A stretch of DNA of 64,000 nt from Gammaproteobacteria bacterium (GTDB lineage Bacteria > Pseudomonadota > Gammaproteobacteria > Pseudomonadales > Pseudohongiellaceae): assembly GCA_029244985.1 (NCBI GenBank), contig JAQWQD010000017.1, positions 62,001 to 126,000 on the forward strand, written 5' to 3'. Shown in pieces: positions 1-64,000 of this stretch; position 1 is the first letter of the stretch, and every line of letters begins with the position of its first letter. A program made the translations under genes and the position numbers. The notes under the pieces were generated by a model. The model searched no databases. It was given only the letters and a program-made list of their open reading frames with translations, and was not told where the DNA came from.

Positions 1-648
1 CCTGGTGAATCGGAAGAAATGATTGAAGGTGTTATTCGGCATACAGGCCAATTTTACCAAGAGGGTGCAAAAACTCTTGCCATCGGCGGAGATCATTTCA
101 TTACTTTGCCATTGCTGCGTTCAGTTCATCAGCATTATGGCACAGTTGCCTTAGTCCATTTCGATGCACATACAGATACTTATACGGTGGGTGCGAAGTA
201 TGACCATGGGTCTATGTTTTATCATGCGCCAAGGGAAGGACTCGTGGACCCAGCACATTCCATTCAACTTGGTATACGCACGGAGTACGATCCAGACGAC
301 CATGAATTCATGGTATTAAGCGGCGCAGAACTAAATGATCAACCGGCCATTGATATCATCGGCGTAATCAAGCAGCGAGTTGGAAGCCTGCCTGTGTATC
401 TTACTTTTGATATTGATTGCCTGGATCCAGCCTATGCTCCAGGTACTGGAACGCCGGTCGTTGGGGGAATTAGCACAGACAAAGCCTTAAAAATTATTCG
501 CGGATTGAGTGGGATTAATATTGTTGCTGCTGATGTAGTGGAAGTGGCTCCCAGCTACGATCATGCTGAAATAACTGCGCTAGCTGGTGCGACACTTTTG
601 CTGGAGCTTATGTATTTGATTGGCTCAAACACTCTTCCTAAGGAGTGA
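1..648 (+). CDS. Ureohydrolase (agmatinase/arginase family), 5' truncated by window
   Basis: Mn-dependent ureohydrolase that would release urea from a guanidino compound such as agmatine or guanidinobutyrate. The reading frame is open from base 1, so the N-terminus lies outside the window and only about the last 215 residues are seen. The three family signatures are present: GGDH, then HFDAHTD, then [17 protein letters not shown], which together supply the His and Asp ligands of the binuclear Mn centre. The substrate cannot be told from this fragment. The neighbouring PuuB-like oxidase, aminotransferase and spermidine-dehydrogenase-like proteins make a guanidino or polyamine substrate likely. 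It has no signal peptide in the visible part, unlike the second ureohydrolase at 51603-52817. It ends 10 bases before the convergent gene at 658. Confidence 0.9.
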
Positions 649-657
649 TTGGGCCGC

Positions 658-1164
658 CTATTGGTCAATAGCACGATTTAAATTTTTAATGGCCTCATTG
701 AATTGAGAGGGCTCGAAAAATAATAATTCAATGTGGATTTGGTTTTCTTCTTTTAGATCAAACCCCAGCATAAGCACATTGAGTTGCTGCTGAATTTCTA
801 GTGCTGCCGGTATGCTTATCAAAAAGCGTTGGCCTGCAGCTTCTTCTCGAATGGGAAGCGTTTGATTGCTTGTTTGTGTATTTGTGAGCAAATTTACTAA
901 ATGGGCAATGAATTGTTGGAATACTTTAAAATTTAATACTCCAACAAATTCGCTCTGGTTTAATGACAATAAAACTTCAATGTGTTTGTTATCATCTCGA
1001 GGCGTAGATGCAACTGATTGTATTTTTCCGGTTTTTAATCTATCGAAACGCTGCAGATTTATTTTAGGCTCTCGGCCGAGCAAATAATCGTAAATAAGCT
1101 TAACGACATTCTTTATAAGATCTTCAATGCTTACAGTAATGCTGGATTGTTTCGTGTTTTGCAT
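658..1164 (-). CDS. Hypothetical protein, 168 aa
   Basis: I do not recognise this protein. It is a soluble-looking, mixed alpha/beta sequence with no signal peptide or membrane segment. A Lys-rich middle (GREPKINLQRFDRLKTGKIQ) is followed by two stretches of alternating hydrophobic residues. It starts at ATG 1164 and ends convergently with the ureohydrolase. It lies downstream of the BetI-GNAT gene on the same strand with a 28-base gap, so the two are probably cotranscribed. Codon use resembles its neighbours. It could be an adaptor or ligand-binding protein, but nothing in the sequence decides this. Confidence 0.6.
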   Translation of the reverse strand: MQNTKQSSITVSIEDLIKNVVKLIYDYLLGREPKINLQRFDRLKTGKIQSVASTPRDDNKHIEVLLSLNQSEFVGVLNFKVFQQFIAHLVNLLTNTQTSNQTLPIREEAAGQRFLISIPAALEIQQQLNVLMLGFDLKEENQIHIELLFFEPSQFNEAIKNLNRAIDQ

Positions 1165-1192
1165 GTAATTAAATTTTTCGATATCGATTATT

Positions 1193-2302
1193 CTAATGGT
1201 CGTCTAGTAGAAGTGAGTATTTAAAAAATTCTACCTCTTTTTCGTAGCCAAGAGATTCATAAAGTGCCTGTGCATTGGTATTGTCGATTGCCGTTTCCAG
1301 ATCAATGCGGGAAGCACCATTACTTTTTGCTAATTTCCTTGCTTGATTCATTAATAATTTGCCGACGCCCTGTCGCCTGGAAAAAGGTTCGACATACAGA
1401 TCATACAGAACCCAGATTGGCGTCGCTGCCACACTGCAGAATAGAGGATACAGCTGCATGAAACCTATCGCCCTCTTGTCAGAATCTACAGCAAGATAAA
1501 TGACGGAGCTTTTTTCCTGCATTCGTTTTTGAAGAAAGTTTCTTGCAAGTTTTAAATCAGTCCTCTCTTCATAAAACTGACGATAAAGATCGAATAATTT
1601 AGCTGCTGCATTAAGGTTCTTGTCATTCGCCTTGATTATACTAATAGCTCCTACACTGACAGCCGTATTTTCAGCTGCCTCGATTGGCATATCAAAACCC
1701 CAAGGGAAAACGCTGGCAAGAAAGCTCATGCAAATTTGTTTGGCATCTTCGCGGTCATAATCTTCACCTTCGAATAATATCTCTTTCCATAATTCATCTG
1801 TTAAGCCAGTTACGGCATTGGCTATAGCTCGCGCGTTTATCTCTTCTCCCTTGTTGCCCTCTGCGATGATCTGTTCGCAAAGATTGAGCAAGAGGTTAAA
1901 GTTCTTTCTATCTCGATTGCCACATATTGATTGGTAATCTTTTCTAGTATGACTTTCAGAATCATAAGCGTGCCACACAGCAACTTTGCGATGTTCGGTA
2001 ATTTCCGGATCGAACGAAGCATTGATAATACCTTCTAACCTTTTGGCAGGATCCGCTCCGCTCTTCTTGAGAGCGGAGGCTAGAGTTTGGTCGAATTCTT
2101 CAGAAACAAAATTTAGTGTTTCCAATAGCAGTGCTTCTTTGCTATCGAAATGAAAATTTACCGTTCCTGCGGTCAATCCCGCAATGCTGCTGATTTTCGC
2201 TAGAGTTAGTTGAGAAAGTCCAAACTCGGCGATAGCCGTTATGGTGGCATCGATCAATAGGTTGCGACTTTGCTGTTGTATGTCTTGTTTAGCGCTTGCC
2301 AT
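1193..2302 (-). CDS. BetI-type TetR regulator fused to GNAT acetyltransferase
   Basis: Two-domain protein of 369 aa. Residues 12-60 form a TetR helix-turn-helix (GLTAGTVNFHFDSKEALL at 42-59) and residues 65-205 a BetI-like ligand-binding domain. Residues about 218-369 are a GNAT acetyltransferase with the acetyl-CoA loop RRQGVGK at 309-315 and the closing NAQALYESLGY at 343-353. Typical BetI/TetR proteins are about 190-210 aa, so the acetyltransferase is an extra domain in one continuous frame. It is transcribed away from the PuuB-like oxidase operon and an inverted repeat sits in the shared 178-base intergenic region, so it probably represses that operon and itself. The GNAT domain may acetylate or sense the inducing amine; this is inference. 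Confidence 0.88.
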   Translation of the reverse strand: MASAKQDIQQQSRNLLIDATITAIAEFGLSQLTLAKISSIAGLTAGTVNFHFDSKEALLLETLNFVSEEFDQTLASALKKSGADPAKRLEGIINASFDPEITEHRKVAVWHAYDSESHTRKDYQSICGNRDRKNFNLLLNLCEQIIAEGNKGEEINARAIANAVTGLTDELWKEILFEGEDYDREDAKQICMSFLASVFPWGFDMPIEAAENTAVSVGAISIIKANDKNLNAAAKLFDLYRQFYEERTDLKLARNFLQKRMQEKSSVIYLAVDSDKRAIGFMQLYPLFCSVAATPIWVLYDLYVEPFSRRQGVGKLLMNQARKLAKSNGASRIDLETAIDNTNAQALYESLGYEKEVEFFKYSLLLDDH

Positions 2303-2346
2303 GTTGGGTTATTGCTCTATAAGTGAAGTATTTATATATCTGTTTA

Positions 2347-2365
2347 ATACGCTATATAGACGTAT
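2347..2365. promoter_or_regulatory. Candidate TetR operator (inverted repeat)
   Basis: ATACG and CGTAT form a perfect 5-bp inverted repeat around a 9-base AT-rich spacer, centred between the divergent BetI-GNAT and oxidase genes. TetR-family operators are commonly palindromes of this size in this position. Binding is inferred only from location and symmetry. Confidence 0.35.
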
Positions 2366-2480
2366 AATGACCCTGAATTCGAACCATAGCAAGCCGCTCA
2401 GAATAACAAACAGATGTTTCTGAAATTGCTAGATTGTCAATAAATGCTTAGTAGTCTCATTAGAAAACAGCGATTAACAC

Positions 2481-3794
2481 ATGACAAGTTTTATGAAAGC
2501 CAATGACAATGGCGCTAATGAAGCTTTAGCTCATTGCGAGTCCTATTACACAGCAACTGTAAATCAGGAGATACGTTTTCCTCAATTGCAGGGTGAGCAG
2601 CGAGCTGATGTTTGTGTCATTGGCGGAGGCTTTACTGGAATATCAACGGCGCTTACGTTAGCTGAGCGCGGGTACTCTGTTGCTTTGTTGGAACAACATC
2701 GAATCGGATGGGGTGCATCTGGCCGCAATGGTGGGCAGCTGATTGCCGGTTATACCGGTAGAGCGAAACTGGAAAGGCTTCATGGCGGAGCAGCAGGGCA
2801 AATTCTCAATGACATGGCCTATCGTGGGCATGAAATTATAGAAGAGCGTATTAAAAAATATAGTATCGATTGTGACCTTAAGTATGGCTACATAGATGTT
2901 GCGTTTAAGAAACGCCAGCTTAGGGAACTGAAGGAATCGTTTGAAAAACTAGCGAATAGTGATCTCGTAGAAAAATATCGGATGGTTGAGGGGCAAGAAA
3001 TCAATGAGGTAATGGGAACAGAGGCATATGTAGGCGGGCTCATTAATAATCGCAATGGCCATTTGCATCCACTAAACCTATGTTTAGGAGAGGCGAAAGC
3101 TGCTTCCGAAATTGGTGTTAGCATATTCGAGAATTCTGCAGTCATTTCGATTGAACATGGCGAAAAGCCTCGGGTAAAAACCCAAACAGGTCAGGTGATA
3201 GCGGATTTTGTCATCTTGGCTGGGAATGCCTATAACGAATTAGAACAAAAGAAACTCAATAAACTTTTGTTTCCTGCAACTACTTTTATCATAGCAACCG
3301 AGCCTCTTGACGAAGATGAAGTGAGCCGAATTAATCCATTAGATCTCGCAGTATGCGACATGAATGAGATTGTAGACTATTACAGACTGTCAGAGGACAA
3401 GCGTATGTTGTTTGGCGGGCTCTGTAATTACACTGGCAGAGAGCCTCTAAGCATAAAAGCTACGCTGTTGCCGCGGATGTTGAAACTCTATCCAGAACTT
3501 ATGGGCAAAAGTATCGAATATGAATGGGGCGGCAAAATTGGAATGGTCGTAAGCCGTGTTCCTTTAATTGGTCGTGCAAGTAAGAATGTATTTTATTCGG
3601 TAGGCTATTGTGGGCACGGAGTTAACGTGACTCATATGGCTAGCGAGATAATGGCTGAAGCGGTGGCAGGGACCTTCGAGCGAATGGACCTTTTTGAGCG
3701 GATGAAGCACGTGCCGATGCCGTTAGGCAATAAGCTCGGCAATTACTTAGTTGCTCTCGGCATGATGTATTACCGTCTATTGGACCTGAGGTAG
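2481..3794 (+). CDS. PuuB-like FAD-dependent amine oxidoreductase (DAO family)
   Basis: FAD-dependent D-amino-acid-oxidase fold protein, 437 aa, closest by eye to E. coli gamma-glutamylputrescine oxidase PuuB. The dinucleotide-binding motif is GGGFTGIS near residues 48-55, followed by the PuuB-type GASGRNGGQL signature. Other shared stretches are ERIKKYSIDCD, GHLHPLNL and VDYYRLSEDKRMLFGG. It would oxidise a secondary or glutamylated amine to an aldehyde, giving H2O2 or passing electrons on. The start at ATG 2481 has a weak ribosome site; ATG at 2493 is an alternative. It is the first gene of a probable operon with purU and a class III aminotransferase. The pairing with PurU also fits a methylamine-type demethylating oxidase such as sarcosine or dimethylglycine oxidase, so the substrate is open. 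Confidence 0.87.
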   Translation: MTSFMKANDNGANEALAHCESYYTATVNQEIRFPQLQGEQRADVCVIGGGFTGISTALTLAERGYSVALLEQHRIGWGASGRNGGQLIAGYTGRAKLERLHGGAAGQILNDMAYRGHEIIEERIKKYSIDCDLKYGYIDVAFKKRQLRELKESFEKLANSDLVEKYRMVEGQEINEVMGTEAYVGGLINNRNGHLHPLNLCLGEAKAASEIGVSIFENSAVISIEHGEKPRVKTQTGQVIADFVILAGNAYNELEQKKLNKLLFPATTFIIATEPLDEDEVSRINPLDLAVCDMNEIVDYYRLSEDKRMLFGGLCNYTGREPLSIKATLLPRMLKLYPELMGKSIEYEWGGKIGMVVSRVPLIGRASKNVFYSVGYCGHGVNVTHMASEIMAEAVAGTFERMDLFERMKHVPMPLGNKLGNYLVALGMMYYRLLDLR

Positions 3795-3851
3795 GAATCA
3801 CTTACAAATCTTAGGATGAAATTTGGTTAGAGGTAACAGGGATAATGGATA

Positions 3852-4715
3852 ATGGATAATCAAGAAAAAATCTTAAGGCTGGTAACTTCTTGCCCGGATC
3901 AAGTTGGGATTGTTGCTGCGGTGAGCCAGTTTATTTCGGAGCAGCAAGGGTGGTTGCTGGAATCAAATTATTTTGCCGACTCTGAAACCAAACAATTTTT
4001 CATGCGTAATGAAATAAAGAAAGATTCATTGGATGTCAGTCTTGACGAGTTTCGAAAGGCATTTGCCATGGTTGCTGAAAAATACTCTATGCATTGGTAT
4101 CTGCGGGATACGAGTCAGCGTCAGAAAGTTGTATTACTAGCCAGTCATGCGTCTCATTGTCTTGCAGATATCCTGCACCGTTGGCATAGCGAAGAATTAG
4201 ATTGTGAGATTAGTTGTGTGATTTCGAATCATGAAAATCTTCGTTCAATGGTGGAGTGGCACGAAATTCCATTTTATTTTGTGCCGGTTGATAAATCGAA
4301 TAAGCGTCCAGCGTTTAATGAAATGGCGAATATTATTGACCAGCACGAAGCCGATACGATAGTGCTAGCGAGATTCATGCAAATTCTTCCTAGCGATATG
4401 TGTGAAAAATATATGGGTAGAATGATTAATATTCACCACAGCTTTCTTCCATCTTTTATAGGAGCTAATCCTTATCAGAAAGCCTATGAGCGTGGCGTAA
4501 AGTTAATTGGCGCAACGAGCCACTATGTTACTGGTGATCTGGACGAGGGGCCTATAATTGAGCAGGATGTGATAAGAGTAGGTCATCGTCATCATAAAGA
4601 AGACTTAGTGCGGCTCGGTAGAGATGTCGAGAAGGCCGTTCTAGCTCGCGCTTTGCGCAATCACCTTGAAGACCGGGTTCTAATTCATGGGCACAAAACT
4701 GTAGTATTTGATTAA
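3852..4715 (+). CDS. purU: Formyltetrahydrofolate deformylase
   Basis: Hydrolyses 10-formyl-THF to formate and THF, freeing folate when one-carbon units accumulate. The 287 aa length matches the family (about 280). Residues 1-85 form an ACT-like regulatory domain starting LRLVTSCPDQVGIVAAV, and residues 90-287 the formyltransferase fold. The catalytic region INIHHSFLPSF carries Asn and His, and the catalytic Asp lies in DLDEGPIIEQ. Of two near-overlapping ATGs, the one at 3852 is correct because the ATG at 3845 hits a stop after four codons. It lies 57 bases after the FAD oxidoreductase and 2 bases before the aminotransferase. Folate-linked demethylation clusters often carry purU to prevent folate trapping, which suggests the oxidase here loads one-carbon units onto THF. 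Confidence 0.95.
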   Translation: MDNQEKILRLVTSCPDQVGIVAAVSQFISEQQGWLLESNYFADSETKQFFMRNEIKKDSLDVSLDEFRKAFAMVAEKYSMHWYLRDTSQRQKVVLLASHASHCLADILHRWHSEELDCEISCVISNHENLRSMVEWHEIPFYFVPVDKSNKRPAFNEMANIIDQHEADTIVLARFMQILPSDMCEKYMGRMINIHHSFLPSFIGANPYQKAYERGVKLIGATSHYVTGDLDEGPIIEQDVIRVGHRHHKEDLVRLGRDVEKAVLARALRNHLEDRVLIHGHKTVVFD

Positions 4716-4717
4716 TA

Positions 4718-6139
4718 ATGAAAACTAAAAAAACAGGTAATAAAACAAACTCGCTGTTGCAAACTGGTATGAAGTATTTTCGTGGCGGTTTGCGCTATAA
4801 AAAATTGAAAGCAAAAGCTGAATCAAGCAATCATCTTGTACCAATACAACTTATTGTAAATAAGGCGGAAGGAGATTTTGTTTGGGATTTGGATGGGAAT
4901 AAATATATCGACTTCCAAAATGGATGGGCAACAAACCCTTTAGGAAATTGTCATCCAGAGATAATTGACGCTGTTCATGCTGCGCATAAACGTTATGGCT
5001 ACCATTGGGAACATCCATTACGCTTTGAATTGGCCGAAAAACTCGCCGATATTATGCCCGGCAAACAACTGCCTCGGTTTTCATTTGAAGTTTCCGGTAC
5101 AGAGGCGGCAGAGGCGGCCGTCCACCTAGCATTGTGTTATAAGCAGCGCCGCCACATTATTAGTTTTACCTCCTCTTACCACGGGGAAGGCTTGGGAACC
5201 AAAGTCATTAGTGCCTATTCTAGTGATAACAATCTCTACATGGAAGCCTGGGCAGGCGGCGTGATAAAAGCACCATATCCATACTCCGATGGTATTCCTG
5301 CAGGGATGACTGAAGATCAGTATGTTGACTATTGTCTTTGGTATTTAGAAACCCATATTCCTGAATTTCTAGTGCCTGCGGAAAATATCGCCGCCGTCTT
5401 AATCGAGCCCGGCCTTGCTGAAGGGGGTAACTGGATTCCGACTAAGGAGTTCGTGCAAGGAATTCGAAGGATTTGCAACGAGCATGATTGGTTGATGATC
5501 GCAGATGAGGTGCTAACAGGGCTAGGCAGAACCGGCCGTTTATGGGGTGTGAATCATTATGACTTGGAGCCGGATATTCTTGTGGTTGGCAAAAATTTGT
5601 CCGGGGGTATTGAGCCTTGCGCTGGCATAGCTGCACGTGACGAAATTCTCGGTGATAATCCTCGTGCGACAAGCGGCAGCACATTCGCAGGCACTCCTGG
5701 TGGTTGTGCGGCGGGTCTAAAGACTTTGGAGATCTATGAGCGTGACAATGTTGTTGAATACGCGAATTCGTTGGCAAAGCTGGCGGAAGCGCGCATGGCT
5801 AATTGGGCATCGAGGTACGCTATCGTTAGCCAAGTCCGTAGTTTGGGTTTGTTAATAGGAGTCGCATTCTGTGGAATTGAGAATAATGGCGATGATAATG
5901 TTGACGTCAGTGTTGCCCGTACGGTACGCAATGAAATGCTTGCAAATGGAGTTTGGGCTATTTGTGACTCGGAGCCAACAGTCCGGCTATATCCGGCACT
6001 AACAATGGATAAAGAAGTTTTCTTGCGCGGCTTGGATATAATGGAGCAAGCAATTCATAGTATTGAAAAAGCGGTGACTAACGGCGATTGCCTTGTAGGA
6101 AACTATCCGGCAATCCCAAGCGGCGTAGTAGGATTCTAA
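4718..6139 (+). CDS. Class III PLP-dependent aminotransferase
   Basis: Fold-type I aminotransferase of 473 aa, in the group that includes GABA and putrescine aminotransferases and glutamate-1-semialdehyde aminomutase. Visible features are the SGTEA phosphate-binding loop at 127-131, the PLP-ring Asp in IADEVLTGLGRTG (Asp263) and the Schiff-base lysine in GKNLSGG (Lys292). The N-terminus carries about 30 extra basic residues. It starts two bases after the purU stop with no separate ribosome site, so it is probably translationally coupled. In context it would move an amino group off the amine, or onto an aldehyde made by the upstream oxidase. Reaction direction and substrate cannot be read from sequence. 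Confidence 0.88.
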   Translation: MKTKKTGNKTNSLLQTGMKYFRGGLRYKKLKAKAESSNHLVPIQLIVNKAEGDFVWDLDGNKYIDFQNGWATNPLGNCHPEIIDAVHAAHKRYGYHWEHPLRFELAEKLADIMPGKQLPRFSFEVSGTEAAEAAVHLALCYKQRRHIISFTSSYHGEGLGTKVISAYSSDNNLYMEAWAGGVIKAPYPYSDGIPAGMTEDQYVDYCLWYLETHIPEFLVPAENIAAVLIEPGLAEGGNWIPTKEFVQGIRRICNEHDWLMIADEVLTGLGRTGRLWGVNHYDLEPDILVVGKNLSGGIEPCAGIAARDEILGDNPRATSGSTFAGTPGGCAAGLKTLEIYERDNVVEYANSLAKLAEARMANWASRYAIVSQVRSLGLLIGVAFCGIENNGDDNVDVSVARTVRNEMLANGVWAICDSEPTVRLYPALTMDKEVFLRGLDIMEQAIHSIEKAVTNGDCLVGNYPAIPSGVVGF

Positions 6140-6227
6140 AAGTATTTGAAAGTCATCTAGATAGAGTGTTTTGCATAATCTTTTATTTAAATCTCACAAT
6201 ATTATGATTTAGTGGAGCCAGCATTTC

Positions 6228-8105
6228 ATGAGCAAGAAAATAAAACTCAAACGGCGTGATTTCTTAAATGGTTTTGCAATCAGTATGGCTGCTGGAAGCA
6301 GTTTAGCTCCTCTAGATTTGTTCGCCCAAGCAGCAAGTCGGGAGGAATACTATCCACCAGGATTCACTGGAATGCGTGGAAGTCACGCAGGCTCTTTCGA
6401 GGTAGCACATGCGGTGGTACGTTCAGGGCAGCGATTTCAGAGACCTACAGAACAGACTGGAGGAATCTATGATTTAGTTGTTGTAGGCGGAGGGCTCTCT
6501 GGACTGTCCGCTGCAAAATTTTTTCGTGATCGAAATGAAAGTGGAATTAACAGCAAGATATTAGTGTTAGATAATCATGATGACTTCGGTGGTCATGCAA
6601 AACGGAACGAATTTGATGTTGATGGTAAAAAACTGATTGGCTATGGTGGAAGTCAGAGTTTTGAAGAGCCTGGGAAATATTCACAAGTTGCTAAGCAATT
6701 ATTGCAAGATGTTTCGATTCAAACTGAGCGATTCTATGACTACTATGATAGAAACTATTTTGATCAACGCAAGCTACGTGCCGGAATTTATTTTGACAGC
6801 AAGACCTACGGCGAAGATAAATTAATTCTCAATCCTATGGGTGGGTTTCTCGCAGGTAGCGCAAGTAGAGAGGAGCGAGAGAGTGCTGTTCGTCAAATGC
6901 CTTTGGCGGCCACCGATCAAGAAGCGTTCCTTAACCTCCTCAACAGTCGCGAAGACTATTTGGAAGGCAGCTCTATTCGAGAAAAAACTCAGCTTTTGAA
7001 CAATATGAGCTATCTCGATTTTTTACGAGATCATGCGAATATTCCGGAGGCTGTGCTAGACATCTTGCGGGATACCTATTTAGTAATCACTGCGACTGGT
7101 TGGGAAGCGCAATCCGCACTATGGGCTGCCGAAGCTTGGTTTCCTGGAACTTGGTACCTTGGTCTCTATGATGATAGTGATGAGGACGAAGAAGAGCCTT
7201 ATATTTTCCATTTTCCAGATGGAAACGCAGGTCTTGCTCGAGCATTAGTAAGGGATTTGATTCCGCGTTCGGTTACTGGCACAACAATGGAAGACTTGGT
7301 TCACGCCCGAGTCGATTATTCAGCTTTAGATCATCCCGATGCTGACGTACAAATACGTTTAAATTCCACCGCTGTCGATGTGCTGCATACTCCTCAAGGC
7401 GATCATGTCGATGTTACTTATTATCATAGAGGTAGAGGTTATCGGGTGAGGGCTAAGCATGTCGTGCTAGCTTGCTATAATGGTATAGTTCCGCATATCT
7501 GTAGCGAAGTTCCTGAAGCTCAGGCAAAAGCGATTGCTAATGCCACTAAGATACCTTTGGTTATTGGTAATATTGCATTGCGCAATTGGCGTGCTTTGAA
7601 TGAAGCTGGCTTCAACTCAATTTATTCGCCTGGTGATGTTTGTTTTAAACATATTCCTCTCGATTTTCCAGTAAGTATGGGTGGCTATAATTATTCTACT
7701 GGGCCAGATGAGCCAGTACTTTTGTCAGGCTGGCATGCGCCTACAACCCGAGGTTTGCCAGCCAAGGAACAATATCGTGCGGGTAGACAGAAGCTGATGG
7801 AAATGAGCTATGATGATTTTGAAAATAATATATTTAGCCATCTAGATGGAATGTTAGGCTCTTATGGGTTTGATGCTGAGCGTGAAATAGCCGCTATTAC
7901 CATAAATCGATGGCCTCATGGTTATGCTTATGAGTATGAAGGTATCGGGCAGCCTTTAGGCTATGATCGAAATACTGGCCCCCATGTTGCGGGCCGTGCA
8001 CAGCTGGGCAGGATTTCAATAGCTAATTCAGACTCCGAGGCTTATGCCTATGTGAATGGTGCTATTGATGCGGCAGATCGTGCTATTAGCGAACAACTAA
8101 GTTAG
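6228..8105 (+). CDS. Tat-exported spermidine dehydrogenase-like flavoprotein (copy 1)
   Basis: A 625 aa FAD/NAD(P)-binding amine oxidoreductase. The N-terminus has a twin-arginine signal (KRRDFLNG at 8-15, hydrophobic to about 30, cleavage after LFAQA), so it is folded before export to the periplasm. The Rossmann motif VVGGGLSGLSAAKF is at about 85-98 and the protein ends in a conserved amine-oxidase-type segment (TINRWPHGYAYEY). Length and layout match SpdH of Pseudomonas aeruginosa (about 620 aa), which cleaves spermidine. A run of acidic residues at about 315-325 (DDSDEDEEE) is longer than in the paralogue at 15538-17415. GGAG lies 10 bases before the ATG. It probably closes the operon started by the PuuB-like gene, with the cupin gene 12 bases downstream. 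Confidence 0.82.
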   Translation: MSKKIKLKRRDFLNGFAISMAAGSSLAPLDLFAQAASREEYYPPGFTGMRGSHAGSFEVAHAVVRSGQRFQRPTEQTGGIYDLVVVGGGLSGLSAAKFFRDRNESGINSKILVLDNHDDFGGHAKRNEFDVDGKKLIGYGGSQSFEEPGKYSQVAKQLLQDVSIQTERFYDYYDRNYFDQRKLRAGIYFDSKTYGEDKLILNPMGGFLAGSASREERESAVRQMPLAATDQEAFLNLLNSREDYLEGSSIREKTQLLNNMSYLDFLRDHANIPEAVLDILRDTYLVITATGWEAQSALWAAEAWFPGTWYLGLYDDSDEDEEEPYIFHFPDGNAGLARALVRDLIPRSVTGTTMEDLVHARVDYSALDHPDADVQIRLNSTAVDVLHTPQGDHVDVTYYHRGRGYRVRAKHVVLACYNGIVPHICSEVPEAQAKAIANATKIPLVIGNIALRNWRALNEAGFNSIYSPGDVCFKHIPLDFPVSMGGYNYSTGPDEPVLLSGWHAPTTRGLPAKEQYRAGRQKLMEMSYDDFENNIFSHLDGMLGSYGFDAEREIAAITINRWPHGYAYEYEGIGQPLGYDRNTGPHVAGRAQLGRISIANSDSEAYAYVNGAIDAADRAISEQLS

Positions 8106-8117
8106 GAACGTTTAGAA

Positions 8118-8570
8118 ATGATTAGTAAATGGATTACGAAAATAGGTGCTTTCTTACTCTTTTGTTTTACTCAAATTGTGTTGGGTCAAACTGTGATTCA
8201 TCCATTTGTAATGAGTAGCGATAACCTTGCGGGAGATGTATTTAAACATTCTGAGGCAGTAACTCAAACACATGAAGACGGCAACGTCACGATTGATAAA
8301 ACCTCAATGCTTTCTAGTGATAGTAAATTCGCTTCCGGTGTTTATAGCTCAGGTAAAACCACATTTGATATTACTGATTCATATGGTGTGGATGAGTTTA
8401 TGTACTTTCTTTCGGGCAGCGTTACGTTGACTTCTGGTGATGGCTCTGAAGTAACAGTGGGCGCAGGGGACTCTGTCACACTGCCAAAGGAGTGGACAGG
8501 AAAATGGAGTACGGAAGGTTATACAAAAATCTGGGTGATTTATTCTGCTGATGGTTCAGGATTAGAATAG
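8118..8570 (+). CDS. Exported cupin-domain protein
   Basis: 150 aa protein with an N-terminal signal peptide (hydrophobic 9-22, cleavage probably after VLG) and one cupin barrel of the EutQ/DUF861-like type. Typical stretches are DEFMYFLSGSVTLTSGDG and VGAGDSVTLPKEWTGKW. The usual metal-binding HxH pair of the first cupin motif is not evident, so it may be a binding rather than a catalytic cupin. It follows the flavoprotein by 12 bases with AGGA upstream and is probably cotranscribed. It could handle or bind a product of that enzyme in the periplasm; this is inferred only from adjacency. Confidence 0.8.
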   Translation: MISKWITKIGAFLLFCFTQIVLGQTVIHPFVMSSDNLAGDVFKHSEAVTQTHEDGNVTIDKTSMLSSDSKFASGVYSSGKTTFDITDSYGVDEFMYFLSGSVTLTSGDGSEVTVGAGDSVTLPKEWTGKWSTEGYTKIWVIYSADGSGLE

Positions 8571-8592
8571 GTTTTTAGTCTTAGTAAGAAAT

Positions 8593-9312
8593 TTATTCAT
8601 TATTAATAAATCGAATAATCCATTGAGCTAGTATTTCGCTATGAAGTTCTATATTGAGACTTGCGCAGCCCCGCTCGTATATTAAGTCTCCGATAATGTC
8701 CTTGCGCGATTCTAGCAGCGCTCTTGAATAGCCTTTGGTGAATTCTGGGTGCCCCTGAAAAGTAAGTATGTGTTGTCCGATTTGAAACATGGCATTTGGG
8801 CAGAATTCACTTGCAGCTAATCGTTCAGCATCACTAGGCAACTCTGCTACTTGGTCTTGATGGCTCACTATTACAGAAAAAGAATCCAAAGGCGGATTCA
8901 TGAATTTTTTCTTATTTGTGATGGTGCTTTGATGAACTCCAACCCCCCATCCAACTTTTGCTAGTTCGGTTCTGCCACCGAGTGCGTCTGCTATTAATTG
9001 ATGGCCGAAGCATATCCCTATTACTATTTTCTTTGCATCATTCAGCTCAACCAAGAATTCCCTAAACTTATGAATCCATGGCTCGTCATCATAAACGCTT
9101 TTTTTACTACCTGTAATTATGTAGGCGTTACATTCGTTCAGTTTCTTTGGGAACTGACTTTGCATAATATTGTAGTGGGAAACTTCAATAGCAGAACCTA
9201 ACACTTGTTTTCCAGCTGATTTCAGCATGTTTTCAAACATCGTCGGGTAGTTGCCATGATCGGCCTGAAATTCTTTCGATACCGTATCAGCTTGTAAAAC
9301 GCCAATCTTCAT
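8593..9312 (-). CDS. Class I glutamine amidotransferase (GMP-synthase-like)
   Basis: A 239 aa stand-alone class I glutamine amidotransferase domain, cytoplasmic. The nucleophile is Cys101 in GICFGHQLIADALGG, and the His-Glu pair is in FQGHPEF near residue 190. Family members of this length are usually annotated GMP synthase-like; some hydrolyse gamma-glutamyl compounds. In a putative gamma-glutamyl-polyamine setting one would expect PuuD, but the motif spacing is that of the GMP-synthase-like group. It converges on the cupin gene and is divergent from formate-THF ligase. Function in this cluster is uncertain. Confidence 0.85.
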   Translation of the reverse strand: MKIGVLQADTVSKEFQADHGNYPTMFENMLKSAGKQVLGSAIEVSHYNIMQSQFPKKLNECNAYIITGSKKSVYDDEPWIHKFREFLVELNDAKKIVIGICFGHQLIADALGGRTELAKVGWGVGVHQSTITNKKKFMNPPLDSFSVIVSHQDQVAELPSDAERLAASEFCPNAMFQIGQHILTFQGHPEFTKGYSRALLESRKDIIGDLIYERGCASLNIELHSEILAQWIIRFINNE

Positions 9313-9507
9313 TTCGTAGTTAATTCTTGGTCCCTTGGATTAGTCGAGTCATTGTAATGCTTATACTGAATTGCTCAAGAATAGTGTATTTTACGGAGCC
9401 GAAAGTTCAATTTTACCCCATAGGCGGAGAATGCAATCATTAAAGTTGCGGTTATGCTCAGCCAATAACAAGGGGTTGCTAAAACATCGCTTATTGACAG
9501 GAATTAC

Positions 9508-11187
9508 GTGAACGCTATGCACAAAACAGACATCGAAATCGCCCGCTCCACAGAACTGCAGAATATCTCAATTGTTGGAGAAAAACTTGGAATACCGGAG
9601 TCTGCTTTGCACTCTTATGGGCATTACAAAGGAAAGATAGACTTTCAGTTTTTGAGTTCGCGGGATGCTAATAAACCTGGCAAATTAATTCTTGTGACTG
9701 CAATGTCGCCAACCCCCGCTGGCGAAGGGAAGACTACTACCACAGTAGGATTGGGTGATGCGCTCAATAAAATTGATAAACAAGCGTTAATTTGTTTGCG
9801 CGAGCCAAGCCTCGGTCCTTGTTTTGGCATGAAAGGTGGTGCTGCTGGCGGCGGCTTTGCCCAGGTTGTACCTATGGAAGATATCAATCTGCATTTTACT
9901 GGTGATATGCATGCAATTACTTCGGCACATAATTTACTTTCTGCGCTAATTGATAATCATATTCACTGGCACAATGAGCTGCGCTTCGATTCCCGGCGAG
10001 TGACATGGCGCCGAGTAGTAGATATGAATGATCGGGCATTACGACAGATCACCATAGGCTTAGGCGGGCCTGGAAATGGCATAGTGAGAGAAGGGGGGTT
10101 TGACATAACAGTTGCTTCGGAAGTCATGGCAATTTTTTGTTTGGCAAACGATCTGCAAGACTTAGAGCGACGGTTAGGTAATATTATTGTTGGCTATACT
10201 CGCGATAAGGCGCCAATTACAGCAAGAGAATTGAAGGCGGATGGTCCCATGACGGTGCTCTTGAAAGACGCTTTCATGCCCAATCTTGTGCAGACGCTGG
10301 AACATAACCCAGCACTAATTCATGGAGGGCCATTTGCTAATATTGCCCATGGCTGCAACTCAATAATTGCCACGAGAGCTGCCTTAAAGATGTCTGATTA
10401 TGTTGTAACGGAAGCGGGTTTTGGTGCCGATCTGGGAGCGGAGAAATTTTTTAACATAAAGTGCCATAATGCTGAACTTGAACCAGACGTAGCTGTAGTT
10501 GTCGCAACCGTGCGTGCATTAAAAATGCATGGTGGTATTGCAAAAGATAACCTCGTCGATCCTGATGTCAATGCAGTTACCAGGGGTTTCTCAAACCTGG
10601 AGCGCCATGTGAAAAATGTGCAGTCCTTTGGGGTTCCTGTCGTGGTGGCAATCAATCGTTTTCCCTCAGATACGGATGATGAAATTGCAATTACAAAGAC
10701 TTTGTGTCGGGGGTTGGGCATTGAAGCGATTGAATGTACCCATTGGTCTAATGGAGGTGCGGGAGCGGTTAATCTTGCCAATGCTGTTGTCAAGCTTGCA
10801 AATAGTAACCTTGTCGAATATCAAAGCTTATATGAAAATTCTCTCAGTCTTTGGAAAAAAATAGAAACTATCGCGAAATCTATATATGGTGCAGGAGAAA
10901 TTATCGCGGATCAAAAAGTGAGAGATCAGATTCGTGAGTATCAACAGAATTATGGGAATTTTCGTATCTGCATGGCAAAAACCCAGTATAGTTTTTCCAC
11001 TGACCCGAAGTTGCTTGGTGCGCCAAACCAACATGTAGTCCCTATAAGGGAAGTTCGGCTCGCTGCAGGAGCTGAATTTCTAGTTGTTGTTTGCGGGGAT
11101 ATAATGACTATGCCGGGTTTGCCAATGAATCCAAGTGCTCAGGACATTCATCTTAATTCGCAAGGCGAAATCAATGGGTTATTTTAG
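9508..11187 (+). CDS. fhs: Formate--tetrahydrofolate ligase
   Basis: Makes 10-formyl-THF from formate, THF and ATP, the reverse of the net PurU direction. The 559 aa length is normal for the bacterial enzyme. The P-loop [11 protein letters not shown] lies at 69-79, followed by [18 protein letters not shown], and a C-terminal [10 protein letters not shown] is present. It starts with GTG at 9508, preceded by AGGA five bases upstream; the in-frame ATG at 9517 is a weaker choice. Having both fhs and purU within 10 kb suggests formate is both released and recaptured during catabolism of the cluster's substrate. It is separated from the divergent amidotransferase gene by 195 bases in which I see no recognisable riboswitch. 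Confidence 0.96.
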
Positions 11188-11382
11188 TCATGGCTCTGTG
11201 AATTATATAACATGCTGCTAGACTAGTTTTCGTGTCATGATTTTTGAGGCAATGAGGGTTTGCAAAGCCAATGGTTGTTTGAAAACTTTACCAAAATGAA
11301 ATAACTACTGAGAAACGTCTTTTGGATAATTGATTTTATTAATCGAGCATTGTGCGATCTGTAGACTCCAGGGGTTAGTATC

Positions 11383-12147
11383 ATGAAGAGCAATTTCGAA
11401 AGAAATCGATATCTTATAAAAGCTCTAGTTTTGCTTTCTATTTCTTTTTTTTCAATTCTCCGTCTTCCCGAGCTCATGGCCGCGACTGATCAAAATTTCC
11501 TTCTGACATATCCGGATTTAGAAAACTCTGGTGGTGCAGTGGTAATGGAAAATCCATATGCGGTTTTGCAGAGACTAGTCGTTCCAGCTGGTAAATGGGA
11601 AGGAGTTCACAGCCACCCTGGCCACCAACTCTATGTGCATATCAAAGGAGGAGAGTGGGCTGGTCGGTTAGGTGGTGAGCTGGAGTATGAAAATGATTAC
11701 AGTGCTGCGGGCTCAGTAGGTTGGATGGATGCGATACCTATAAGTGCAGGACACAATTCAGGAAACACTGGTAATACCGACATTGATTTAATTTACGTAA
11801 CGCTGAAAGACGATCATCCAATACGACCAGATCTTAGCCACTCAAATCAAAGCTACCCCAATATTGCCTTATCTGTGCTACTAGAAAACGAATTCATGAT
11901 TGTGCAGCGAGGTGAATTAGACCCTGGTCAATGGACTGGAGTTCATGATTCCCCGGGTTATCAAATTCTAATACAAGTTAAAGCTGGCCGCAGGTCAGAG
12001 CGGAAGAACAGAACAGAGTCCATAATTTTGGAGAATTTAGAAGATGGTGCTGCGAGTTGGTTAGACGCTACGGAGGTTGGGCTTGCCTATGAATTCGGTA
12101 ATACAGGTGACACTTTGATCGATTTTGTTCTTATTACATTAAAATAA
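11383..12147 (+). CDS. Exported tandem-cupin protein
   Basis: 254 aa with a signal peptide (hydrophobic 12-30, cleavage after LMAA) and two internally repeated cupin domains, about 45-145 and 155-254. Each repeat has the pattern V/IQR...P-G-x-W-x-G-V-H...PG-x-Q, then later W-M/L-D-A, then GNTG-x-T-x-IDF/L. The first repeat keeps a His-rich metal site (GVHSHPGHQ). In the second the matching segment is GVHDSPGYQ, so only one metal site is likely functional. AGGGG precedes the ATG. It stands alone between fhs and the arylsulfatase. No enzymatic role can be assigned. Confidence 0.75.
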   Translation: MKSNFERNRYLIKALVLLSISFFSILRLPELMAATDQNFLLTYPDLENSGGAVVMENPYAVLQRLVVPAGKWEGVHSHPGHQLYVHIKGGEWAGRLGGELEYENDYSAAGSVGWMDAIPISAGHNSGNTGNTDIDLIYVTLKDDHPIRPDLSHSNQSYPNIALSVLLENEFMIVQRGELDPGQWTGVHDSPGYQILIQVKAGRRSERKNRTESIILENLEDGAASWLDATEVGLAYEFGNTGDTLIDFVLITLK

Positions 12148-12283
12148 CTTTTGTACATAGTTGGTAGCCTGGTCCACAACTTTTAAATTTTGAAATACGA
12201 AACAATTAAAACCGTAAAAGTGTTGCAATAGTTATAGAGTCGAAATTGATTCGTATCACCATTTCAAATTAATGGAGTTAAAA

Positions 12284-13705
12284 ATGCCGCTCGATAAGGA
12301 CAAAACTAGATTTCAAGCAGCGCTGACTGTGATGTGTGCACTGTTTATACAAAGCTATTCTGCAGCCGCGCAAGAGGAAAAACCCAATATTGTGTTAATC
12401 CTGATGGACAACTTTGGCTATGGCGAAATTGGGGTTTACGGAGGGGGAGTATTACGTGGAGCCGCAACACCTAATATCGATAGTATCGCTGCCGAAGGAA
12501 TTCAACTGACAAACTATAATGTTGAGGCCGAATGCACGCCATCGCGTGCGGCATTGATGACTGGGCGCTATGGGATTCGAACGCGACAGACCCCTGGGGG
12601 GGCTCCCAGGGGGATATGGTATGGCATCACCCAATGGGAAATTACGTTGGCTGAAATGCTAACAGAAAACGGCTATACAACTGGAATATTTGGTAAATGG
12701 CACCTGGGGGATACCATCGGTCGTTATCCTACCGACCAAGGCTTTGATGAATGGTATGGCATTAAGCATTCATCGGACCGTGCTTTTTGGCCGGATAGTT
12801 ACAGTTTTGCGCCTAATAGCCACCCGGATGCTGAATTTGATTATGTGATGACCGGTATGCGCGAACAGGAGCCAACTGAGGGAGCATTATACGATCGCAG
12901 CAAACGTACTTTGATTGATCAAGAAATTACGGAGAAGGCTGTTGATTTTATTAAACGGAAATCTATCGAGGGCCAACCCTTCTTTGCCTATCTTCCATAC
13001 ACTCAAACCCATGAGCCGGTGGATGCCCATCCAGATTTTGCGGGTAGCACAGGGAATGGCGCCTTCGCCGACGTTCTGGCTCAGACCGATGCCTATGTAG
13101 GAGAAATTCTGGCTATTATCGATGAGCTCAGTATCAAAGAAAACACTATTGTTATTTTTACTTCAGATAACGGGCGCGAGGGTGTACAGAGGTCGTTTGG
13201 TTTCACCGGCCCCTGGCGAGGAAGCATGTTCTCACCTTATGAAGGCTCTTTACGTGTTCCTTTTCTGATGCGCTGGCCTGGGCACATAGCCGCGGGGAAA
13301 ACATCAAATGAAATTGTCCATCAGATAGATCTGTTTCCTACGTTTTCAAGTTTTATAGACGCCGACCTTCCCAAAGATCGAATTATCGATGGTGTTGATC
13401 AATCAGGATTCTTTTTCGGTGAGTCGGAGAAGTCGGCTCGAGAATCTGTCGTCATTTATATTGGGAATGAACTCTTTGGCGCTAAATGGCGCAATTGGAA
13501 AATGTTGCTTAAAGAAATCGATGAAAGCAGTTACACAATTAATAATATGGCGTATCCAAGTTTTTATAATCTACTTGTAGATCCGAAAGAAGAAGTACCT
13601 GAGCTAAATTATCTTAACGACACCTGGGTTGATTTTCCCCTATTTCAAGTCATAGAAGATCACGAAGCATCGATTGAAGCGGATGCCGGTGCGCCGGGAC
13701 CCTAG
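12284..13705 (+). CDS. Arylsulfatase, periplasmic
   Basis: Type I sulfatase of the alkaline-phosphatase superfamily, hydrolysing an organic sulfate ester. The formylglycine signature C-T-P-S-R-A-A-L-M-T-G-R is complete, with Cys at residue 84 from this start, so an FGE- or anSME-type maturase is needed. Metal-site pieces are LMDNFGYGEIG, where the usual DD is DN, and FTSDNGRE. A signal peptide ends near SAAAQ. ATG 12284 is preferred to ATG 12272 because GGAG sits seven bases before it. The C-terminus PGAPGP is short and unremarkable. The substrate (algal polysaccharide, steroid or aryl sulfate) cannot be chosen; no polysaccharide lyases lie nearby. Confidence 0.9.
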   Translation: MPLDKDKTRFQAALTVMCALFIQSYSAAAQEEKPNIVLILMDNFGYGEIGVYGGGVLRGAATPNIDSIAAEGIQLTNYNVEAECTPSRAALMTGRYGIRTRQTPGGAPRGIWYGITQWEITLAEMLTENGYTTGIFGKWHLGDTIGRYPTDQGFDEWYGIKHSSDRAFWPDSYSFAPNSHPDAEFDYVMTGMREQEPTEGALYDRSKRTLIDQEITEKAVDFIKRKSIEGQPFFAYLPYTQTHEPVDAHPDFAGSTGNGAFADVLAQTDAYVGEILAIIDELSIKENTIVIFTSDNGREGVQRSFGFTGPWRGSMFSPYEGSLRVPFLMRWPGHIAAGKTSNEIVHQIDLFPTFSSFIDADLPKDRIIDGVDQSGFFFGESEKSARESVVIYIGNELFGAKWRNWKMLLKEIDESSYTINNMAYPSFYNLLVDPKEEVPELNYLNDTWVDFPLFQVIEDHEASIEADAGAPGP

Positions 13706-13830
13706 AAGAAAGAAGAAGAAATTGGGAAGAGTCAGCTGAGAAATTAGAAGTTCCGTCAATCGATTATTTGGAGCAATAATGCTGAAACAGGATGGCAATT
13801 TATCGTGCTGTTAAGTTGCGAGCACGATCT

Positions 13831-15324
13831 CTACTCAAACTCAATCCATGTCGTCTTCAATTCCGTGTAGTCGTTAAACGCATGCATGGACTTATCGCGC
13901 CCGTTACCGCTTTGTTTGAATCCGCCGAAAGGTACGGTGCTATCTCCTCCAAAGTAATTGTTGATGCCCATGGTGCCGACACGGACCGCGGCGGCGACCT
14001 TGTGGGCGGTATTAATATCACGGCTCCATACAGCCCCAGCGAGACCATAGATCGAATCATTGGCGATCTCTACGGCTTCCTCAGCGGTCTTGAAACTTAA
14101 AACTGATAGCACTGGGCCGAAGATTTCTTCCCGGGCAATACGCATGTCATTACTCACGCCGGCGAAGATCGTTGGTTCGTGATAATGGCCGCCAGTTCCT
14201 TCCATCGTTTTGGTGCCGCCGAACACCAGTTTCGCTCCCTCTGCTCGCCCGATTGCAACGTATTCGCACACGGTATTGCACTGAGCGGCGTCAATCATGG
14301 GACCCATGACCGTAGCAGGATCCATGGGGTTACCTGGCATCCATGCCTTGGATTCTTCGATCACTCTTGCCAGGAAGTCATCTAGTATCGATTCTTCGAC
14401 GATCAGGCGTGTGCCAGCAGTGCAGGTCTGGCCGCCATTCCAGTAGACGGCTAGGGCCGCACTGGACGCTGCCTTCTCCAAGTTAGCATCGGCGAACACG
14501 ATATTGGGACTCTTGCCACCTAGTTCCAGAAATGTACGCTTCAGGTTGGACTGCCCTGAGTATTCCATTAGCTTTTTGCCGACGGGCGTAGAACCTGTAA
14601 ATGTCATACCATCGATGTCCATGTGTGTGGCTAGATGCTGGCCGAGGCTGCCGCCGGACCCAGGGAGAACATGCAATACGCCATCAGGAAGTCCTGCCTC
14701 CGCGGCGAGGTCAGCAATACGAAGGGCTGACAATGGAGTGTTACTGGCGGGTTTCAGAATAACGGAGTTGCCTGTTGCTAGTGACGGAGCTAGTTTCCAG
14801 GCCGTAGTTGAAAGTGGAAAATTCCATGGCACAATCGCTGCCACTACTCCTAATGCTTCCCTAGTAACCAATGCGAGACAATCGGATGATGTAGGGGTTA
14901 TCTCATCATAAATCTTGTCGATAGCTTCACCGCTCCAGCGGATTGTTCGCACTGCCGAGCCGACATCGACGTTGAGCGTATCTGAGATAGGTTTTCCTAC
15001 ATCTAGGGTCTCGAGTAAGGCGATTTCATCGCTATGCTTTTCGACGAGTTCTGCCCAGCGCACCAGGATCATCTTGCGATCTGTCGGCGCCATTCGTGAC
15101 CATACGCCGCTTTCGAATGTGGCGCGGGAAGTGGCTATAGCCGTATTGGCATCTTCAGCATTACAATAGGCGACATTTGTGAGGGTTTCGCCGTTAGCGG
15201 GGTTCAGAGTCGGGCGAGCTTCACCAGATGAGCTAGAGCAGCGGCGACCATTAATGAAAGCCCGGCCATCAATTTTTAATGCCGTTGCAGCAGCTTGCCA
15301 TTCATTAAGTGTTCTTTCGGACAT
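13831..15324 (-). CDS. PuuC-like aldehyde dehydrogenase
   Basis: NAD(P)-dependent aldehyde dehydrogenase of 497 aa. The catalytic Glu267 is in LELGGKSPN and the catalytic Cys301 in GGQTCTAGTR. By eye it closely resembles E. coli PuuC (gamma-glutamyl-gamma-aminobutyraldehyde dehydrogenase), for example in IRWSGEAIDKIYDE, AIVPWNFPL and the C-terminal KQSGNGRDKS. It would oxidise the aldehydes produced by the PuuB-like oxidase or the spermidine-dehydrogenase-like proteins. AAGG lies nine bases before the ATG. It lies 213 bases downstream of the second spermidine-dehydrogenase-like gene on the same strand and may share its transcript. Cytoplasmic, no signal peptide. Confidence 0.93.
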   Translation of the reverse strand: MSERTLNEWQAAATALKIDGRAFINGRRCSSSSGEARPTLNPANGETLTNVAYCNAEDANTAIATSRATFESGVWSRMAPTDRKMILVRWAELVEKHSDEIALLETLDVGKPISDTLNVDVGSAVRTIRWSGEAIDKIYDEITPTSSDCLALVTREALGVVAAIVPWNFPLSTTAWKLAPSLATGNSVILKPASNTPLSALRIADLAAEAGLPDGVLHVLPGSGGSLGQHLATHMDIDGMTFTGSTPVGKKLMEYSGQSNLKRTFLELGGKSPNIVFADANLEKAASSAALAVYWNGGQTCTAGTRLIVEESILDDFLARVIEESKAWMPGNPMDPATVMGPMIDAAQCNTVCEYVAIGRAEGAKLVFGGTKTMEGTGGHYHEPTIFAGVSNDMRIAREEIFGPVLSVLSFKTAEEAVEIANDSIYGLAGAVWSRDINTAHKVAAAVRVGTMGINNYFGGDSTVPFGGFKQSGNGRDKSMHAFNDYTELKTTWIEFE

Positions 15325-15537
15325 ATCTGTCAGCCTTAGGGGTCCAGTAAATAGGTATCATACAAAGAATTCAGTCTAGGCAATCAGTACTCCGCTGTCA
15401 TGCGGGCAGCTATAGTCGAACAATAAAATATTTTCAGCTATTCCCAGGTTTTATCTTTAGGTTAGGGTGCGGAAAAAATCGTGCTGATCAGCAAAGCGAA
15501 ATAATATGGAACGAATATTTAGAAATATAAACATGAC

Positions 15538-17415
15538 TTAGTCCAAATCTTTTACAGCACGGTAGGCTTGTTCGATAGCAGCTTCGGTCATGGCATTGGA
15601 AGCTGCATCAGTCGAGGCGATGGATATGTTTCCGAAGCGGCGGCGACCCAATTCCCAGTTACGCTTTTCTACTGGCCATTTTTCAGGTTCATAAGCTAGT
15701 CGGTCACTTTCTGGATCATAACCATAGGCATAACCATGGGGCCAGCGGTTCACAGTAATGCCGGCTATGTCTCTTGCAGTATTGAAACCAGCTGACCCGA
15801 ACATATCCTGCAATTGACCGCGAATATTTCGCTCAAAGGTTTCGAATGATGTGGTGAGCAGGTCGCGCCGGCCGGCATCAATCTGCTCCTTAGCACCTTT
15901 ACCAGGATCTCCAGGAACACGAGTCAGGTGTAACACAACGGGATCATCGGGTGATTGTGAAAACTGGTAAACACCCATACTTACTGGATAATCTATCGCT
16001 AGTGAATGGTGATAACAACCGGGGCAGTATGCTCGGCGAACGCCAAGTTCAGCGAGACTGCGCCAGTTGCGGATAAGCACGTTAGTGTAAACCAGTGGGG
16101 CTCGCACACAATTAGCGAGAGCGTTCTTCTGAGCTTCAGGCATCTCTGGGCACAACCGTGGTACCAGTGCATTATATCCAGCCATGACCACTTGATTGGC
16201 GGTTATACTATAGGCCTTATCGCCACGCACATAAGTGATGCTGACTGGGTTGGAGAGGTTGTCAGCGATATGTCGGGCACGAACAACGGAACTGTTTAAG
16301 CGTATACGCACGGCTGAACTAGACTGATCTAGCCGCTCATAGTCGAAGCGAGCTGTGACGATGTCTTCCACTGAGTCTCCAAAAGAAACACTGGGGATCA
16401 ATTTTTTGACCAGTAATCTGGCTACAGTGGCATTGCCATCGGGAAAGTGAAAGATGTTAGGTTCTTCGGTTGCATTGTCTGTTTCATGCACTTCAACCGG
16501 CAAGTCTAGACCTCCGAAACCAGGGTAGCCAAAACTCCAGGCATTAGCGGCGGATATCACATCAATGTTTACTGCCCAGACAGACCGGGCGTAAGGAAGC
16601 ATTACTCTCAAGGCCTCGTCATTAAGGCCGGCATGGTCCCTCAGATACTCTAAGTAGTTAATGTCCTGGAGGTAAGGTATGACTTTTTCCGCAGATATGC
16701 TGGGGAGGTAATTTTTTTCGTTTTTAAATAGCTTGGCCAGCTGATCACGGGTGTCTGAGGATAATGGCGACTGGGAGAGCGATTCGGGATCTGTAGGGTC
16801 TGCGCTAGTCAGATGATCCGCACCAAAGGTGGTTTTATCTAAGAACCAGGTTTCTCTGAGACCATGGGTGTTATAAAAATCAAGATCGAAATAGTCATAG
16901 AATCGCTCTGTTTCGATACCGAGTTCCTTTATAAGTTGTTTGGCGATGGCAGGAAAACCCCCTGGTGACGATAACAGCATAGTGCCGCCATAACCGATTA
17001 AGGTCTTGCCATCAATCTCAAACTCGTTACGTTTGGCATGTCCGCCGAAGTCATCGTGATTATCCAGCACAAGGATACGACTGCTCTTGCCATGGGTTTG
17101 CCGGTAGGCATAGGCAGCTGTTAATCCGCTTATTCCTCCGCCTACTACAACGAGATCGTAGTTTTCGCTGGTATCGATTCCCTGAAAAGAATCACCGTCA
17201 CGCACTCGATGCCCAACTTCGAATGAACCGGGGTGTGAGCCACGCATGCCAGTGACGGCGGGTGGATAGTAATCCGGCAAGCTCTGAGCTGGTGAATTTT
17301 GTGCGAGTAGTTGATGGGGTAGGAGTGAGCCGCCAACAGCTATACTAGCCCCATTTAAAAAATCACGCCGTGTTATGTCTCGACCCATGCCGAGCTTACA
17401 ATCTTTTTTTCTCAT
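15538..17415 (-). CDS. Tat-exported spermidine dehydrogenase-like flavoprotein (copy 2)
   Basis: A 625 aa paralogue of the protein at 6228-8105, with identical length and collinear motifs. The Tat signal is TRRDFLNG at 15-22, followed by YYPPAVTGMRGSHPGSFEVGH, the FAD Rossmann motif VVGGGISGLTAAYAY, and NIFHFPDGNATVARLL and TVNRWPHGYAYGY near the C-terminus. It should be a periplasmic FAD amine dehydrogenase. Divergence from copy 1 is clear along the whole length, so this is an old duplication rather than a recent repeat, and the two may differ in substrate. The aldehyde dehydrogenase follows on the same strand. ATG 17415 has no strong ribosome site. Confidence 0.82.
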   Translation of the reverse strand: MRKKDCKLGMGRDITRRDFLNGASIAVGGSLLPHQLLAQNSPAQSLPDYYPPAVTGMRGSHPGSFEVGHRVRDGDSFQGIDTSENYDLVVVGGGISGLTAAYAYRQTHGKSSRILVLDNHDDFGGHAKRNEFEIDGKTLIGYGGTMLLSSPGGFPAIAKQLIKELGIETERFYDYFDLDFYNTHGLRETWFLDKTTFGADHLTSADPTDPESLSQSPLSSDTRDQLAKLFKNEKNYLPSISAEKVIPYLQDINYLEYLRDHAGLNDEALRVMLPYARSVWAVNIDVISAANAWSFGYPGFGGLDLPVEVHETDNATEEPNIFHFPDGNATVARLLVKKLIPSVSFGDSVEDIVTARFDYERLDQSSSAVRIRLNSSVVRARHIADNLSNPVSITYVRGDKAYSITANQVVMAGYNALVPRLCPEMPEAQKNALANCVRAPLVYTNVLIRNWRSLAELGVRRAYCPGCYHHSLAIDYPVSMGVYQFSQSPDDPVVLHLTRVPGDPGKGAKEQIDAGRRDLLTTSFETFERNIRGQLQDMFGSAGFNTARDIAGITVNRWPHGYAYGYDPESDRLAYEPEKWPVEKRNWELGRRRFGNISIASTDAASNAMTEAAIEQAYRAVKDLD

Positions 17416-17754
17416 AGTTCGATTTGATAGTTTGCATTTCGAGTAATACTAAACTTAACTCACCTACTTCATTAACAGCAAGTCTGCAAACGTTGTGAGC
17501 GTATAGGCTTGGAATTTCTCCTTCAGCAATTAGAATAAACAGTACCCTGATATAGTTGTTTGGTCTAATTCTTATAAGTCTTTTTTTGAAATTTTAAAAA
17601 TTACGCGAGCTGCACTTTAGAGTAATCTCTAAGTACATACAGGTTAGCCTAGTAATAAGGTGATCAGTGCATCTTCATGATATCTTGTGCTGAATTACTG
17701 CGAAGATTTTAACGAAAACAACCTAACCGACACACAGAAGAGGGAAATACTCGA
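17416..17754. other. Divergent intergenic region, no gene found
   Basis: 339 bases between the flavoprotein copy 2 and the MFS transporter, both transcribed away. The region is AT-rich and has no coding potential I can support. It should hold both promoters; I see no convincing palindrome or riboswitch. Confidence 0.5.
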
Positions 17755-18990
17755 GTGACAGTAATTGCTGATAATGCACCTTTGCTTAATCGCCATGAAA
17801 CGGTTTTCGATGGCTGGAGATCATTTGGCATCTCTCTCTATATGGCATTGGTGGGCTACAGTGTCATGGTTAGTATCCCTGTAATTAGCACAGCCTGGGT
17901 AAATCTACTTGGTTTTACCGAAGTCGAAGTTGGCCGCGTTGCCGGGGCTGATCTTGGCGGCTTATCCTTGGGAGCCTTAGTTACTGCTGCAATAATCACG
18001 CGATTTAATCGACGTCATTTAATCTTAGTTTCTGCCAGTATTGCGATAATCGCTAATTCGCTGTGCCTCACTTTTGTAGAATATGAGCAAGTATTATGGT
18101 TGAGAGTGCTAGCAGGTTTTGGAAGTGGTATTTTTACGGCGGTATCGATTGCTGGCCTAGGTGCTACCTCTAGACCAGCACGCGCTTTTAACATTATGTT
18201 GTTTGCTTTCGCATTTTCTCAAGCCGGTGAACTTTACCTGTTGCCGATGCTATCAATGAATGGTATTTATTTTTTCCTGATCGCAAGTATTGCGATTTCT
18301 CTACCTTTTATAAGTTGGGTACCCCCTCACGCTGTGGAACGGGGGTTGGATGTTGAAATTGAATTAGAAGAAGCTAATGATTTTAAGCAGTTTGATCATT
18401 TGCCTGTTCCCTCTTATGTACCATGGCTGGTCTTAACAGCGATGTTGTTTACCTATATAAATATCGGAGCTTATTGGACATATATCGAATTAGCAGCGGC
18501 AGATAGTACAATTTCAGTGGCGGATTCGGATTGGGTTAGTAGTATTTTGGTATGGGCTTCGCTTTCCAGTTTGCTGGGTTGTTTGATTGCGACAGTGTTG
18601 AGTAACCGATTTGGTTTAGCTAGACCGCTACTCGTAACTCTAATATTACAATCTGCCATAGTAATTATGCTTGCTGGAGGAATTAGCAACACGAACGTTA
18701 CGATTAGTATTTTTATGTTTAATTGTTTGTGGATTTTTATCGATGTTTACCAGATGGCTACGATAGCCAACGTAGACTATTCGGGAAGGTTTGCGGCGCT
18801 GATGCCCGGTGCTCAAGGGTTGGGTCAGATTATTGGGCCTAATGTTGCTGCTTCAATTTTAGGTTTTGGTTTTGGTTATTCAGGTGTCTTTATTATGTGT
18901 GCCTGTGCGTCTATGACTGGTATGGCAATTTATTTAGGTATGTACATGAAGTTGCGTAAAACCATTCCGGCATTGGCCGATGCTTCATAA
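17755..18990 (+). CDS. MFS transporter
   Basis: 411 aa polytopic inner-membrane protein of the major facilitator superfamily, with about 12 hydrophobic segments. The loop between TM2 and TM3 reads TRFNRRHL, a degenerate form of the MFS GxLaDrxGrr motif. An acidic stretch at about 200-215 separates the two halves. It starts with GTG at 17755, with AGAGGGA nine bases upstream. Next to polyamine-type catabolic genes, a role in taking up or expelling an amine substrate is plausible. The family is too broad to say more. Confidence 0.85.
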   Translation: MTVIADNAPLLNRHETVFDGWRSFGISLYMALVGYSVMVSIPVISTAWVNLLGFTEVEVGRVAGADLGGLSLGALVTAAIITRFNRRHLILVSASIAIIANSLCLTFVEYEQVLWLRVLAGFGSGIFTAVSIAGLGATSRPARAFNIMLFAFAFSQAGELYLLPMLSMNGIYFFLIASIAISLPFISWVPPHAVERGLDVEIELEEANDFKQFDHLPVPSYVPWLVLTAMLFTYINIGAYWTYIELAAADSTISVADSDWVSSILVWASLSSLLGCLIATVLSNRFGLARPLLVTLILQSAIVIMLAGGISNTNVTISIFMFNCLWIFIDVYQMATIANVDYSGRFAALMPGAQGLGQIIGPNVAASILGFGFGYSGVFIMCACASMTGMAIYLGMYMKLRKTIPALADAS

Positions 18991-19373
18991 GGGGCAATAT
19001 TCTCACTCCTATAGGATTAATGATTGCTTGAACTAAAATATTGAATTTTTTACTTTCTGTATTTATAGCAGCCGTGCCTTTGGTGGATTTTTTGCGGCTG
19101 ATTAACTGTCCAAATCCTCACATAGTTTGATACAATTTGTAGCACTATAACCCGCGTCAAATCTTGCTTGTGGCCCATAGAATGCTTATTCTGCCACTCG
19201 GGATCAATGGTGGGTTTACCTTGGTGAAGATCCAATAAAATCAAGGAATACAAGCTCGTCTTTGAAGTTGGGAGATCGCAAAATGTACGTGATTTAATCA
19301 AATCGCAAAGTTAGCGCTTCAAAAAGAGAATCGTGGTACAGCACTAAAAAATATGAATTCTGGAGAGTCCTTG
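18991..19373. other. Intergenic region, no supported gene
   Basis: 383 bases between the MFS gene and the first quinoprotein. An open frame of 83 codons exists on the minus strand (19050-19301), but it lacks a ribosome site and resembles no family I know, so I leave it uncalled. The promoter of the quinoprotein operon should lie in the last 100 bases. Confidence 0.4.
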
Positions 19374-21314
19374 ATGATAAGAACACAACGATTGCTTTCG
19401 TCATTCACCCTGAGTGTCGGAGTCTTGGTCTGCGCGCCGCTGGCTATGAGTCAGACCGGCACCAGTGTAGACGCAGGTGATTGGCCTGGTTATCACGGCA
19501 ATGAAGCTGCTCAACGTTATTCTCCCCTTGATCAGATTAATGCTGAAAATGTGGCTGACCTTGAACTTGCTTGGAGTTTTTCCACTGGGAATTTTGGTCC
19601 AACAACCGACTTTAATAACCCATCTACCCCAATTGAGATAGATGGGGTTTTATATGCAAATATTGGCAGTACTCGAAACGTAGTGGCGCTTGATGCTACT
19701 TCAGGTCAAGTTTTGTGGTTATGGCGGCCCCAAGAAGGTGAACGTTTCGATGAGGCGCCGCGCAAAGGAGCGGGTCGGGGCGTTGCTTTCTGGAGTGATG
19801 GAGATACCAATCGAGTAATAGATGTCACACCGGGTTACCACTTAGTTTCTCTGAATGCAGAAACCGGTATTCCAGATCCAAGTTTCGGTGAAAATGGCAT
19901 TGTTGATCTATTCGATGGTTTACGTAATGCGGATGATCCGAGATTCCCTTTCCCAGATATTGGTCTTTCCGCGGCCCCCTTCATCATGAACGACGTTATT
20001 GTAGTTGGGGCAGCCCATAGAGTGGGCATGCGGCCACGTTCAAAAACAAATGTTAAAGGTGATATCCGAGGATTCGATGCTCGGACCGGTGAACTGTTGT
20101 GGACGTTTCACACAATTCCTGAAAGAGGAGAAGTTGGCTTCGAATCCTGGCTTGATGGAGGGATCGAATTTACAGGTAATGCGGGAGTCTGGGCTCCCTT
20201 ATCTGGTGATCCAGAGCTTGGCCTTGTCTATTTACCTGTGGAATCTGCCACAGGTGATCGTTATGGTGGAGACCGCCCCGGTGATAACTTGTTTTCTGAC
20301 TCTATTATTGCTGTAGACATCAAAACGGGCGAGCGCCAATGGCACTATCAACTTACTCACCATGATATTTGGGATTGGGACATTCCATCAGCACCAGTGC
20401 TTGCTGACTTGCCTAATGGCAATAAAATTATAATGTCAGTGACTAAGCAATCTTGGATCTATACATTTGATCGCGAAACTGGTGAGCCAATCTGGCCGAT
20501 TGAGGAACTACCGGTTCCTGCTGGTGACGTTCCAGGAGAGTGGTATGCTCCGACGCAACCAATTCCCACCCGTCCAGCTCCTTTTGATCGCCAAGGCTTT
20601 GATGAAAGCGATCTGATTGATTGGACTCCGGAAATTCGCGCTTTAGCGTTAGAAGCTATTGAAGGTTTCCGTCTTAGTCCAAGTGTTTATTCGCCACCAT
20701 CGCTAGTGGAAGCTGGCGATGGGACTCGAGGTACTTTGGGTTTGCCTTCGGCAACTGGTGGAGCTAATTGGGAAGGAGCAGCTATCGACCCAGAAACAGG
20801 CATTATTTATGTTCCTTCGCGAACTGCACTCGCGGTTCTTACTTTGGATAAAGATGAGAATTCTGACCTCGACTTCAGCCAATCGTATGGTGTTCGAGTG
20901 CCACGAGTTCAAGGGTTAGAAATAGTCAAACCCCCTTATGGTCGCATTACTGCGATTGATATGAATTCGGGTGATCATGTTTGGATGATCGCCAACGCAG
21001 ATACGCCAGAGCGTCTAACCAATCACAGTCTATTAGGTGACGTTGATCTCCCTCGAACTGGTGTGCCGACTCGCCCAGGAATATTTGTAACCAAAACTTT
21101 GCTTTTTGTTGGTGAGGGAACAGGTGGTCCGGGAGCAAGCCCTATATTTCGAGCAGTCGATAAAGAAACGGGTGAGATTGTTGCCGAAATCGACTTACCT
21201 AATAATCAATCCGGCTTACCGTTTACTTATGAACATGGCGGTAAGCAGTACGTTTCTATGTTTGTAAGTGGTGGTGGACAACCTGCCGAGCTTGTGGCCT
21301 ACGCGCTGCCTTAA
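19374..21314 (+). CDS. PQQ-dependent dehydrogenase (quinoprotein 1)
   Basis: Exported PQQ-dependent dehydrogenase of about 646 aa, an eight-bladed propeller of the methanol/glucose dehydrogenase superfamily. The start of the mature protein (GDWPGYHGNEAAQRYSPLD) and recurring blade motifs such as ALDATSGQVLW and AVDIKTGERQWHYQ support this. The signal peptide ends near LAMSQ. ATG 19374 is chosen over ATG 19353 because GGAG lies eight bases before it. No C-terminal cytochrome domain is fused, so electrons must go to a separate cytochrome. Two YceI genes follow closely. No PQQ biosynthesis genes lie in the window. Substrate unknown: an alcohol, sugar or aldehyde. Confidence 0.9.
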   Translation: MIRTQRLLSSFTLSVGVLVCAPLAMSQTGTSVDAGDWPGYHGNEAAQRYSPLDQINAENVADLELAWSFSTGNFGPTTDFNNPSTPIEIDGVLYANIGSTRNVVALDATSGQVLWLWRPQEGERFDEAPRKGAGRGVAFWSDGDTNRVIDVTPGYHLVSLNAETGIPDPSFGENGIVDLFDGLRNADDPRFPFPDIGLSAAPFIMNDVIVVGAAHRVGMRPRSKTNVKGDIRGFDARTGELLWTFHTIPERGEVGFESWLDGGIEFTGNAGVWAPLSGDPELGLVYLPVESATGDRYGGDRPGDNLFSDSIIAVDIKTGERQWHYQLTHHDIWDWDIPSAPVLADLPNGNKIIMSVTKQSWIYTFDRETGEPIWPIEELPVPAGDVPGEWYAPTQPIPTRPAPFDRQGFDESDLIDWTPEIRALALEAIEGFRLSPSVYSPPSLVEAGDGTRGTLGLPSATGGANWEGAAIDPETGIIYVPSRTALAVLTLDKDENSDLDFSQSYGVRVPRVQGLEIVKPPYGRITAIDMNSGDHVWMIANADTPERLTNHSLLGDVDLPRTGVPTRPGIFVTKTLLFVGEGTGGPGASPIFRAVDKETGEIVAEIDLPNNQSGLPFTYEHGGKQYVSMFVSGGGQPAELVAYALP

Positions 21315-21338
21315 TTTTATAAAGGAGTAATCAGTATC

Positions 21339-21914
21339 ATGCGGACTTTTTTAAATCGAGCCTTATTAGGGGCTGTAACACTTTTAATCGGTTTGCCTGC
21401 CTATTCTGCTAACTGGGACTTGGACCCAGGCATGTCTACCGTAGTGTTTAAATACAACTATGGCAGTGATGAATATCAGGGCACTTTTAAAAATATCGAT
21501 GCAACTTTCGATATCGATCCGATGCGGCCAGGCAGTTGTAAATTCGATGTGACAATAAATATTGAGAATATTGATGTGGATTCCCCTGAAGTTCTAGATT
21601 ATCTGCTCGATTACGAATTGTTTGATGTCGATACTTGGCCAACAGCAACTTTCAAGGCGGAAAAATGCAATTTAACTGGAGTTACTTCATTTGAGTCTGA
21701 AGGCACTTTGACTATCCGTGATCAAACCAATCCCATGACTTTTCCGTTTGATTTAAGCATCGAAACTTGTGATGGGCAGATTTGTTTCCACCTCACTAGT
21801 TCAGTTACCCTTTTACGCCTGGAATATGGTGTTGGTCAGGGTTACTGGGCAAATACAGCCGAAGTACCCAACGAAGTAGAAGTTGAAGTTGACGTCTACG
21901 CAACACAGCGATAG
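21339..21914 (+). CDS. YceI family protein, exported
   Basis: 191 aa with a signal peptide (cleavage after AYSA) and the single YceI lipocalin-like barrel that binds polyisoprenoids such as octaprenyl chains. Typical stretches are WDLDPGMSTVVFKYNYG, FDVDTWPTATFKAEKCN and GTLTIRDQTNPMTFPFDLSI. Two Cys pairs may form disulfides in the periplasm. AAGGAG precedes the ATG. It lies 24 bases after quinoprotein 1 and 29 bases before a second YceI gene, so the three form one operon. YceI proteins near quinoproteins or cytochromes may serve quinone handling; this is inference. Confidence 0.9.
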   Translation: MRTFLNRALLGAVTLLIGLPAYSANWDLDPGMSTVVFKYNYGSDEYQGTFKNIDATFDIDPMRPGSCKFDVTINIENIDVDSPEVLDYLLDYELFDVDTWPTATFKAEKCNLTGVTSFESEGTLTIRDQTNPMTFPFDLSIETCDGQICFHLTSSVTLLRLEYGVGQGYWANTAEVPNEVEVEVDVYATQR

Positions 21915-21943
21915 CGCTTCAAAGCCCCAAATAGGTTAAACCA

Positions 21944-22591
21944 ATGTTACTAAATATATTCAAGAAACATGGCCGTATATCAATCATTCTAGCCTTCTCG
22001 CTTACTTTGTTTTCATGCAACCGTATATTGACTCCTGATCAAACAGCCGAAGTAACTGAAGTCAGGGCTGGGCAATATGTATTGGACCCCAATCATGCTT
22101 CACTTACATGGAAGTTGAACCATTTGGGGTTCTCCACATTTGTTGGAAAATTCAATGAATTTGACGCTTCTTTGGATTTTGATCCTGAAGATATTGAGAA
22201 TGCGGCACTTGAGGTCACAATTAATACTGCTTCTATTGACGTGAATATTGCTGAATTTGAGGAAGAGCTTCGAGGCGATAACTGGTTTGATGTCGCGACC
22301 TACCCGCAGGCAATATTTCGCACAACTTCGTTTGTTGAGGCGCTTGATGCAGACTCATTTATTTTTGAGGGAGACCTGACACTGTTAGGAGAGACAGCGC
22401 CAGTTATGCTTGAAGTTAATTTTCATGGTGGCGGGCGTAATTTTTTAACTCGAAGTTATACAGTGGGTTTTTCAGGTAGTGCTACATTCAATCGGTCAGA
22501 TTATGGTCTAGATAGATTCACTTCTTTTGGTGTTGGGGACCAGATTGATCTAGAAATTCATGTTGAATTTATGGATGCAGGATCGAGCTAA
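21944..22591 (+). CDS. YceI family lipoprotein
   Basis: 215 aa YceI-fold protein with a lipoprotein signal: hydrophobic core followed by lipobox LFSC with Cys25, so it is probably anchored to the outer membrane. YceI hallmarks include YVLDPNHASLTWKLNHLGFSTFVGKF, NWFDVATYPQAIFRTTSF and the ending SDYGLDRFTSFGVGDQIDLEIHVEF. It is closer to E. coli YceI than the upstream YceI protein is, so the pair are distant paralogues, one soluble and one lipid-anchored. Third gene of the quinoprotein 1 operon. The ribosome site is weak. Confidence 0.9.
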   Translation: MLLNIFKKHGRISIILAFSLTLFSCNRILTPDQTAEVTEVRAGQYVLDPNHASLTWKLNHLGFSTFVGKFNEFDASLDFDPEDIENAALEVTINTASIDVNIAEFEEELRGDNWFDVATYPQAIFRTTSFVEALDADSFIFEGDLTLLGETAPVMLEVNFHGGGRNFLTRSYTVGFSGSATFNRSDYGLDRFTSFGVGDQIDLEIHVEFMDAGSS

Positions 22592-22652
22592 GGCTCCCTA
22601 AGTTAATTCATAAAACAACCCAGCCGTTATAAAGTAGAATTTACGCAATAAT

Positions 22653-24191
22653 TTATTCGAGACCCGGTATTTGAGATTGAATAAATTCACGTGTGTCGTC
22701 TAGTAATTGTAACCTGGAAGGTTCGTTGACGTACATCATGTGGCCACCCTGGTAAAAAGCATACTGGATTCTGTCGGCACGAATGTCATGGCGATTTAGA
22801 GTGAATTCTGCATCAAAAAAAGGTGTTGTTAAATCGAAGTAGCCAGAAGCTACAAATACTTTTAGGGAAGGGTTGATCCGAAGTGCAACTGAAAGGTCGT
22901 GAGCCGTATTGACATAAGCTGGCTCCCAAGAAGTGCCATCTGGCACTGTTCTCCAGCGCCAGTTTTTGCTGAGATCAGGATCTGCTGGAGAGAGGTAGGC
23001 ACGGCCCCAATCCACATTAAGTTCGCTGCGAATATAAGACATTAGCGCAGCGCGATAAGCACTTGAAATCCCATTGCTCGCAGGGTCTCGTGCTGCCTCT
23101 GCGCTAAGATCATCAATTTCGTCTTGGGTATAGCGAGAGTCAGATCTGCCTATTGCTAGTCCCTGATCTCGTAAAAGTTCCTTAGAAAATCGATTGCCTT
23201 GAATTCTTAGATTCGCCCTGTCAATGTAGTCAATGCTTAAGCCGGTAAAATAGGCGAGGCGGTCGCGCACTGTACGATACTCCTCACGGTCAATTCTATT
23301 GCCTTTGAATAGCGCCGGTAAATACTCATTTACAGCGAAATCTCTGGCTTCTTGCAGAAAGACTTCCTGGCTTTCAGGCAGAGGTTGCACTTTGCCATGG
23401 TATAAAGCGGTTGCAGCCATTGTTGGTATATAAGTGATATAGGAAACGATGTTGTCCCTGACATAGGGTGTAGAACCTTGGTAATCGAGCGCTTGAGAGA
23501 CAAAGATAATCCCATTCAGACTGATGGACATCTCTTCTTCCATTAGACGGGCAACAACCGCGGCGCGGGTGGTGCCGAAACTTTCACCTAAGAGAAATTT
23601 TGGTGAATTCCACCGATCATGCTGAGTAATCCAGGTGCGAATAAATAATGCCATGGAATCTGCATCTTCATTTAATCCCCAAAAGTCTTTACCTTCATAT
23701 TCACCCAATGCCCGAGAAAATCCGGTACCAACTGGGTCAATGAATACCAAGTCAGTGATATCCAAAATAGTTTCCGGGGCATCAAGAATTGGATAAGGCG
23801 GCAGACCAGCGGGTTGCCCATCTGACGGCACAACAATCCGCTTAGGTCCATAGCCGCCCATATGTAGCCAAGTTGAAGAGGACCCTGGTCCGCCATTCCA
23901 AACAAAGGTAACAGGTCGTGTTTCACCTTCGGCGAGATTGGTCTTTAGGTAGGCGAACGTGAATATTGAGGCTTTCGGTTTTCCTGAAAGGTCTTGGATA
24001 TAGGTTTCGCCGGCTATGGCTTGATAGTCGATACGACTATTATTGAAGAGTTCGGAATGATCAGTGACAAACAGGGTGGGGTCGGGAATTCCTAACTGTT
24101 CGAACGTGGTGTCCGTTTCACTTTCTGCAGCAACGCTCAATACGGATAAACAGAGAGCTGTAAAAAATAAAAATGCTGTCATTCGTATCAT
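22653..24191 (-). CDS. S10 family serine carboxypeptidase-like protein
   Basis: 512 aa exported alpha/beta-hydrolase-fold peptidase of family S10. The oxyanion motif NGGPGSSS is at about 99-106, nucleophile Ser204 in GESFGTTRAA, Asp453 in GYFDLTTPF and His484 in YQGGHMMY, so the catalytic triad is complete. The signal peptide covers residues 1-22 (cleavage after VAA). Bacterial S10 proteins like this are common in marine and soil proteobacteria and probably trim C-terminal residues of peptides in the periplasm. AGGT precedes ATG 24191. It converges with the YceI operon and lies 69 bases downstream of the creatininase-fold gene on the same strand. Confidence 0.92.
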   Translation of the reverse strand: MIRMTAFLFFTALCLSVLSVAAESETDTTFEQLGIPDPTLFVTDHSELFNNSRIDYQAIAGETYIQDLSGKPKASIFTFAYLKTNLAEGETRPVTFVWNGGPGSSSTWLHMGGYGPKRIVVPSDGQPAGLPPYPILDAPETILDITDLVFIDPVGTGFSRALGEYEGKDFWGLNEDADSMALFIRTWITQHDRWNSPKFLLGESFGTTRAAVVARLMEEEMSISLNGIIFVSQALDYQGSTPYVRDNIVSYITYIPTMAATALYHGKVQPLPESQEVFLQEARDFAVNEYLPALFKGNRIDREEYRTVRDRLAYFTGLSIDYIDRANLRIQGNRFSKELLRDQGLAIGRSDSRYTQDEIDDLSAEAARDPASNGISSAYRAALMSYIRSELNVDWGRAYLSPADPDLSKNWRWRTVPDGTSWEPAYVNTAHDLSVALRINPSLKVFVASGYFDLTTPFFDAEFTLNRHDIRADRIQYAFYQGGHMMYVNEPSRLQLLDDTREFIQSQIPGLE

Positions 24192-24260
24192 GTTAAGTAC
24201 CTATTTAATTCTTAAGCAAATGCTGCTTCATGGGGTAGATTGCCAAAGTAATAAAATAAA

Positions 24261-25151
24261 CTAATTGGCATCCGATATAGCTTTGCGAATTGCATTCGCT
24301 GTAAGTTCAGAACGAAACTCTATCATTTGCTTTCCTAATTCGACCGCATCATTAAGCGGTGTTATAGCAACGCCATTAATAGACGCAAGGCTGGCATCGA
24401 CTCGTTGTTGATATCGCACTTGATTAGAATCGGTCACCATCATCATCGCCGTCACCCAAATATCATCGTGATAACCATCATGTTTGGATTCCGCTATGCC
24501 TAATTCACGTTCCGTAAATTTTTCTGTTTCTTCCCAGCCAGGGCTATAAAATTCTCTGACAAAGTGTGCTCGGGTTTTGGTTGTTTGCCATTGTTTATTT
24601 AGATTGCTTGCAACATTGTTCATTCCTTGCTGATTGCCGCCGCTATCGCCTATGAAAACTATGTCGGTAAAACCAGCTTGTTTGAGACTGCTAGCAATGT
24701 CAGTGAGTAATGCTTCATAAGTGGCAGCTCTTAAACTAATGCTGCCAGGGAAAAGCATCGCACCACTTGGCGGCTCAATATTTCCTTCAGGCACAAATTT
24801 GACCGTAGGCGCACAGAGAGCATTTCCAAGTTTTTCTGCGATTGCAGGGCATGTGGCTTCTAGGATTAGGTTATGTTTGCCGGTAGTAAGATAGGGGCCA
24901 TTTTCTTCAATCCCGCCGGTAGGGACAATCACTGTAGTGGTGTCTGCTAAAAGTAGATCACGAATTTCCAGAAAAGTTAGCTCTTCTAACCAATAGGATT
25001 GACCGGCAGCTATAGGCCGATCCATAGCTAGGAGTTCGACGGATTCTATGCGTGTCTGGCCATAAATGCTTGCTGACGCCGGCAAGAGGCAAGCTGCGAA
25101 CAAGATAAAGAGCAATCTTTGAAAGTTGCTTATATTATCGGTGGAATTCAA
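24261..25151 (-). CDS. Creatininase-fold amidohydrolase, exported, variant metal site
   Basis: 296 aa protein of the creatininase family with an N-terminal signal peptide (hydrophobic 11-28). The motif normally written GSxEQHGPHLPLxTD is here GGIEENGPYLTTGKH, so Glu82 is kept while the His ligand is Asn84 and the Asp ligand becomes His93. The NGHGGN motif is GDSGGN (His to Ser170), and a later segment reads KHDGYHDD. The changes look concerted rather than decayed, suggesting a different metal set or a changed reaction. It starts with TTG at 25151, preceded by GGGGA at seven bases; no better start exists. Likely cotranscribed with the S10 peptidase, so peptide-like or amide substrates are possible. 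Confidence 0.8.
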   Translation of the reverse strand: MNSTDNISNFQRLLFILFAACLLPASASIYGQTRIESVELLAMDRPIAAGQSYWLEELTFLEIRDLLLADTTTVIVPTGGIEENGPYLTTGKHNLILEATCPAIAEKLGNALCAPTVKFVPEGNIEPPSGAMLFPGSISLRAATYEALLTDIASSLKQAGFTDIVFIGDSGGNQQGMNNVASNLNKQWQTTKTRAHFVREFYSPGWEETEKFTERELGIAESKHDGYHDDIWVTAMMMVTDSNQVRYQQRVDASLASINGVAITPLNDAVELGKQMIEFRSELTANAIRKAISDAN

Positions 25152-25470
25152 TTTTTAATCCCCAACATTAAAGTCTCGTGTTGCCTAAGCTGTTTCATCA
25201 TCAAAAATATTTTAAAAGTAGTTAGATGCTACCTTAAATTCGACTCTTAAGTATCCTAAAATTAGGTTTTTCTACCTGATAGAAAAACATTTATATTTCG
25301 TAATAAATGCGATGGAAGAGCATTGACAGTGAGGAATTGATAACGCTTAATCTCCAACCTGCTGCCCTATTTCAAGCAGTGATGCTGGTTGGTAATTTCT
25401 TAACGGGATTTAGCAGCATAAATAACGATTTAGTACTTTAATAAATTGAGAATCTGAACTGACTCTTTCT
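25152..25470. other. Divergent intergenic region
   Basis: 319 bases between the creatininase-fold gene and the triheme cytochrome gene. It contains the inverted repeat annotated at 25266-25288 and otherwise nothing I can name. Confidence 0.5.
25266..25288. promoter_or_regulatory. Perfect 9-bp inverted repeat, candidate operator
   Basis: GTTTTTCTA and TAGAAAAAC flank a 5-base spacer in the middle of the divergent intergenic region. The position fits a repressor or activator site acting on either gene. There is no following T-run in the right place for a terminator. Confidence 0.3.
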
Positions 25471-26742
25471 ATGCGAATCATTGTGATACTGGCTTTGGGG
25501 GTGCTAGCGATAGGCGCTACATTTTTATTGTTTAGCCCTAATGTAATTCGAGGTAGTGGACCGATTGCTACAACGAATTTAAGCGAAGAAGAATTAATTG
25601 CTAGAGGTGAATATCTTACAGTCGCGGGAAATTGCGCAAGTTGTCATACGACTTCCGATGGAGAGTTTATGGCCGGTGGTCTCTCTTTCGCTACTCCTTT
25701 TGGTACGCTTTATTCAACTAATATCACTCCAGACCCAGAAACTGGAATAGGAAATTGGAGCGACTGGGACTTTCTAAATTCAATGCGGCATGGTGTGCGG
25801 CCAAATGGTGAACACCTATACCCGGCGTTTCCCTATACATCATTTACCAAAGTTCCTAACGAAGATATCGCGGCGATGTTTGCCTATCTGCGTAGTATTC
25901 CACCAATAAAAAAAGATGCGCGCACCAACGAACTTTCTTTTCCCTTTAATATGAGAGCGCTTTTAGGTGCTTGGAAGGTATTTTACTTTGATCAAGGTGA
26001 GTTCGAGTTCATTAAAGAAGAATCGGCTGAGTGGAACCGTGGCGCTTATCTTGTAGAAGGCCTAGCTCATTGCAGTGCCTGCCATACCCCGCGTAATTTT
26101 TTAGGTGCAGAATTGACTAGACAGCATATGAGTGGAGGTGAATATTTTGATCGGGTTAGATCGGAAAGCTTTCGATCTTGGGCTGCGCCAAACTTAACTC
26201 CCTCAAAGCGTGGGCTTGGTTTGTGGCCACAATCCGCGCTTGAAGACTATTTAAAAACAGCGCGCAATGATTTTCTGGAATCTTTTGGGCCCATGAATGA
26301 AGTTATTATGAATAGCACGCGCTATTTAAGTGGCAACGATATAACAGCGATGGCGACCTATCTTAAATCTTTGCCAATAATTGATGAGCGTGAAGGTGTT
26401 ATGCCTGATTCTGAGCTTATGGGTCGAGGGCGTACTATTTATAACCTCCATTGCGGAACATGTCATTTGCCGACGGGTGAGGGCGATCCGGAGATGGCAC
26501 CAAGACTGAATGCTGGGAGTTTAGTTGTTCAGGCAGAAAATCCGGCGTCTATGATTAACGCAATACTGTATAGTCCTGAAACGCCAGGGCATCCGCTAAC
26601 TCCAAGATGGCGAGAAGCGATGGAAGAATTTCAATATTTACTTAATGATGAAGAAGTAGCGGCAGTTACGAGTTATATTCGTAATTCTTGGAGCAACAGA
26701 GCAGGTCTAGTATCTTCCGAGCAAGTAGCACTTCAGCGCTAG
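25471..26742 (+). CDS. Triheme cytochrome c
   Basis: 423 aa with an N-terminal signal-anchor (1-22) and three c-type heme sites: CASCH at 55-59, CSACH at 201-205 and CGTCH at 328-332. The layout of three about 130-residue cytochrome domains is that of the cytochrome subunit of membrane-bound alcohol, gluconate and sorbitol dehydrogenases, which pass electrons to ubiquinone or oxidases. No flavoprotein dehydrogenase subunit adjoins it, so it may instead accept electrons from the quinoproteins in this window or from the DUF1592/DUF1552 pair downstream. A stem-loop overlaps its stop codon. No clear ribosome site is visible before ATG 25471. Confidence 0.92.
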   Translation: MRIIVILALGVLAIGATFLLFSPNVIRGSGPIATTNLSEEELIARGEYLTVAGNCASCHTTSDGEFMAGGLSFATPFGTLYSTNITPDPETGIGNWSDWDFLNSMRHGVRPNGEHLYPAFPYTSFTKVPNEDIAAMFAYLRSIPPIKKDARTNELSFPFNMRALLGAWKVFYFDQGEFEFIKEESAEWNRGAYLVEGLAHCSACHTPRNFLGAELTRQHMSGGEYFDRVRSESFRSWAAPNLTPSKRGLGLWPQSALEDYLKTARNDFLESFGPMNEVIMNSTRYLSGNDITAMATYLKSLPIIDEREGVMPDSELMGRGRTIYNLHCGTCHLPTGEGDPEMAPRLNAGSLVVQAENPASMINAILYSPETPGHPLTPRWREAMEEFQYLLNDEEVAAVTSYIRNSWSNRAGLVSSEQVALQR

Positions 26743-26753
26743 TGCTACTTGTT
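26720..26753. other. Stem-loop across the cytochrome stop codon
   Basis: AAGTAGCACT at 26723-26732 pairs perfectly with AGTGCTACTT at 26741-26750. Flanking pairs extend the stem to about 13 bp (one G-U) around an 8-base loop that contains the stop. There is no T-run after it, so it is a weak candidate for an intrinsic terminator and may instead stabilise the 3' end of the transcript. Confidence 0.4.
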
Positions 26754-26865
26754 GAATGCCCTGCTAGTGTTTGTTATTCAATGCTCTGTAGAATTCACGC
26801 CGAGTGTCCGATAACATTCTCAGCTTCAAAAAATATTTTGCAATTAGCTATTGAGGCAAATTAAC

Positions 26866-28587
26866 GTGTTGTATTCATTCGCAGTTCATTTATCAAAAAT
26901 GACAAGCGTTAGTGTGCTAACAGTGATGCTGCTCGTAAGTTGCAGCGAAAATGTTCCTCCATCAGCAGAGCCAGATCAGAGCGCCTCAGTATTGAGAACT
27001 CGATTGATGACTGGCGAACAATATGGAAATACGATCGCACAAATATTTGGCGAGGATATACGTAATAGTGTTTTACCTCCTATTCCTCCGATGGCAAGAA
27101 CCGATGGTCTATTAGCGTCAGGCTCCGCTTTTGTTGGGGTTACGTCAGATCAAATTTCTCAAATCCAGCAAACAGCAGCTTTCATCGCGGCTAAAGTTGT
27201 TGATGAGGAACATCGCGATTTTCTTGTGCCTTGTCGGCCGGAATCTATTGAAGAGCCAGATCCTAACTGTGCTGGGTTGTTTTTGAGAGAGACGGGTCGA
27301 CTTCTTCAACGCCAGGCCGTGGATGATATTCGGTTATCTGAACTAGTCGATATTGCGGCTTATGCCGCAGAACAAACAGAGGATTTTTATGCAGGCCTGG
27401 CCTTAGCACTTGAATCAATGCTTATCAGTCCTGAGTTTATTTTCATTGTGGATCACAGTGAGGCAGATCCTCATCGAATTGGTCAAGAGCGTCTCACTGG
27501 GCACTCCTTAGCTTCGAGGCTCAGTTTTTTCTTGTGGAATGGCCCCCCGGATATTGCTTTACTTGAAGCTGCGGAAAGTGGAGAGCTTCATACGCCGTCT
27601 GGGTTAAATGCAGCTGTTGAGCGGATGTTAGACAGTGTAAGACTCGAAGGAGGTATGCGCGCCTTTTTTGACGACATGTTTGGATTTGATGAGTTTAACA
27701 GTCTTGCCAAAGATCCTTTGGTATATCCAATGGTTACAGGGTCCACGCTGCGAGACGCAAGAGAGCAGACTTTACGCACAATCATAAATCACGTACTTCA
27801 TGATAATCAGGACTATCGTGATTTATTTGTAACGCGAAAAACATTCATGTCTCCATCCCTTGCTGTGGTTTATGGTACAGCAAGCCATCAAGGATGGGTG
27901 GCTCATACTTTTCCAGAGGACAGCCCTCGCCAGGGATTGCTGACTCAGGTGAGTTTTCTTGCGGCAAATTCGCATGCTGTGCGTAGTTCACCCACGTTGC
28001 GGGGTCAAGCCTTAAGAGAACGATTTCTGTGTCAGGTTGTGCCATCTCCTCCCCCAAACGTTGATTTCTCGCTGTTGGAGGAGGCCGAACACGCATCCAC
28101 TGCTCGGGAGCGACTAGAGGTGCATAACACTAATCCTTCTTGTGCAGGCTGCCATCTAATTACTGACCCCATGGGACTTTCTTTGGAAAATTTTGATGGC
28201 GCTGGTCGTTTCCGGGAGACTGAATCTGGCGCACAATTAGACATAAGCGGAGAGTTGGATGGGGTGTTTTATGATGATATTGGTGGTTTGGCTGCAGCAA
28301 TGCGGAATCATCCAAAACTCTCAAATTGTCTGGTCAATCGACTTTATGCCTATGGCACTGGAGGGCCCGTATCTCCTGCTAATGACCGAGATATACTGAA
28401 CTGGTTTGAAAGCCGGTTTGTCGCAAATGAGTACAAGTTACCCGCTTTACTGCGGGATATAGCACTGAGTAGGGCATTTTCTTCCGTGAGATCAGAGAAA
28501 GCTCAGGGTAAACTAGGTATAGTAGAACCTTCACGCCCGTTTCGGCTGGCTGAGCCAGATTGGATAAATAACGCAGAGACTAACTGA
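26866..28587 (+). CDS. DUF1592/DUF1588/DUF1585 lipoprotein
   Basis: About 573 aa exported protein of the set best known from planctomycetes, myxobacteria and some marine gammaproteobacteria; function unknown. The DUF1592 segment contains LASRLSFFLWNGPPDIALL, the DUF1588 segment LTQVSFLAANSH and SSPTLRGQALRERFLC, followed by NPSCAGCHLITDPMG with a possible c-heme site CAGCH. The DUF1585 C-terminus contains NRLYAYGTGG. A lipobox LVSC puts the acylated Cys at residue 26. GTG 26866 is preferred to the upstream TTG 26851, since GAGG lies nine bases before it. Its stop overlaps the ATG of the DUF1552 gene (TGATG), so the two are translationally coupled and probably act together. Confidence 0.85.
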   Translation: MLYSFAVHLSKMTSVSVLTVMLLVSCSENVPPSAEPDQSASVLRTRLMTGEQYGNTIAQIFGEDIRNSVLPPIPPMARTDGLLASGSAFVGVTSDQISQIQQTAAFIAAKVVDEEHRDFLVPCRPESIEEPDPNCAGLFLRETGRLLQRQAVDDIRLSELVDIAAYAAEQTEDFYAGLALALESMLISPEFIFIVDHSEADPHRIGQERLTGHSLASRLSFFLWNGPPDIALLEAAESGELHTPSGLNAAVERMLDSVRLEGGMRAFFDDMFGFDEFNSLAKDPLVYPMVTGSTLRDAREQTLRTIINHVLHDNQDYRDLFVTRKTFMSPSLAVVYGTASHQGWVAHTFPEDSPRQGLLTQVSFLAANSHAVRSSPTLRGQALRERFLCQVVPSPPPNVDFSLLEEAEHASTARERLEVHNTNPSCAGCHLITDPMGLSLENFDGAGRFRETESGAQLDISGELDGVFYDDIGGLAAAMRNHPKLSNCLVNRLYAYGTGGPVSPANDRDILNWFESRFVANEYKLPALLRDIALSRAFSSVRSEKAQGKLGIVEPSRPFRLAEPDWINNAETN

Positions 28588-29921
28588 TGGGAAAGTTTAA
28601 TAGACGTCGATTTTTGCAAGGTGCACTCAATGGTGGCGCAATCACTGTTGGGCTTCCGCTATTGGACGTTTTTCTGAACGACAACGGAACTGCTTTTGCC
28701 GATGGTTCCGAAATCCCTCTGCGCTTTGGTACTTGGTCTTGGGGGCTTGGAATGAGTGAGTCGATATTTGTACCTAAAAAAACCGGTCCAAATTTCGATC
28801 TGCCAGAAGAGATAGCGGCACTAGCACCCATTCAAGAGCATATAAATCTGTTTACAAATTTTCATGTTTTTAAAGACGATGCGCCTAACCTTTGTCATCA
28901 CTCTGGCTGGGTAGTTTTGCGTTCAGGCATCGCTCCGATGACTTCGGAAAACCGACCTGGCGAAACAATTGACGTCTCTATTGCTAGGCAGTTAGGCAAT
29001 GCCACGCGGTTTCGAAGTCTAAGCGCTACTGCCACTGGTGATGTGCGTGATAGCTTTAGCTATGAAGGAGGCAATTCTGTAAATGCTCCAGAATGGTCCC
29101 CTTTGAGATTTTATCAACGTTTGTTTGGTGAAGATTTTCAAAACCCGAATGCGGATTCATTTACACCAGATCCGAAGGTAATGGTGAGAAAGAGCGCTCT
29201 ATCCGCGGTCCAGGATGAGGCAAAGAAGCTAGAAAGCTCTTTAGGATCTGATGATCGCGCACGTCTTGATCAGTACTTTACCGGCTTAAGAGATCTTGAG
29301 CGCCGTTTTGATTTGCAGCTTTCTAAACCAGACCCCCGCGAAGCATGCATTGTCAGCGAGGCACCAGAAGACCTTCCTACCGGCCTGGATGCAGATCTTG
29401 TTTCGCTTAGACATCGAATGATGACAGATTTGATGCTGATGGCTGTAGCGTGTGATCAGACTCGGGTATTTAATATGTTTTATGCGTCGGCATTCTCTGC
29501 GACTACTCAGCCAGGGTATGACAAACCTCATCATACATCGACCCACGAAGAAGCGGTTGACAGAGAGCTTGGCTATCAACCGAATACCTCTTGGTATACG
29601 CGACGTGCTATGGAGGAGTGGGCATACTATGTTGGTGCGTTGGCAAACTTCAAAGAAGGGGATGGATCTTTACTGGATAATGCTTTTATCTATTCCACCA
29701 CAGACCAATCTTTTGCCAAATTGCATGCTATTGATGGTATCCCCATGTTCAGCGCAGGTACTGCGGGTGGGCGCATAAAAACTGGTTTGCATATCGATGG
29801 CAATGGAACTCCAGGGTGTCGATTAGGCTATACTGCCCAGCGTCTAATGGGTCTCGACATAGAGTCTTGGGGAGACAAGAGCAATACCACTTCGAGTGAG
29901 ATTGGTGAAATTCTGGTTTAA
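28587..29921 (+). CDS. DUF1552 protein with Tat signal
   Basis: 444 aa. The N-terminal RRRFLQGALNGGAITVGLP is a twin-arginine signal, so the protein is exported folded, probably with a cofactor or metal. The body matches DUF1552: FGTWSWGLGM, then NLFTNFHVFKDD, CHHSGWVVLRSG and YASAFSATTQPGYDKPHHTSTHEE. The His-rich segments may bind a metal. DUF1552 genes regularly sit next to DUF1592/1588/1585 genes, and here they overlap by one base. The biochemical role of the pair is unknown. The end of this gene overlaps the start of the Lipoprotein_15-like gene. Confidence 0.87.
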   Translation: MGKFNRRRFLQGALNGGAITVGLPLLDVFLNDNGTAFADGSEIPLRFGTWSWGLGMSESIFVPKKTGPNFDLPEEIAALAPIQEHINLFTNFHVFKDDAPNLCHHSGWVVLRSGIAPMTSENRPGETIDVSIARQLGNATRFRSLSATATGDVRDSFSYEGGNSVNAPEWSPLRFYQRLFGEDFQNPNADSFTPDPKVMVRKSALSAVQDEAKKLESSLGSDDRARLDQYFTGLRDLERRFDLQLSKPDPREACIVSEAPEDLPTGLDADLVSLRHRMMTDLMLMAVACDQTRVFNMFYASAFSATTQPGYDKPHHTSTHEEAVDRELGYQPNTSWYTRRAMEEWAYYVGALANFKEGDGSLLDNAFIYSTTDQSFAKLHAIDGIPMFSAGTAGGRIKTGLHIDGNGTPGCRLGYTAQRLMGLDIESWGDKSNTTSSEIGEILV

Positions 29922-31278
29922 AAAATTCTATTTGTGCATCTTAAAGATGTACGTGGCACTTGTTAGCGCAGGTGTTTTTTTAAATTCTCATGCAGCTGAA
30001 ATTGATTCTTTTACTGAAGCCTTCCTAGATATACCTCGACCGGCAGAATTTCATGTCGAAATAACAGAGCGAGATGGTCCTGTTTTTGCCAACTCCAATG
30101 GCAAAACTCTCTACAAGTGGCCACTTCATAAATTGCGCAATGGTTATAGTGGAGAACCGCCAGGTACTCCGATGTGTTATGACGAAGTAGTGACAGTGAC
30201 CGCTGGTTTTATGAGTCCTTATCCCCCGGGTATTAAATTACCTGAACCAGAAGAGCGATTAAGTTGCACTGAGCTTTGGCCTCCAGTTGTAGCCAAAGAT
30301 AATGCGGAGGAAATAGGGAAGTGGACTGTTGTTGAGCGTCGCGATGGCAGCAAGCAATGGGCTTATGAAGAACAACCTTTATACACTTCTGTTCGTGATC
30401 ACTTCGCAGGTGATGTGATTGGCGGAAGTACTAGGCGCTATGGTGGAGACTCACCGGCATACCGAGTCCCCATAGGTCCCCCATCTCAACTTCCTCCAGG
30501 TTTTGCAGTACGAACAACAACTGTTGGCCGTATGCTTACTAGTGATAAAAATGAATCAATTTATGAATTTGAGGGTGACACTGCCGCGATAATAAATTGT
30601 ATCAATGCTTGCTTAAATAATTGGCGGCCTGTCGTTGCTCCTGCTTTGGCACGCGCTCAAGGTGAATGGGATTTACTGGAGCGCTCTCCTGGAGTTCGAC
30701 AATGGGTTTATCGTGGAAAGCCTCTTTATACGCATATTTTAGATACAAAATCATGGAGTCAACAAGGAAGTGATGTGCCAGGTTGGACAAATGTCTTTAC
30801 TCAACGGGCACCTAGTTTCCCTCAAAGTTTTACGGTTCAATCCTCAATAGCAGGAGATGTGTTGGCAGATGTCAACGGAAGAACAATTTATGTTTATCGG
30901 TGTGGGGAAGACTCCATCGATCAGCTTGCTTGTGATCATCCTGAAGATACGCAAATCTATCGACTCGCGATGTGCGGTGCCGGTAATCCAGCTAAATGCC
31001 TCCAACACTGGCCTTACCTAATTGCAGGAGCGAATGAAACTAGTGTAAACCGAAGTTGGCGCATTATCACGATTGATCCAAAGACTGGTCGATTGGCAAG
31101 TAATGAGGGGGAGGGTAACTTACGAGTTTGGTCTTATCGCGATAGACCAGTGTATTTATTCGGTGGTGATAGTCGTCCTGGTGATGTAAATGGAGGAGGG
31201 ACAGGAGAATGGCGAGGTCAGCGAAATGGCCTGAAAGCTTTTTGGCTGAGAGATGATTTTATGAATGGGATTTTGTGA
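29905..31278 (+). CDS. Exported protein with three Lipoprotein_15-like repeats
   Basis: About 457 aa with a signal peptide ending NSHAA. It contains three copies of a repeat resembling Pfam Lipoprotein_15 (secreted repeat with Yx(F/W/Y) motifs): about 50-165 (FANSNGKTLYKW), about 200-285 (LTSDKNESIYEF) and about 305-440 (LADVNGRTIYVY). Each also has a Cys-x3-W-x-P/Y element (CTELWPP, CLNNWRP, CLQHWPY) and ends with a W-x-YR/E-x-x-P-L/V-Y segment. The start lies inside the DUF1552 gene: GTG 29905 gives the cleanest signal peptide, with GTG 29896 and ATG 29947 as alternatives. This nesting shows tight coupling with the DUF1552 gene. The repeat family has no proven function; electron transfer or surface binding has been suggested only by context. 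Confidence 0.75.
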   Translation: MKFWFKKFYLCILKMYVALVSAGVFLNSHAAEIDSFTEAFLDIPRPAEFHVEITERDGPVFANSNGKTLYKWPLHKLRNGYSGEPPGTPMCYDEVVTVTAGFMSPYPPGIKLPEPEERLSCTELWPPVVAKDNAEEIGKWTVVERRDGSKQWAYEEQPLYTSVRDHFAGDVIGGSTRRYGGDSPAYRVPIGPPSQLPPGFAVRTTTVGRMLTSDKNESIYEFEGDTAAIINCINACLNNWRPVVAPALARAQGEWDLLERSPGVRQWVYRGKPLYTHILDTKSWSQQGSDVPGWTNVFTQRAPSFPQSFTVQSSIAGDVLADVNGRTIYVYRCGEDSIDQLACDHPEDTQIYRLAMCGAGNPAKCLQHWPYLIAGANETSVNRSWRIITIDPKTGRLASNEGEGNLRVWSYRDRPVYLFGGDSRPGDVNGGGTGEWRGQRNGLKAFWLRDDFMNGIL

Positions 31279-32336
31279 TGAGCCGATTAACATATTTAAC
31301 TATTAGCGTGGCTCTTACCTTTTCGAGCACTGGTATCAGTGTGATTGCTGATGAGAGTATTTTGCGTGACGGAAAAATTGGTTACGTGATGACTGATCTA
31401 TTTTGGTCCGTTTATCAAACTCCTGGAGGTAGTCAAGAATGCCCGCGGGGATACAATGATGGCCCTCGTGAACAATTCGAGAAATTGTTTCCAGCGCATG
31501 AGTATCTGACAGTTGAAGAAACCCAACTCAAACAAGAAATAGCTACATGGCATCCAAATGCTGACCCGGAAGAATTTGAATTTTTTGAAGTTGAAGGTGA
31601 GTTGTCCTGGGGTCTAAATTTGGATGGCGAAGTTGATCCGAATGACTTTATTCATCCGGATGGTTCTGTAGGTATTGATAACGAGGTCTACCGCGCAGTG
31701 GGCTGTATCATCGGCTTCCGCGGTCCCGACGGTGTCGAATATATATTTCAAAATAAAGCGATTATTGATCGAGTCTACAACAGGATGATGATTCAACTTG
31801 CTGATGTTGATAGTTTGGAGAATGATGATAGTGTCACCGTAAATTGGTTTCGAGGTATGGATCGACTGCTAACTGAGGCGACTGGCCAAAAAGCTATGTC
31901 TGGTGGGACTCAAAGAATTGATAGACGCTGGGGGGAAAGTCTCATTCGTCAATCCACTGGGAAAATAGAGGATGGCATCCTAACGACTGATCCGATTGAT
32001 GAGCTCGTGATACCTTGGATGAACCTAAGTGTTCCTTCTGTACATATTTTTCGCGATGCGCGTTTGCAACTGAATCTCAGCTCTGAGCAAGCGACGGGAC
32101 TGCTGGCCGGTTATGCTGATGTTGATACATGGTACTATCAATTGATCCGCAATGATTCTACGCACCATCTTAGCAACGGACAGATTTCAGGAATTTCACT
32201 TTATAAAGCTTTGCGACGACTTGCGGATGCTTATCCCGATGCAGATCTAGGTCATAACACTGCCATTTCGACTGCCTTGGATATTAAGATGACACAAGTG
32301 TATGTTGTTGACCCTCTTGAGGAAAACTCTGAGTAA
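31278..32336 (+). CDS. Exported protein of unknown family, 352 aa
   Basis: I do not recognise this family. A signal peptide (hydrophobic 8-22, cleavage near VIADE) leads to a soluble, acidic, Trp- and Tyr-containing protein. Visible segments are GYVMTDLFWSVYQTPGG with a nearby Cys (QECPRGYNDGP), a second Cys in AVGCIIGFRGPDG and a repetitive acidic stretch WHPNADPEEFEFFEVEGE. The two Cys could form one disulfide. ATG 31278 overlaps the stop of the previous gene (TGATG), so it is the fourth member of a coupled set with the DUF1592, DUF1552 and Lipoprotein_15-like genes. It is likely a partner of those proteins in the cell envelope. Confidence 0.8.
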   Translation: MSRLTYLTISVALTFSSTGISVIADESILRDGKIGYVMTDLFWSVYQTPGGSQECPRGYNDGPREQFEKLFPAHEYLTVEETQLKQEIATWHPNADPEEFEFFEVEGELSWGLNLDGEVDPNDFIHPDGSVGIDNEVYRAVGCIIGFRGPDGVEYIFQNKAIIDRVYNRMMIQLADVDSLENDDSVTVNWFRGMDRLLTEATGQKAMSGGTQRIDRRWGESLIRQSTGKIEDGILTTDPIDELVIPWMNLSVPSVHIFRDARLQLNLSSEQATGLLAGYADVDTWYYQLIRNDSTHHLSNGQISGISLYKALRRLADAYPDADLGHNTAISTALDIKMTQVYVVDPLEENSE

Positions 32337-32437
32337 TAAGCTCTCGTCACTTCAACTGATGACACTTATAGTTCCATTCTTTAGTACGAAGAACTCACAC
32401 AACCAGCAATTCAGCAGTATGCGATTTAGGAGAAAAA

Positions 32438-33460
32438 ATGAACAAATTACTTGTTTCTATTATTGCTGTGCTAACTATTTCTTTGATTCCAATGCTCACT
32501 CTCGGACAGGATGATTATCCTCGAACCGCCTCTGGGAAACCCGATTTTAACGGTCATTATGATATTTCGACCTTGACTCCTTTTGAGCGACCTACTTCAT
32601 ATGGAGATCGGTTATCCCTCAACGGAGAGGAAGTTCAGGCGCTTCGGGATCGCGAGCTAAATATTCGAGCGCAAGACGCTATTTTGAGTGACCCTGACCG
32701 AGAGGCTCCAGAGGAAGGGGGTAATATCGGCTCCTATAATGATTTCTGGTTTGATCGTGGCAACGATGGTTTTGTGATTGATGGCCAGTACCGTACTTCC
32801 ATTCTTACCTATCCTGAAAATGGACGGATGCCAGCTCGGACAGCAGAAGGTCAGGCGAAGGCTGATGCTGCGCCTAAATTTGCCTGGCCTGAAAGGGATG
32901 GAGCCTGGTGGTTAGAAACTGGTGATACACCTTATGATGGTCCTGAGAATCAAACATTAGCAGTACGTTGTATTTACCACCAGCCGGCAACAATTCCAAT
33001 TACACCTCGGGTTTATAATAACCTGAAGACTATCGTGCAGACAGATGAGTATTTGATGTTATACATCGAATGGATGCATTGGGCCCGCATAATTCGTATT
33101 GATGATGCAGAACATAATACCGAAACTCTCGCCACTTTTGATGGTGACTCAATCGGTTGGTGGGACGGAGATACACTGGTAGTGGAAACAGTTAATTTTA
33201 TGGATCAACCTCATCAGCTAGCCGACCGTAAAGTAATTGAGCGATTCCGTCCTGATGTTAATGGTGGGTTAATCTATAGTTTTAATGTCGAGGACGCAGA
33301 TTACTCTGACGCTTACAGTGGCGAAATGGTATGGCCTCGATCGAATCAGGTACCTTATGAATACGCTTGTCATGAAGGTAATTATGCGATGTCTGCGACT
33401 CTCATGGGCGCCCGCGTTAGGGAAAAGGAATATCGTGAAGAGAATGGGTCGGAAGATTAG
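32438..33460 (+). CDS. Uncharacterised secreted family, type A copy 1
   Basis: 340 aa exported protein with a signal peptide ending LTLGQ. It belongs to a widespread but functionally unknown secreted family that is heavily expanded in Acidobacteria and present in marine gammaproteobacteria. Hallmarks are the start PRTASGKPDFNGHYD, the central DGDSIGWWDGDTLVVETVNF, and the end PYEYACHEGNYAMSATLMGAR. AGGAG precedes the ATG. It is very close to the copy at 39273-40298 and more distant from the type B copies at 34695-35678 and 58345-59349. A conserved Cys and His near the end (YACHEGNY) and the acidic central motif could bind metal. It follows the DUF1592/DUF1552 set by 101 bases. Confidence 0.8.
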   Translation: MNKLLVSIIAVLTISLIPMLTLGQDDYPRTASGKPDFNGHYDISTLTPFERPTSYGDRLSLNGEEVQALRDRELNIRAQDAILSDPDREAPEEGGNIGSYNDFWFDRGNDGFVIDGQYRTSILTYPENGRMPARTAEGQAKADAAPKFAWPERDGAWWLETGDTPYDGPENQTLAVRCIYHQPATIPITPRVYNNLKTIVQTDEYLMLYIEWMHWARIIRIDDAEHNTETLATFDGDSIGWWDGDTLVVETVNFMDQPHQLADRKVIERFRPDVNGGLIYSFNVEDADYSDAYSGEMVWPRSNQVPYEYACHEGNYAMSATLMGARVREKEYREENGSED

Positions 33461-33554
33461 AGTCTAACTACAAATTAATTAATCAAATATAAATCAATCA
33501 ATGTAGACTCATAGATTATTTAAATAAAAACAAAGACCAAAAAGGGCTCACGGT

Positions 33555-34592
33555 ATGAAAGATTCTTCATTGTTATTTGCAATGAGTGCTATATTTTTAT
33601 TATCGATTTCGATGGGTGTTAGTGGACAAAGCAACCCCTATCGAAATGTGAATTGGGCGACTCTACCGGATGGGCGCACATGGGGCGCGGTAGGCGATTT
33701 GGATGTCGCGCCAGATGGAGAGCATATTTGGGCAGTGGTCCGCTGTGATGCAACTGCCTTAGATCGATTTGGAAATGAATGCTTGGATTCAGATTTGGAT
33801 TCAATTTTAAAATTTAACAAGGATGGAGAAGTCGTCGAAAGTTTTGGTGGCGGCATGTTTATTTGGCCGCATGGTATTGATGTTGATAGAGATGGCAACA
33901 TATACGTAACGGATGCGGTTAGTGATGGAGCAATTCCAGATGGAGATACTCGTGGGCATCAAGTAATTAAATTTAGCCCCACAGGAGATGTGCTATTAGT
34001 TTTAGGTACGCCTGGGGTTCAAGGAAGTGGGAATAACCAATTTACATCACCTGCCGACGTCGTAGTAGCCGGCAACGGCGATATTTTTATTGCCGATGGC
34101 CATAACAATAACGGCAATAATCGAGTAATGAAATTTGATCAAAACGGTCAATTTCTGTTCTCTTGGGGTCAAACAGGTTATGGACCCAGCGAGTTCCGAG
34201 CGTTGCATACTATAGCAATGGATCGACGTGGTAGGATTTTTGTCGGTGACCGGTCAAACAATAGGCTGCAGTTATTCGAGCAAGATGGTACCTATATAAA
34301 TCAATGGACTCAATTTGGTCGACCGAGTGGTGTCTTTTTTGACGAGTATGACAACATTTATGTGGCTGATTCTGAATCAGACGTAGAACAGAATCCCGGA
34401 TGGGAGATGGGAATCAGAATCGGAGACGCAAATTTAGGTTGGGTGGATGAGTTTGTCCTGTATGCGCCAGGAGATCCGTTCGTCATCAGGGGTACTGGTG
34501 CTGAATTTGTTGCGGTGGATTCAGCTGGAAACATGTTCGGAGGCGAACCGGTACCTAGAAACCTACAAAAATATGTGAAGGTCAGACCCTAG
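33555..34592 (+). CDS. PAL-like (peptidyl-hydroxyglycine lyase) NHL beta-propeller 1
   Basis: 345 aa exported six-bladed propeller with a signal peptide ending GVSGQ and NHL-type repeats. By eye it aligns with peptidyl-alpha-hydroxyglycine alpha-amidating lyase (PAL): Arg63 in WAVVRCD at the position of PAL Arg533, His106 in WPHGIDVDRDGNIYVTD at that of His585, and His218 in ALHTIAMDRRGRIFV at that of His690. The third zinc His (786) falls in EFVAVDSAGNMF, where no His is present, so the zinc site is incomplete. A strong intrinsic terminator follows at 34613-34648. Its closest relative here is 46577-47695. Lyase activity is uncertain given the missing ligand. Confidence 0.78.
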   Translation: MKDSSLLFAMSAIFLLSISMGVSGQSNPYRNVNWATLPDGRTWGAVGDLDVAPDGEHIWAVVRCDATALDRFGNECLDSDLDSILKFNKDGEVVESFGGGMFIWPHGIDVDRDGNIYVTDAVSDGAIPDGDTRGHQVIKFSPTGDVLLVLGTPGVQGSGNNQFTSPADVVVAGNGDIFIADGHNNNGNNRVMKFDQNGQFLFSWGQTGYGPSEFRALHTIAMDRRGRIFVGDRSNNRLQLFEQDGTYINQWTQFGRPSGVFFDEYDNIYVADSESDVEQNPGWEMGIRIGDANLGWVDEFVLYAPGDPFVIRGTGAEFVAVDSAGNMFGGEPVPRNLQKYVKVRP

Positions 34593-34612
34593 CAAGCCTC
34601 TTTGATCGCGAC

Positions 34613-34648
34613 AAGGGCAGTAGATGTATTTCTATTGCCCTTTTTATT
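34613..34648 (+). terminator. Intrinsic terminator
   Basis: AAGGGCAGTAGA pairs with TCTATTGCCCTT (12 bp, one G-U) around a 6-base loop, followed by a T-run. It ends the transcript of the PAL-like gene and lies just before the convergent gene at 34695. Confidence 0.85.
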
Positions 34649-34694
34649 GGACCCTGAGTATTGGGGGCGCAATTCTTCGAGTGTTGAGTAGTTT

Positions 34695-35678
34695 TTAATT
34701 GCTTTCTGCTGCCAGACGTTCTTGTTCTCTTGCTCCGCTCAGAATATTAGTCATCGAGTAGTTACCTTCGTGACAGGCATATTCATATATTGGGTTGGGT
34801 GTATAATCTAGGATAAATTCTCGCGTGTACGGTGTAGAGTAGGTGTCAGGCTGATCTACAGTAATTTGGTAGAGTAATTGAGATTCATTCAATCGGGTGA
34901 ACTTTTCGATATTTTTTATGGACCTGTTATGACCAAACGAGCTCTTAGTCGTAAAGTTTGTCGTTTCAACCACGAGGGTGCTGCCATCGAAAAAACCACG
35001 CGAATCGCCGTGCCATAATTTTATTTTATTGCTTACATGAGGCTGGTCGGTAAGAGGTATTACCCTGGCGTCATGCATCATTTCTTGCACAATTACTACG
35101 TGGTCTTTTGATTGGACAATTTGCCAGTAACTATTGTAACCAGAATTTAAGTATGGCGCGCCGTAACTTATGCAGCGGTCATCAACCGTGAGATCTAGCC
35201 AGGAATTCGGATTTGTATTGCCTCTTTGAGGGCGATTAAAAGTAAGGCCTGTGGATTCTTTTGACAGGGCAGGGAATTTTCCATTTGGCGGATCAGTAAT
35301 CTGAGAAGTCCGATTATGTACCTGGCGTTCTACCAACCAAGCCTGATCATAATTACCAGTAGACGGGTCATAGGATTTAATTTCACCAGAGAGGGCGGCT
35401 TCAAACACGCCATCCCCAAAAAGCGCATCCCCATCCTCTTCTGTGATTTCGCGCATCCTGCGTTCTAGTAAAATTTGTTCTTCTTGCGTAAGAAACAAAC
35501 GTTCACCAAACCTTTCAGGCCGCTCAACAGGAGTAATTGTGTTATTTCCCCATACACCTTGTAAGTCAGGTTGCCCTAAAGCAGTAAATGGAGCTTCCCA
35601 GTTATCAGTTTGAGCAACACTCGAACTCGAAGTAACTGCTATGATTGCTGTAACCAAAATAAAGCTTTGATTTTTCAT
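34695..35678 (-). CDS. Uncharacterised secreted family, type B copy 1
   Basis: 327 aa exported protein with a signal peptide (cleavage near SVAQ), a type B member of the same family as 32438-33460. Hallmarks are PDLQGVWGNNTITPVERPERFG, DRCISYGAPYL, the central LWHGDSRGFFDGSTLVVETTNF and the ending YEYACHEGNYSMTNILSGARE. Type B copies have Asp-Leu-Gln-Gly-Val-Trp where type A has Asp-Phe-Asn-Gly-x-Tyr. Its nearest relative here is 58345-59349. It lies 97 bases downstream of the amidase gene on the same strand. Function unknown. Confidence 0.8.
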   Translation of the reverse strand: MKNQSFILVTAIIAVTSSSSVAQTDNWEAPFTALGQPDLQGVWGNNTITPVERPERFGERLFLTQEEQILLERRMREITEEDGDALFGDGVFEAALSGEIKSYDPSTGNYDQAWLVERQVHNRTSQITDPPNGKFPALSKESTGLTFNRPQRGNTNPNSWLDLTVDDRCISYGAPYLNSGYNSYWQIVQSKDHVVIVQEMMHDARVIPLTDQPHVSNKIKLWHGDSRGFFDGSTLVVETTNFTTKSSFGHNRSIKNIEKFTRLNESQLLYQITVDQPDTYSTPYTREFILDYTPNPIYEYACHEGNYSMTNILSGAREQERLAAESN

Positions 35679-35775
35679 GATCCAATTTTTCTCGTTATTT
35701 GCTTTTACGAATAAAGGTTATCTGATTGTGCGCTTTGATGGAATTAATAATGGGTGGGCGCTAAGAGATTGCATT

Positions 35776-36666
35776 CTAAACTTCATTATTTCTATTGCAT
35801 GTGGCTCGCGGGTTGTCACGGTACTTTTCGTTAAGCGCATATAGAATTGCTAGGGTTTCTTGATCCAATAATCCACTGTAATTAGACGGTCGGTAATGGA
35901 GCTGAAAGGCCCTAAAAGCAAATTGGCTCTGCAGGTCATGGGTTCCTGAAATTATAACTGGGTATCCGTAAATAGAGAGTGCACATTGTGCTTCTTGAAT
36001 CGAAGGTTGGAGACCGCTGAATTCCATTGAATACTTATTTACTGTTGCTGTATCGTACCAAGGTCCTATTCCTGCCTCATAGAGTTCTCGCCACGGAAAT
36101 TTAGGCCCTGGATCTGATTTGCGGGAGGGAGCTATGTCGGCGTGCGCAACAATATCGATTGGATCAATAGAAGGGTGTCGATCTAGTATTTCTTTTATCA
36201 ATGAAACTAAACTTTCTATTTGAGAAAGAGGGTAGGATGGAAAGGTGCAATCTAATCCAATGATTAATTCTTCTTCTGGTTTGATGCTTAGATCATTGCA
36301 ATCAAAATCATTAACTACTTCGATGCCAATAGATCGATTATTTAAAGAGGATTCATTTCCCCACTGGCTAATTCCTGCATGCCATGCTCTACGATCTTCG
36401 TCCACAAGTCGATAAATACTAAGATGATTGGGGGAATAAGTTGGATCATCTAAATAAGGTATAAGATAGTGGGCACTTACTGGGTTAGGGTTTCTAGTGC
36501 TTAGTAGTCTAAGAGATTCGGCAAAGTTTCCTGAAGTCGCGTGTATCACCAGAAAATTTACTCTACTGTTCTGGTTAGTAGAAGTGACATCGATATAACG
36601 CGCGCTAGAGCATGCTGCTAACAACAAGCTGCTAGCAAGGAGTAATAGTTTTTGTAGTTTTTTCAT
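35776..36666 (-). CDS. N-acetylmuramoyl-L-alanine amidase, lipoprotein (AmiD-like)
   Basis: 296 aa zinc amidase of the Amidase_2 family, which cuts the MurNAc-L-Ala bond of peptidoglycan or of recycled anhydro-muropeptides. The lipobox LLAAC gives Cys19, so it is probably outer-membrane anchored like E. coli AmiD. Zinc ligands are expected in VIHAT and VAHADIAPSRKSDPGP; the latter is the typical H-x-D-x-x-P-x-R-K-x-DPG motif. The catalytic Glu is in GIEVV. A C-terminal peptidoglycan-binding-like helical domain (about 210-290) follows. The ATG overlaps the stop of the acetoacetyl-CoA ligase gene by four bases (ATGA), an unusual pairing with no obvious functional link. Confidence 0.92.
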   Translation of the reverse strand: MKKLQKLLLLASSLLLAACSSARYIDVTSTNQNSRVNFLVIHATSGNFAESLRLLSTRNPNPVSAHYLIPYLDDPTYSPNHLSIYRLVDEDRRAWHAGISQWGNESSLNNRSIGIEVVNDFDCNDLSIKPEEELIIGLDCTFPSYPLSQIESLVSLIKEILDRHPSIDPIDIVAHADIAPSRKSDPGPKFPWRELYEAGIGPWYDTATVNKYSMEFSGLQPSIQEAQCALSIYGYPVIISGTHDLQSQFAFRAFQLHYRPSNYSGLLDQETLAILYALNEKYRDNPRATCNRNNEV

Positions 36667-38594
36667 TGGTCGGTTAATTCGTATCTGTTTTTAAATTCTG
36701 CCAACGACTCAGGGTTTGCTATAGACTCTGCATTCATCACAGGCCGTTTATTTACCACATCTCTAACAGCTAACTCAGTTATTTTTCCACTGCGTGTTCT
36801 CGGGATATCTCTCACCTGTAGTATTATTGCTGGGATATGGCGAGGGCTAGCATTCTTCCTTATGTTTTCGCGAATTTCACTTCGAAGCGCATCAGTTAGC
36901 TGCTCTCCTTCTCGCAAGATGACAAATAAGATAATACGTGTATCCCCTTCCCAGTTTTGACTAATCGCGATGGACTCAATAACTGCGGGCACCCTTTCTA
37001 CTTGACGGTAAATTTCAGCGGTCCCTATTCGAACACCGCCAGGGTTAAGCACGGCATCGCTGCGTCCTGTAATTATAAGCCCTCCATTGTCAGTAAGCTC
37101 CGCCCAATCACCATGGCACCAGACATTCTTGAAGCGATTAAAGTATGCGTTATGATAACGTGCTCCTTCGGGGTCATTCCAAAATCCTACTGGCTTCGAA
37201 GGAAAAGGCTTAGTGCAAACTAATTCTCCTGGTTCATTTTTTATTGGATGCCCATCTTGGCTCCATACATCTACTGCCATGCCTAAGCCGCGACATTGCA
37301 GCTCGCCCCTATAAACCGGCAAAATCGGACAACCCAATACAAAACAAGACACGATATCTGTCCCGCCAGAAATTGAGCTCAACTGAACCGTTGGTTTAAT
37401 CTGTTGATAAACATAATCAAAAGATTCTGGAGCCAAAGGAGACCCAGTAGAGAGAATCGTCTTTAGTTTTGTTAGTTGGTAATGCTCAACTGGACTTACA
37501 CCTTCTTTTGCTAAAGCAGAAATGTATTTTGCAGAAGTGCCAAATACAGTTATTCCTTCTTCTTCTGCTATTTGCATTAAAGTATCTGCATTAGGGTAAA
37601 AAGGGTTGCCATCAAATAGGAGCAGAGTACAGCCCGAAGCTAGTCCTGAGACTAACCAATTCCACATCATCCACCCGCATGTCGTGAAATAAAACAAAAC
37701 ATCTTTTCGGTTTATATCCGTGTGTAATCGTTGTTCTTTGAGATGTTGGAGTAGGGTGCCGCCTGCTCCGTGTACTATGCATTTAGGTTTGCCAGTTGTT
37801 CCTGATGAAAACAGAATATAAAGGGGATCATTAAATGCAAGCTGTTCGAAAGGTAGAGAGATGTCCGAGTTAATCAGTTCATTCCAGTCAATTGTTTCTG
37901 AGACTGCCCCGCATTGTTGCCAATTCAGTAATATGCAGTCACACGCAAGTTTTTGTTTTATTGTTTTAACTTTTTCGCAAATTGAAAATGTTTTGCCTTT
38001 AAATTGATACCCATCAACTGCTACTAACAGTTTTGGTTGAATTTGTTCGAATCTTTCGAGAATGCCATCAGAACCAAAATCAGGTGAACAGCTGGACCAG
38101 ATAGCTCCAAGCCAACTTGCTGCAAGCATGGCTATCACGGTTTCTGGACGGTTTGGCATTATGGCTGCAATACGATCACCTTTTTGTACTCCAAGTTGCT
38201 GGAATTTGTTTGCAACGCTAGCTGTTTTTTCGTACAGGCTTTTATAGCTTAGGATTTCACGACTGCCGTCTTCGCCACGAAAAATTATGGCGATATTTTC
38301 ATCTCTATAACGAAGAAGATTTTCAGCAAAATTAAGTTTGGCCTCCGGAAACCAAACATGTTTTTCGAATGTGTTTGCTTTCCGCAGTGTGTCGCTAGGT
38401 TGATGACTAACAATCAGATTGGCTTGCTGCCACCAAAAGGTCCAGAATTGTTCAATATCATCTATCGACCATCGCCAAAGATCATGATAATTGGACAGCT
38501 GAAGACCAAAATGTGAATTAACATCGTTAAGAAATGTCTCCAGAGCTGAATCTTGTTCTGAGCGGGGGGTCCATAGAGGGTTAATAAGATCCAT
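36663..38594 (-). CDS. aacS: Acetoacetyl-CoA ligase
   Basis: 643 aa ATP-dependent acyl-CoA synthetase of the acetoacetate-CoA ligase type, activating acetoacetate for lipid synthesis or ketone-body use. The AMP-binding P-loop is LFSSGTTGKPKCIVHGAGG. The family-typical SISGGTDIVSCFVLG, VWCHGDWAELTDNGG and the C-terminal catalytic lysine region RTRSGKITELAVRDVV are all seen. The N-terminus PLWTPRSEQ matches the family. Length agrees with known AacS (about 650). The AtoE-type short-chain fatty acid permease at 44550-45992 would fit the same substrate, though the two are not adjacent. Translationally coupled to the downstream amidase gene. Confidence 0.94.
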   Translation of the reverse strand: MDLINPLWTPRSEQDSALETFLNDVNSHFGLQLSNYHDLWRWSIDDIEQFWTFWWQQANLIVSHQPSDTLRKANTFEKHVWFPEAKLNFAENLLRYRDENIAIIFRGEDGSREILSYKSLYEKTASVANKFQQLGVQKGDRIAAIMPNRPETVIAMLAASWLGAIWSSCSPDFGSDGILERFEQIQPKLLVAVDGYQFKGKTFSICEKVKTIKQKLACDCILLNWQQCGAVSETIDWNELINSDISLPFEQLAFNDPLYILFSSGTTGKPKCIVHGAGGTLLQHLKEQRLHTDINRKDVLFYFTTCGWMMWNWLVSGLASGCTLLLFDGNPFYPNADTLMQIAEEEGITVFGTSAKYISALAKEGVSPVEHYQLTKLKTILSTGSPLAPESFDYVYQQIKPTVQLSSISGGTDIVSCFVLGCPILPVYRGELQCRGLGMAVDVWSQDGHPIKNEPGELVCTKPFPSKPVGFWNDPEGARYHNAYFNRFKNVWCHGDWAELTDNGGLIITGRSDAVLNPGGVRIGTAEIYRQVERVPAVIESIAISQNWEGDTRIILFVILREGEQLTDALRSEIRENIRKNASPRHIPAIILQVRDIPRTRSGKITELAVRDVVNKRPVMNAESIANPESLAEFKNRYELTDQ

Positions 38595-38639
38595 ATTTTT
38601 AATTCAAGTAGCGTCTGACTGGCTCTGTAAAACTATTTC

Positions 38640-39062
38640 TTAATGAGACGCAAGAAAATGATCTAAGCCAGCCTGGGATACCTCCATATCTTGTTGTGGA
38701 GAGCCTGAACTAGCGCCAATGCCTCCGACACAATCCCCCTCAATGACTACTGGAAGACCGCCTCCGACAGTACTGATGTGCCCGCCAGCTTCCGTATGAA
38801 TTCCAAAGGCTAAATTCCCTGGCGTATTAACAGCATTGTATTCATGAGTCGCTTTACGCGCAGCCCCTGCAGTAAACGCTTTGTCTTGTGCAACTTCTAT
38901 GCTATGCGCTTTGCCTCCATCCATGCGTTCGAAGGCAATAAGGTTGCCTGAATCATCTGTCACTGCGATACACATTGGCACACCTATTTCCTTAGCCTTT
39001 TCCCGAGCCCCATCGATTAAAATCCGCGCATCCTTTATGCTCAATCGCTTCACTGAGATCAT
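38640..39062 (-). CDS. GlcG/HbpS-type heme-binding family protein
   Basis: About 140 aa cytoplasmic protein of the GlcG/HbpS (DUF336) family, which binds heme or cobalamin in some members and accompanies oxidoreductases in others. Visible features are the N-terminal helix LSIKDARILIDGAREKAKE, then CIAVTDDSGNLIAFERMDG and the Gly-rich VGGGLPVVIEGDCVGGIG. ATG 39062 is preferred, with AAGGA ten bases upstream. A GTG 33 bases earlier would add 11 residues but has no ribosome site. It lies 45 bases upstream of aacS on the same strand and may head that operon. Confidence 0.88.
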   Translation of the reverse strand: MISVKRLSIKDARILIDGAREKAKEIGVPMCIAVTDDSGNLIAFERMDGGKAHSIEVAQDKAFTAGAARKATHEYNAVNTPGNLAFGIHTEAGGHISTVGGGLPVVIEGDCVGGIGASSGSPQQDMEVSQAGLDHFLASH

Positions 39063-39272
39063 TTCTAAATTATCCTTGTGGTTAGAAAGTGACACAGTGT
39101 ACTCAATTCAAAATAGCTGTAACAGTTGAATTATTCCTAGTTAAAAATAAGGTTATGCTAGACTCTGGGAAGTTTAATCAGCTATCAGGCGTCAATATCA
39201 TCAGCGTCAAGAACGGAGTTGGATTAAGACTGGGTGCTTCTCGGTCACCTTCCCTTCCTAAAGGAGGAAATA

Positions 39273-40298
39273 ATGAACATCATCACAAGACCCTTGGTTT
39301 TAGCTATCTTTCTATGTTTGGCGCCGCTGCTTGGCTTGGCACAAGACGAATTTCCACGCACGGCCTCTGGAAAGCCAGATTTTAACGGGAATTACGATAT
39401 TTCGAGTCTTACGCCGTTTCAGCGACCGGTGGTTTATGGTGATCGACTCTTTCTCAACGAGGACGAAGTGCAGGCTTTGCGTGATAGAGAAATGGGTATC
39501 AGGGCGGAAGACGAGGAATTAAGTGACCCAGAACGCGGCGCGCCTGAAACTGGTGGCAATATTGGTTCCTATAACGATTTTTGGTTCGATCGCGGAAATG
39601 ATGGTTTCACAATTGATGGACAATACCCTACTTCTATTCTGACCTATCCTGAAGATGGGCGGATGCCAGCTCGAACGCCAACAGGGCAGGCGAAGGCGGC
39701 AGCGGCACCGAAGTTTGCTTGGCCGGAACGAGACGGCGCTTGGTGGTTAGAAACGGGCGACCAGCCTTACGATGGGCCGGAAAACCAAACATTAGGAGTG
39801 CGGTGCATATATCAAGGGGCAGCATCGATACCAATTCGACCGCTGGTCTACAACAACTTGAAAACAATAGTTCAAACAGATGATTACTTAATGATCTATG
39901 TAGAGTGGATGCATTGGGCGCGTATTATTCGAATTAACGATGAAGCCCATAAACCTGAAGATATGGCTACCTATGACGGCGATTCCATTGCATGGTGGGA
40001 AGGTGACACTTTGGTTGTAGAGACAAAAAACTTTCTTGATCAACCTTTGCAACCGGCGGATCGCGTAGTTGTCGAACGATTTAGCCCAATAAATGCAGGA
40101 GGATTACTTTATAGTTTCACCGTCGAAGACGCTGACTATACAGATCGTTACGGCGGAGAATTAGTATGGCCGAAGTCTGACCAGGTTCCTTATGAGTACG
40201 CCTGCCACGAAGGTAATTATGCTATGAGTGCTACTCTCATGGGCGCAAGAATTCGCGAAAAGGAATACCGAGAAGAACAGGGGTTGAGTAACGATTAG
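39273..40298 (+). CDS. Uncharacterised secreted family, type A copy 2
   Basis: 341 aa exported protein, signal peptide ending LGLAQ. It is nearly collinear with the protein at 32438-33460: EFPRTASGKPDFNGNYDIS, WFDRGNDGFTIDGQYPTSIL, DGDSIAWWEGDTLVVETKNF and VPYEYACHEGNYAMSATLMGAR. Identity is high through the whole mature protein, implying a more recent duplication than that separating types A and B. ATG 39273 is the start because AAGGAGG lies just before it. It is monocistronic by appearance, divergent from the GlcG-type gene. Function unknown. Confidence 0.82.
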   Translation: MNIITRPLVLAIFLCLAPLLGLAQDEFPRTASGKPDFNGNYDISSLTPFQRPVVYGDRLFLNEDEVQALRDREMGIRAEDEELSDPERGAPETGGNIGSYNDFWFDRGNDGFTIDGQYPTSILTYPEDGRMPARTPTGQAKAAAAPKFAWPERDGAWWLETGDQPYDGPENQTLGVRCIYQGAASIPIRPLVYNNLKTIVQTDDYLMIYVEWMHWARIIRINDEAHKPEDMATYDGDSIAWWEGDTLVVETKNFLDQPLQPADRVVVERFSPINAGGLLYSFTVEDADYTDRYGGELVWPKSDQVPYEYACHEGNYAMSATLMGARIREKEYREEQGLSND

Positions 40299-40502
40299 CA
40301 ATTCGTGAATGCATATTTCTGATTCAAGATGAGCTCATCCAGTGCGAAAAACCAATGTAGGATCTTGCTAAAGCAATACTTTTAGCGGTCGATTGGATTA
40401 AGAATGGTGTTTCTATTCACATGTGATCAGAATTATCCTGAGTCGATCAAAAGCCCGCCTGAGAAAATATAAGTAACGCCACCCCGTTATTTGGAAAAAG
40501 TA

Positions 40503-40643
40503 ATGAAAAGCATAATACTAATCTTTGTCCTAGCAGTAATTTTTTATTTCGTAGTTTCGCCTTATCAGAATTGCCGACGCGGTTATACTTCTGGTAGTAC
40601 CGATGTAGCAGCCCTTAGGTGCGCGCGCGAAACAAGCTGGTAA
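40503..40643 (+). CDS. Small membrane protein, 46 aa
   Basis: Short open frame with GGA eight bases before the ATG. It encodes an N-terminal membrane helix (IILIFVLAVIFYFVV at about residues 4-18). A short periplasmic tail with two Cys (YQNC, LRC) follows and the protein ends in ETSW. The architecture of one helix, two Cys and a Trp end looks selected rather than random. It lies alone, 204 bases after the type A secreted gene and 130 bases before the convergent carbonic anhydrase gene. I recall similar tiny proteins in gammaproteobacteria but can assign no function. Confidence 0.55.
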   Translation: MKSIILIFVLAVIFYFVVSPYQNCRRGYTSGSTDVAALRCARETSW

Positions 40644-40773
40644 GTGATAATGCTGTATGATTAGTTTGACGAAGATTAGCAGTAAGGTCGTTTTATTTAT
40701 ATTAAAGTATGCCACATGGCATATTTACTAAAATATTGTGAAGTGCTTGTTGAAAAATAAAAAATATATTGCT

Positions 40774-41307
40774 TTAAGAAAATCGTGGATCAGGAACAAG
40801 TTCGCTCTTAAAGCGTTTAGCGCGTTTCACGTAATGGTCAGCACTCTGTACTAAGCCTTTCTGTTGTTCTTTGGTCAATTCCTTGATAATTTTTGCTGGT
40901 GCGCCCATCACTAAAGAGCCATCTGGAATTTCTTTATTCTCCGTTACCAAGCTGTTTGCACCTATAAGGCAATTCTTACCTATTTTTGCGCCGTTTAGGA
41001 TCACTGCGTTAATGCCAATAAGCGAATTATCACCAATATTGCAGCCATGAAGCATTGCTTGATGACCTACGGTAACATTGCTACCCACTGTGCATGGCAT
41101 TCCCGGGTCAGTATGAAGTACAGCGCACTCCTGAATGTTGCTATTCTCACCAATGATAATCCATTCGTTATCACCTCGGAGTACGGCGCCAAACCAGATG
41201 CTAGCATTTTTTTCTAATTTAACTTTGCCTAGCACTGTGGCACTGTCGGCGACGAAAAAGTCATCGCCGCTGACTTGAACCTCATGCTCACCTAATCTGT
41301 AAATCAT
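40774..41307 (-). CDS. Gamma carbonic anhydrase family protein
   Basis: 177 aa left-handed beta-helix (hexapeptide-repeat) protein of the gamma carbonic anhydrase / YrdA group, trimeric in known members. The three zinc His are visible in AVLHTD, VGHQAML and LHGC. Hexapeptide repeats run through [25 protein letters not shown]. The C-terminal [12 protein letters not shown] is typical. YrdA-type proteins often lack measurable CO2 hydration activity, so the family name does not guarantee the reaction. GGAGAG lies nine bases before the ATG. It is 41 bases downstream of quinoprotein 2 on the same strand. Confidence 0.93.
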
Positions 41308-41348
41308 CGAATTAAACTCTCCTATGATTTGTGTTCGCTGTATTTTTT

Positions 41349-43103
41349 CTAGGGCAATCGAAACACAAATAGCATATTGCCACCACTGCGCTGGCGAATT
41401 TCTGGAGTCAATGTCCTGTGATTGACTCCACCACCTGCGGCAATCGCAAGGTATTGTATGTCATCGACGCTAAAGGTAGTTGGAAAGCCACCAGCTGAAG
41501 AATTTAGAATCTGCTCCCAGAGTATTTCGCCTGTGTCCACATCGAATGCTCGAAATCTTCTAGCATCGTCAGTGACGAATGCTAATCCTCCACCCGTAGT
41601 TAAAACTGAACCGGTAATTGCAGCTCGCTGCTGGTATGTCCATAACGCTTCACCTGTCGCCACGTCGACTGCCGTAAAGATTCCGATCTGGCCATCGCCT
41701 TCAGGAACAGGAATTTTTAATGAAACAGCAGAACTGTGGTAACCACCAACTGTCGGGTTAACTGGATTTAAGTAGTAATCCATGCAAGTGTTATTCGTTG
41801 GAGCGTATAGAGCATTGGTTTGTGGGCTGTAGCCGACGGAATTCCAGTTAATTCCTCCGGTGGTTGTCGGACAAACTAATTTGCGTTGTCGAATTTCGGT
41901 GATATCGATTTCTGGATTAGTAATACCCTTTTGATTTTCAATATCGACACCTACAATGACATTTTGGTAGTTGGTTTCTTTAGCCCATAGAAATTCACCA
42001 GTCGCCGCGTCCATTGTCCAAATGATTCCGGGTTTACCAGGTATTCCCGTTATTACCTTGCGCCGCTCGGCAGACAAGATGTTAGGATTTATCCAAGAAA
42101 CTTGGTCAGCTTTAGGTGTAACTTCGGTTTCAACAATAATGCGCTCAAAGGGGTGATCCTGATCCCAATTCCCTCCGGGAATATGCTGGAAGTACCATTC
42201 AATTTCTCCTGTGTCTGCATTCATGGCTATCGTAGAGTTTGTATAAAGCACATCACCGCCACGCGTATCTCGCTGAATTGACCCCCAGGGAATTGGTACG
42301 GCGATTCCTTGGTAAATAAGATCTAGGTCAGAATCATAGCTTGCAGGCATCCATGCAGAGCCGCCCCGGCGTTCCTCATTAGGAACGTCCCCCCAAGTCT
42401 CTCCGCCAGGCTCACCAATTTTTGGTACAGTATTAGTTCTCCAAATTTCCTCACCGGTGTCTGGATCGTGAGCAGTAATCCAGCATCCAGTGTTGATGTA
42501 GTAGCAGCCAGACATGCCAGCTATAATTTTACCGTCTAGAACTTGAGGGCCGCCTGAATAATGTTGGCCTATAGTCCAATCGCCAATTTGTCGCTCCCAG
42601 GATACTTCTCCGGTCAGTGCGCTGAGAGAGACAAGATAGGCATCTCGTGTAGTAATTATTAGTTGGTCTTTATAGAGAGTGGCGTTTCGGTTGGCACAAG
42701 AAAGCGAGGCGATATGATCAACTTGCTCTCTGCGATATTCCCACAATAAAGTTCCATCTCTGGCATCCACAGCTTCTATAAAATCACATGCCTGTGGAAG
42801 AAACATTACGCCGTTTCTCACCAATGGAGTGGTTTCTTGAAGCCCTGGCTCCATTGTCCACGCCCAGGCTAATCTAAGTGTAGAGACATTATTTTTATTG
42901 ATTTGATTTAAAGGACTATAGCCCCAATGATTAGCTGTCCGTCTCCACATTAACCAATCTTCAGCTGGAGGGTTTGCTAGTTCTTCTAAGCTAATGTTTT
43001 CAAAATCATCCAGTGCAGTCTGTGCTTGGGAACCCCCAGTGATTAAAAAAGTGGAAAAAAAGCAGTAGGATAGTCGAAAGTAAAATGAGTGTAGCTTGAT
43101 CAT
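41349..43103 (-). CDS. PQQ-dependent dehydrogenase (quinoprotein 2)
   Basis: About 584 aa exported PQQ-dependent propeller dehydrogenase. The mature start is [24 protein letters not shown]. Blade motifs [26 protein letters not shown] and [13 protein letters not shown] recur. A possible vicinal Cys disulfide that lies near PQQ in alcohol dehydrogenases is not evident; single Cys appear in [15 protein letters not shown] 43103 is preferred over the long upstream extension, since the resulting protein has a normal signal peptide ending GGSQAQ and a GGA-type site precedes it. No cytochrome domain is fused. It shows clear divergence from quinoproteins 1 and 3. Confidence 0.88.
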
Positions 43104-43251
43104 TAGTTTTCCATGTTTCCGGTTTCTTGCTCGACTGTGGTAAAAATAATAACAAGCTTCGAACAATCTCGTTAATGCCTCTATCTTACAGAGTCCTAAG
43201 GCAAATCAAAGGGCTGATCTGGTTTGGTTAATTAGATTAATCCGATATGAA

Positions 43252-43968
43252 TTAATCTGTCTCTATAGGTCTTATAGCGATTACTGATATTCCATTTTTC
43301 ACTTTTTTCCATTTAATATTCAGATCGTAAAGAACCATGCCATATTGCTTTTTATCAGTGTCTTTTGGGCGCCACGCCGGCCTAGGGTCCTGGCAGAGGA
43401 TTTGAATAATAAATTCTCTAAGCTCTGGATAGGTTAGCTTTAATGCAAGTAATTGATCTTCCGCCTCTTTAGTGAAATCGATAAGAATATTTTCTTTGGG
43501 TGGGTCGTTAGCATATCCCCCCCTGGCATCGTTGATCGAGTCGGCATAAGGGATGTAGGGCTTAATATCAATTATCGGTGTTTTATCAAGAATATCAATA
43601 CCTTGTACCTCTATAGTTGTTTTACCATTTACAGATTTGTGACCGATATATTTCAGGACAGATAAGCCTAGAGGATTTGGTCGAAAAGGCGACCGACTGG
43701 CAAATACCCCAACTTTTTTCTGACCACCGAGTCTTGGAGGCTGCACAGTCGGTGACCACCCTCTTTCAGCGGTTGCATGGAAAAAGAATAAGGTCCACAA
43801 ATGGGAAAAATTATCGATTTCCCTTAAACAATTTAAGTCTGCATAACCGCTAAAAAGTTCGATGGTGCCTTTACCTGCGGGAACCAGGTTTGGTTGTCGG
43901 GGAATTGCAAATTTTTGTTTATAGGGGCTATGGACAACGCCGATTGGTTTTAGATTAATCTCTTTCAT
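43252..43968 (-). CDS. trmO: tRNA (t6A37) N6-methyltransferase TrmO
   Basis: 238 aa cytoplasmic enzyme of the TsaA/TrmO family, which methylates N6-threonylcarbamoyladenosine at position 37 of tRNA-Thr. The SAM-binding beta-barrel signature is present as IGVVHSPYKQKFAIPRQPNL, then DNFSHLWTLFFFH, GVFASRSPFRPNPLGLS and GIDILDKTPIIDIKPYIPY. The C-terminal subdomain PELREFIIQILCQDPRPAW matches E. coli YaeB, about 235 aa. It is a housekeeping gene and points to a gammaproteobacterial chromosome. Its start is divergent from the thioesterase at 44029. Confidence 0.95.
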   Translation of the reverse strand: MKEINLKPIGVVHSPYKQKFAIPRQPNLVPAGKGTIELFSGYADLNCLREIDNFSHLWTLFFFHATAERGWSPTVQPPRLGGQKKVGVFASRSPFRPNPLGLSVLKYIGHKSVNGKTTIEVQGIDILDKTPIIDIKPYIPYADSINDARGGYANDPPKENILIDFTKEAEDQLLALKLTYPELREFIIQILCQDPRPAWRPKDTDKKQYGMVLYDLNIKWKKVKNGISVIAIRPIETD

Positions 43969-44028
43969 ACTTTTACAAATCGTAGGAATTCCTTAATATT
44001 AGTCGCGCAGTTTTAAAGGCTTTCTATT

Positions 44029-44478
44029 ATGGATGATTTTAACTGGGATAGAACAAATCCATTTATCATTGATGCCGCTGTTCGCAGCGATCGTATCGAT
44101 GGTTATGGTCATGTATCAAATCATTTCTATATATCTTGGATGACCGATTGCATGTTCGCGCATTCAGCAGCCGTAGGCTTGTCTGATGAAATATGTGTGG
44201 AATTGCAAAGAGGCATGGCGGTGAAGGATATAAAAGCCGAGTTATCAGGCTCTGCCTATAAAAACGATAATTTAAAAATTGCAAACTGGATAATATTTAA
44301 TGATGGAAGATTGAGAGCGTCTCGTGCTTTTCAAATTATTAATGGTGGTACAGGTAAAACACTAGTACGCGCTGAGATGAAGTTTGTCTGCACTAATCTG
44401 GTTAGCGGTAAACCTGTAAAAATGCCCGAAATATTTAAGGCAAAATATTGTGTAGAGAGTGAAAAGACAAAAGCCTAG
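44029..44478 (+). CDS. Acyl-CoA thioesterase, 4HBT hotdog family
   Basis: 149 aa single-hotdog protein of the 4-hydroxybenzoyl-CoA thioesterase type, which hydrolyses acyl-CoA esters. The active-site motif is seen as DRIDGYGHVSNHFYISWM, with Asp, His and Asn in family positions, followed by KAELSGSAYKNDNLKI and RASRAFQIINGGTGKTLVRAEMKFVCTN. It is 71 bases upstream of the AtoE-type permease on the same strand, so a short-chain acyl-CoA such as acetoacetyl- or butyryl-CoA is a reasonable guess. Cytoplasmic. ATG 44029 has a modest ribosome site. Confidence 0.88.
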   Translation: MDDFNWDRTNPFIIDAAVRSDRIDGYGHVSNHFYISWMTDCMFAHSAAVGLSDEICVELQRGMAVKDIKAELSGSAYKNDNLKIANWIIFNDGRLRASRAFQIINGGTGKTLVRAEMKFVCTNLVSGKPVKMPEIFKAKYCVESEKTKA

Positions 44479-44549
44479 GTTCCGCAAAACAATGTAAGCT
44501 GGACATATAAAACCGACATATCTTAAGAAATATAATTATAGGATTGCTT

Positions 44550-45992
44550 ATGGCCCATGAAGAGCAGGTAGAACCAAAAGAAACAGAAGAGTTACAGCCG
44601 CATCGTGATCCGCCCATGACCCCAGTGCAAAAAATGGGGGAGGTGATTGCTGATCGAGTGGAACGCTGGATGCCTAATCCGTTTTTGTTCGCAATCTTGC
44701 TGACTTATGTTGCGGCTATCACCGCCTTTATAAGTGAAGGTTCTGGCCCCATTGAAATAGCCCAGTCTTGGTATGGTGGCTTTTGGGACTTGCTCCAGTT
44801 TGCTATGCAGATGGTACTCATTTTAGTTACCGCTAATGTCGTTGCTTATCATCCGCGAGTGCGAAGAGGCATTCTATTTTTGGTCAAATTACCAAAAAAT
44901 GGCCGTCAGGCGGTGGTGTTGGTGGGAATAGCATCGATGATTACTGGGTGGATTTCTTGGGGGCTAGGTTTAATTTTTGGCGCTATTCTTGTTCGGGAAA
45001 TGGGTAAGCATGCAGAAAAAACAGGAATAAAAATTCATTATCCATTGCTTGCAGTAGCCGGTTACATGGGTATGAGTTTAACTTGGGGGTGGGGCTTATC
45101 CAGCTCCGCAGGACTACTACAGGCAACTGAAAACAACGCATTAATTCAGCTCGGATTTCTAGATAGAGTTATTCCTGCTACTGAATGGGTGTTTCATTCT
45201 TACCCTCTAACTTTGACTGGTTTAAGCATCGTCTATGGGTCTTTAATGCTGTACCTCTTGTGTCCACCCGATGAAAATTGTCGGCAGATTTCTCGTTATG
45301 TAGATGTTACCAAAGATGCCGCCATTGATGAGACAGACAAAAATGTTGTTCTGGACAACCCTACATTGGCTGACAGAATCGATAATAGTCTTTTGTTAGG
45401 AGGTATTATCGCGGTTACTGGGTTATTACTTTTTATCAGTGTGTTCTTGACTGAAGGTTTGGGCGCGCTGGATTTGAACGTGTTGAATTTTGGCTTTTTA
45501 ATGATTGGTATGGTTTTGTATCTAAGCCCGTCTAAATACCAAAAAGAATTTTATGATGCCGTGTTGGGTAGCGCTGGAGTAATTCTACTATTTCCTTTTT
45601 ACGCTGGAATTATTGGAATTATGACGGGTACTGGCTTGGTGGATACCATGACAGAATCTCTTCTTTCCATTGCCACTGAAGAGAACTTTCCTGTCATAGC
45701 TTGGATTACAGGAGGTATTTTAAACCTCTTTGTTCCTTCTGCCGGCGGCGAGTGGGCCATTATCGGGGGACCAATGATGGTAGTGGGGTCGGAGTTAGGG
45801 ATCCCATACGGACAAATAATAGATGCTTATGCAGTGGGAGATGCGCACACTAACTTGCTGAATCCATTTTGGGCAATTCCATTACTCGCTATTTCAGGGT
45901 TAAGAGCGCGTGATATGTTTGGTTATGCAATAACCATGATGATTTTGCTGGTACCGTTTATAGCTATTACGCTCTACTTGTTGCCCTACTAG
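44550..45992 (+). CDS. atoE: Short-chain fatty acid transporter AtoE family
   Basis: 480 aa inner-membrane permease of the AtoE family, which takes up short-chain fatty acids such as butyrate or acetoacetate. The cytoplasmic N-terminus (about 30 residues, acidic and basic mix) precedes about 12 membrane segments. Family-typical stretches are WMPNPFLFAILLTYVAAI, SWGLGLIFGAILVREMGKHAE and FVPSAGGEWAIIGGPMM. ATG 44550 has AGGA six bases upstream; the TTG at 44544 would add two residues and is less likely. It shares the metabolic theme with aacS at 36663-38594. Its stop overlaps the stop of the convergent thioesterase by three bases. Confidence 0.93.
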   Translation: MAHEEQVEPKETEELQPHRDPPMTPVQKMGEVIADRVERWMPNPFLFAILLTYVAAITAFISEGSGPIEIAQSWYGGFWDLLQFAMQMVLILVTANVVAYHPRVRRGILFLVKLPKNGRQAVVLVGIASMITGWISWGLGLIFGAILVREMGKHAEKTGIKIHYPLLAVAGYMGMSLTWGWGLSSSAGLLQATENNALIQLGFLDRVIPATEWVFHSYPLTLTGLSIVYGSLMLYLLCPPDENCRQISRYVDVTKDAAIDETDKNVVLDNPTLADRIDNSLLLGGIIAVTGLLLFISVFLTEGLGALDLNVLNFGFLMIGMVLYLSPSKYQKEFYDAVLGSAGVILLFPFYAGIIGIMTGTGLVDTMTESLLSIATEENFPVIAWITGGILNLFVPSAGGEWAIIGGPMMVVGSELGIPYGQIIDAYAVGDAHTNLLNPFWAIPLLAISGLRARDMFGYAITMMILLVPFIAITLYLLPY

Positions 45993-46471
45993 GATTTGTT
46001 TGGTGGTATGGAATAGGTTCCGACGGCGTGAGCGACGAGTTCTTCTGAACCCGCGGAGTAAATCGATACCTCTCCTATTGCGAGTGACTTGCCTAATTTA
46101 AGTAAATGGCAGTGGGCAAGAATATCTTTGCCTGCTTGTGGCTTTTTGAGGAAATTAATACTGAAGTTTGTGGTTACCGCGAGAGCAACGAGCCCAATCC
46201 TGCGCAATACAGCGACATAGATCGCGCAGTCTGCAAGCGCCATCATGGTGGGGCCAGAAATAGTTCCGCCAGGGCGCAAATTAGAATCATCAGTCTGTTG
46301 CCTGATGGTAATTCCATCTTTATCGAAATTCACTATTTCGAGTGAAGTTTGCGGAAATTCTGTTGCGAAAAAAGTCTCCATTTCCTCTTTTGTTACCACT
46401 GCCACCGCACTGTCACTCCTCAGCTTGTTTAAAAGAGGCGACAGTTTGCCTGATCCAAAACCTAAAAACAC
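45989..46471 (-). CDS. PaaI-type thioesterase (hotdog)
   Basis: 160 aa hotdog-fold thioesterase of the PaaI/YdiI group, hydrolysing acyl-CoA. Recognisable stretches are LRPGGTISGPTMMALADCAIYVAVL, carrying the catalytic Asp and the helix over the active site, and NFLKKPQAGKDILAHCHLLKLGKSLAIGEVSIYSAG. The start is uncertain: the GTG at 46471 gives a 25-residue N-terminal extension compared with many family members, and internal GTG or ATG codons near 46381-46397 could be used. It converges on atoE with overlapping stops, so the two do not share a transcript. Confidence 0.87.
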   Translation of the reverse strand: MFLGFGSGKLSPLLNKLRSDSAVAVVTKEEMETFFATEFPQTSLEIVNFDKDGITIRQQTDDSNLRPGGTISGPTMMALADCAIYVAVLRRIGLVALAVTTNFSINFLKKPQAGKDILAHCHLLKLGKSLAIGEVSIYSAGSEELVAHAVGTYSIPPNKS

Positions 46472-46576
46472 GATAAAAGACCCGTTTTAGCGCAATGGAG
46501 CGTGTGTAGCTGTATTTTTGGAGCAAGCCCAATTATGCTTATTCGAACCTAACAATAAGGAAAGTGAGGAGTGGAC

Positions 46577-47695
46577 ATGTTATCCAAGAAAGTGATTCTA
46601 GCCCTATTAGGGCCAGCCCTGATTTCTGGGGCAGTTTCTGCCCAGACAGGTAATGCAATATCTGGTACGGGTTTGCCTAATCCAAATCCTGTCGTGACCC
46701 AAAATTGGGGTGATTTGCCTGCAGGCCGTGAGTGGGGGTCCACCGCAGGTGTAGATATAGACCCGACCGACGGCCACGTTTGGGCCTATGAGCGATGCGG
46801 AGCCAGCAATTTTGGAGGGGGAGTGCCAATTAACTGCGACACTAATCCTGTAGATCCAATTTTTAAGTTCGATCGCAATACAGGTGAAGTGCTCGCTAAT
46901 TTTGGTGGAGGCTTGATGCAAACGCCTCATGGCATTCATGCTGACGCTGAAGGAAATGTGTGGGTGACGGATTTTGCTGCAAACGCTGACGGAACCAAAG
47001 GTCATCAAGTGCATAAATTCAGTGCAAATGGCGACTTATTAATGAGCTTGGGCACCCCAGGACAAGCTGGCAGCGGCCCAGGAGTTTTTAATCAGCCTAA
47101 CGACGTTATTGTCGGTCCGGATGGAAGTATATATGTCTCTGATGGCCATAATGGCCAAGGCATGACGAGCAATGTAGCCATGGAAGAAGGACGTGCAGCG
47201 GGAGACACCGCGCGGATATTAAAATTTGCTCCAGACGGAACTTTTATTAAGCAGTGGGGAGAAATTGGTGTGCGCCATGGTGAGTTTCGAACGCCACATG
47301 CTATGGAATTTGATTCGAAAGGTCGTTTATGGGTAGCAGATCGCGGCAATCATCGTCTAGAGCTGTTTGATCAAGACGGTAATTACCTTGAATCGCGCTA
47401 TGCCTATGGTCGTATTAGTGGCATTTTTATAACTGACAATGACTTGGTTTATGCGATTGATTCTGAGTCGGGTCCGACAAATCATGTTGGCTGGCGTAAT
47501 GGCGTTCGCATAGGGCATATCGATGAAGACAGAATTTCTGGCTTCATTCCTCCGTTTGAAAGGCCTGACCGCGTGTATCAAGGTACGGCAGGTGAAGGGG
47601 TTGCGGTTGATGCGAGTGGTAATGTGTTTGCAGCCGAAGGACCCAATTCCCTCAGTTGGGCAGGTGGCGCTTTCACTAAGTATTCAACTCGCTAG
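46577..47695 (+). CDS. PAL-like NHL beta-propeller 2
   Basis: 372 aa exported propeller, signal peptide ending AVSAQ, closely related to 33555-34592. PAL-like positions are Arg73 (VWAYERCG), His118 (QTPHGIHADAEGNVWVTD), the SDG of IYVSDGH, and His241 (RTPHAMEFDSKGRLWVADRGN). The third zinc His is absent (GVAVDASGNVF). Extra His near the SDG turn (DGHNGQG) might substitute. ATG 46577, with GAGGAG five bases upstream, is preferred to GTG 46571. A strong terminator follows immediately, so it is probably a single-gene unit. Likely periplasmic; the actual substrate is unknown. Confidence 0.8.
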   Translation: MLSKKVILALLGPALISGAVSAQTGNAISGTGLPNPNPVVTQNWGDLPAGREWGSTAGVDIDPTDGHVWAYERCGASNFGGGVPINCDTNPVDPIFKFDRNTGEVLANFGGGLMQTPHGIHADAEGNVWVTDFAANADGTKGHQVHKFSANGDLLMSLGTPGQAGSGPGVFNQPNDVIVGPDGSIYVSDGHNGQGMTSNVAMEEGRAAGDTARILKFAPDGTFIKQWGEIGVRHGEFRTPHAMEFDSKGRLWVADRGNHRLELFDQDGNYLESRYAYGRISGIFITDNDLVYAIDSESGPTNHVGWRNGVRIGHIDEDRISGFIPPFERPDRVYQGTAGEGVAVDASGNVFAAEGPNSLSWAGGAFTKYSTR

Positions 47696-47714
47696 TAAGT
47701 TAGATAAGAATCAG

Positions 47715-47756
47715 AATGAAGCAATACCGCTGTTAGCAGTATTGCTTCATTTTTTT
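47715..47756 (+). terminator. Intrinsic terminator
   Basis: AATGAAGCAATAC pairs perfectly with GTATTGCTTCATT (13 bp) and a seven-base T-run follows. It ends the PAL-like 2 transcript. It also rules out the in-frame upstream start of the next gene at 47755, which would lie in the T-run. Confidence 0.92.
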
Positions 47757-47784
47757 GCCTACTGAAATGTGCGAGAGGTTTACT

Positions 47785-48153
47785 ATGGGAAATAAAATTC
47801 ATTCAATCAACTGGGATGAGATTGAGATGGAAACGGTCAACGCAAGTATGCGCCGGAGAATTGTCACCGGAGAAAAAATGACCGTTGCAAAGATCTATTT
47901 TGACGATGGCTTCGTGGTGCCCTTACATTGTCATCACAATGAACAAATTACCCAGGTAATTAAAGGTCAAATGCAGTTCGTCTTTGGTGAGGATGATCCT
48001 GAAGAGCTGCTGCTAAATCCCGGCGATGTTGTTGTTATACCGCCGAACGTTCTGCATCAGGCAACTTGTATTGGAGAAGTAGAAGAGATTGATATGTGGG
48101 CGCCACGGAGGGAAGACTGGTTAGATAAAACTGACGATTATTTACGAGGCTGA
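47785..48153 (+). CDS. Single-domain cupin protein
   Basis: 122 aa cytoplasmic cupin. The first motif is LHCHHNEQITQVIKGQM, with His-x-His and Glu ligands plus a further His, and the second PGDVVVIPPNVLHQA, giving a complete 3-His/1-Glu metal site. A dioxygenase, isomerase or small-molecule sensor role is possible; cupin sequence alone does not choose. ATG 47785 is the start, with AGAGG six bases before it. The following gene is convergent. Confidence 0.85.
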   Translation: MGNKIHSINWDEIEMETVNASMRRRIVTGEKMTVAKIYFDDGFVVPLHCHHNEQITQVIKGQMQFVFGEDDPEELLLNPGDVVVIPPNVLHQATCIGEVEEIDMWAPRREDWLDKTDDYLRG

Positions 48154-48164
48154 TTAATTCTTGA

Positions 48165-48989
48165 CTAAAAAAAAACCAACATGCGTGATTCTATACTTTC
48201 GCGCGGTTGAGCATCTTCCGGTGCTAACAGATTTTTAAAAGCGGTATGAATAGAGCGGATTGCGCGTCCATTATTCATTGAGTCGAAAGTTTTTATTAAG
48301 AGCACTTCATTGTTTTTCATTTCTGGGAAGTAAAACCATTTATGCTCCGCGTTATAACTAACTAGTTCAAGTTCTCCATTACGATCCTTCGCTCGCCGCT
48401 CGCTGGCGAATACGTTTTCTTCACTAACAGATTGAGCGTCACAGCAAGTCAGCGGGGATTTTATAACGGGGCCAGCTATTGAACGCCATACATTGATGAT
48501 GGCAAACCTATTTTTGAATTTCTCCTCTGCTGCGGTATCGCCCAATAAATCTCTTACTCGTTTGTGGGCTGAGGTAATCGTATAGTCATTGTGCACGATG
48601 GCGGCGGCTTCGCGAGTTTTATGCGTCGCTCTGATTTCTGCGGAATCTGACCTGAGAGTATGATCAAAAACATGAATCGCTTTGCTGTCTAGAATCGGCA
48701 GGACCAATTCCTCTAGTTCCCTTTCATAAGCAGTCTTTTGATTTTCTATGTCATAGAAGTTAGCGATCGAGCTATCGTGTTCGTGGAGTTCGAATCCTTC
48801 TCTGTCTAGACTCGCGGATGTTTCTAGAACGCGAGCGTTATAGATAGGGACTTCTACATCCTTAAATTCAGCATTAACGCTAAGTTGAGCGTCGGCGCCT
48901 CCCTGGGAGGCAAAATACACGGGTTTGTCATCTCCAGGGACAAGATAGCGAATGTAAGCTCGAGTTGACTGATCGGTTATAATTGTCAT
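48165..48989 (-). CDS. CmcJ/NvfI-family oxidoreductase
   Basis: 274 aa soluble protein of the family that contains CmcJ of cephamycin synthesis, NvfI and gibberellin GA4 desaturase-like proteins, many of which are non-heme Fe/2-oxoglutarate oxygenases. Family stretches are VHNDYT (with the His-x-Asp facial-triad candidate), RFAIINVWRSIAGPV, PLTCCDAQSVS and the C-terminal IRSIHTAF with the distal His. The reading GFELHEHDSSIANFYD near residues 65-80 is typical of the N-terminal domain. The reaction here is unknown. Divergent from the copper monooxygenase gene across 235 bases, converging with the cupin gene. Confidence 0.83.
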   Translation of the reverse strand: MTIITDQSTRAYIRYLVPGDDKPVYFASQGGADAQLSVNAEFKDVEVPIYNARVLETSASLDREGFELHEHDSSIANFYDIENQKTAYERELEELVLPILDSKAIHVFDHTLRSDSAEIRATHKTREAAAIVHNDYTITSAHKRVRDLLGDTAAEEKFKNRFAIINVWRSIAGPVIKSPLTCCDAQSVSEENVFASERRAKDRNGELELVSYNAEHKWFYFPEMKNNEVLLIKTFDSMNNGRAIRSIHTAFKNLLAPEDAQPRESIESRMLVFF

Positions 48990-49224
48990 TAGCAGGAAAG
49001 AATGTTGCTGTTAGTTAGCGCTGGATTTGAGTAACAGTCTAATAGTTCTTTAGAGCTGAATCATCAATAAATACATGAAAGAGTTACAGAATCACTTGAC
49101 TGTTGAGTAGAATCGTTAATACCCTTTTGGTACCGAAATACAAGTAAAACCTAAAAGCAATTCTCGGCACTGTTCGAAAGCTGTAATTAGCACAGATTGT
49201 CGATAACAAGCAGGAGATTGCCCG

Positions 49225-50517
49225 ATGTTAATTTATAAGAAAGTCTCTGTTTTTGTGAGCGCGATATTTACGTTAGCACTCGCCCCGTCAGCCTTGGCAC
49301 AACAAGCCCCCGCTCCTACATTTGCTGAGCATGTTGCACCGATCATTTATGATAACTGTGTTGAATGTCATCGGCCTGGATCGATTGCGCCCATGACACT
49401 CATTGATTATGAGACTGTGCGCGCTTGGGGCCCGGTTATCAAAGATCGGGTAGAGCAGCGCAAGATGCCACCTTATTTTGTTGATAAAACAGTAGGTGTG
49501 CAGTCTTTCGAAGATGATCGCTCTCTGACTGACGTTGAAATTGCGACAATCTCTGCCTGGGTGGATGGAGGCGCTCCTCAAGGGGATATGAGCAATATGC
49601 CTGCAGTTCCTCAATTTCAGGATGACGTAGCTTGGACGCTCGCAGACGAGATGGGTCGGCCTCCTGACTTGATCATACCGATTCCAGAGCCATTCACTGT
49701 GCCTGCCGATGGCCCGAATTGGTGGATGACGTTTTACAGTGAGACTGGTCTCACTGAGGATCGCTGGATAAAAGCTTTTGAAACCAAACCTTCGGCAGAA
49801 GGCTTTCCAGTGGTGCACCATGCTGTAACTTCTATGGAGTTTCCTGAGGGTGGAGGTGGCTTTCTAAGCGAGTATGCCTTAGGTAAGACTGCTGATATTA
49901 ATCCGCCTGGGACCGGGCAATTAATTAAAGCCGGTACTCGATTGAATTGGAATGTGCATTATGCTGCCAGTCCCGATGGTCTTGATCGCACTGACCGCAC
50001 TCGACTCGGTCTCTGGTTTTTGCCAGAAGGGGAAGATCCAGAGCATGAGTTGATTCGTTCTCATATGGCAGACAATGAAGATCTTGATCTTCCAGGTGGT
50101 CAGGAAGTTATTCGCACTGACGGATATGAGTTCCTCGATAAAAATATTCGAATAACAGCATTTCAACCGCACCTACATAATTTGGGAACACGGCAGTGTC
50201 TTGAAGTGATCTACCAGGACAACCGACGCCAAACTTTAAGTTGTGCTGATTGGGATTTTGGTTGGCATATCGCCTATAACTATACTGAGGACGTGCAGCC
50301 TCTGATTCCAAAAGGTTCAATGATGCATGTCACAAGTTGGTTTAATAATTCTGCCAGTAATCCGTGGGCTGGAGATTCCAGAAATTGGGTAGGATTCGGT
50401 CAGAGATCTACCGACGACATGTCATTCTCCTGGATTAGCTATTATGAGCTCACAGATGAGGAATATGAATCGGCTGTTGCTGAACGCCATGGGCAGTTAG
50501 CGGCAGGAAGTGATTAA
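49225..50517 (+). CDS. Cytochrome c - copper type II (PHM-like) monooxygenase fusion
   Basis: 430 aa exported protein, signal peptide ending SALAQQ. Residues about 30-120 are a monoheme cytochrome c domain (CVECH, Cys45-His49). Residues about 150-410 resemble the copper type II ascorbate-dependent monooxygenases (PHM, DBM). All six PHM copper-ligand positions can be matched: His198-His199 (VVHHAVTS) for 107/108, His245 (NVHYAASPD) for 172, His316 and His318 (QPHLHNLG) for 242/244, and Met399 (RSTDDMSFSWISYY) for 314. The heme domain could replace ascorbate as donor. AGGAG precedes the ATG. It is cotranscribed with the gene at 50553. Substrate inferred only from the presence of PAL-like proteins. 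Confidence 0.82.
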   Translation: MLIYKKVSVFVSAIFTLALAPSALAQQAPAPTFAEHVAPIIYDNCVECHRPGSIAPMTLIDYETVRAWGPVIKDRVEQRKMPPYFVDKTVGVQSFEDDRSLTDVEIATISAWVDGGAPQGDMSNMPAVPQFQDDVAWTLADEMGRPPDLIIPIPEPFTVPADGPNWWMTFYSETGLTEDRWIKAFETKPSAEGFPVVHHAVTSMEFPEGGGGFLSEYALGKTADINPPGTGQLIKAGTRLNWNVHYAASPDGLDRTDRTRLGLWFLPEGEDPEHELIRSHMADNEDLDLPGGQEVIRTDGYEFLDKNIRITAFQPHLHNLGTRQCLEVIYQDNRRQTLSCADWDFGWHIAYNYTEDVQPLIPKGSMMHVTSWFNNSASNPWAGDSRNWVGFGQRSTDDMSFSWISYYELTDEEYESAVAERHGQLAAGSD

Positions 50518-50552
50518 TAACGCCTAAAATAATAAGAAGGAGGCGTCGAACG

Positions 50553-51533
50553 ATGTTGGTTCGAATTCTAACGTTAAAAATACGATTAATTAGCAGTGCC
50601 TTTCTGGCGCTACTTATTTTAATCAATACACCCGATGTTACAGCGCAAACTTTGCATAGGTTTGGTCAGAGCATTCAACCGATTTTTGAAGGATTTGAGC
50701 GAAATACCGATGGCACTTTTACTATGTGGTTTGGGTATCTCAACAGAAACTATGATGAAACTCCTACCGTTGCTGTCGGAGACTTAAACGGCTTCTTTGC
50801 TGCCAATGGTGTGAATACTGCCGGCCCTGTCGATCAGAATTTGCTACTAAGTGATCCTGGTCCTCAAGACAGGGGACAGCCAACGTACTTCTATCCGCGC
50901 CGACAACAGTTCGTGTTTGAGGTAGTCCTGCCCGCAGATTTTGTAGGCAACGAATTAGTTTGGTCAATTACACATAATGGCGAAACACGGACCGCGGTTG
51001 GGACTCTTGAAAGAGAGAATATTTGGGCTGTGGATGAGGGGGTTTGGAGCGCTAATAGAGGCAGAGGTACTGGCGGTCGCACTGAAGTTGAATATGCAAA
51101 TGACCCTCCCGCGATGCGCTTAGTGGGTATCGAAGGACAAATATCTGCTGCTGTTGGCAGACCAGTTAATCTCCGCGTATTTGCTTCTGATGATGGTGTG
51201 CCTGGCCCCTATGAACGTGATCGTAGAGGTAGAATGGCCCCGTTGCCAAATAATCTACCAGAAGTGGGAGGTGGTATTGGTCGCAACTCGCCGAAGGAGC
51301 AAGGCGTAGTAAATTATGTTGCTGCGGATGAAACTGGATTGGCACTTACTTGGATAAAGTACCGTGGCCCCGGTCTAGTCCTTTTTGACAATGCAATTAG
51401 TGCGCTCAATCCATCCGGAGAGGAAGTTGTCAGCTCGGCAACTTTTACACAGAGTGGTACTTATGTGTTACGTGCCTACGCGGATGATTCTACCTACACA
51501 ACTTATTCAGAGTTGAATGTCATAGTTCAATAA
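50553..51533 (+). CDS. Exported protein of unknown family, 326 aa
   Basis: I do not recognise a family. A long signal peptide (hydrophobic 14-31, cleavage after VTAQ) precedes a beta-rich protein with short Gly- and Arg-rich loops. Its features are TMWFGYLNRNYDE, QDRGQPTYFYPRRQQFVFEV and a C-terminal Ig-like half with PVNLRVFASDDG and SGTYVLRAYADDSTYTTY. The C-terminal segment reads like a bacterial Ig or cadherin-type domain. AGGAGG precedes the ATG. It lies 35 bases after the copper monooxygenase fusion, so it is probably a partner or accessory for it in the periplasm or on the surface. Confidence 0.75.
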   Translation: MLVRILTLKIRLISSAFLALLILINTPDVTAQTLHRFGQSIQPIFEGFERNTDGTFTMWFGYLNRNYDETPTVAVGDLNGFFAANGVNTAGPVDQNLLLSDPGPQDRGQPTYFYPRRQQFVFEVVLPADFVGNELVWSITHNGETRTAVGTLERENIWAVDEGVWSANRGRGTGGRTEVEYANDPPAMRLVGIEGQISAAVGRPVNLRVFASDDGVPGPYERDRRGRMAPLPNNLPEVGGGIGRNSPKEQGVVNYVAADETGLALTWIKYRGPGLVLFDNAISALNPSGEEVVSSATFTQSGTYVLRAYADDSTYTTYSELNVIVQ

Positions 51534-51602
51534 GAGGTTAGAAAGGCAATAGTTCAATTAAACGCATTATAATATTTTTATTAGTTGATTTATTGCCAGT
51601 AA

Positions 51603-52817
51603 TTAAGGGTCTGGCACAGCATCTTCAACCGTTAATGGGTTTAAATAAGCACCATCGGTAATTCCAGTTTTTCTCATGGCGATTCCAGTTAAACATTCCT
51701 GTACGGCGCGATTAGCATTCATAACTGTCGTGTAGCCAGGATCAACTAGTGGGTTGACTTCTACCAATTCGAAGCCTATTAAATTGTTCTCAGTACATAG
51801 GCCGCGTATTAAAGGGTATAGCTCTCGGGTTGTAAGTCCTCCGGGTTCTGGTGTGCCTGTGCCTGCGGCATAAGCTGGGTCAAGAACGTCGATATCAAGA
51901 GAAATGTATAAGTGTTCGGGTCCATCATTAGCTTCAGCAAGAATCCTTTCCGTGACCACATCCCAGCCATCGCGCTCAATCTCTACCATGGTGTGATAGC
52001 GGAAATTATTTTCTCGCATCCATTCAAAGCCTTCTTCACCAGGCCAGTATCCTCTTAATCCGACTTGGATGTAGTTTTGGCCTAATACATGCCCTTCTTC
52101 AATTAACCGAAAGACTGGTTGAGCGTGGGAAATTAAATGCCCGCTGTATCCTTCTGTCGCAGCGTCGTAATGTGCATCAAAATGAATGACACCGACGTTT
52201 TCCTTGCCGTAAATGTCAGCCACTCCAGCAACATCTGGATATTCAAGAGAATGATCACCGCCAATCACAATTGGAATGGCTCCGGTTGATGCTATCTCTC
52301 TAACCAGTTCTCGAACTGGTGGCATACTGCGTTCTACACTGAAGCGATCGATCGGCGAGTTCCCATAGTCCACAGCTTTGAGCTCGCGTTTCCAGGAAAC
52401 CCCTGTGTGCATGTGGGGCAGGCCTCCGCCTCCGCCCACACCCAAACTTTCCCGGATAGCACCGGGTCCAAACGCTGCTCCGCGCATACCTACGCCCATG
52501 TCGAGAGGTGCACCCAATATTGCGACGTCGACTTCGCCTGCGATTAAATCTTCAGGGTTAATCGCAATTGGTAGCCCAAAAAATGTTTGTACGCCTGAAT
52601 TGCGGAGTCTACCGGGATAGAAAGGGCCTGGCTCTCTATCTGGGTCGTTGGCTGGGTCCCGCAATTGGCTCCAAACATCATAGGTTGGATCATTGGAGTT
52701 GAGCGGAATGGTCCCGTTGTTGCGATCAAAGACACTGGGAGTGAAATCTTGCCCAATGACTATCCAGATTGGTATCAAAGCGCAAAGCAGAACAAAAAGT
52801 TTTTTGCTTGAATTCAT
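51603..52817 (-). CDS. Exported ureohydrolase (agmatinase-like)
   Basis: 404 aa ureohydrolase with an N-terminal signal peptide (1-22, cleavage after VIG) and about 60 further N-terminal residues before the catalytic core. Metal motifs are complete: GGDHS, HFDAHYD and SLDIDVLDPAYAAGTGTPEPGG. An export signal on a urea-releasing Mn enzyme is unusual, since agmatinases and arginases are normally cytoplasmic. It may hydrolyse guanidino compounds in the periplasm; the extended N-terminus also recalls guanidine hydrolases, but I cannot decide. It is distinct from the cytoplasmic-looking ureohydrolase at 1-648. Divergent from the DUF305-LVIVD gene. Confidence 0.9.
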   Translation of the reverse strand: MNSSKKLFVLLCALIPIWIVIGQDFTPSVFDRNNGTIPLNSNDPTYDVWSQLRDPANDPDREPGPFYPGRLRNSGVQTFFGLPIAINPEDLIAGEVDVAILGAPLDMGVGMRGAAFGPGAIRESLGVGGGGGLPHMHTGVSWKRELKAVDYGNSPIDRFSVERSMPPVRELVREIASTGAIPIVIGGDHSLEYPDVAGVADIYGKENVGVIHFDAHYDAATEGYSGHLISHAQPVFRLIEEGHVLGQNYIQVGLRGYWPGEEGFEWMRENNFRYHTMVEIERDGWDVVTERILAEANDGPEHLYISLDIDVLDPAYAAGTGTPEPGGLTTRELYPLIRGLCTENNLIGFELVEVNPLVDPGYTTVMNANRAVQECLTGIAMRKTGITDGAYLNPLTVEDAVPDP

Positions 52818-53061
52818 TGATTTTCTTAGCCCGTTGAGTGCTTACAGGGTAAATTTTGGCTAAGTGTAGTACGGGCAATCGGGCGGGGTCCAGAGAAGCT
52901 TTAGTACACTTGAGGGATAGACATAATTATCTGCGAATATTTCATTTCAGTCGCCCATTTATTCTCTAAGTTGGCATATTAACGCTCCACAATTCTGTGG
53001 GTATGAGTAGAATGCAGGATCTCAGTATTTGTCGAAAGAGTAGCTATCAGGAGAGCAAGCT

Positions 53062-55563
53062 ATGAGGTTTGGTTACATCAAAATCGCATCATTGTTGTTA
53101 TTGGCATTATCAGGGGTAATGTCAGGGCAGAGCCTGGCACAAGTGCCAATTATTCAGCCAGGGGCACCAGGGCAACCAGGGCGAGTGATTACTGCCGAAG
53201 AAGCTGCAGACTTGGCTGCAATTCAATATTCAGCCGGTGATGTTATGTTTTTACAGGGCATGATTTCTCATCACGCGCAAGCAATGGAAATGTCTGCCTT
53301 AGTTGATTCACGCACAAATCGTGAGCCTATGCAGTTGTTGGCTCAGCGTATTTCGCTTTCCCAAGAAGATGAAATTTCTATGATGCAAGATTGGCTAGAA
53401 GAGCGAGGGCTCGACGTTCCCACGACAGACGCCCATCATTTAGATGATTTTAATTTAATGCCCGGCATGCTTAGTACCGAAGATATGACTTCGTTAGAAC
53501 AGGCAGATGGAAACGAATTTGATAGATTGTTTCTCGAATTTATGATCGAGCATCATGAGGGCGCCTTGGAAATGGTCGATAACCTGCTGGATCAACGAGG
53601 TGCAGCTCAAGAGCCAATTCTTTATGCGTTCACTTCTGATGTAACATCTGATCAGAGTGCTGAAATAGACAGAATGGACTTAATGCTTGCAGGATTTTCG
53701 CCCGATCCTAGAGTTAATCTTTCCCCAGGATTTCGCGATGCTGCTGAGGCGGCATTAAACATGCAGTTAGTAGCCTCTCTTCCTAAGCCTGAAGGTTTTT
53801 TCGACCCTGATAATCCCTCAGGGTTGCCCAATAGGGCAGAATCTGAAGACGCATTGCAGCCTGACGAAGAACAAGAAAATTCTACAGAGGAAGAGGTGAG
53901 CTCCGAAGATGCGGCAAGTGCGTTGGCGGAGATCCCTGCGGATGAAGAAGAGGGAGAAGATGAAAATGCGGACCCTCGTCCATCTTTGTTGAGTTTTTCT
54001 AATACCGATTTATTATTCAGCGGCACTAACTTGGTTGCAGGAAACTATCATGGATTTAACACTTATGACCTTAGCAATCCCCGCGCACCTCAGCTCTTAA
54101 GTTCCGTGGTTTGTCCTGGTGGCCAGGGTGACGTGTCTCTGGTTGGTCATCTATTAATAATGTCAGTACAAGAAACTCGTGGCCGGTTAGATTGTGGTCT
54201 CGAGGGTGTTCCCGAGCCAACTAGTCAGGAGCGTATCCAGGGTATTCGAATATTCGACGTAAGCGATTTCAGCATGCCGCTTCAGGTGGGTGCAGTGCAA
54301 ACTTGTCGTGGTTCGCATACTCATACGGTAGTGGGTCAGCCAGATGGAAGTAACAATGCCTATGTATACGTTTCCGGTACTTCTAGAGTTCGAGATGATG
54401 AGGAGTTGGCTGGGTGTTCTGATGACTCACCTTTCGAAAATCCAGATTCAGCTTTATTTCGAATCGAGGTAATTGAGATCCCAATGGATCGGCCACAAGA
54501 CGCGCGTATTGTTAATCGACCTTTTATTTTCTCTGATCCAACTAGCGGCGTCTTAGCTGGGCTTTGGGAGGGCGGTGATCATGGCCCTGAAACGCAGCGC
54601 ACCAGCGAAACGAATCAATGTCATGATATTACTACTTTTCCTGGCATTGGCTTAGCGGCTGGGGCTTGCTCTGGTAATGGCATATTATTAGATATTTCTG
54701 ATCCTTCGAATCCGGAGAGACTAGACCAGGTAATCGACCCAGGATTTGCGTATTGGCATTCAGCGACCTTTAATAATGATGGCACCAAGGTAATCTTTAC
54801 CGATGAATGGGGCGGCGGGGGCAGGCCTCGCTGTCGTGCGCTGGACCCATTAGATTGGGGTGCCGATGCTTTTTACGACATAGTAGATGGCAAACTCGAA
54901 TTCAGATCACATTACAAAATGTCTGCACCTCAAACGGATACTGAAAACTGCGTTGCTCACAATGGCTCCCTGATACCGGTTCCCGGCAGGGATATTTTTG
55001 TTCAAGCCTGGTATCAAGGTGGTGTGTCGGTGGTGGATTTTACTGATTCTACCAATCCTGTAGAGATAGCTTTTTTTGACCGAGGCCCTCTAGATGAAGA
55101 TGAGTTAATCACTGCAGGTTATTGGTCTACATATTGGTATGGTGGTTACATTTACGGTACTGAGATCGCAAGGGGTTTAGACGTTTTTGCCTTGAACCCT
55201 AGTGACTACTTAACCGCAAATGAAATCGCTGCAGCTTCTCTGCAAGAGGCTAATTTAACGGTAAATGCACAGACTCAGGTGCAAGTGGTTTGGCCAGCGG
55301 TGCCTGTGGTGGCTCGCGCTTATATCGACCAGTTACAGCGCAGTAATGTAATCAGTAATGATCAGTTACAACAATTGGACTCTGTCTTAAGTGAGGCTGA
55401 AAGAGCATTTTCAAGCAACTCTTCCGATAGGTCTCTTGCTAGTCAACTAAACGAACTAGCGGAAAATTTAGAAGAGCAGGGGAATGACATAAGCGGAAGA
55501 AGTAGAGCCAGATATCTTTTATTAAGTCAAAATCTTGAAGAAATGGCTAGGCAGTTACGTTAG
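53062..55563 (+). CDS. DUF305 - LVIVD repeat fusion protein, exported
   Basis: 833 aa with a signal peptide ending SLAQ. Residues about 45-215 are DUF305 (ferritin-like helical), with the paired motifs QGMISHHAQAMEMS and FMIEHHEGALEMVD that may bind metal. Residues about 265-310 form a very acidic linker. Residues about 315-720 form an LVIVD-type beta-propeller (GNYHGFNTYDLSNPRAPQLLSS, GVSVVDFTDSTNPVEIAFFD). The C-terminal 100 residues are helical and Gln/Ser-rich. Cys in the propeller (CPGGQG, CRGSH, CHDI, CSGNG) could make disulfides. AGGAG precedes the ATG. The function of this domain combination is not known to me; surface redox or metal handling is possible. Confidence 0.88.
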   Translation: MRFGYIKIASLLLLALSGVMSGQSLAQVPIIQPGAPGQPGRVITAEEAADLAAIQYSAGDVMFLQGMISHHAQAMEMSALVDSRTNREPMQLLAQRISLSQEDEISMMQDWLEERGLDVPTTDAHHLDDFNLMPGMLSTEDMTSLEQADGNEFDRLFLEFMIEHHEGALEMVDNLLDQRGAAQEPILYAFTSDVTSDQSAEIDRMDLMLAGFSPDPRVNLSPGFRDAAEAALNMQLVASLPKPEGFFDPDNPSGLPNRAESEDALQPDEEQENSTEEEVSSEDAASALAEIPADEEEGEDENADPRPSLLSFSNTDLLFSGTNLVAGNYHGFNTYDLSNPRAPQLLSSVVCPGGQGDVSLVGHLLIMSVQETRGRLDCGLEGVPEPTSQERIQGIRIFDVSDFSMPLQVGAVQTCRGSHTHTVVGQPDGSNNAYVYVSGTSRVRDDEELAGCSDDSPFENPDSALFRIEVIEIPMDRPQDARIVNRPFIFSDPTSGVLAGLWEGGDHGPETQRTSETNQCHDITTFPGIGLAAGACSGNGILLDISDPSNPERLDQVIDPGFAYWHSATFNNDGTKVIFTDEWGGGGRPRCRALDPLDWGADAFYDIVDGKLEFRSHYKMSAPQTDTENCVAHNGSLIPVPGRDIFVQAWYQGGVSVVDFTDSTNPVEIAFFDRGPLDEDELITAGYWSTYWYGGYIYGTEIARGLDVFALNPSDYLTANEIAAASLQEANLTVNAQTQVQVVWPAVPVVARAYIDQLQRSNVISNDQLQQLDSVLSEAERAFSSNSSDRSLASQLNELAENLEEQGNDISGRSRARYLLLSQNLEEMARQLR

Positions 55564-55665
55564 CGACTTCTTGATAGAAGTTTAAGCGCCGGTTGATGAA
55601 ATTGTCAGTTGGGTGTGCGGCCATAGAGAAATATGTGTGCATAGTTATTAGGAGATAGAATCCTT

Positions 55666-56439
55666 ATGAACCTAGAAGGCAGAGTGGCTATCATAACGGG
55701 GGCGACTGGAGATATTGGGGTCAGCACTGCTAGAAAATTTCTAGATGAAGGCGCCAAGGTCATGTTGGCCGGTCGGTCAGAAGACAAACTTAAGGCTCTT
55801 GTCGTCGAGCTAAATAAAAATGAAAAAGTTCAATATTTTGCTGGAGATATAAGTTGTGAGTTTGATGTAAAGGCTTTGGTAGATACAACGCTTGCTAGGT
55901 TTGATCGTGTAGATGTAATGTTTGCAAATGCTGGAGCGGAAGGCACCACTAAGCCTCTGGAAGAGCAGACATTAGATGAGTTTAACTCAGTATTGAATGT
56001 CAATGTTCTAGGGGTCTGGTTGTGTATAAAGTATGCGATCAAGGCTATGAGAAAGAATAAAGGAGATTCATCAATCATAGTAACTTCGTCAGGCGCAGGA
56101 ATATTAGGGTATGAAGGGGGAGGTCCTTACATAGCATCAAAACATGCAGTAAATGGCTTGGTAAAGACCGGAGCTGCCGAATTAGCGAATTCTGGAATTC
56201 GAATTAACGCTGCAGCACCTGGCCCCATAGACAATCGAATGATGAATGATCTAGCCGCGGCGATGAACCCAAAGGACCCAAGTATAGTAAGAGCCGCTTT
56301 TGAGCAGAATATTCCAATGCGTCGTTGGGGTAAAAATGAGGAAGTCGCAAATCTGGTTGCTTTTCTTGCTTCTGATGAAGCCACTTTCTGTACTGGCGGT
56401 ATATATATGGCGGATGGCGGCATGACAGCCACACTTTAG
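55666..56439 (+). CDS. SDR family oxidoreductase
   Basis: 257 aa classical short-chain dehydrogenase/reductase. The NAD(P) motif TGATGDIG is at residues 11-18, NAG at 88-90, the catalytic Ser in VTSSGAG (about 141-142), Tyr155 and Lys159 in PYIASKHA. The ending FLASDEATFCTGGIYMADGGMT is typical. Substrate (steroid, sugar, acyl chain or alcohol) cannot be inferred. AGGAGA precedes the ATG. The gene is isolated between the DUF305-LVIVD gene and an AT-rich region, and I see no clear partner. Confidence 0.92.
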   Translation: MNLEGRVAIITGATGDIGVSTARKFLDEGAKVMLAGRSEDKLKALVVELNKNEKVQYFAGDISCEFDVKALVDTTLARFDRVDVMFANAGAEGTTKPLEEQTLDEFNSVLNVNVLGVWLCIKYAIKAMRKNKGDSSIIVTSSGAGILGYEGGGPYIASKHAVNGLVKTGAAELANSGIRINAAAPGPIDNRMMNDLAAAMNPKDPSIVRAAFEQNIPMRRWGKNEEVANLVAFLASDEATFCTGGIYMADGGMTATL

Positions 56440-56792
56440 GCTAGATAATTTTTGATTGGTTAATTGATTTTGTGGATCAGTATAAAAAGCTATTAGTTCA
56501 AAACTTATAAAATAGGCATTGATAAGTACCTGGTACAGTGTCGCGGAAACTATTCCCACTCAACAGTAAGGATTTCTGAAACCTTTACGCTACTTGGCTT
56601 TGAGGATATCTGAAACAGAGTGTGTTGTGGCTGTGTTGTGAACAAGTTACTTTCAATTTGCTCCCCTCCATCATTATCAATAACTTACTATGCTCTAACT
56701 ACACAGTGTGTAGTGAATTACTTGCCTTTTCTAAGATAATTGCAACCTTTTCTAAATAGTGAAGGTATATACTTTAAAATAAGGAGATATTT
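56440..56792. promoter_or_regulatory. Repeat-rich control region upstream of ECF-sigma operon
   Basis: 353 bases without a gene. It holds a near-perfect direct repeat AGGATwTCTGAAAC (56569-56582 and 56603-56616), TGTGTTGTG twice (56621-56629 and 56632-56640), a 17-bp palindrome at 56698-56714, and CCTTTTCTAA twice 21 bases apart (56725-56734 and 56746-56755). This density of repeats next to a sigma operon suggests a regulated promoter, possibly recognised by the sigma factor itself. No such binding is proved by sequence. Confidence 0.45.
56698..56714. promoter_or_regulatory. 17-bp palindrome, candidate operator
   Basis: ACTACACA and TGTGTAGT are perfect inverted arms around one central G, 78 bases before the first gene of the ECF-sigma operon. 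Size and symmetry fit a dimeric repressor site. Confidence 0.4.
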
Positions 56793-57203
56793 ATGGAATC
56801 AATAGCAATTATAGAAACTTTAATACCCTTATTTGAGAATTTTTTCCTGATATTTGCTGTTTTTACAATGCCAGTTCTTATCGTTTTGATTGTCTCTTAC
56901 TTTGAAAATAGAACTACGGAACAATTTCATTCAACATTGCAAGAATTAATTAAAAGTGGACAAGAAGTTTCCTCGGAATTATTGCAGAGTATTCCGGGTT
57001 ATAAAAAGCAAAATGTAAAAAGGGATGATATTCGTACTGGAACCATAACCATAGGAGCAGGCTTCGGGATAGGTATATTTGGACAATTTGGTGTTGCAGA
57101 GACCTCGCTTGTCGCAATTGGGCTAATGGTTTTATCTACTGGTTTTGCATATCTTGCTTATGGTATTTACGACAAAGGTAAGAAAGTTAATGACGTTTCT
57201 TAA
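56793..57203 (+). CDS. DUF6249-like small inner-membrane protein
   Basis: 136 aa with three predicted membrane segments: about 15-38, about 85-105 and about 108-127. The loop between the first two is soluble (SYFENRTTEQFHSTLQELIK). Proteins of this shape (DUF6249-like) commonly precede ECF sigma genes and may act as sensors or anti-sigma components, but I cannot verify that here. AAGGAG precedes the ATG. The stop overlaps the ATG of the sigma gene (TAATG), so they are translationally coupled. Base composition is visibly AT-richer than the flanking genes. Confidence 0.75.
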   Translation: MESIAIIETLIPLFENFFLIFAVFTMPVLIVLIVSYFENRTTEQFHSTLQELIKSGQEVSSELLQSIPGYKKQNVKRDDIRTGTITIGAGFGIGIFGQFGVAETSLVAIGLMVLSTGFAYLAYGIYDKGKKVNDVS

Positions 57204-57694
57204 TGGAATCAGATGAAGAGCTAGTTAGAAGAACTCTCTCTGAAGGAAGCCATCATTTTGGGGTTTTAATACAGAGATATGCTGATTATTTATTTGGATT
57301 GGGCATGCGCTTAACTTCAGGCAATAAAGAGCTTGCCGAAGATATCTCTCAACAAGCTTTTATAAGGTCTTTTACGTATCTTAAAAGTTTTAATTCACAG
57401 AAGAAGTTTAAACACTGGCTTACCGGTATCGCAGTAAATTGTTATAAGGATTTGATTCAAAAAGAGAGTCAATACTTATCTCTAAACATAAAAGATGAAC
57501 CAAATTACACGCCACATCTTGAAGGCAATACAGATTTCTTCAATCTCATTAAACCCCTCAATGAAGATGAAAAGGTTCTATTCACACTAAAGTATGTCTA
57601 CGAGTACCAAGTTAATGAAATAGCGGATTTATTAAACCAAAAATTAGGCACAGTAAAATCCAAGCTAAGTCGAGCTGTGGAGAAATTAAGATGA
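57203..57694 (+). CDS. ECF-family RNA polymerase sigma factor
   Basis: 163 aa sigma-70 family protein of the extracytoplasmic function type. Region 2 spans about 14-80, with YADYLFGLGMRLTSGNKELAEDISQQAF and the DNA-melting helix HWLTGIAVNCYKDLIQK. Region 4 spans about 110-160, with the helix-turn-helix YEYQVNEIADLLNQKLGTVK. It lacks region 3, as expected. Length is normal. Translation is coupled to genes on both sides (overlaps TAATG and ATGA), so the three form a tight operon. It probably transcribes its own operon and possibly a small regulon. Confidence 0.92.
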   Translation: MESDEELVRRTLSEGSHHFGVLIQRYADYLFGLGMRLTSGNKELAEDISQQAFIRSFTYLKSFNSQKKFKHWLTGIAVNCYKDLIQKESQYLSLNIKDEPNYTPHLEGNTDFFNLIKPLNEDEKVLFTLKYVYEYQVNEIADLLNQKLGTVKSKLSRAVEKLR

Positions 57695-58017
57695 ACCAAT
57701 TAGAAGCTATCCTAGAAAAAGAAAAGAGAACTTCTTATCCTCAAAGAAAGAAAGAATTATTTCGCTTTTATATAATTATCCTAATCAATCAAGAACAGGC
57801 ATCTAGGAAATTTAAAAGAAAGCTGTGGATTTGGCTCTTGTTAATTACGGCTGGCTTATTCCTCTTACTCTCTCCGATAAGCGCAATGATGAACAATTTG
57901 ATTCTCAATTTAAAGAATATAGATACAGTCGACATTTTTATAATGGCAGCGGTTAGTTATGGGTTCTTATTTGTTCTGATGGTATTACTCAAAAAAAGAA
58001 TCGCCATTTTGAGCTAA
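57691..58017 (+). CDS. Small membrane protein, putative anti-sigma partner
   Basis: 108 aa. The first 45 residues are charged and cytoplasmic (EKEKRTSYPQRKKELFRFY), then come two hydrophobic segments at about 47-62 and 85-103. The ATG overlaps the sigma stop by four bases (ATGA). A membrane protein cotranslated after an ECF sigma factor is usually its anti-sigma factor, but the typical zinc-binding HxxxCxxC anti-sigma motif is absent, so the role is inferred from position only. Terminators follow at 58159-58187 and 58242-58276. Confidence 0.7.
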   Translation: MNQLEAILEKEKRTSYPQRKKELFRFYIIILINQEQASRKFKRKLWIWLLLITAGLFLLLSPISAMMNNLILNLKNIDTVDIFIMAAVSYGFLFVLMVLLKKRIAILS

Positions 58018-58158
58018 ATATTGTTAAGAGAGGGGTTTAATTCCAAGTGACTTATGACAGGTAATAGCCACCTTAGTGTGCAGTAATCTGTGTAGTTCGT
58101 ATTTCACAAACTCAATAATATCAATAAACTGCAAAATTAGATTTAGAAAATTGAAGCC

Positions 58159-58187
58159 CTGAAACCCAGTTTTTATGAGGGTTTCAG
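58159..58187 (+). terminator. Hairpin, possible weak terminator
   Basis: CTGAAACCC pairs with GGGTTTCAG (9 bp) around an 11-base loop. Only a weak T-rich stretch follows. Confidence 0.4.
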
Positions 58188-58241
58188 AGCCTCCCTTTAT
58201 TCAAGGTCAATATTAGCCGTGAGAATACATAGTATGAATTT

Positions 58242-58276
58242 ACCCCTGCAAACCCTTATAAACACAGGGGTTTTTT
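58242..58276 (+). terminator. Intrinsic terminator of the ECF operon
   Basis: ACCCCTG pairs with CAGGGGT around a 16-base loop, followed by six T. Correctly oriented for the ECF-sigma operon. Confidence 0.7.
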
Positions 58277-58300
58277 CTAAGCTGCACATTAACTAGGCAT

Positions 58301-58328
58301 AAAAAAAGGGCCACTTAGGTGACCCTTT
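58301..58328 (-). terminator. Intrinsic terminator of the type B gene
   Basis: AAAGGG-C-CAC pairs with GTG-A-CCCTTT around TTAG (one mismatch). On the minus strand a run of T follows, so it ends the gene at 58345-59349. Confidence 0.82.
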
Positions 58329-58344
58329 CTAATGGAAGGTAACC

Positions 58345-59349
58345 TTAGTTTTGGGCCGCTGCTTCTGCAGCCATATTTTCCTCAGCGCGGTGTCCAGAAA
58401 GAATGTAAGTCATTCCATAATTACCTTCGTGGCAAGCATACTCGTAGATTTTATCGGGTGTTTTATCAAAGATAATTTCTCTGGTATACGGAGCCGTGTA
58501 ATTGCCTGGGTCTTTAGATGTAATCTGATACTGCAAAGCATTGTCGCCAACTCGTGTAAGTCTTTCCACGTTGACTTTTTCAACTGTGCGAGGGCTAGTA
58601 CTGCTTCTTTCTAAATAGTTAGTAGTTTCTACGACCAGAGTGTTTCCTTCCCACCACCCTCTGGAATCGCCGTGCCAAAGTTTTACACCAGCATCGACAT
58701 GAGGGTTATCTATTAATGGGACGATACGAACGTCATGAGCCATTTCCTGGATAATCGCTACAGTTTCTTTGGTTTGCACAATTTGCCAATAACTGTTGTA
58801 ACCAGCCGATAGCCGTGGCGCACCAAAAGAAACACAACGTTCACCTAAAGGACGATCTTCCCAAGTATCTGCCGGATGCAAACGACGGTGTTCTGCTAAG
58901 TCTCTAGCGGCAGCAATCGCCTCTTCAGTCCTAGGAGGAAATTGACCATTGGGCGGATCGATAATTTGGGACGTGCGACGATGTATGGTCCGAGCCGCCA
59001 TCCACTGCGAATCATAATTTCCGGTCGTTGGATCATACGAGGTAATTTCATTAGCAAAGATAGCCTGCAGTACGCCTTCGCCGAAGAGTGCATCTTCCCC
59101 TGCGTTTTCAATCTCAGTGAGGCGAGTCTGCAAAAAATTAACATCTTCGTCAGTCAAATATTCTTTGTCACCAAAGACCTCCGGTCTTTCAATAGGAGTG
59201 ATAGTATTGTTCTCCCAAACGCCTTGTAAGTCCGGATGACCGTCTATAGTCCGTGGCATGGAATAGTCACTTGAATCTTGGGCGAAGGTTGCTACTGCCA
59301 GTAGGGATGTGACAATAAAGGCGCTGCAAATTTTTACTGTATTTTTCAT
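58345..59349 (-). CDS. Uncharacterised secreted family, type B copy 2
   Basis: 334 aa exported protein (signal peptide ending TFAQD), closest to 34695-35678. Hallmarks are HPDLQGVWENNTITPIERPEVFG, RCVSFGAPRLSAGYNSYWQIVQTKE, the central LWHGDSRGWWEGNTLVVETTNY and YEYACHEGNYGMTYILSGHR. AAGG lies nine bases before the ATG. It is monocistronic, ended by the terminator at 58301-58328. Together with three other copies it shows that this unknown family is amplified in this genome. Confidence 0.82.
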   Translation of the reverse strand: MKNTVKICSAFIVTSLLAVATFAQDSSDYSMPRTIDGHPDLQGVWENNTITPIERPEVFGDKEYLTDEDVNFLQTRLTEIENAGEDALFGEGVLQAIFANEITSYDPTTGNYDSQWMAARTIHRRTSQIIDPPNGQFPPRTEEAIAAARDLAEHRRLHPADTWEDRPLGERCVSFGAPRLSAGYNSYWQIVQTKETVAIIQEMAHDVRIVPLIDNPHVDAGVKLWHGDSRGWWEGNTLVVETTNYLERSSTSPRTVEKVNVERLTRVGDNALQYQITSKDPGNYTAPYTREIIFDKTPDKIYEYACHEGNYGMTYILSGHRAEENMAAEAAAQN

Positions 59350-59599
59350 GAAGCGTTACCTTTTTGATAGGAATTCTATTGATAGACTAATAGACGTAAT
59401 GCTCAACTAAAAGTCTACGTTAATCAAGATATCAAAAGCTTCTTTTCATACAATTCCGATTCATTTCAATCATTTTGTCTATTGGATCAATTCGCCGGGT
59501 TTACATTTATTTTTGCTTCCACTCGTTGTGTAATACACTGTTGACCCTCAATTTTTAGTGATAAATTTATTTACTAATAAAAACAAAGGCTTAGTTTCC

Positions 59600-60631
59600 A
59601 TGAATATACTTATTAAGCGGGCTTTATCCAACCTTAGTGCAGTAATCTTCTTCATAGTTGCCAATTCGGCATTAGCCGCCGACACATGGCCGACGGAACC
59701 TCCGGCAGAGGCACCAGCAGATTGGGGACCAGTTTCCGCAAATTTTGAGGAAATAGATTATCCATTTACTGTCAATTTTCTGAAATTGCGTCGCTTCGAG
59801 CAGGATATGAACATGGCCTATATGGACGTGCCACCCTCCGGCCCAGCCAACGGTCAGACCATTTTTTGGCAGCACGGCATGAATTTCTATTCAGAAGCCT
59901 ATACGCCAACAATTGAAGCTTTGACATCAGAAGGATTTAGGGTTGTCGCTGTGGATCGAATTGGTTACGGCAAATCCTCTAAGCCCGTAATTCCTTACAA
60001 TTTCAACTTTGTTGCTGCCAATATGAAAGCATTATTGGACGAGCTTGGTATAGACGAAGTTGCCATAGTAGGTCATTCAATGGGTGGCATGGTAGTAAGC
60101 CGCTTCGCGATGCTTTACCCAGATATGACAAGTCATGTCGTAATGGTTAATCAAATTGGCTTAACGGATCAGCGGCAAGGAAGACCTTGGAATGATCCTT
60201 ATGGTGCTGAACTTGCTCCTGCCTCTTATCGAGGTATTCTGGCTGGACATAGACGCTATTTTCCCGAAGATTGGCCGCCAGCCCATTTAGAGTTTGTGCG
60301 AAGGCAGTATGGTCAAACGCTAAGTGGCGAATGGCCGCGCCTAACAATGGTTCGCCGGCTACAGGGGGGTATGCTCTATAACGATCCAGTGGTCTATGAT
60401 TGGCAACATATTGAATCAAAAGCTTTGGTTCTTGGTGGGGAAGAAGACGGATTGGTCGCTGATTTTCCAACCCTTGCTCATAATGTAGCAGACCAATTAC
60501 AAAATTCAGCTATTCTGCTTTATCCGGGTATTGGCCATGCGCCTCAGATTGAAATTCCTGACCAGTTTCACACGGATTTGATCCGATTTTTAACTTCTGA
60601 CCCTGATGTGCCGGCCAGTGAATGGAAGTAG
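59600..60631 (+). CDS. Exported alpha/beta hydrolase
   Basis: 343 aa alpha/beta-hydrolase fold enzyme with a signal peptide ending ALAAD. The nucleophile elbow is VGHSMGG (Ser160), the oxyanion HG is in QHGMNF, and the catalytic His is in YPGIGHAPQIE near the C-terminus, with an acid probably in GGEEDGLV. This matches haloperoxidase/esterase-like hydrolases; the substrate is unknown. ATG 59600 is preferred to GTG 59558, since it gives a normal signal peptide and has AAGG upstream. It is followed 47 bases later by quinoprotein 3, so a hydrolase-then-oxidation sequence on one transcript is possible. Confidence 0.88.
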   Translation: MNILIKRALSNLSAVIFFIVANSALAADTWPTEPPAEAPADWGPVSANFEEIDYPFTVNFLKLRRFEQDMNMAYMDVPPSGPANGQTIFWQHGMNFYSEAYTPTIEALTSEGFRVVAVDRIGYGKSSKPVIPYNFNFVAANMKALLDELGIDEVAIVGHSMGGMVVSRFAMLYPDMTSHVVMVNQIGLTDQRQGRPWNDPYGAELAPASYRGILAGHRRYFPEDWPPAHLEFVRRQYGQTLSGEWPRLTMVRRLQGGMLYNDPVVYDWQHIESKALVLGGEEDGLVADFPTLAHNVADQLQNSAILLYPGIGHAPQIEIPDQFHTDLIRFLTSDPDVPASEWK

Positions 60632-60678
60632 TTCTAATAACTTTTTAAGATTAAACCACCTCTTAAGAGGATGAAAAA

Positions 60679-62820
60679 ATGAATTTTAAGCACTGCTTAT
60701 CGATTTTTAATGTTGGATTGGGCGTTAGCGTGATGGTTTTCTGCACTACATTGCGTGCTCAAGTAACCCTAGGTACAGAAAATGGTGAATGGCGTTATAT
60801 CGGAGGGACTATCGGTCACGCTCGATACTCGCCGCTGGACCAGATCAATGCTTCAAACTTTAATGAGTTAGAACAAGCTTGGATTTGGAGAACTGATAAC
60901 TATGGTCCCAATGTTGATTATTTTTCGCGTTCAACTCCAATTTATGTGGATGGTATTTTATATACGGTCGCGTCTCCAAGGCGTCAGGTAATTGCAATGG
61001 ACCCCGCTACAGGGGAAACATTGTGGACGTTTAGAGAGCCTGAAACGATTCGGCATCAACGATCTCCACGTCAAGCATATGGCAAGGGAGTTACTTACGG
61101 TGAGATCGATGGACGAGGTGTCATTTATATTACGACCCCTGGATTCTTTTTGTGGGCGCTAGATGCAAAAACGGGTAGACCGCTTGAAAACTGGGGCGGT
61201 GCATTTCCAGTGGGCGGTTTTCCGGAGACGGGAGTAATAGACCTTATTCCCTATTTGGTTGATGACTGGGGGCCTTGGCAAGATTATTTAGTTGCTGGGG
61301 GTGAGTATGATCCTGATTACGGGATCCCGCGCGAGTTAGGTATGGTTACCGCATCAGCCCCTCCGATTATAGTTAATGGTGTGCTTGTTGCTTTGGTTGG
61401 GCATCAACCTAGTTATGGGCAAACCCGCATAGAGAATGTCCCCGGGGATATTATGGGGTTTGATATGGCGACTGGGGAGAGGCTCTGGAAGTTTCATGTG
61501 ATTCCGCGTCCAGGTGAAGTTGGCCATGAGACATGGCATAACGATGCCTGGCGTTTTTCTGGTGATATGTCCACGTGGGCACCTGCATCTGCCGACCCAG
61601 AATTAGGGTTAGTGTACTTGGTTACGAATGCCTCGACGGTTCAGTCTTATGCGGGGCATCGACCGGGAGACAATTTATTTGGTGGCAGTTTATTGGCCAT
61701 TGACGTTCAAACTGGTGAACGACGTTGGCATTTCCAGATTCATCGCAGTGATCAATGGAACTATGATTTACCGACGCCTCCGCTTCTTATGGACCTTACT
61801 GTAGACGGTCAGCAGATTCCGGCGGCAGTTCAGAATACAAAACAGGGATTAGTATTCGCATTTAATCGAGAAACGGGTGAACCCATTTGGCCAATAGAAG
61901 ATAGACCTGTTATTCAAACCGAGGTGCCGGGCAATTACACGGCAGCAACCCAACCCTATCCAACCTGGCCAGAACCAGTTGATCGTATTACTTTCGACGG
62001 AATAACAGATGAATTTATCGTTGATTTTACGCCGGAGTTAAAGGAACAGGCTTTAACAATCCTTAATGGGTACAGGGTGGGAGGATTATACGTTCCCGCC
62101 TTGCCTAATACCTATGACGGTGAATATGTCAATAATGTGGGTTGTCTGGGGGGTGGTAACATAATTAATCATCCACCTGCCGCGGATCCAACGAATGGGA
62201 TGATGTTCAATTCCCATCGACGTAATTGTTTTGCTCCAGGGTTTATGAGGCCTACTAACGGGGTCGATCGAGATAATCCTAATTACCCAGAACCTGGTGC
62301 CGGGGGTGCGACGCCAAACAGCACGCCAACTACAGGTATGACACCGGTTGGCTGGCTGCCTGGAGGTGGAGGTGGTCTTCCGACCATTGATGGCCTTCCT
62401 ATTTATAAACGTATGAATAACCAACTGACTGCCTACCAGATGAATTCTGGGGAAAAGGCTTGGTCACTGCCTGTAGGACAAACACCGGCCGAATACGAGG
62501 ACCATCCCTTATTGCAAAATATAGAGGTTCCAAATGTGGGCGGATCAGGTTGGTCTGTCCAGATGGTTTCTGGCGATTTGTTAGTGCAAACCAGAGCGTT
62601 GAGTGAAGGTATGGCGCAAATAGAGCCAGATGCCCCGCTTACTCTTAATGCGCGCGATAAAATGACAGGGGAGATTGTGGGATCTGTGCCTATGCCCGCT
62701 CCAGGTCAGTACGGGATGATGACTTACATGCATAGAGGGAAACAATATATTGTGGTACAGATTGGTAGCTCAAGAACAGATTATCCTGGTGCACTTGTTG
62801 CTTATCGTCTGCCAAACTAA
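60679..62820 (+). CDS. PQQ-dependent dehydrogenase (quinoprotein 3)
   Basis: 713 aa exported PQQ-dependent propeller dehydrogenase, signal peptide ending LRAQ. The mature start is GEWRYIGGTIGHARYSPLDQINASNF. Blade motifs AMDPATGETLWTF, GFDMATGERLWKF and AIDVQTGERRWHFQ recur. Compared with quinoprotein 1 it has an insert at about 475-560 that is Gly-, Pro- and Asn-rich with Cys (NVGCLGGGN, HRRNCFAPG), perhaps a disulfide-linked loop near the active site. No cytochrome domain. AAGAGGA precedes the ATG. Probably in one operon with the upstream hydrolase. A hairpin terminator follows. Confidence 0.9.
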   Translation: MNFKHCLSIFNVGLGVSVMVFCTTLRAQVTLGTENGEWRYIGGTIGHARYSPLDQINASNFNELEQAWIWRTDNYGPNVDYFSRSTPIYVDGILYTVASPRRQVIAMDPATGETLWTFREPETIRHQRSPRQAYGKGVTYGEIDGRGVIYITTPGFFLWALDAKTGRPLENWGGAFPVGGFPETGVIDLIPYLVDDWGPWQDYLVAGGEYDPDYGIPRELGMVTASAPPIIVNGVLVALVGHQPSYGQTRIENVPGDIMGFDMATGERLWKFHVIPRPGEVGHETWHNDAWRFSGDMSTWAPASADPELGLVYLVTNASTVQSYAGHRPGDNLFGGSLLAIDVQTGERRWHFQIHRSDQWNYDLPTPPLLMDLTVDGQQIPAAVQNTKQGLVFAFNRETGEPIWPIEDRPVIQTEVPGNYTAATQPYPTWPEPVDRITFDGITDEFIVDFTPELKEQALTILNGYRVGGLYVPALPNTYDGEYVNNVGCLGGGNIINHPPAADPTNGMMFNSHRRNCFAPGFMRPTNGVDRDNPNYPEPGAGGATPNSTPTTGMTPVGWLPGGGGGLPTIDGLPIYKRMNNQLTAYQMNSGEKAWSLPVGQTPAEYEDHPLLQNIEVPNVGGSGWSVQMVSGDLLVQTRALSEGMAQIEPDAPLTLNARDKMTGEIVGSVPMPAPGQYGMMTYMHRGKQYIVVQIGSSRTDYPGALVAYRLPN

Positions 62821-62832
62821 ATAAGTATTTGT

Positions 62833-62868
62833 AAAAAAGGCGAGTCGTACACTCGCCTTCTTGTTTAA
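62833..62868. terminator. Bidirectional terminator
   Basis: AAGGCGAGT pairs perfectly with ACTCGCCTT (9 bp) around CGTAC. The A-run on the left gives a T-run on the minus strand, so it is strong for the minus-strand gene at 62881 and weaker for quinoprotein 3. Confidence 0.85.
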
Positions 62869-62880
62869 CCTCGCCGTAGA

Positions 62881-64000
62881 CTAACGAGGAACATAAGGTC
62901 TTTTGACAATGTGCGCTGGGTCTGAATCTGACCGTGGCTCTAGCTTTTGGGGTCGGCCAGCTTGGTTGTCTGTGCCATATAGATTCCCATCTTCGTCCAC
63001 AGATAGAGAGTGCATTTCAATCCAAAAGTCTGGCCCTTCAGTCGGGAGAGGCCAAGTGTACTCTCTAGAGCCATCTAGATTAAATTGCACAATTTTGGGA
63101 GGGTTCAAATCTGTTACCCAAGCACTAGTTTCTCCAACAGTAATATCTAATGGCATGCCTAGATCACCCCATGTCGACACATACTCGTACGTAGGGTAGT
63201 TTTCAGAGTTCCTGCGAGCGATTTGTTGAAATACCTTTACATTGCGATGGTCTCTATCTAGCGCATAAAGATGTTCGTCAGGACCCATAGCTAAACTATG
63301 AACGCTAGCAAATTGATCAATTTCGTCGCCAGCTTCGCCAAATTCAGAATGATAGCTGCCATCAGGATTGCGAACCACAATACGCTTATTATCGCCTAGA
63401 CCATCTGCAATTAAGAATTTTCCATCTGGAAGAAAAGCAACATCTTGAGGTTGGTGATAATGACTTTCATCATTGCCAGCAACATTTTTCTCTCCTAGAG
63501 TCATTAATAGCTGTTCGCCATCATTTGAGAAAACGTAAATAATGTGCCCAGTTTCATCTATAACCCAAACTCGTTTTTCATTGTCATAAGGGCTTTGGCG
63601 AATGCGATGTGGGCCGGGCCCATCGGTGCCCGTAAACAGATGATCCCATTGGTCCCAAACTTCCAAGACATTGCCATCACTATCAATAATATAGATGCAG
63701 TTGCGCCATACTCGACCACGTCCCCTTAATACATTCCAACCTAAAGAACCTGCAAAAGTAGTGTATTCGTTGGGAAGAGGGTCAGGTAGTTCAGTTTCAC
63801 CACGTTGTAGAAAGAAAATTCTATCTTTAGATTCTACCAACACCCCAGAATTTCCGCCCCACGTAAACCCGTCCTGAGCAAAGGGCTGCATCCAGGATTC
63901 TGTGGTGAAGTTGTAGGGGCTCGGACCAATTACACCTGTGTCTTGTGCATTGACGGTGCCCATTAATATCAAAAATAGCAGCGCTGCGGCGTTTACTTTT
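62881..64000 (-). CDS. PAL-like NHL beta-propeller 3, 5' end beyond window
   Basis: Exported six-bladed propeller, at least 372 aa. The frame is open to the window edge: before the internal TTG at 63972 the codons read KVNAAALLF, completing a signal peptide that ends VNAQ, so the true start lies just past base 64000. Counting from the TTG, PAL-like positions are all filled: Arg57 (FFLQRGETE) for PAL Arg533, His122 (GPHRIRQ) for His585, His225 (ASVHSLAMG) for His690 and His321 (EMHSLSVDEDGNLYG) for His786. It is thus the only one of the three propellers here with a complete zinc triad and the best candidate for real lyase activity. A terminator follows on the minus strand. Confidence 0.82.
   Translation of the reverse strand, partial: KVNAAALLFLILMGTVNAQDTGVIGPSPYNFTTESWMQPFAQDGFTWGGNSGVLVESKDRIFFLQRGETELPDPLPNEYTTFAGSLGWNVLRGRGRVWRNCIYIIDSDGNVLEVWDQWDHLFTGTDGPGPHRIRQSPYDNEKRVWVIDETGHIIYVFSNDGEQLLMTLGEKNVAGNDESHYHQPQDVAFLPDGKFLIADGLGDNKRIVVRNPDGSYHSEFGEAGDEIDQFASVHSLAMGPDEHLYALDRDHRNVKVFQQIARRNSENYPTYEYVSTWGDLGMPLDITVGETSAWVTDLNPPKIVQFNLDGSREYTWPLPTEGPDFWIEMHSLSVDEDGNLYGTDNQAGRPQKLEPRSDSDPAHIVKRPYVPR

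What the first reader, a model, noticed from the sequence alone, without database searches (positions are those of the whole stretch)
49225..50517. Cytochrome c fused to a PHM-like copper monooxygenase with all six copper ligand positions kept
Residues His198-His199, His245, His316, His318 and Met399 match in order and in local sequence the copper ligands of peptidylglycine alpha-hydroxylating monooxygenase (107/108, 172, 242/244, 314). A CVECH heme site sits N-terminally. The fusion suggests an electron supply by heme rather than ascorbate. Together with the PAL-like proteins in this window it hints at a periplasmic two-step oxidative N-dealkylation system in bacteria.
Basis: partly seen in the sequence, partly recalled or inferred. 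Interest (0 to 1): 0.78.

Follow-up and report, generated by a model that had tools for sequence, protein, structure and literature searches.

The report
Heme-fused bacterial copper monooxygenase family
A marine bacterium carries about twenty copies of a secreted protein that joins a heme electron carrier to a copper domain shaped like an animal hormone-making enzyme, often beside an unknown partner protein, which points to a large, little-studied way for bacteria to oxidise molecules outside the cell membrane.

Summary
The finding is larger than described. The genome has about 20 such genes; seven genomes chosen for holding one have 11-33 each. The linked partner is not the PAL-like propeller but the next gene, 50553-51533, of unknown function: in those seven genomes 82 of 91 copies lie within 1 kb of a fusion gene, about 2 expected.
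In two relatives a fusion appears split into a cytochrome gene among three stand-alone PHM genes, which supports heme as electron source.
The PAL/N-dealkylation idea is not supported: PHM's glycine-binding residues are replaced, the PAL-like proteins lack the catalytic Tyr and mostly the third zinc His, and linkage is weak and lineage-limited.
Best reading: heme-fed periplasmic copper monooxygenases with unknown substrates.

The parts
49225..50517 (+). Cytochrome c-PHM fusion protein, 430 aa, predicted secreted
49225..49299 (+). likely Sec signal peptide (residues 1-25, ...SALA-QQ)
   Evidence: read from the sequence; no signal-peptide program was run
49300..49590 (+). c-type cytochrome domain (about residues 26-122): CVECH at 45-49, conserved Met81 as likely axial ligand
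   Evidence: C45/C48/H49 in 72 of 79 and Met81 in 73 of 79 relatives, the rest being gaps; Cytochrome_CBB3 matches 19 of 30 family members at E<=0.05, though not the window protein itself
49615..50454 (+). PHM/DBH-like double jelly-roll copper domain (about residues 131-410)
49816..49821 (+). His198-His199 = PHM His107/His108 (CuH site)
49957..49959 (+). His245 = PHM His172 (CuH site)
50170..50178 (+). His316-x-His318 = PHM His242/His244 (CuM site)
50419..50421 (+). Met399 = PHM Met314 (CuM site)
50553..51533 (+). Partner gene, 326 aa, predicted secreted; N-terminal beta domain plus C-terminal PKD/Ig-like domain; no Pfam or NCBIfam match
   Evidence: within about 0.45 kb downstream on the same strand in 57 of 61 loci, the other 4 contigs end within 430 bases of the fusion; 82 of 91 copies within 1 kb of a fusion gene in seven genomes; model pLDDT 83.9; fold search; no family hit
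46571..47695 (+).

Best explanation
A periplasmic copper monooxygenase of PHM/DBH type that carries its own electron donor. The exported protein binds one c-type heme and two coppers (CuH by His198/199/245, CuM by His316/318/Met399). The heme takes single electrons from the respiratory chain or a soluble periplasmic carrier and passes them one at a time through CuH to CuM, doing the job ascorbate does in animals. CuM then activates O2 and hydroxylates a C-H bond of a small substrate. The next gene makes a secreted two-domain beta protein without conserved His, Cys or Met, probably a docking, substrate-presenting or anchoring partner; about half of the copies in this genome have one. Fusion genes have been copied many times within genomes; metal ligands stay fixed while the pocket varies, so the copies probably act on different substrates. 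Shown here: fold, ligand register, fusion, multiplicity, partner linkage, apparent fission. Inferred: export, metal loading, electron path, hydroxylation, partner role. Unknown: the substrate.
For: Fold: only PHM/DBH at high score. Six ligands in register without guidance, kept in 75 of 79 relatives and in 17 of 18 paralogues of the own genome that cover the copper domain, besides the window protein (one truncated copy, one 98-aa fragment and two cytochrome-only matches left out). CXXCH in 72 of 72 and Met81 in 73 of 73 relatives that cover these positions. Pocket positions vary: R240 site Q 50, R 16, E 7 of 79; Y318 site W 46, Y 11, H 8, L 7 of 79. In G044 a redoxin-cytochrome gene lies among three stand-alone PHM genes, and G110 has one cytochrome match among three PHM matches; the six stand-alone PHMs are one clade (100/100) nested among fusions, most simply a secondary split. 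Partner: 57 of 61 loci; 82 of 91 copies in seven genomes, about 2 expected; with the single window sequence as query, 9 of 9 matches in the own genome adjoin a fusion.
Against: No activity, metal or heme data. No sequence hit to PHM in the PDB; hhalign probability to a single PHM sequence is 45%. Three relatives forming one clade have lost the CuM His pair, so not every member can be a normal monooxygenase. Nine of 91 partner copies have no fusion gene within 1 kb and one more orphan sits in G137. The partner profile A4 was built largely from copies beside fusion genes, which could favour finding such copies. Redoxin-type fusions mostly lack a partner: of five in the own genome only the one at C5 has a copy near, and that copy lies next to another fusion.
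Confidence: 0.7

Rival explanations
1. A two-step PHM/PAL-type oxidative N-dealkylation system acting on N-acylglycines or peptidylglycines.
For: PAL1 and 22 relatives align as PAL-type propellers with H585, H690 and R706 kept in 23 of 23. PAL1 is syntenic in 11 of 19 gammaproteobacterial loci; 5 of 25 PAL-like genes lie within 5 kb of a fusion, 1.4 expected, P 0.01 uncorrected, while 2 of 25 within 2 kb is not significant. Two redoxin-type paralogues (L027) have Arg at the R240 and Tyr at the Y318 position.
Against: R240, N316 and Y318 are replaced in the window protein. Tyr654 is absent in 23 of 23 and His786 is Glu in 20 of 23 PAL-like proteins. Most non-gammaproteobacterial loci of the orthologue lack a PAL1 match (39 of 42); PAL1 occurs without fusions in 2 genomes and fusions without PAL1 in 4 of 145.
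Confidence: 0.08
2. The copper domain is an oxidase, reductase or sensor rather than a hydroxylase (for example reducing O2, peroxide or a nitrogen oxide, or passing electrons from substrate to the heme), with the cytochrome as partner in either direction.
For: A heme beside a copper site can carry electrons both ways; a subgroup has lost the CuM site; some paralogues carry a redoxin-like domain.
Against: CuM ligands, including Met399, are kept in 75 of 79; the characterised members of the superfamily are monooxygenases (general knowledge); pocket variation across paralogues fits varied substrates better than one small-molecule reaction.
Confidence: 0.15
3. The protein is a copper-binding or copper-handling protein with an incidental heme, not an enzyme.
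For: Predicted periplasmic protein with His/Met copper sites in multiple copies.
Against: Two sites in the PHM/DBH arrangement, a conserved cytochrome and a large paralogue set with a variable pocket are not expected of a storage protein.
Confidence: 0.05

Closest known systems
Peptidylglycine alpha-hydroxylating monooxygenase (PHM; rat, PDB 1phm/1sdw/6ala)
   Different: Cytochrome c domain in front; no PAL domain; glycine-binding R240/N316/Y318 replaced; only 4 Cys (2 for heme), so PHM's five disulfides (number recalled) cannot be present; bacterial, multi-copy, with a linked partner gene.
Dopamine beta-hydroxylase (human, PDB 4zel)
   Different: DBH has a DOMON domain (recalled) where this protein has a cytochrome c; otherwise as for PHM.
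Pfam PF03712 Cu2_monoox_C
   Same: Window protein matches the C-terminal half weakly (E 0.0067); one redoxin-type paralogue (26.3 bits) and one stand-alone relative (33.2 bits) pass the cut-off of 23.
   Different: The window protein falls below the cut-off; none of the 120 homologues listed has a precomputed Pfam domain, and the few named ones are 'cytochrome c' or 'hypothetical'.
Class I c-type cytochromes / Cytochrome_CBB3 (PF13442)
   Same: CXXCH and a downstream Met; 19 of 30 family members match at E<=0.05.
   Different: Weak matches; fused to a copper monooxygenase-type domain.
Peptidyl-alpha-hydroxyglycine lyase (PAL; PDB 3fvz), for the neighbour 46571-47695
   Same: hhalign E 2.3e-31; H585, H690 and R706 kept; R533 paired with Arg by hhalign, though the multiple alignment leaves a gap there.
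   Different: Catalytic Tyr654 is His and third zinc His786 is Glu in 20 of 23 bacterial copies each.

Membership tests
Copper type II monooxygenase superfamily (PHM/DBH/TBH/MOX) | Double jelly-roll PHM/DBH fold | tested here: met
Copper type II monooxygenase superfamily (PHM/DBH/TBH/MOX) | CuH His-His-His and CuM His-His-Met ligands | tested here: met
   six of six in register; 75 of 79 relatives; geometry not measured
Copper type II monooxygenase superfamily (PHM/DBH/TBH/MOX) | Pfam PF03712 above cut-off | tested here: not met
   16.4 bits against 23 for the window protein; one paralogue and one stand-alone relative pass. I read this as a limit of the model, and claim fold and likely chemistry rather than database membership
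Copper type II monooxygenase superfamily (PHM/DBH/TBH/MOX) | O2-dependent hydroxylation of a C-H bond with one-electron donors | not testable with these tools
   needs biochemistry
PHM proper | Residues binding the substrate glycine carboxylate (R240, N316, Y318; roles recalled) | tested here: not met
   Q314, F401, W403 in the window protein; varied in the family
PHM proper | PHM's disulfide-rich framework (five disulfides, number recalled) | tested here: not met
   only four Cys, two in CXXCH (sequence)
PHM proper | PAL lyase on the same chain or as an obligate partner | tested here: not met
c-type cytochrome | CXXCH heme attachment with axial Met | tested here: met
   CVECH; Met81 in all 73 sequences that cover the position; helices at 33-45, 62-67, 69-77 and 103-114
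c-type cytochrome | Covalent heme | not testable with these tools
   needs mass spectrometry or heme stain
PAL (neighbour 46571-47695) | Zn ligands H585, H690, H786 | tested here: not met
   first two kept in 23 of 23; third is Glu in 20 of 23, including PAL1
PAL (neighbour 46571-47695) | Catalytic Tyr654 | tested here: not met
   His in PAL1 and in 20 of 23; Glu in 2, Leu in 1

The most novel reading that the evidence does not exclude
A bacterial, periplasmic counterpart of the cytochrome P450 idea built on copper: a self-sufficient heme-fed two-copper monooxygenase, often with a dedicated secreted partner protein, copied into 11-33 versions per genome in marine gammaproteobacteria, Acidobacteriota and other phyla to attack many different dissolved compounds, and so far without a family name.
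Probability: 0.45. Interest if true: 0.88.

Novelty: new variant of a known kind. Interest (0 to 1): 0.72.

Why it matters
PHM and DBH are known as animal enzymes of hormone and transmitter synthesis; [quoted passage not shown] Here is a bacterial branch that Pfam barely detects and NCBIfam does not name (0 of 30 members), with a built-in heme where animals use ascorbate, a tightly linked unknown partner and 11-33 copies in each of seven genomes. If it works as proposed, it opens a class of extracytoplasmic C-H hydroxylases in uncultured ocean and soil bacteria, and offers a system in which the long-debated electron path between the two distant coppers (recalled) could be followed through a heme signal. 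It also gives a first functional context to the partner family of 1,626 relatives.

Tried and rejected
Sequence search of the PDB with the protein and with a 30-row profile gave no PHM hit, only chance matches; a redoxin-type paralogue hit only a redoxin-like protein. Fold and profile alignment were needed instead.

PAL partnership was tested by synteny, co-occurrence in the order (thresholds 1e-20 and 1e-30), proximity in the own genome and active-site residues. Rejected as the core unit, kept as a low-probability rival.

Literature: ten searches showed no paper on a cytochrome c-PHM fusion among the titles and abstracts listed. One search was uninformative: its listed papers matched taxon names only. 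I saw search listings, except passages of PMC2726228 (a scytonemin paper whose copper monooxygenase is a tyrosinase, not relevant) and PMC8812541. Six papers name the Pfam copper monooxygenase models; by title five deal with animals and one with receptor prediction. Most subscription papers are not held, so an earlier description is not excluded.

The tree came with a warning that some long branches meet; its root is for drawing only, so the direction of the split rests on parsimony.

Full report

Copper ligands. I aligned a family profile (49 sequences, 45 used by the program) to the rat PHM sequence with hhalign without telling it about ligands. The local alignment (E 2.2e-4 for a single target, probability 45%, no shuffled control) pairs His198/199 with 107/108, His245 with 172, His316/318 with 242/244 and Met399 with 314. 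From loci L017-L099 and the window, 103 frames matched the family model, 98 reached its C-terminal end, and 79 remained below 90% identity. Of these 75 keep all six ligands; one has a gap at the Met, and three have Arg and Asn or Ser in place of the CuM His pair, one of them with Val for the Met. Those three come from three genomes and form one clade (100/99): a natural variant without a normal CuM site.

Heme. C45, C48 and H49 are present in 72 of 79 and gaps in 7 (six stand-alone PHM proteins and one incomplete frame, L055); Met81 is Met in 73 and a gap in 6. Pfam's Cytochrome_CBB3 matches 19 of 30 family members at E<=0.05, but not the window protein.

Substrate pocket. PHM residues that hold the glycine carboxylate are R240, N316 and Y318 (roles recalled; letters checked). 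Here they are Q314, F401 and W403. Across 79 relatives the first is Q 50, R 16, E 7 and others, and the last is W 46, Y 11, H 8, L 7 and others. The two redoxin-type paralogues in L027 have Arg and Tyr at the first and last positions, so a PHM-like substrate is conceivable for them but less so for the window protein.

Copy number and spread. The own genome has 24 matches, which I count as 20 genes plus one contig-end fragment: two matches are pieces of one gene and two are only the cytochrome part of larger proteins. The closest named record by this protein is OM182 clade MED-G28 (98% identity, L034). The protein database holds at least 3,954 relatives; 7,996 candidates were scored and 120 listed. 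Six further genomes, taken because they hold a locus (Vicinamibacterales L064, Pseudohongiella L050, OM182 L034, Acidobacteria L063, Acidimicrobiia L083, Gemmatimonadetes L053, by record title), have 11-33 fusion matches each after merging pieces. In a sample of the order 9 of 145 genomes have a match at E<=1e-20, and in a sample of the class 4 of 274, own genome included in both; copy numbers in these samples are lower bounds, since only some candidates per genome were scored. The distribution is patchy with local expansions.

The partner gene. The next gene, 50553-51533 (326 aa), has no Pfam or NCBIfam match and 1,626 relatives; of the 120 listed none bears a functional name and one has a Pfam domain (PF14312). 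In the 61 GTDB loci it starts within about 0.45 kb downstream of the fusion on the same strand in 57; the remaining four contigs (L039, L051, L055, L081) end within 430 bases of the fusion gene (three loci, L062, L063 and L065, count only). With the single window sequence as query all nine matches in the own genome adjoin a fusion gene. With the profile A4, in seven genomes, 82 of 91 copies lie within 1 kb of a fusion gene, 81 of them on the same strand (57 downstream, 24 upstream), against about 2 expected for random placement. A4 was built largely from copies next to fusion genes, so distant unlinked copies could be under-counted. Nine exceptions are listed in that call; four lie on contigs without any fusion match. 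One more orphan lies in G137 (L095). There are fewer partner copies than fusions (91 against 142; 10 against 21 in the own genome), and redoxin-type fusions mostly have none. The partner model (pLDDT 83.9) has an N-terminal beta domain and a C-terminal PKD/Ig-like domain. It has no conserved Cys, His or Met, so I read it as a binding or docking partner, not a redox protein. This is inference.

Apparent fission. In G044 (L096) a 313-aa redoxin-cytochrome protein lies among three stand-alone PHM-domain proteins. G110 (L097) has one cytochrome match among three PHM matches. The six stand-alone PHMs are one clade (100/100), nested among redoxin-type fusions and sister to L027_6460 of the own genome, so most simply the fusion came first and split later, with the parts staying together. 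This is the best genomic evidence that cytochrome and copper domain work together.

The PAL-like neighbour. PAL1 (46571-47695) aligns to rat PAL with E 2.3e-31 and keeps H585, H690 and R706, and R533 by hhalign only; Tyr654 is His and His786 is Glu, and each of these two changes is seen in 20 of the 23 bacterial sequences examined. PAL62 (62881-63972) keeps all three His but has Leu for Tyr654. The own genome has 26 PAL1 matches, counted as 25 genes; 5 lie within 5 kb of a fusion against 1.4 expected (P 0.01, uncorrected), 2 within 2 kb against 0.7. PAL1 matches of 78% identity or more are near the fusion in 11 of 19 gammaproteobacterial loci, while 3 of 42 other loci have matches at 26-43% only. 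In the order sample 5 genomes have both, 2 only PAL1 and 4 only fusions. A loose link is possible; a dedicated two-step pathway is not supported.

How it most likely works. PHM and DBH take two single electrons per turnover and in PHM the two coppers are about 11 A apart (recalled). A c-type heme is a one-electron carrier and is at home in the periplasm, and bacteria do not generally make ascorbate (general knowledge). I therefore propose: respiratory electrons, then the fused heme, then CuH, then CuM and O2, then a hydroxylated product. Fixed metal ligands with a varied pocket among many copies fit an enzyme toolkit for different dissolved compounds. Electron path, hydroxylation and substrate are untested.

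Novelty. The full-text searches of the held open library listed no description of such a fusion. Fold and probable chemistry belong to a known kind; the heme fusion, the partner, the bacterial expansion and the split form make it a new variant.

Noticed in passing
window 32438-33460, 39234-40298, 58345-59349: One uncharacterised, probably exported family of about 340 aa (motif YACHEGNY) has 54 matches at E<=1e-10 in this 3.2 Mb genome; the two copies scanned (32438, 39234) have no Pfam match. Copies also lie near several fusion genes.
   Followed up: partly
L028:1960-3723, L098:5052-6740, L099:3415-5316: A clade of PHM-type proteins in three genomes has lost the CuM histidine pair (Arg and Asn/Ser instead) but keeps the CuH histidines; possibly an electron-transfer or regulatory variant.
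   Followed up: partly
L026, L027, L028, L030 (paralogues in the own genome): Triple fusions: a redoxin-like N-terminal region, cytochrome c and PHM domain in one chain (Pfam redoxin/AhpC-TSA matches shown for L026 and L027).
   Followed up: partly
L020:9156-10553, L021, L022, L024, L025: One paralogue subgroup ends in a CPLC tail after the copper domain, a possible extra metal or redox site.
   Followed up: no
window 62881-63972: A PAL-like propeller that, unlike the other 22 compared, keeps all three zinc-ligand histidine positions but has Leu for the catalytic Tyr.
   Followed up: partly
window 51603-52817 (-): A protein with a signal-peptide-like start and ureohydrolase-type motifs (HFDAHYDA, SLDIDVLDP): a possibly exported arginase/agmatinase-like enzyme; read from the sequence only.
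   Followed up: no
window 53062-55563: An 833-aa protein with a DUF305 domain at 60-209 and no Pfam match in its long C-terminal part.
   Followed up: no
window 60679-62820: Quinoprotein related to PQQ dehydrogenases and the 'acido-empty-quinoprotein group A' model, below all curated cut-offs.
   Followed up: no
L062: A contig titled Chloroflexi UBA6622 carries a fusion gene that falls inside an acidobacterial clade; perhaps a mislabelled or contaminated MAG, or recent transfer.
   Followed up: no
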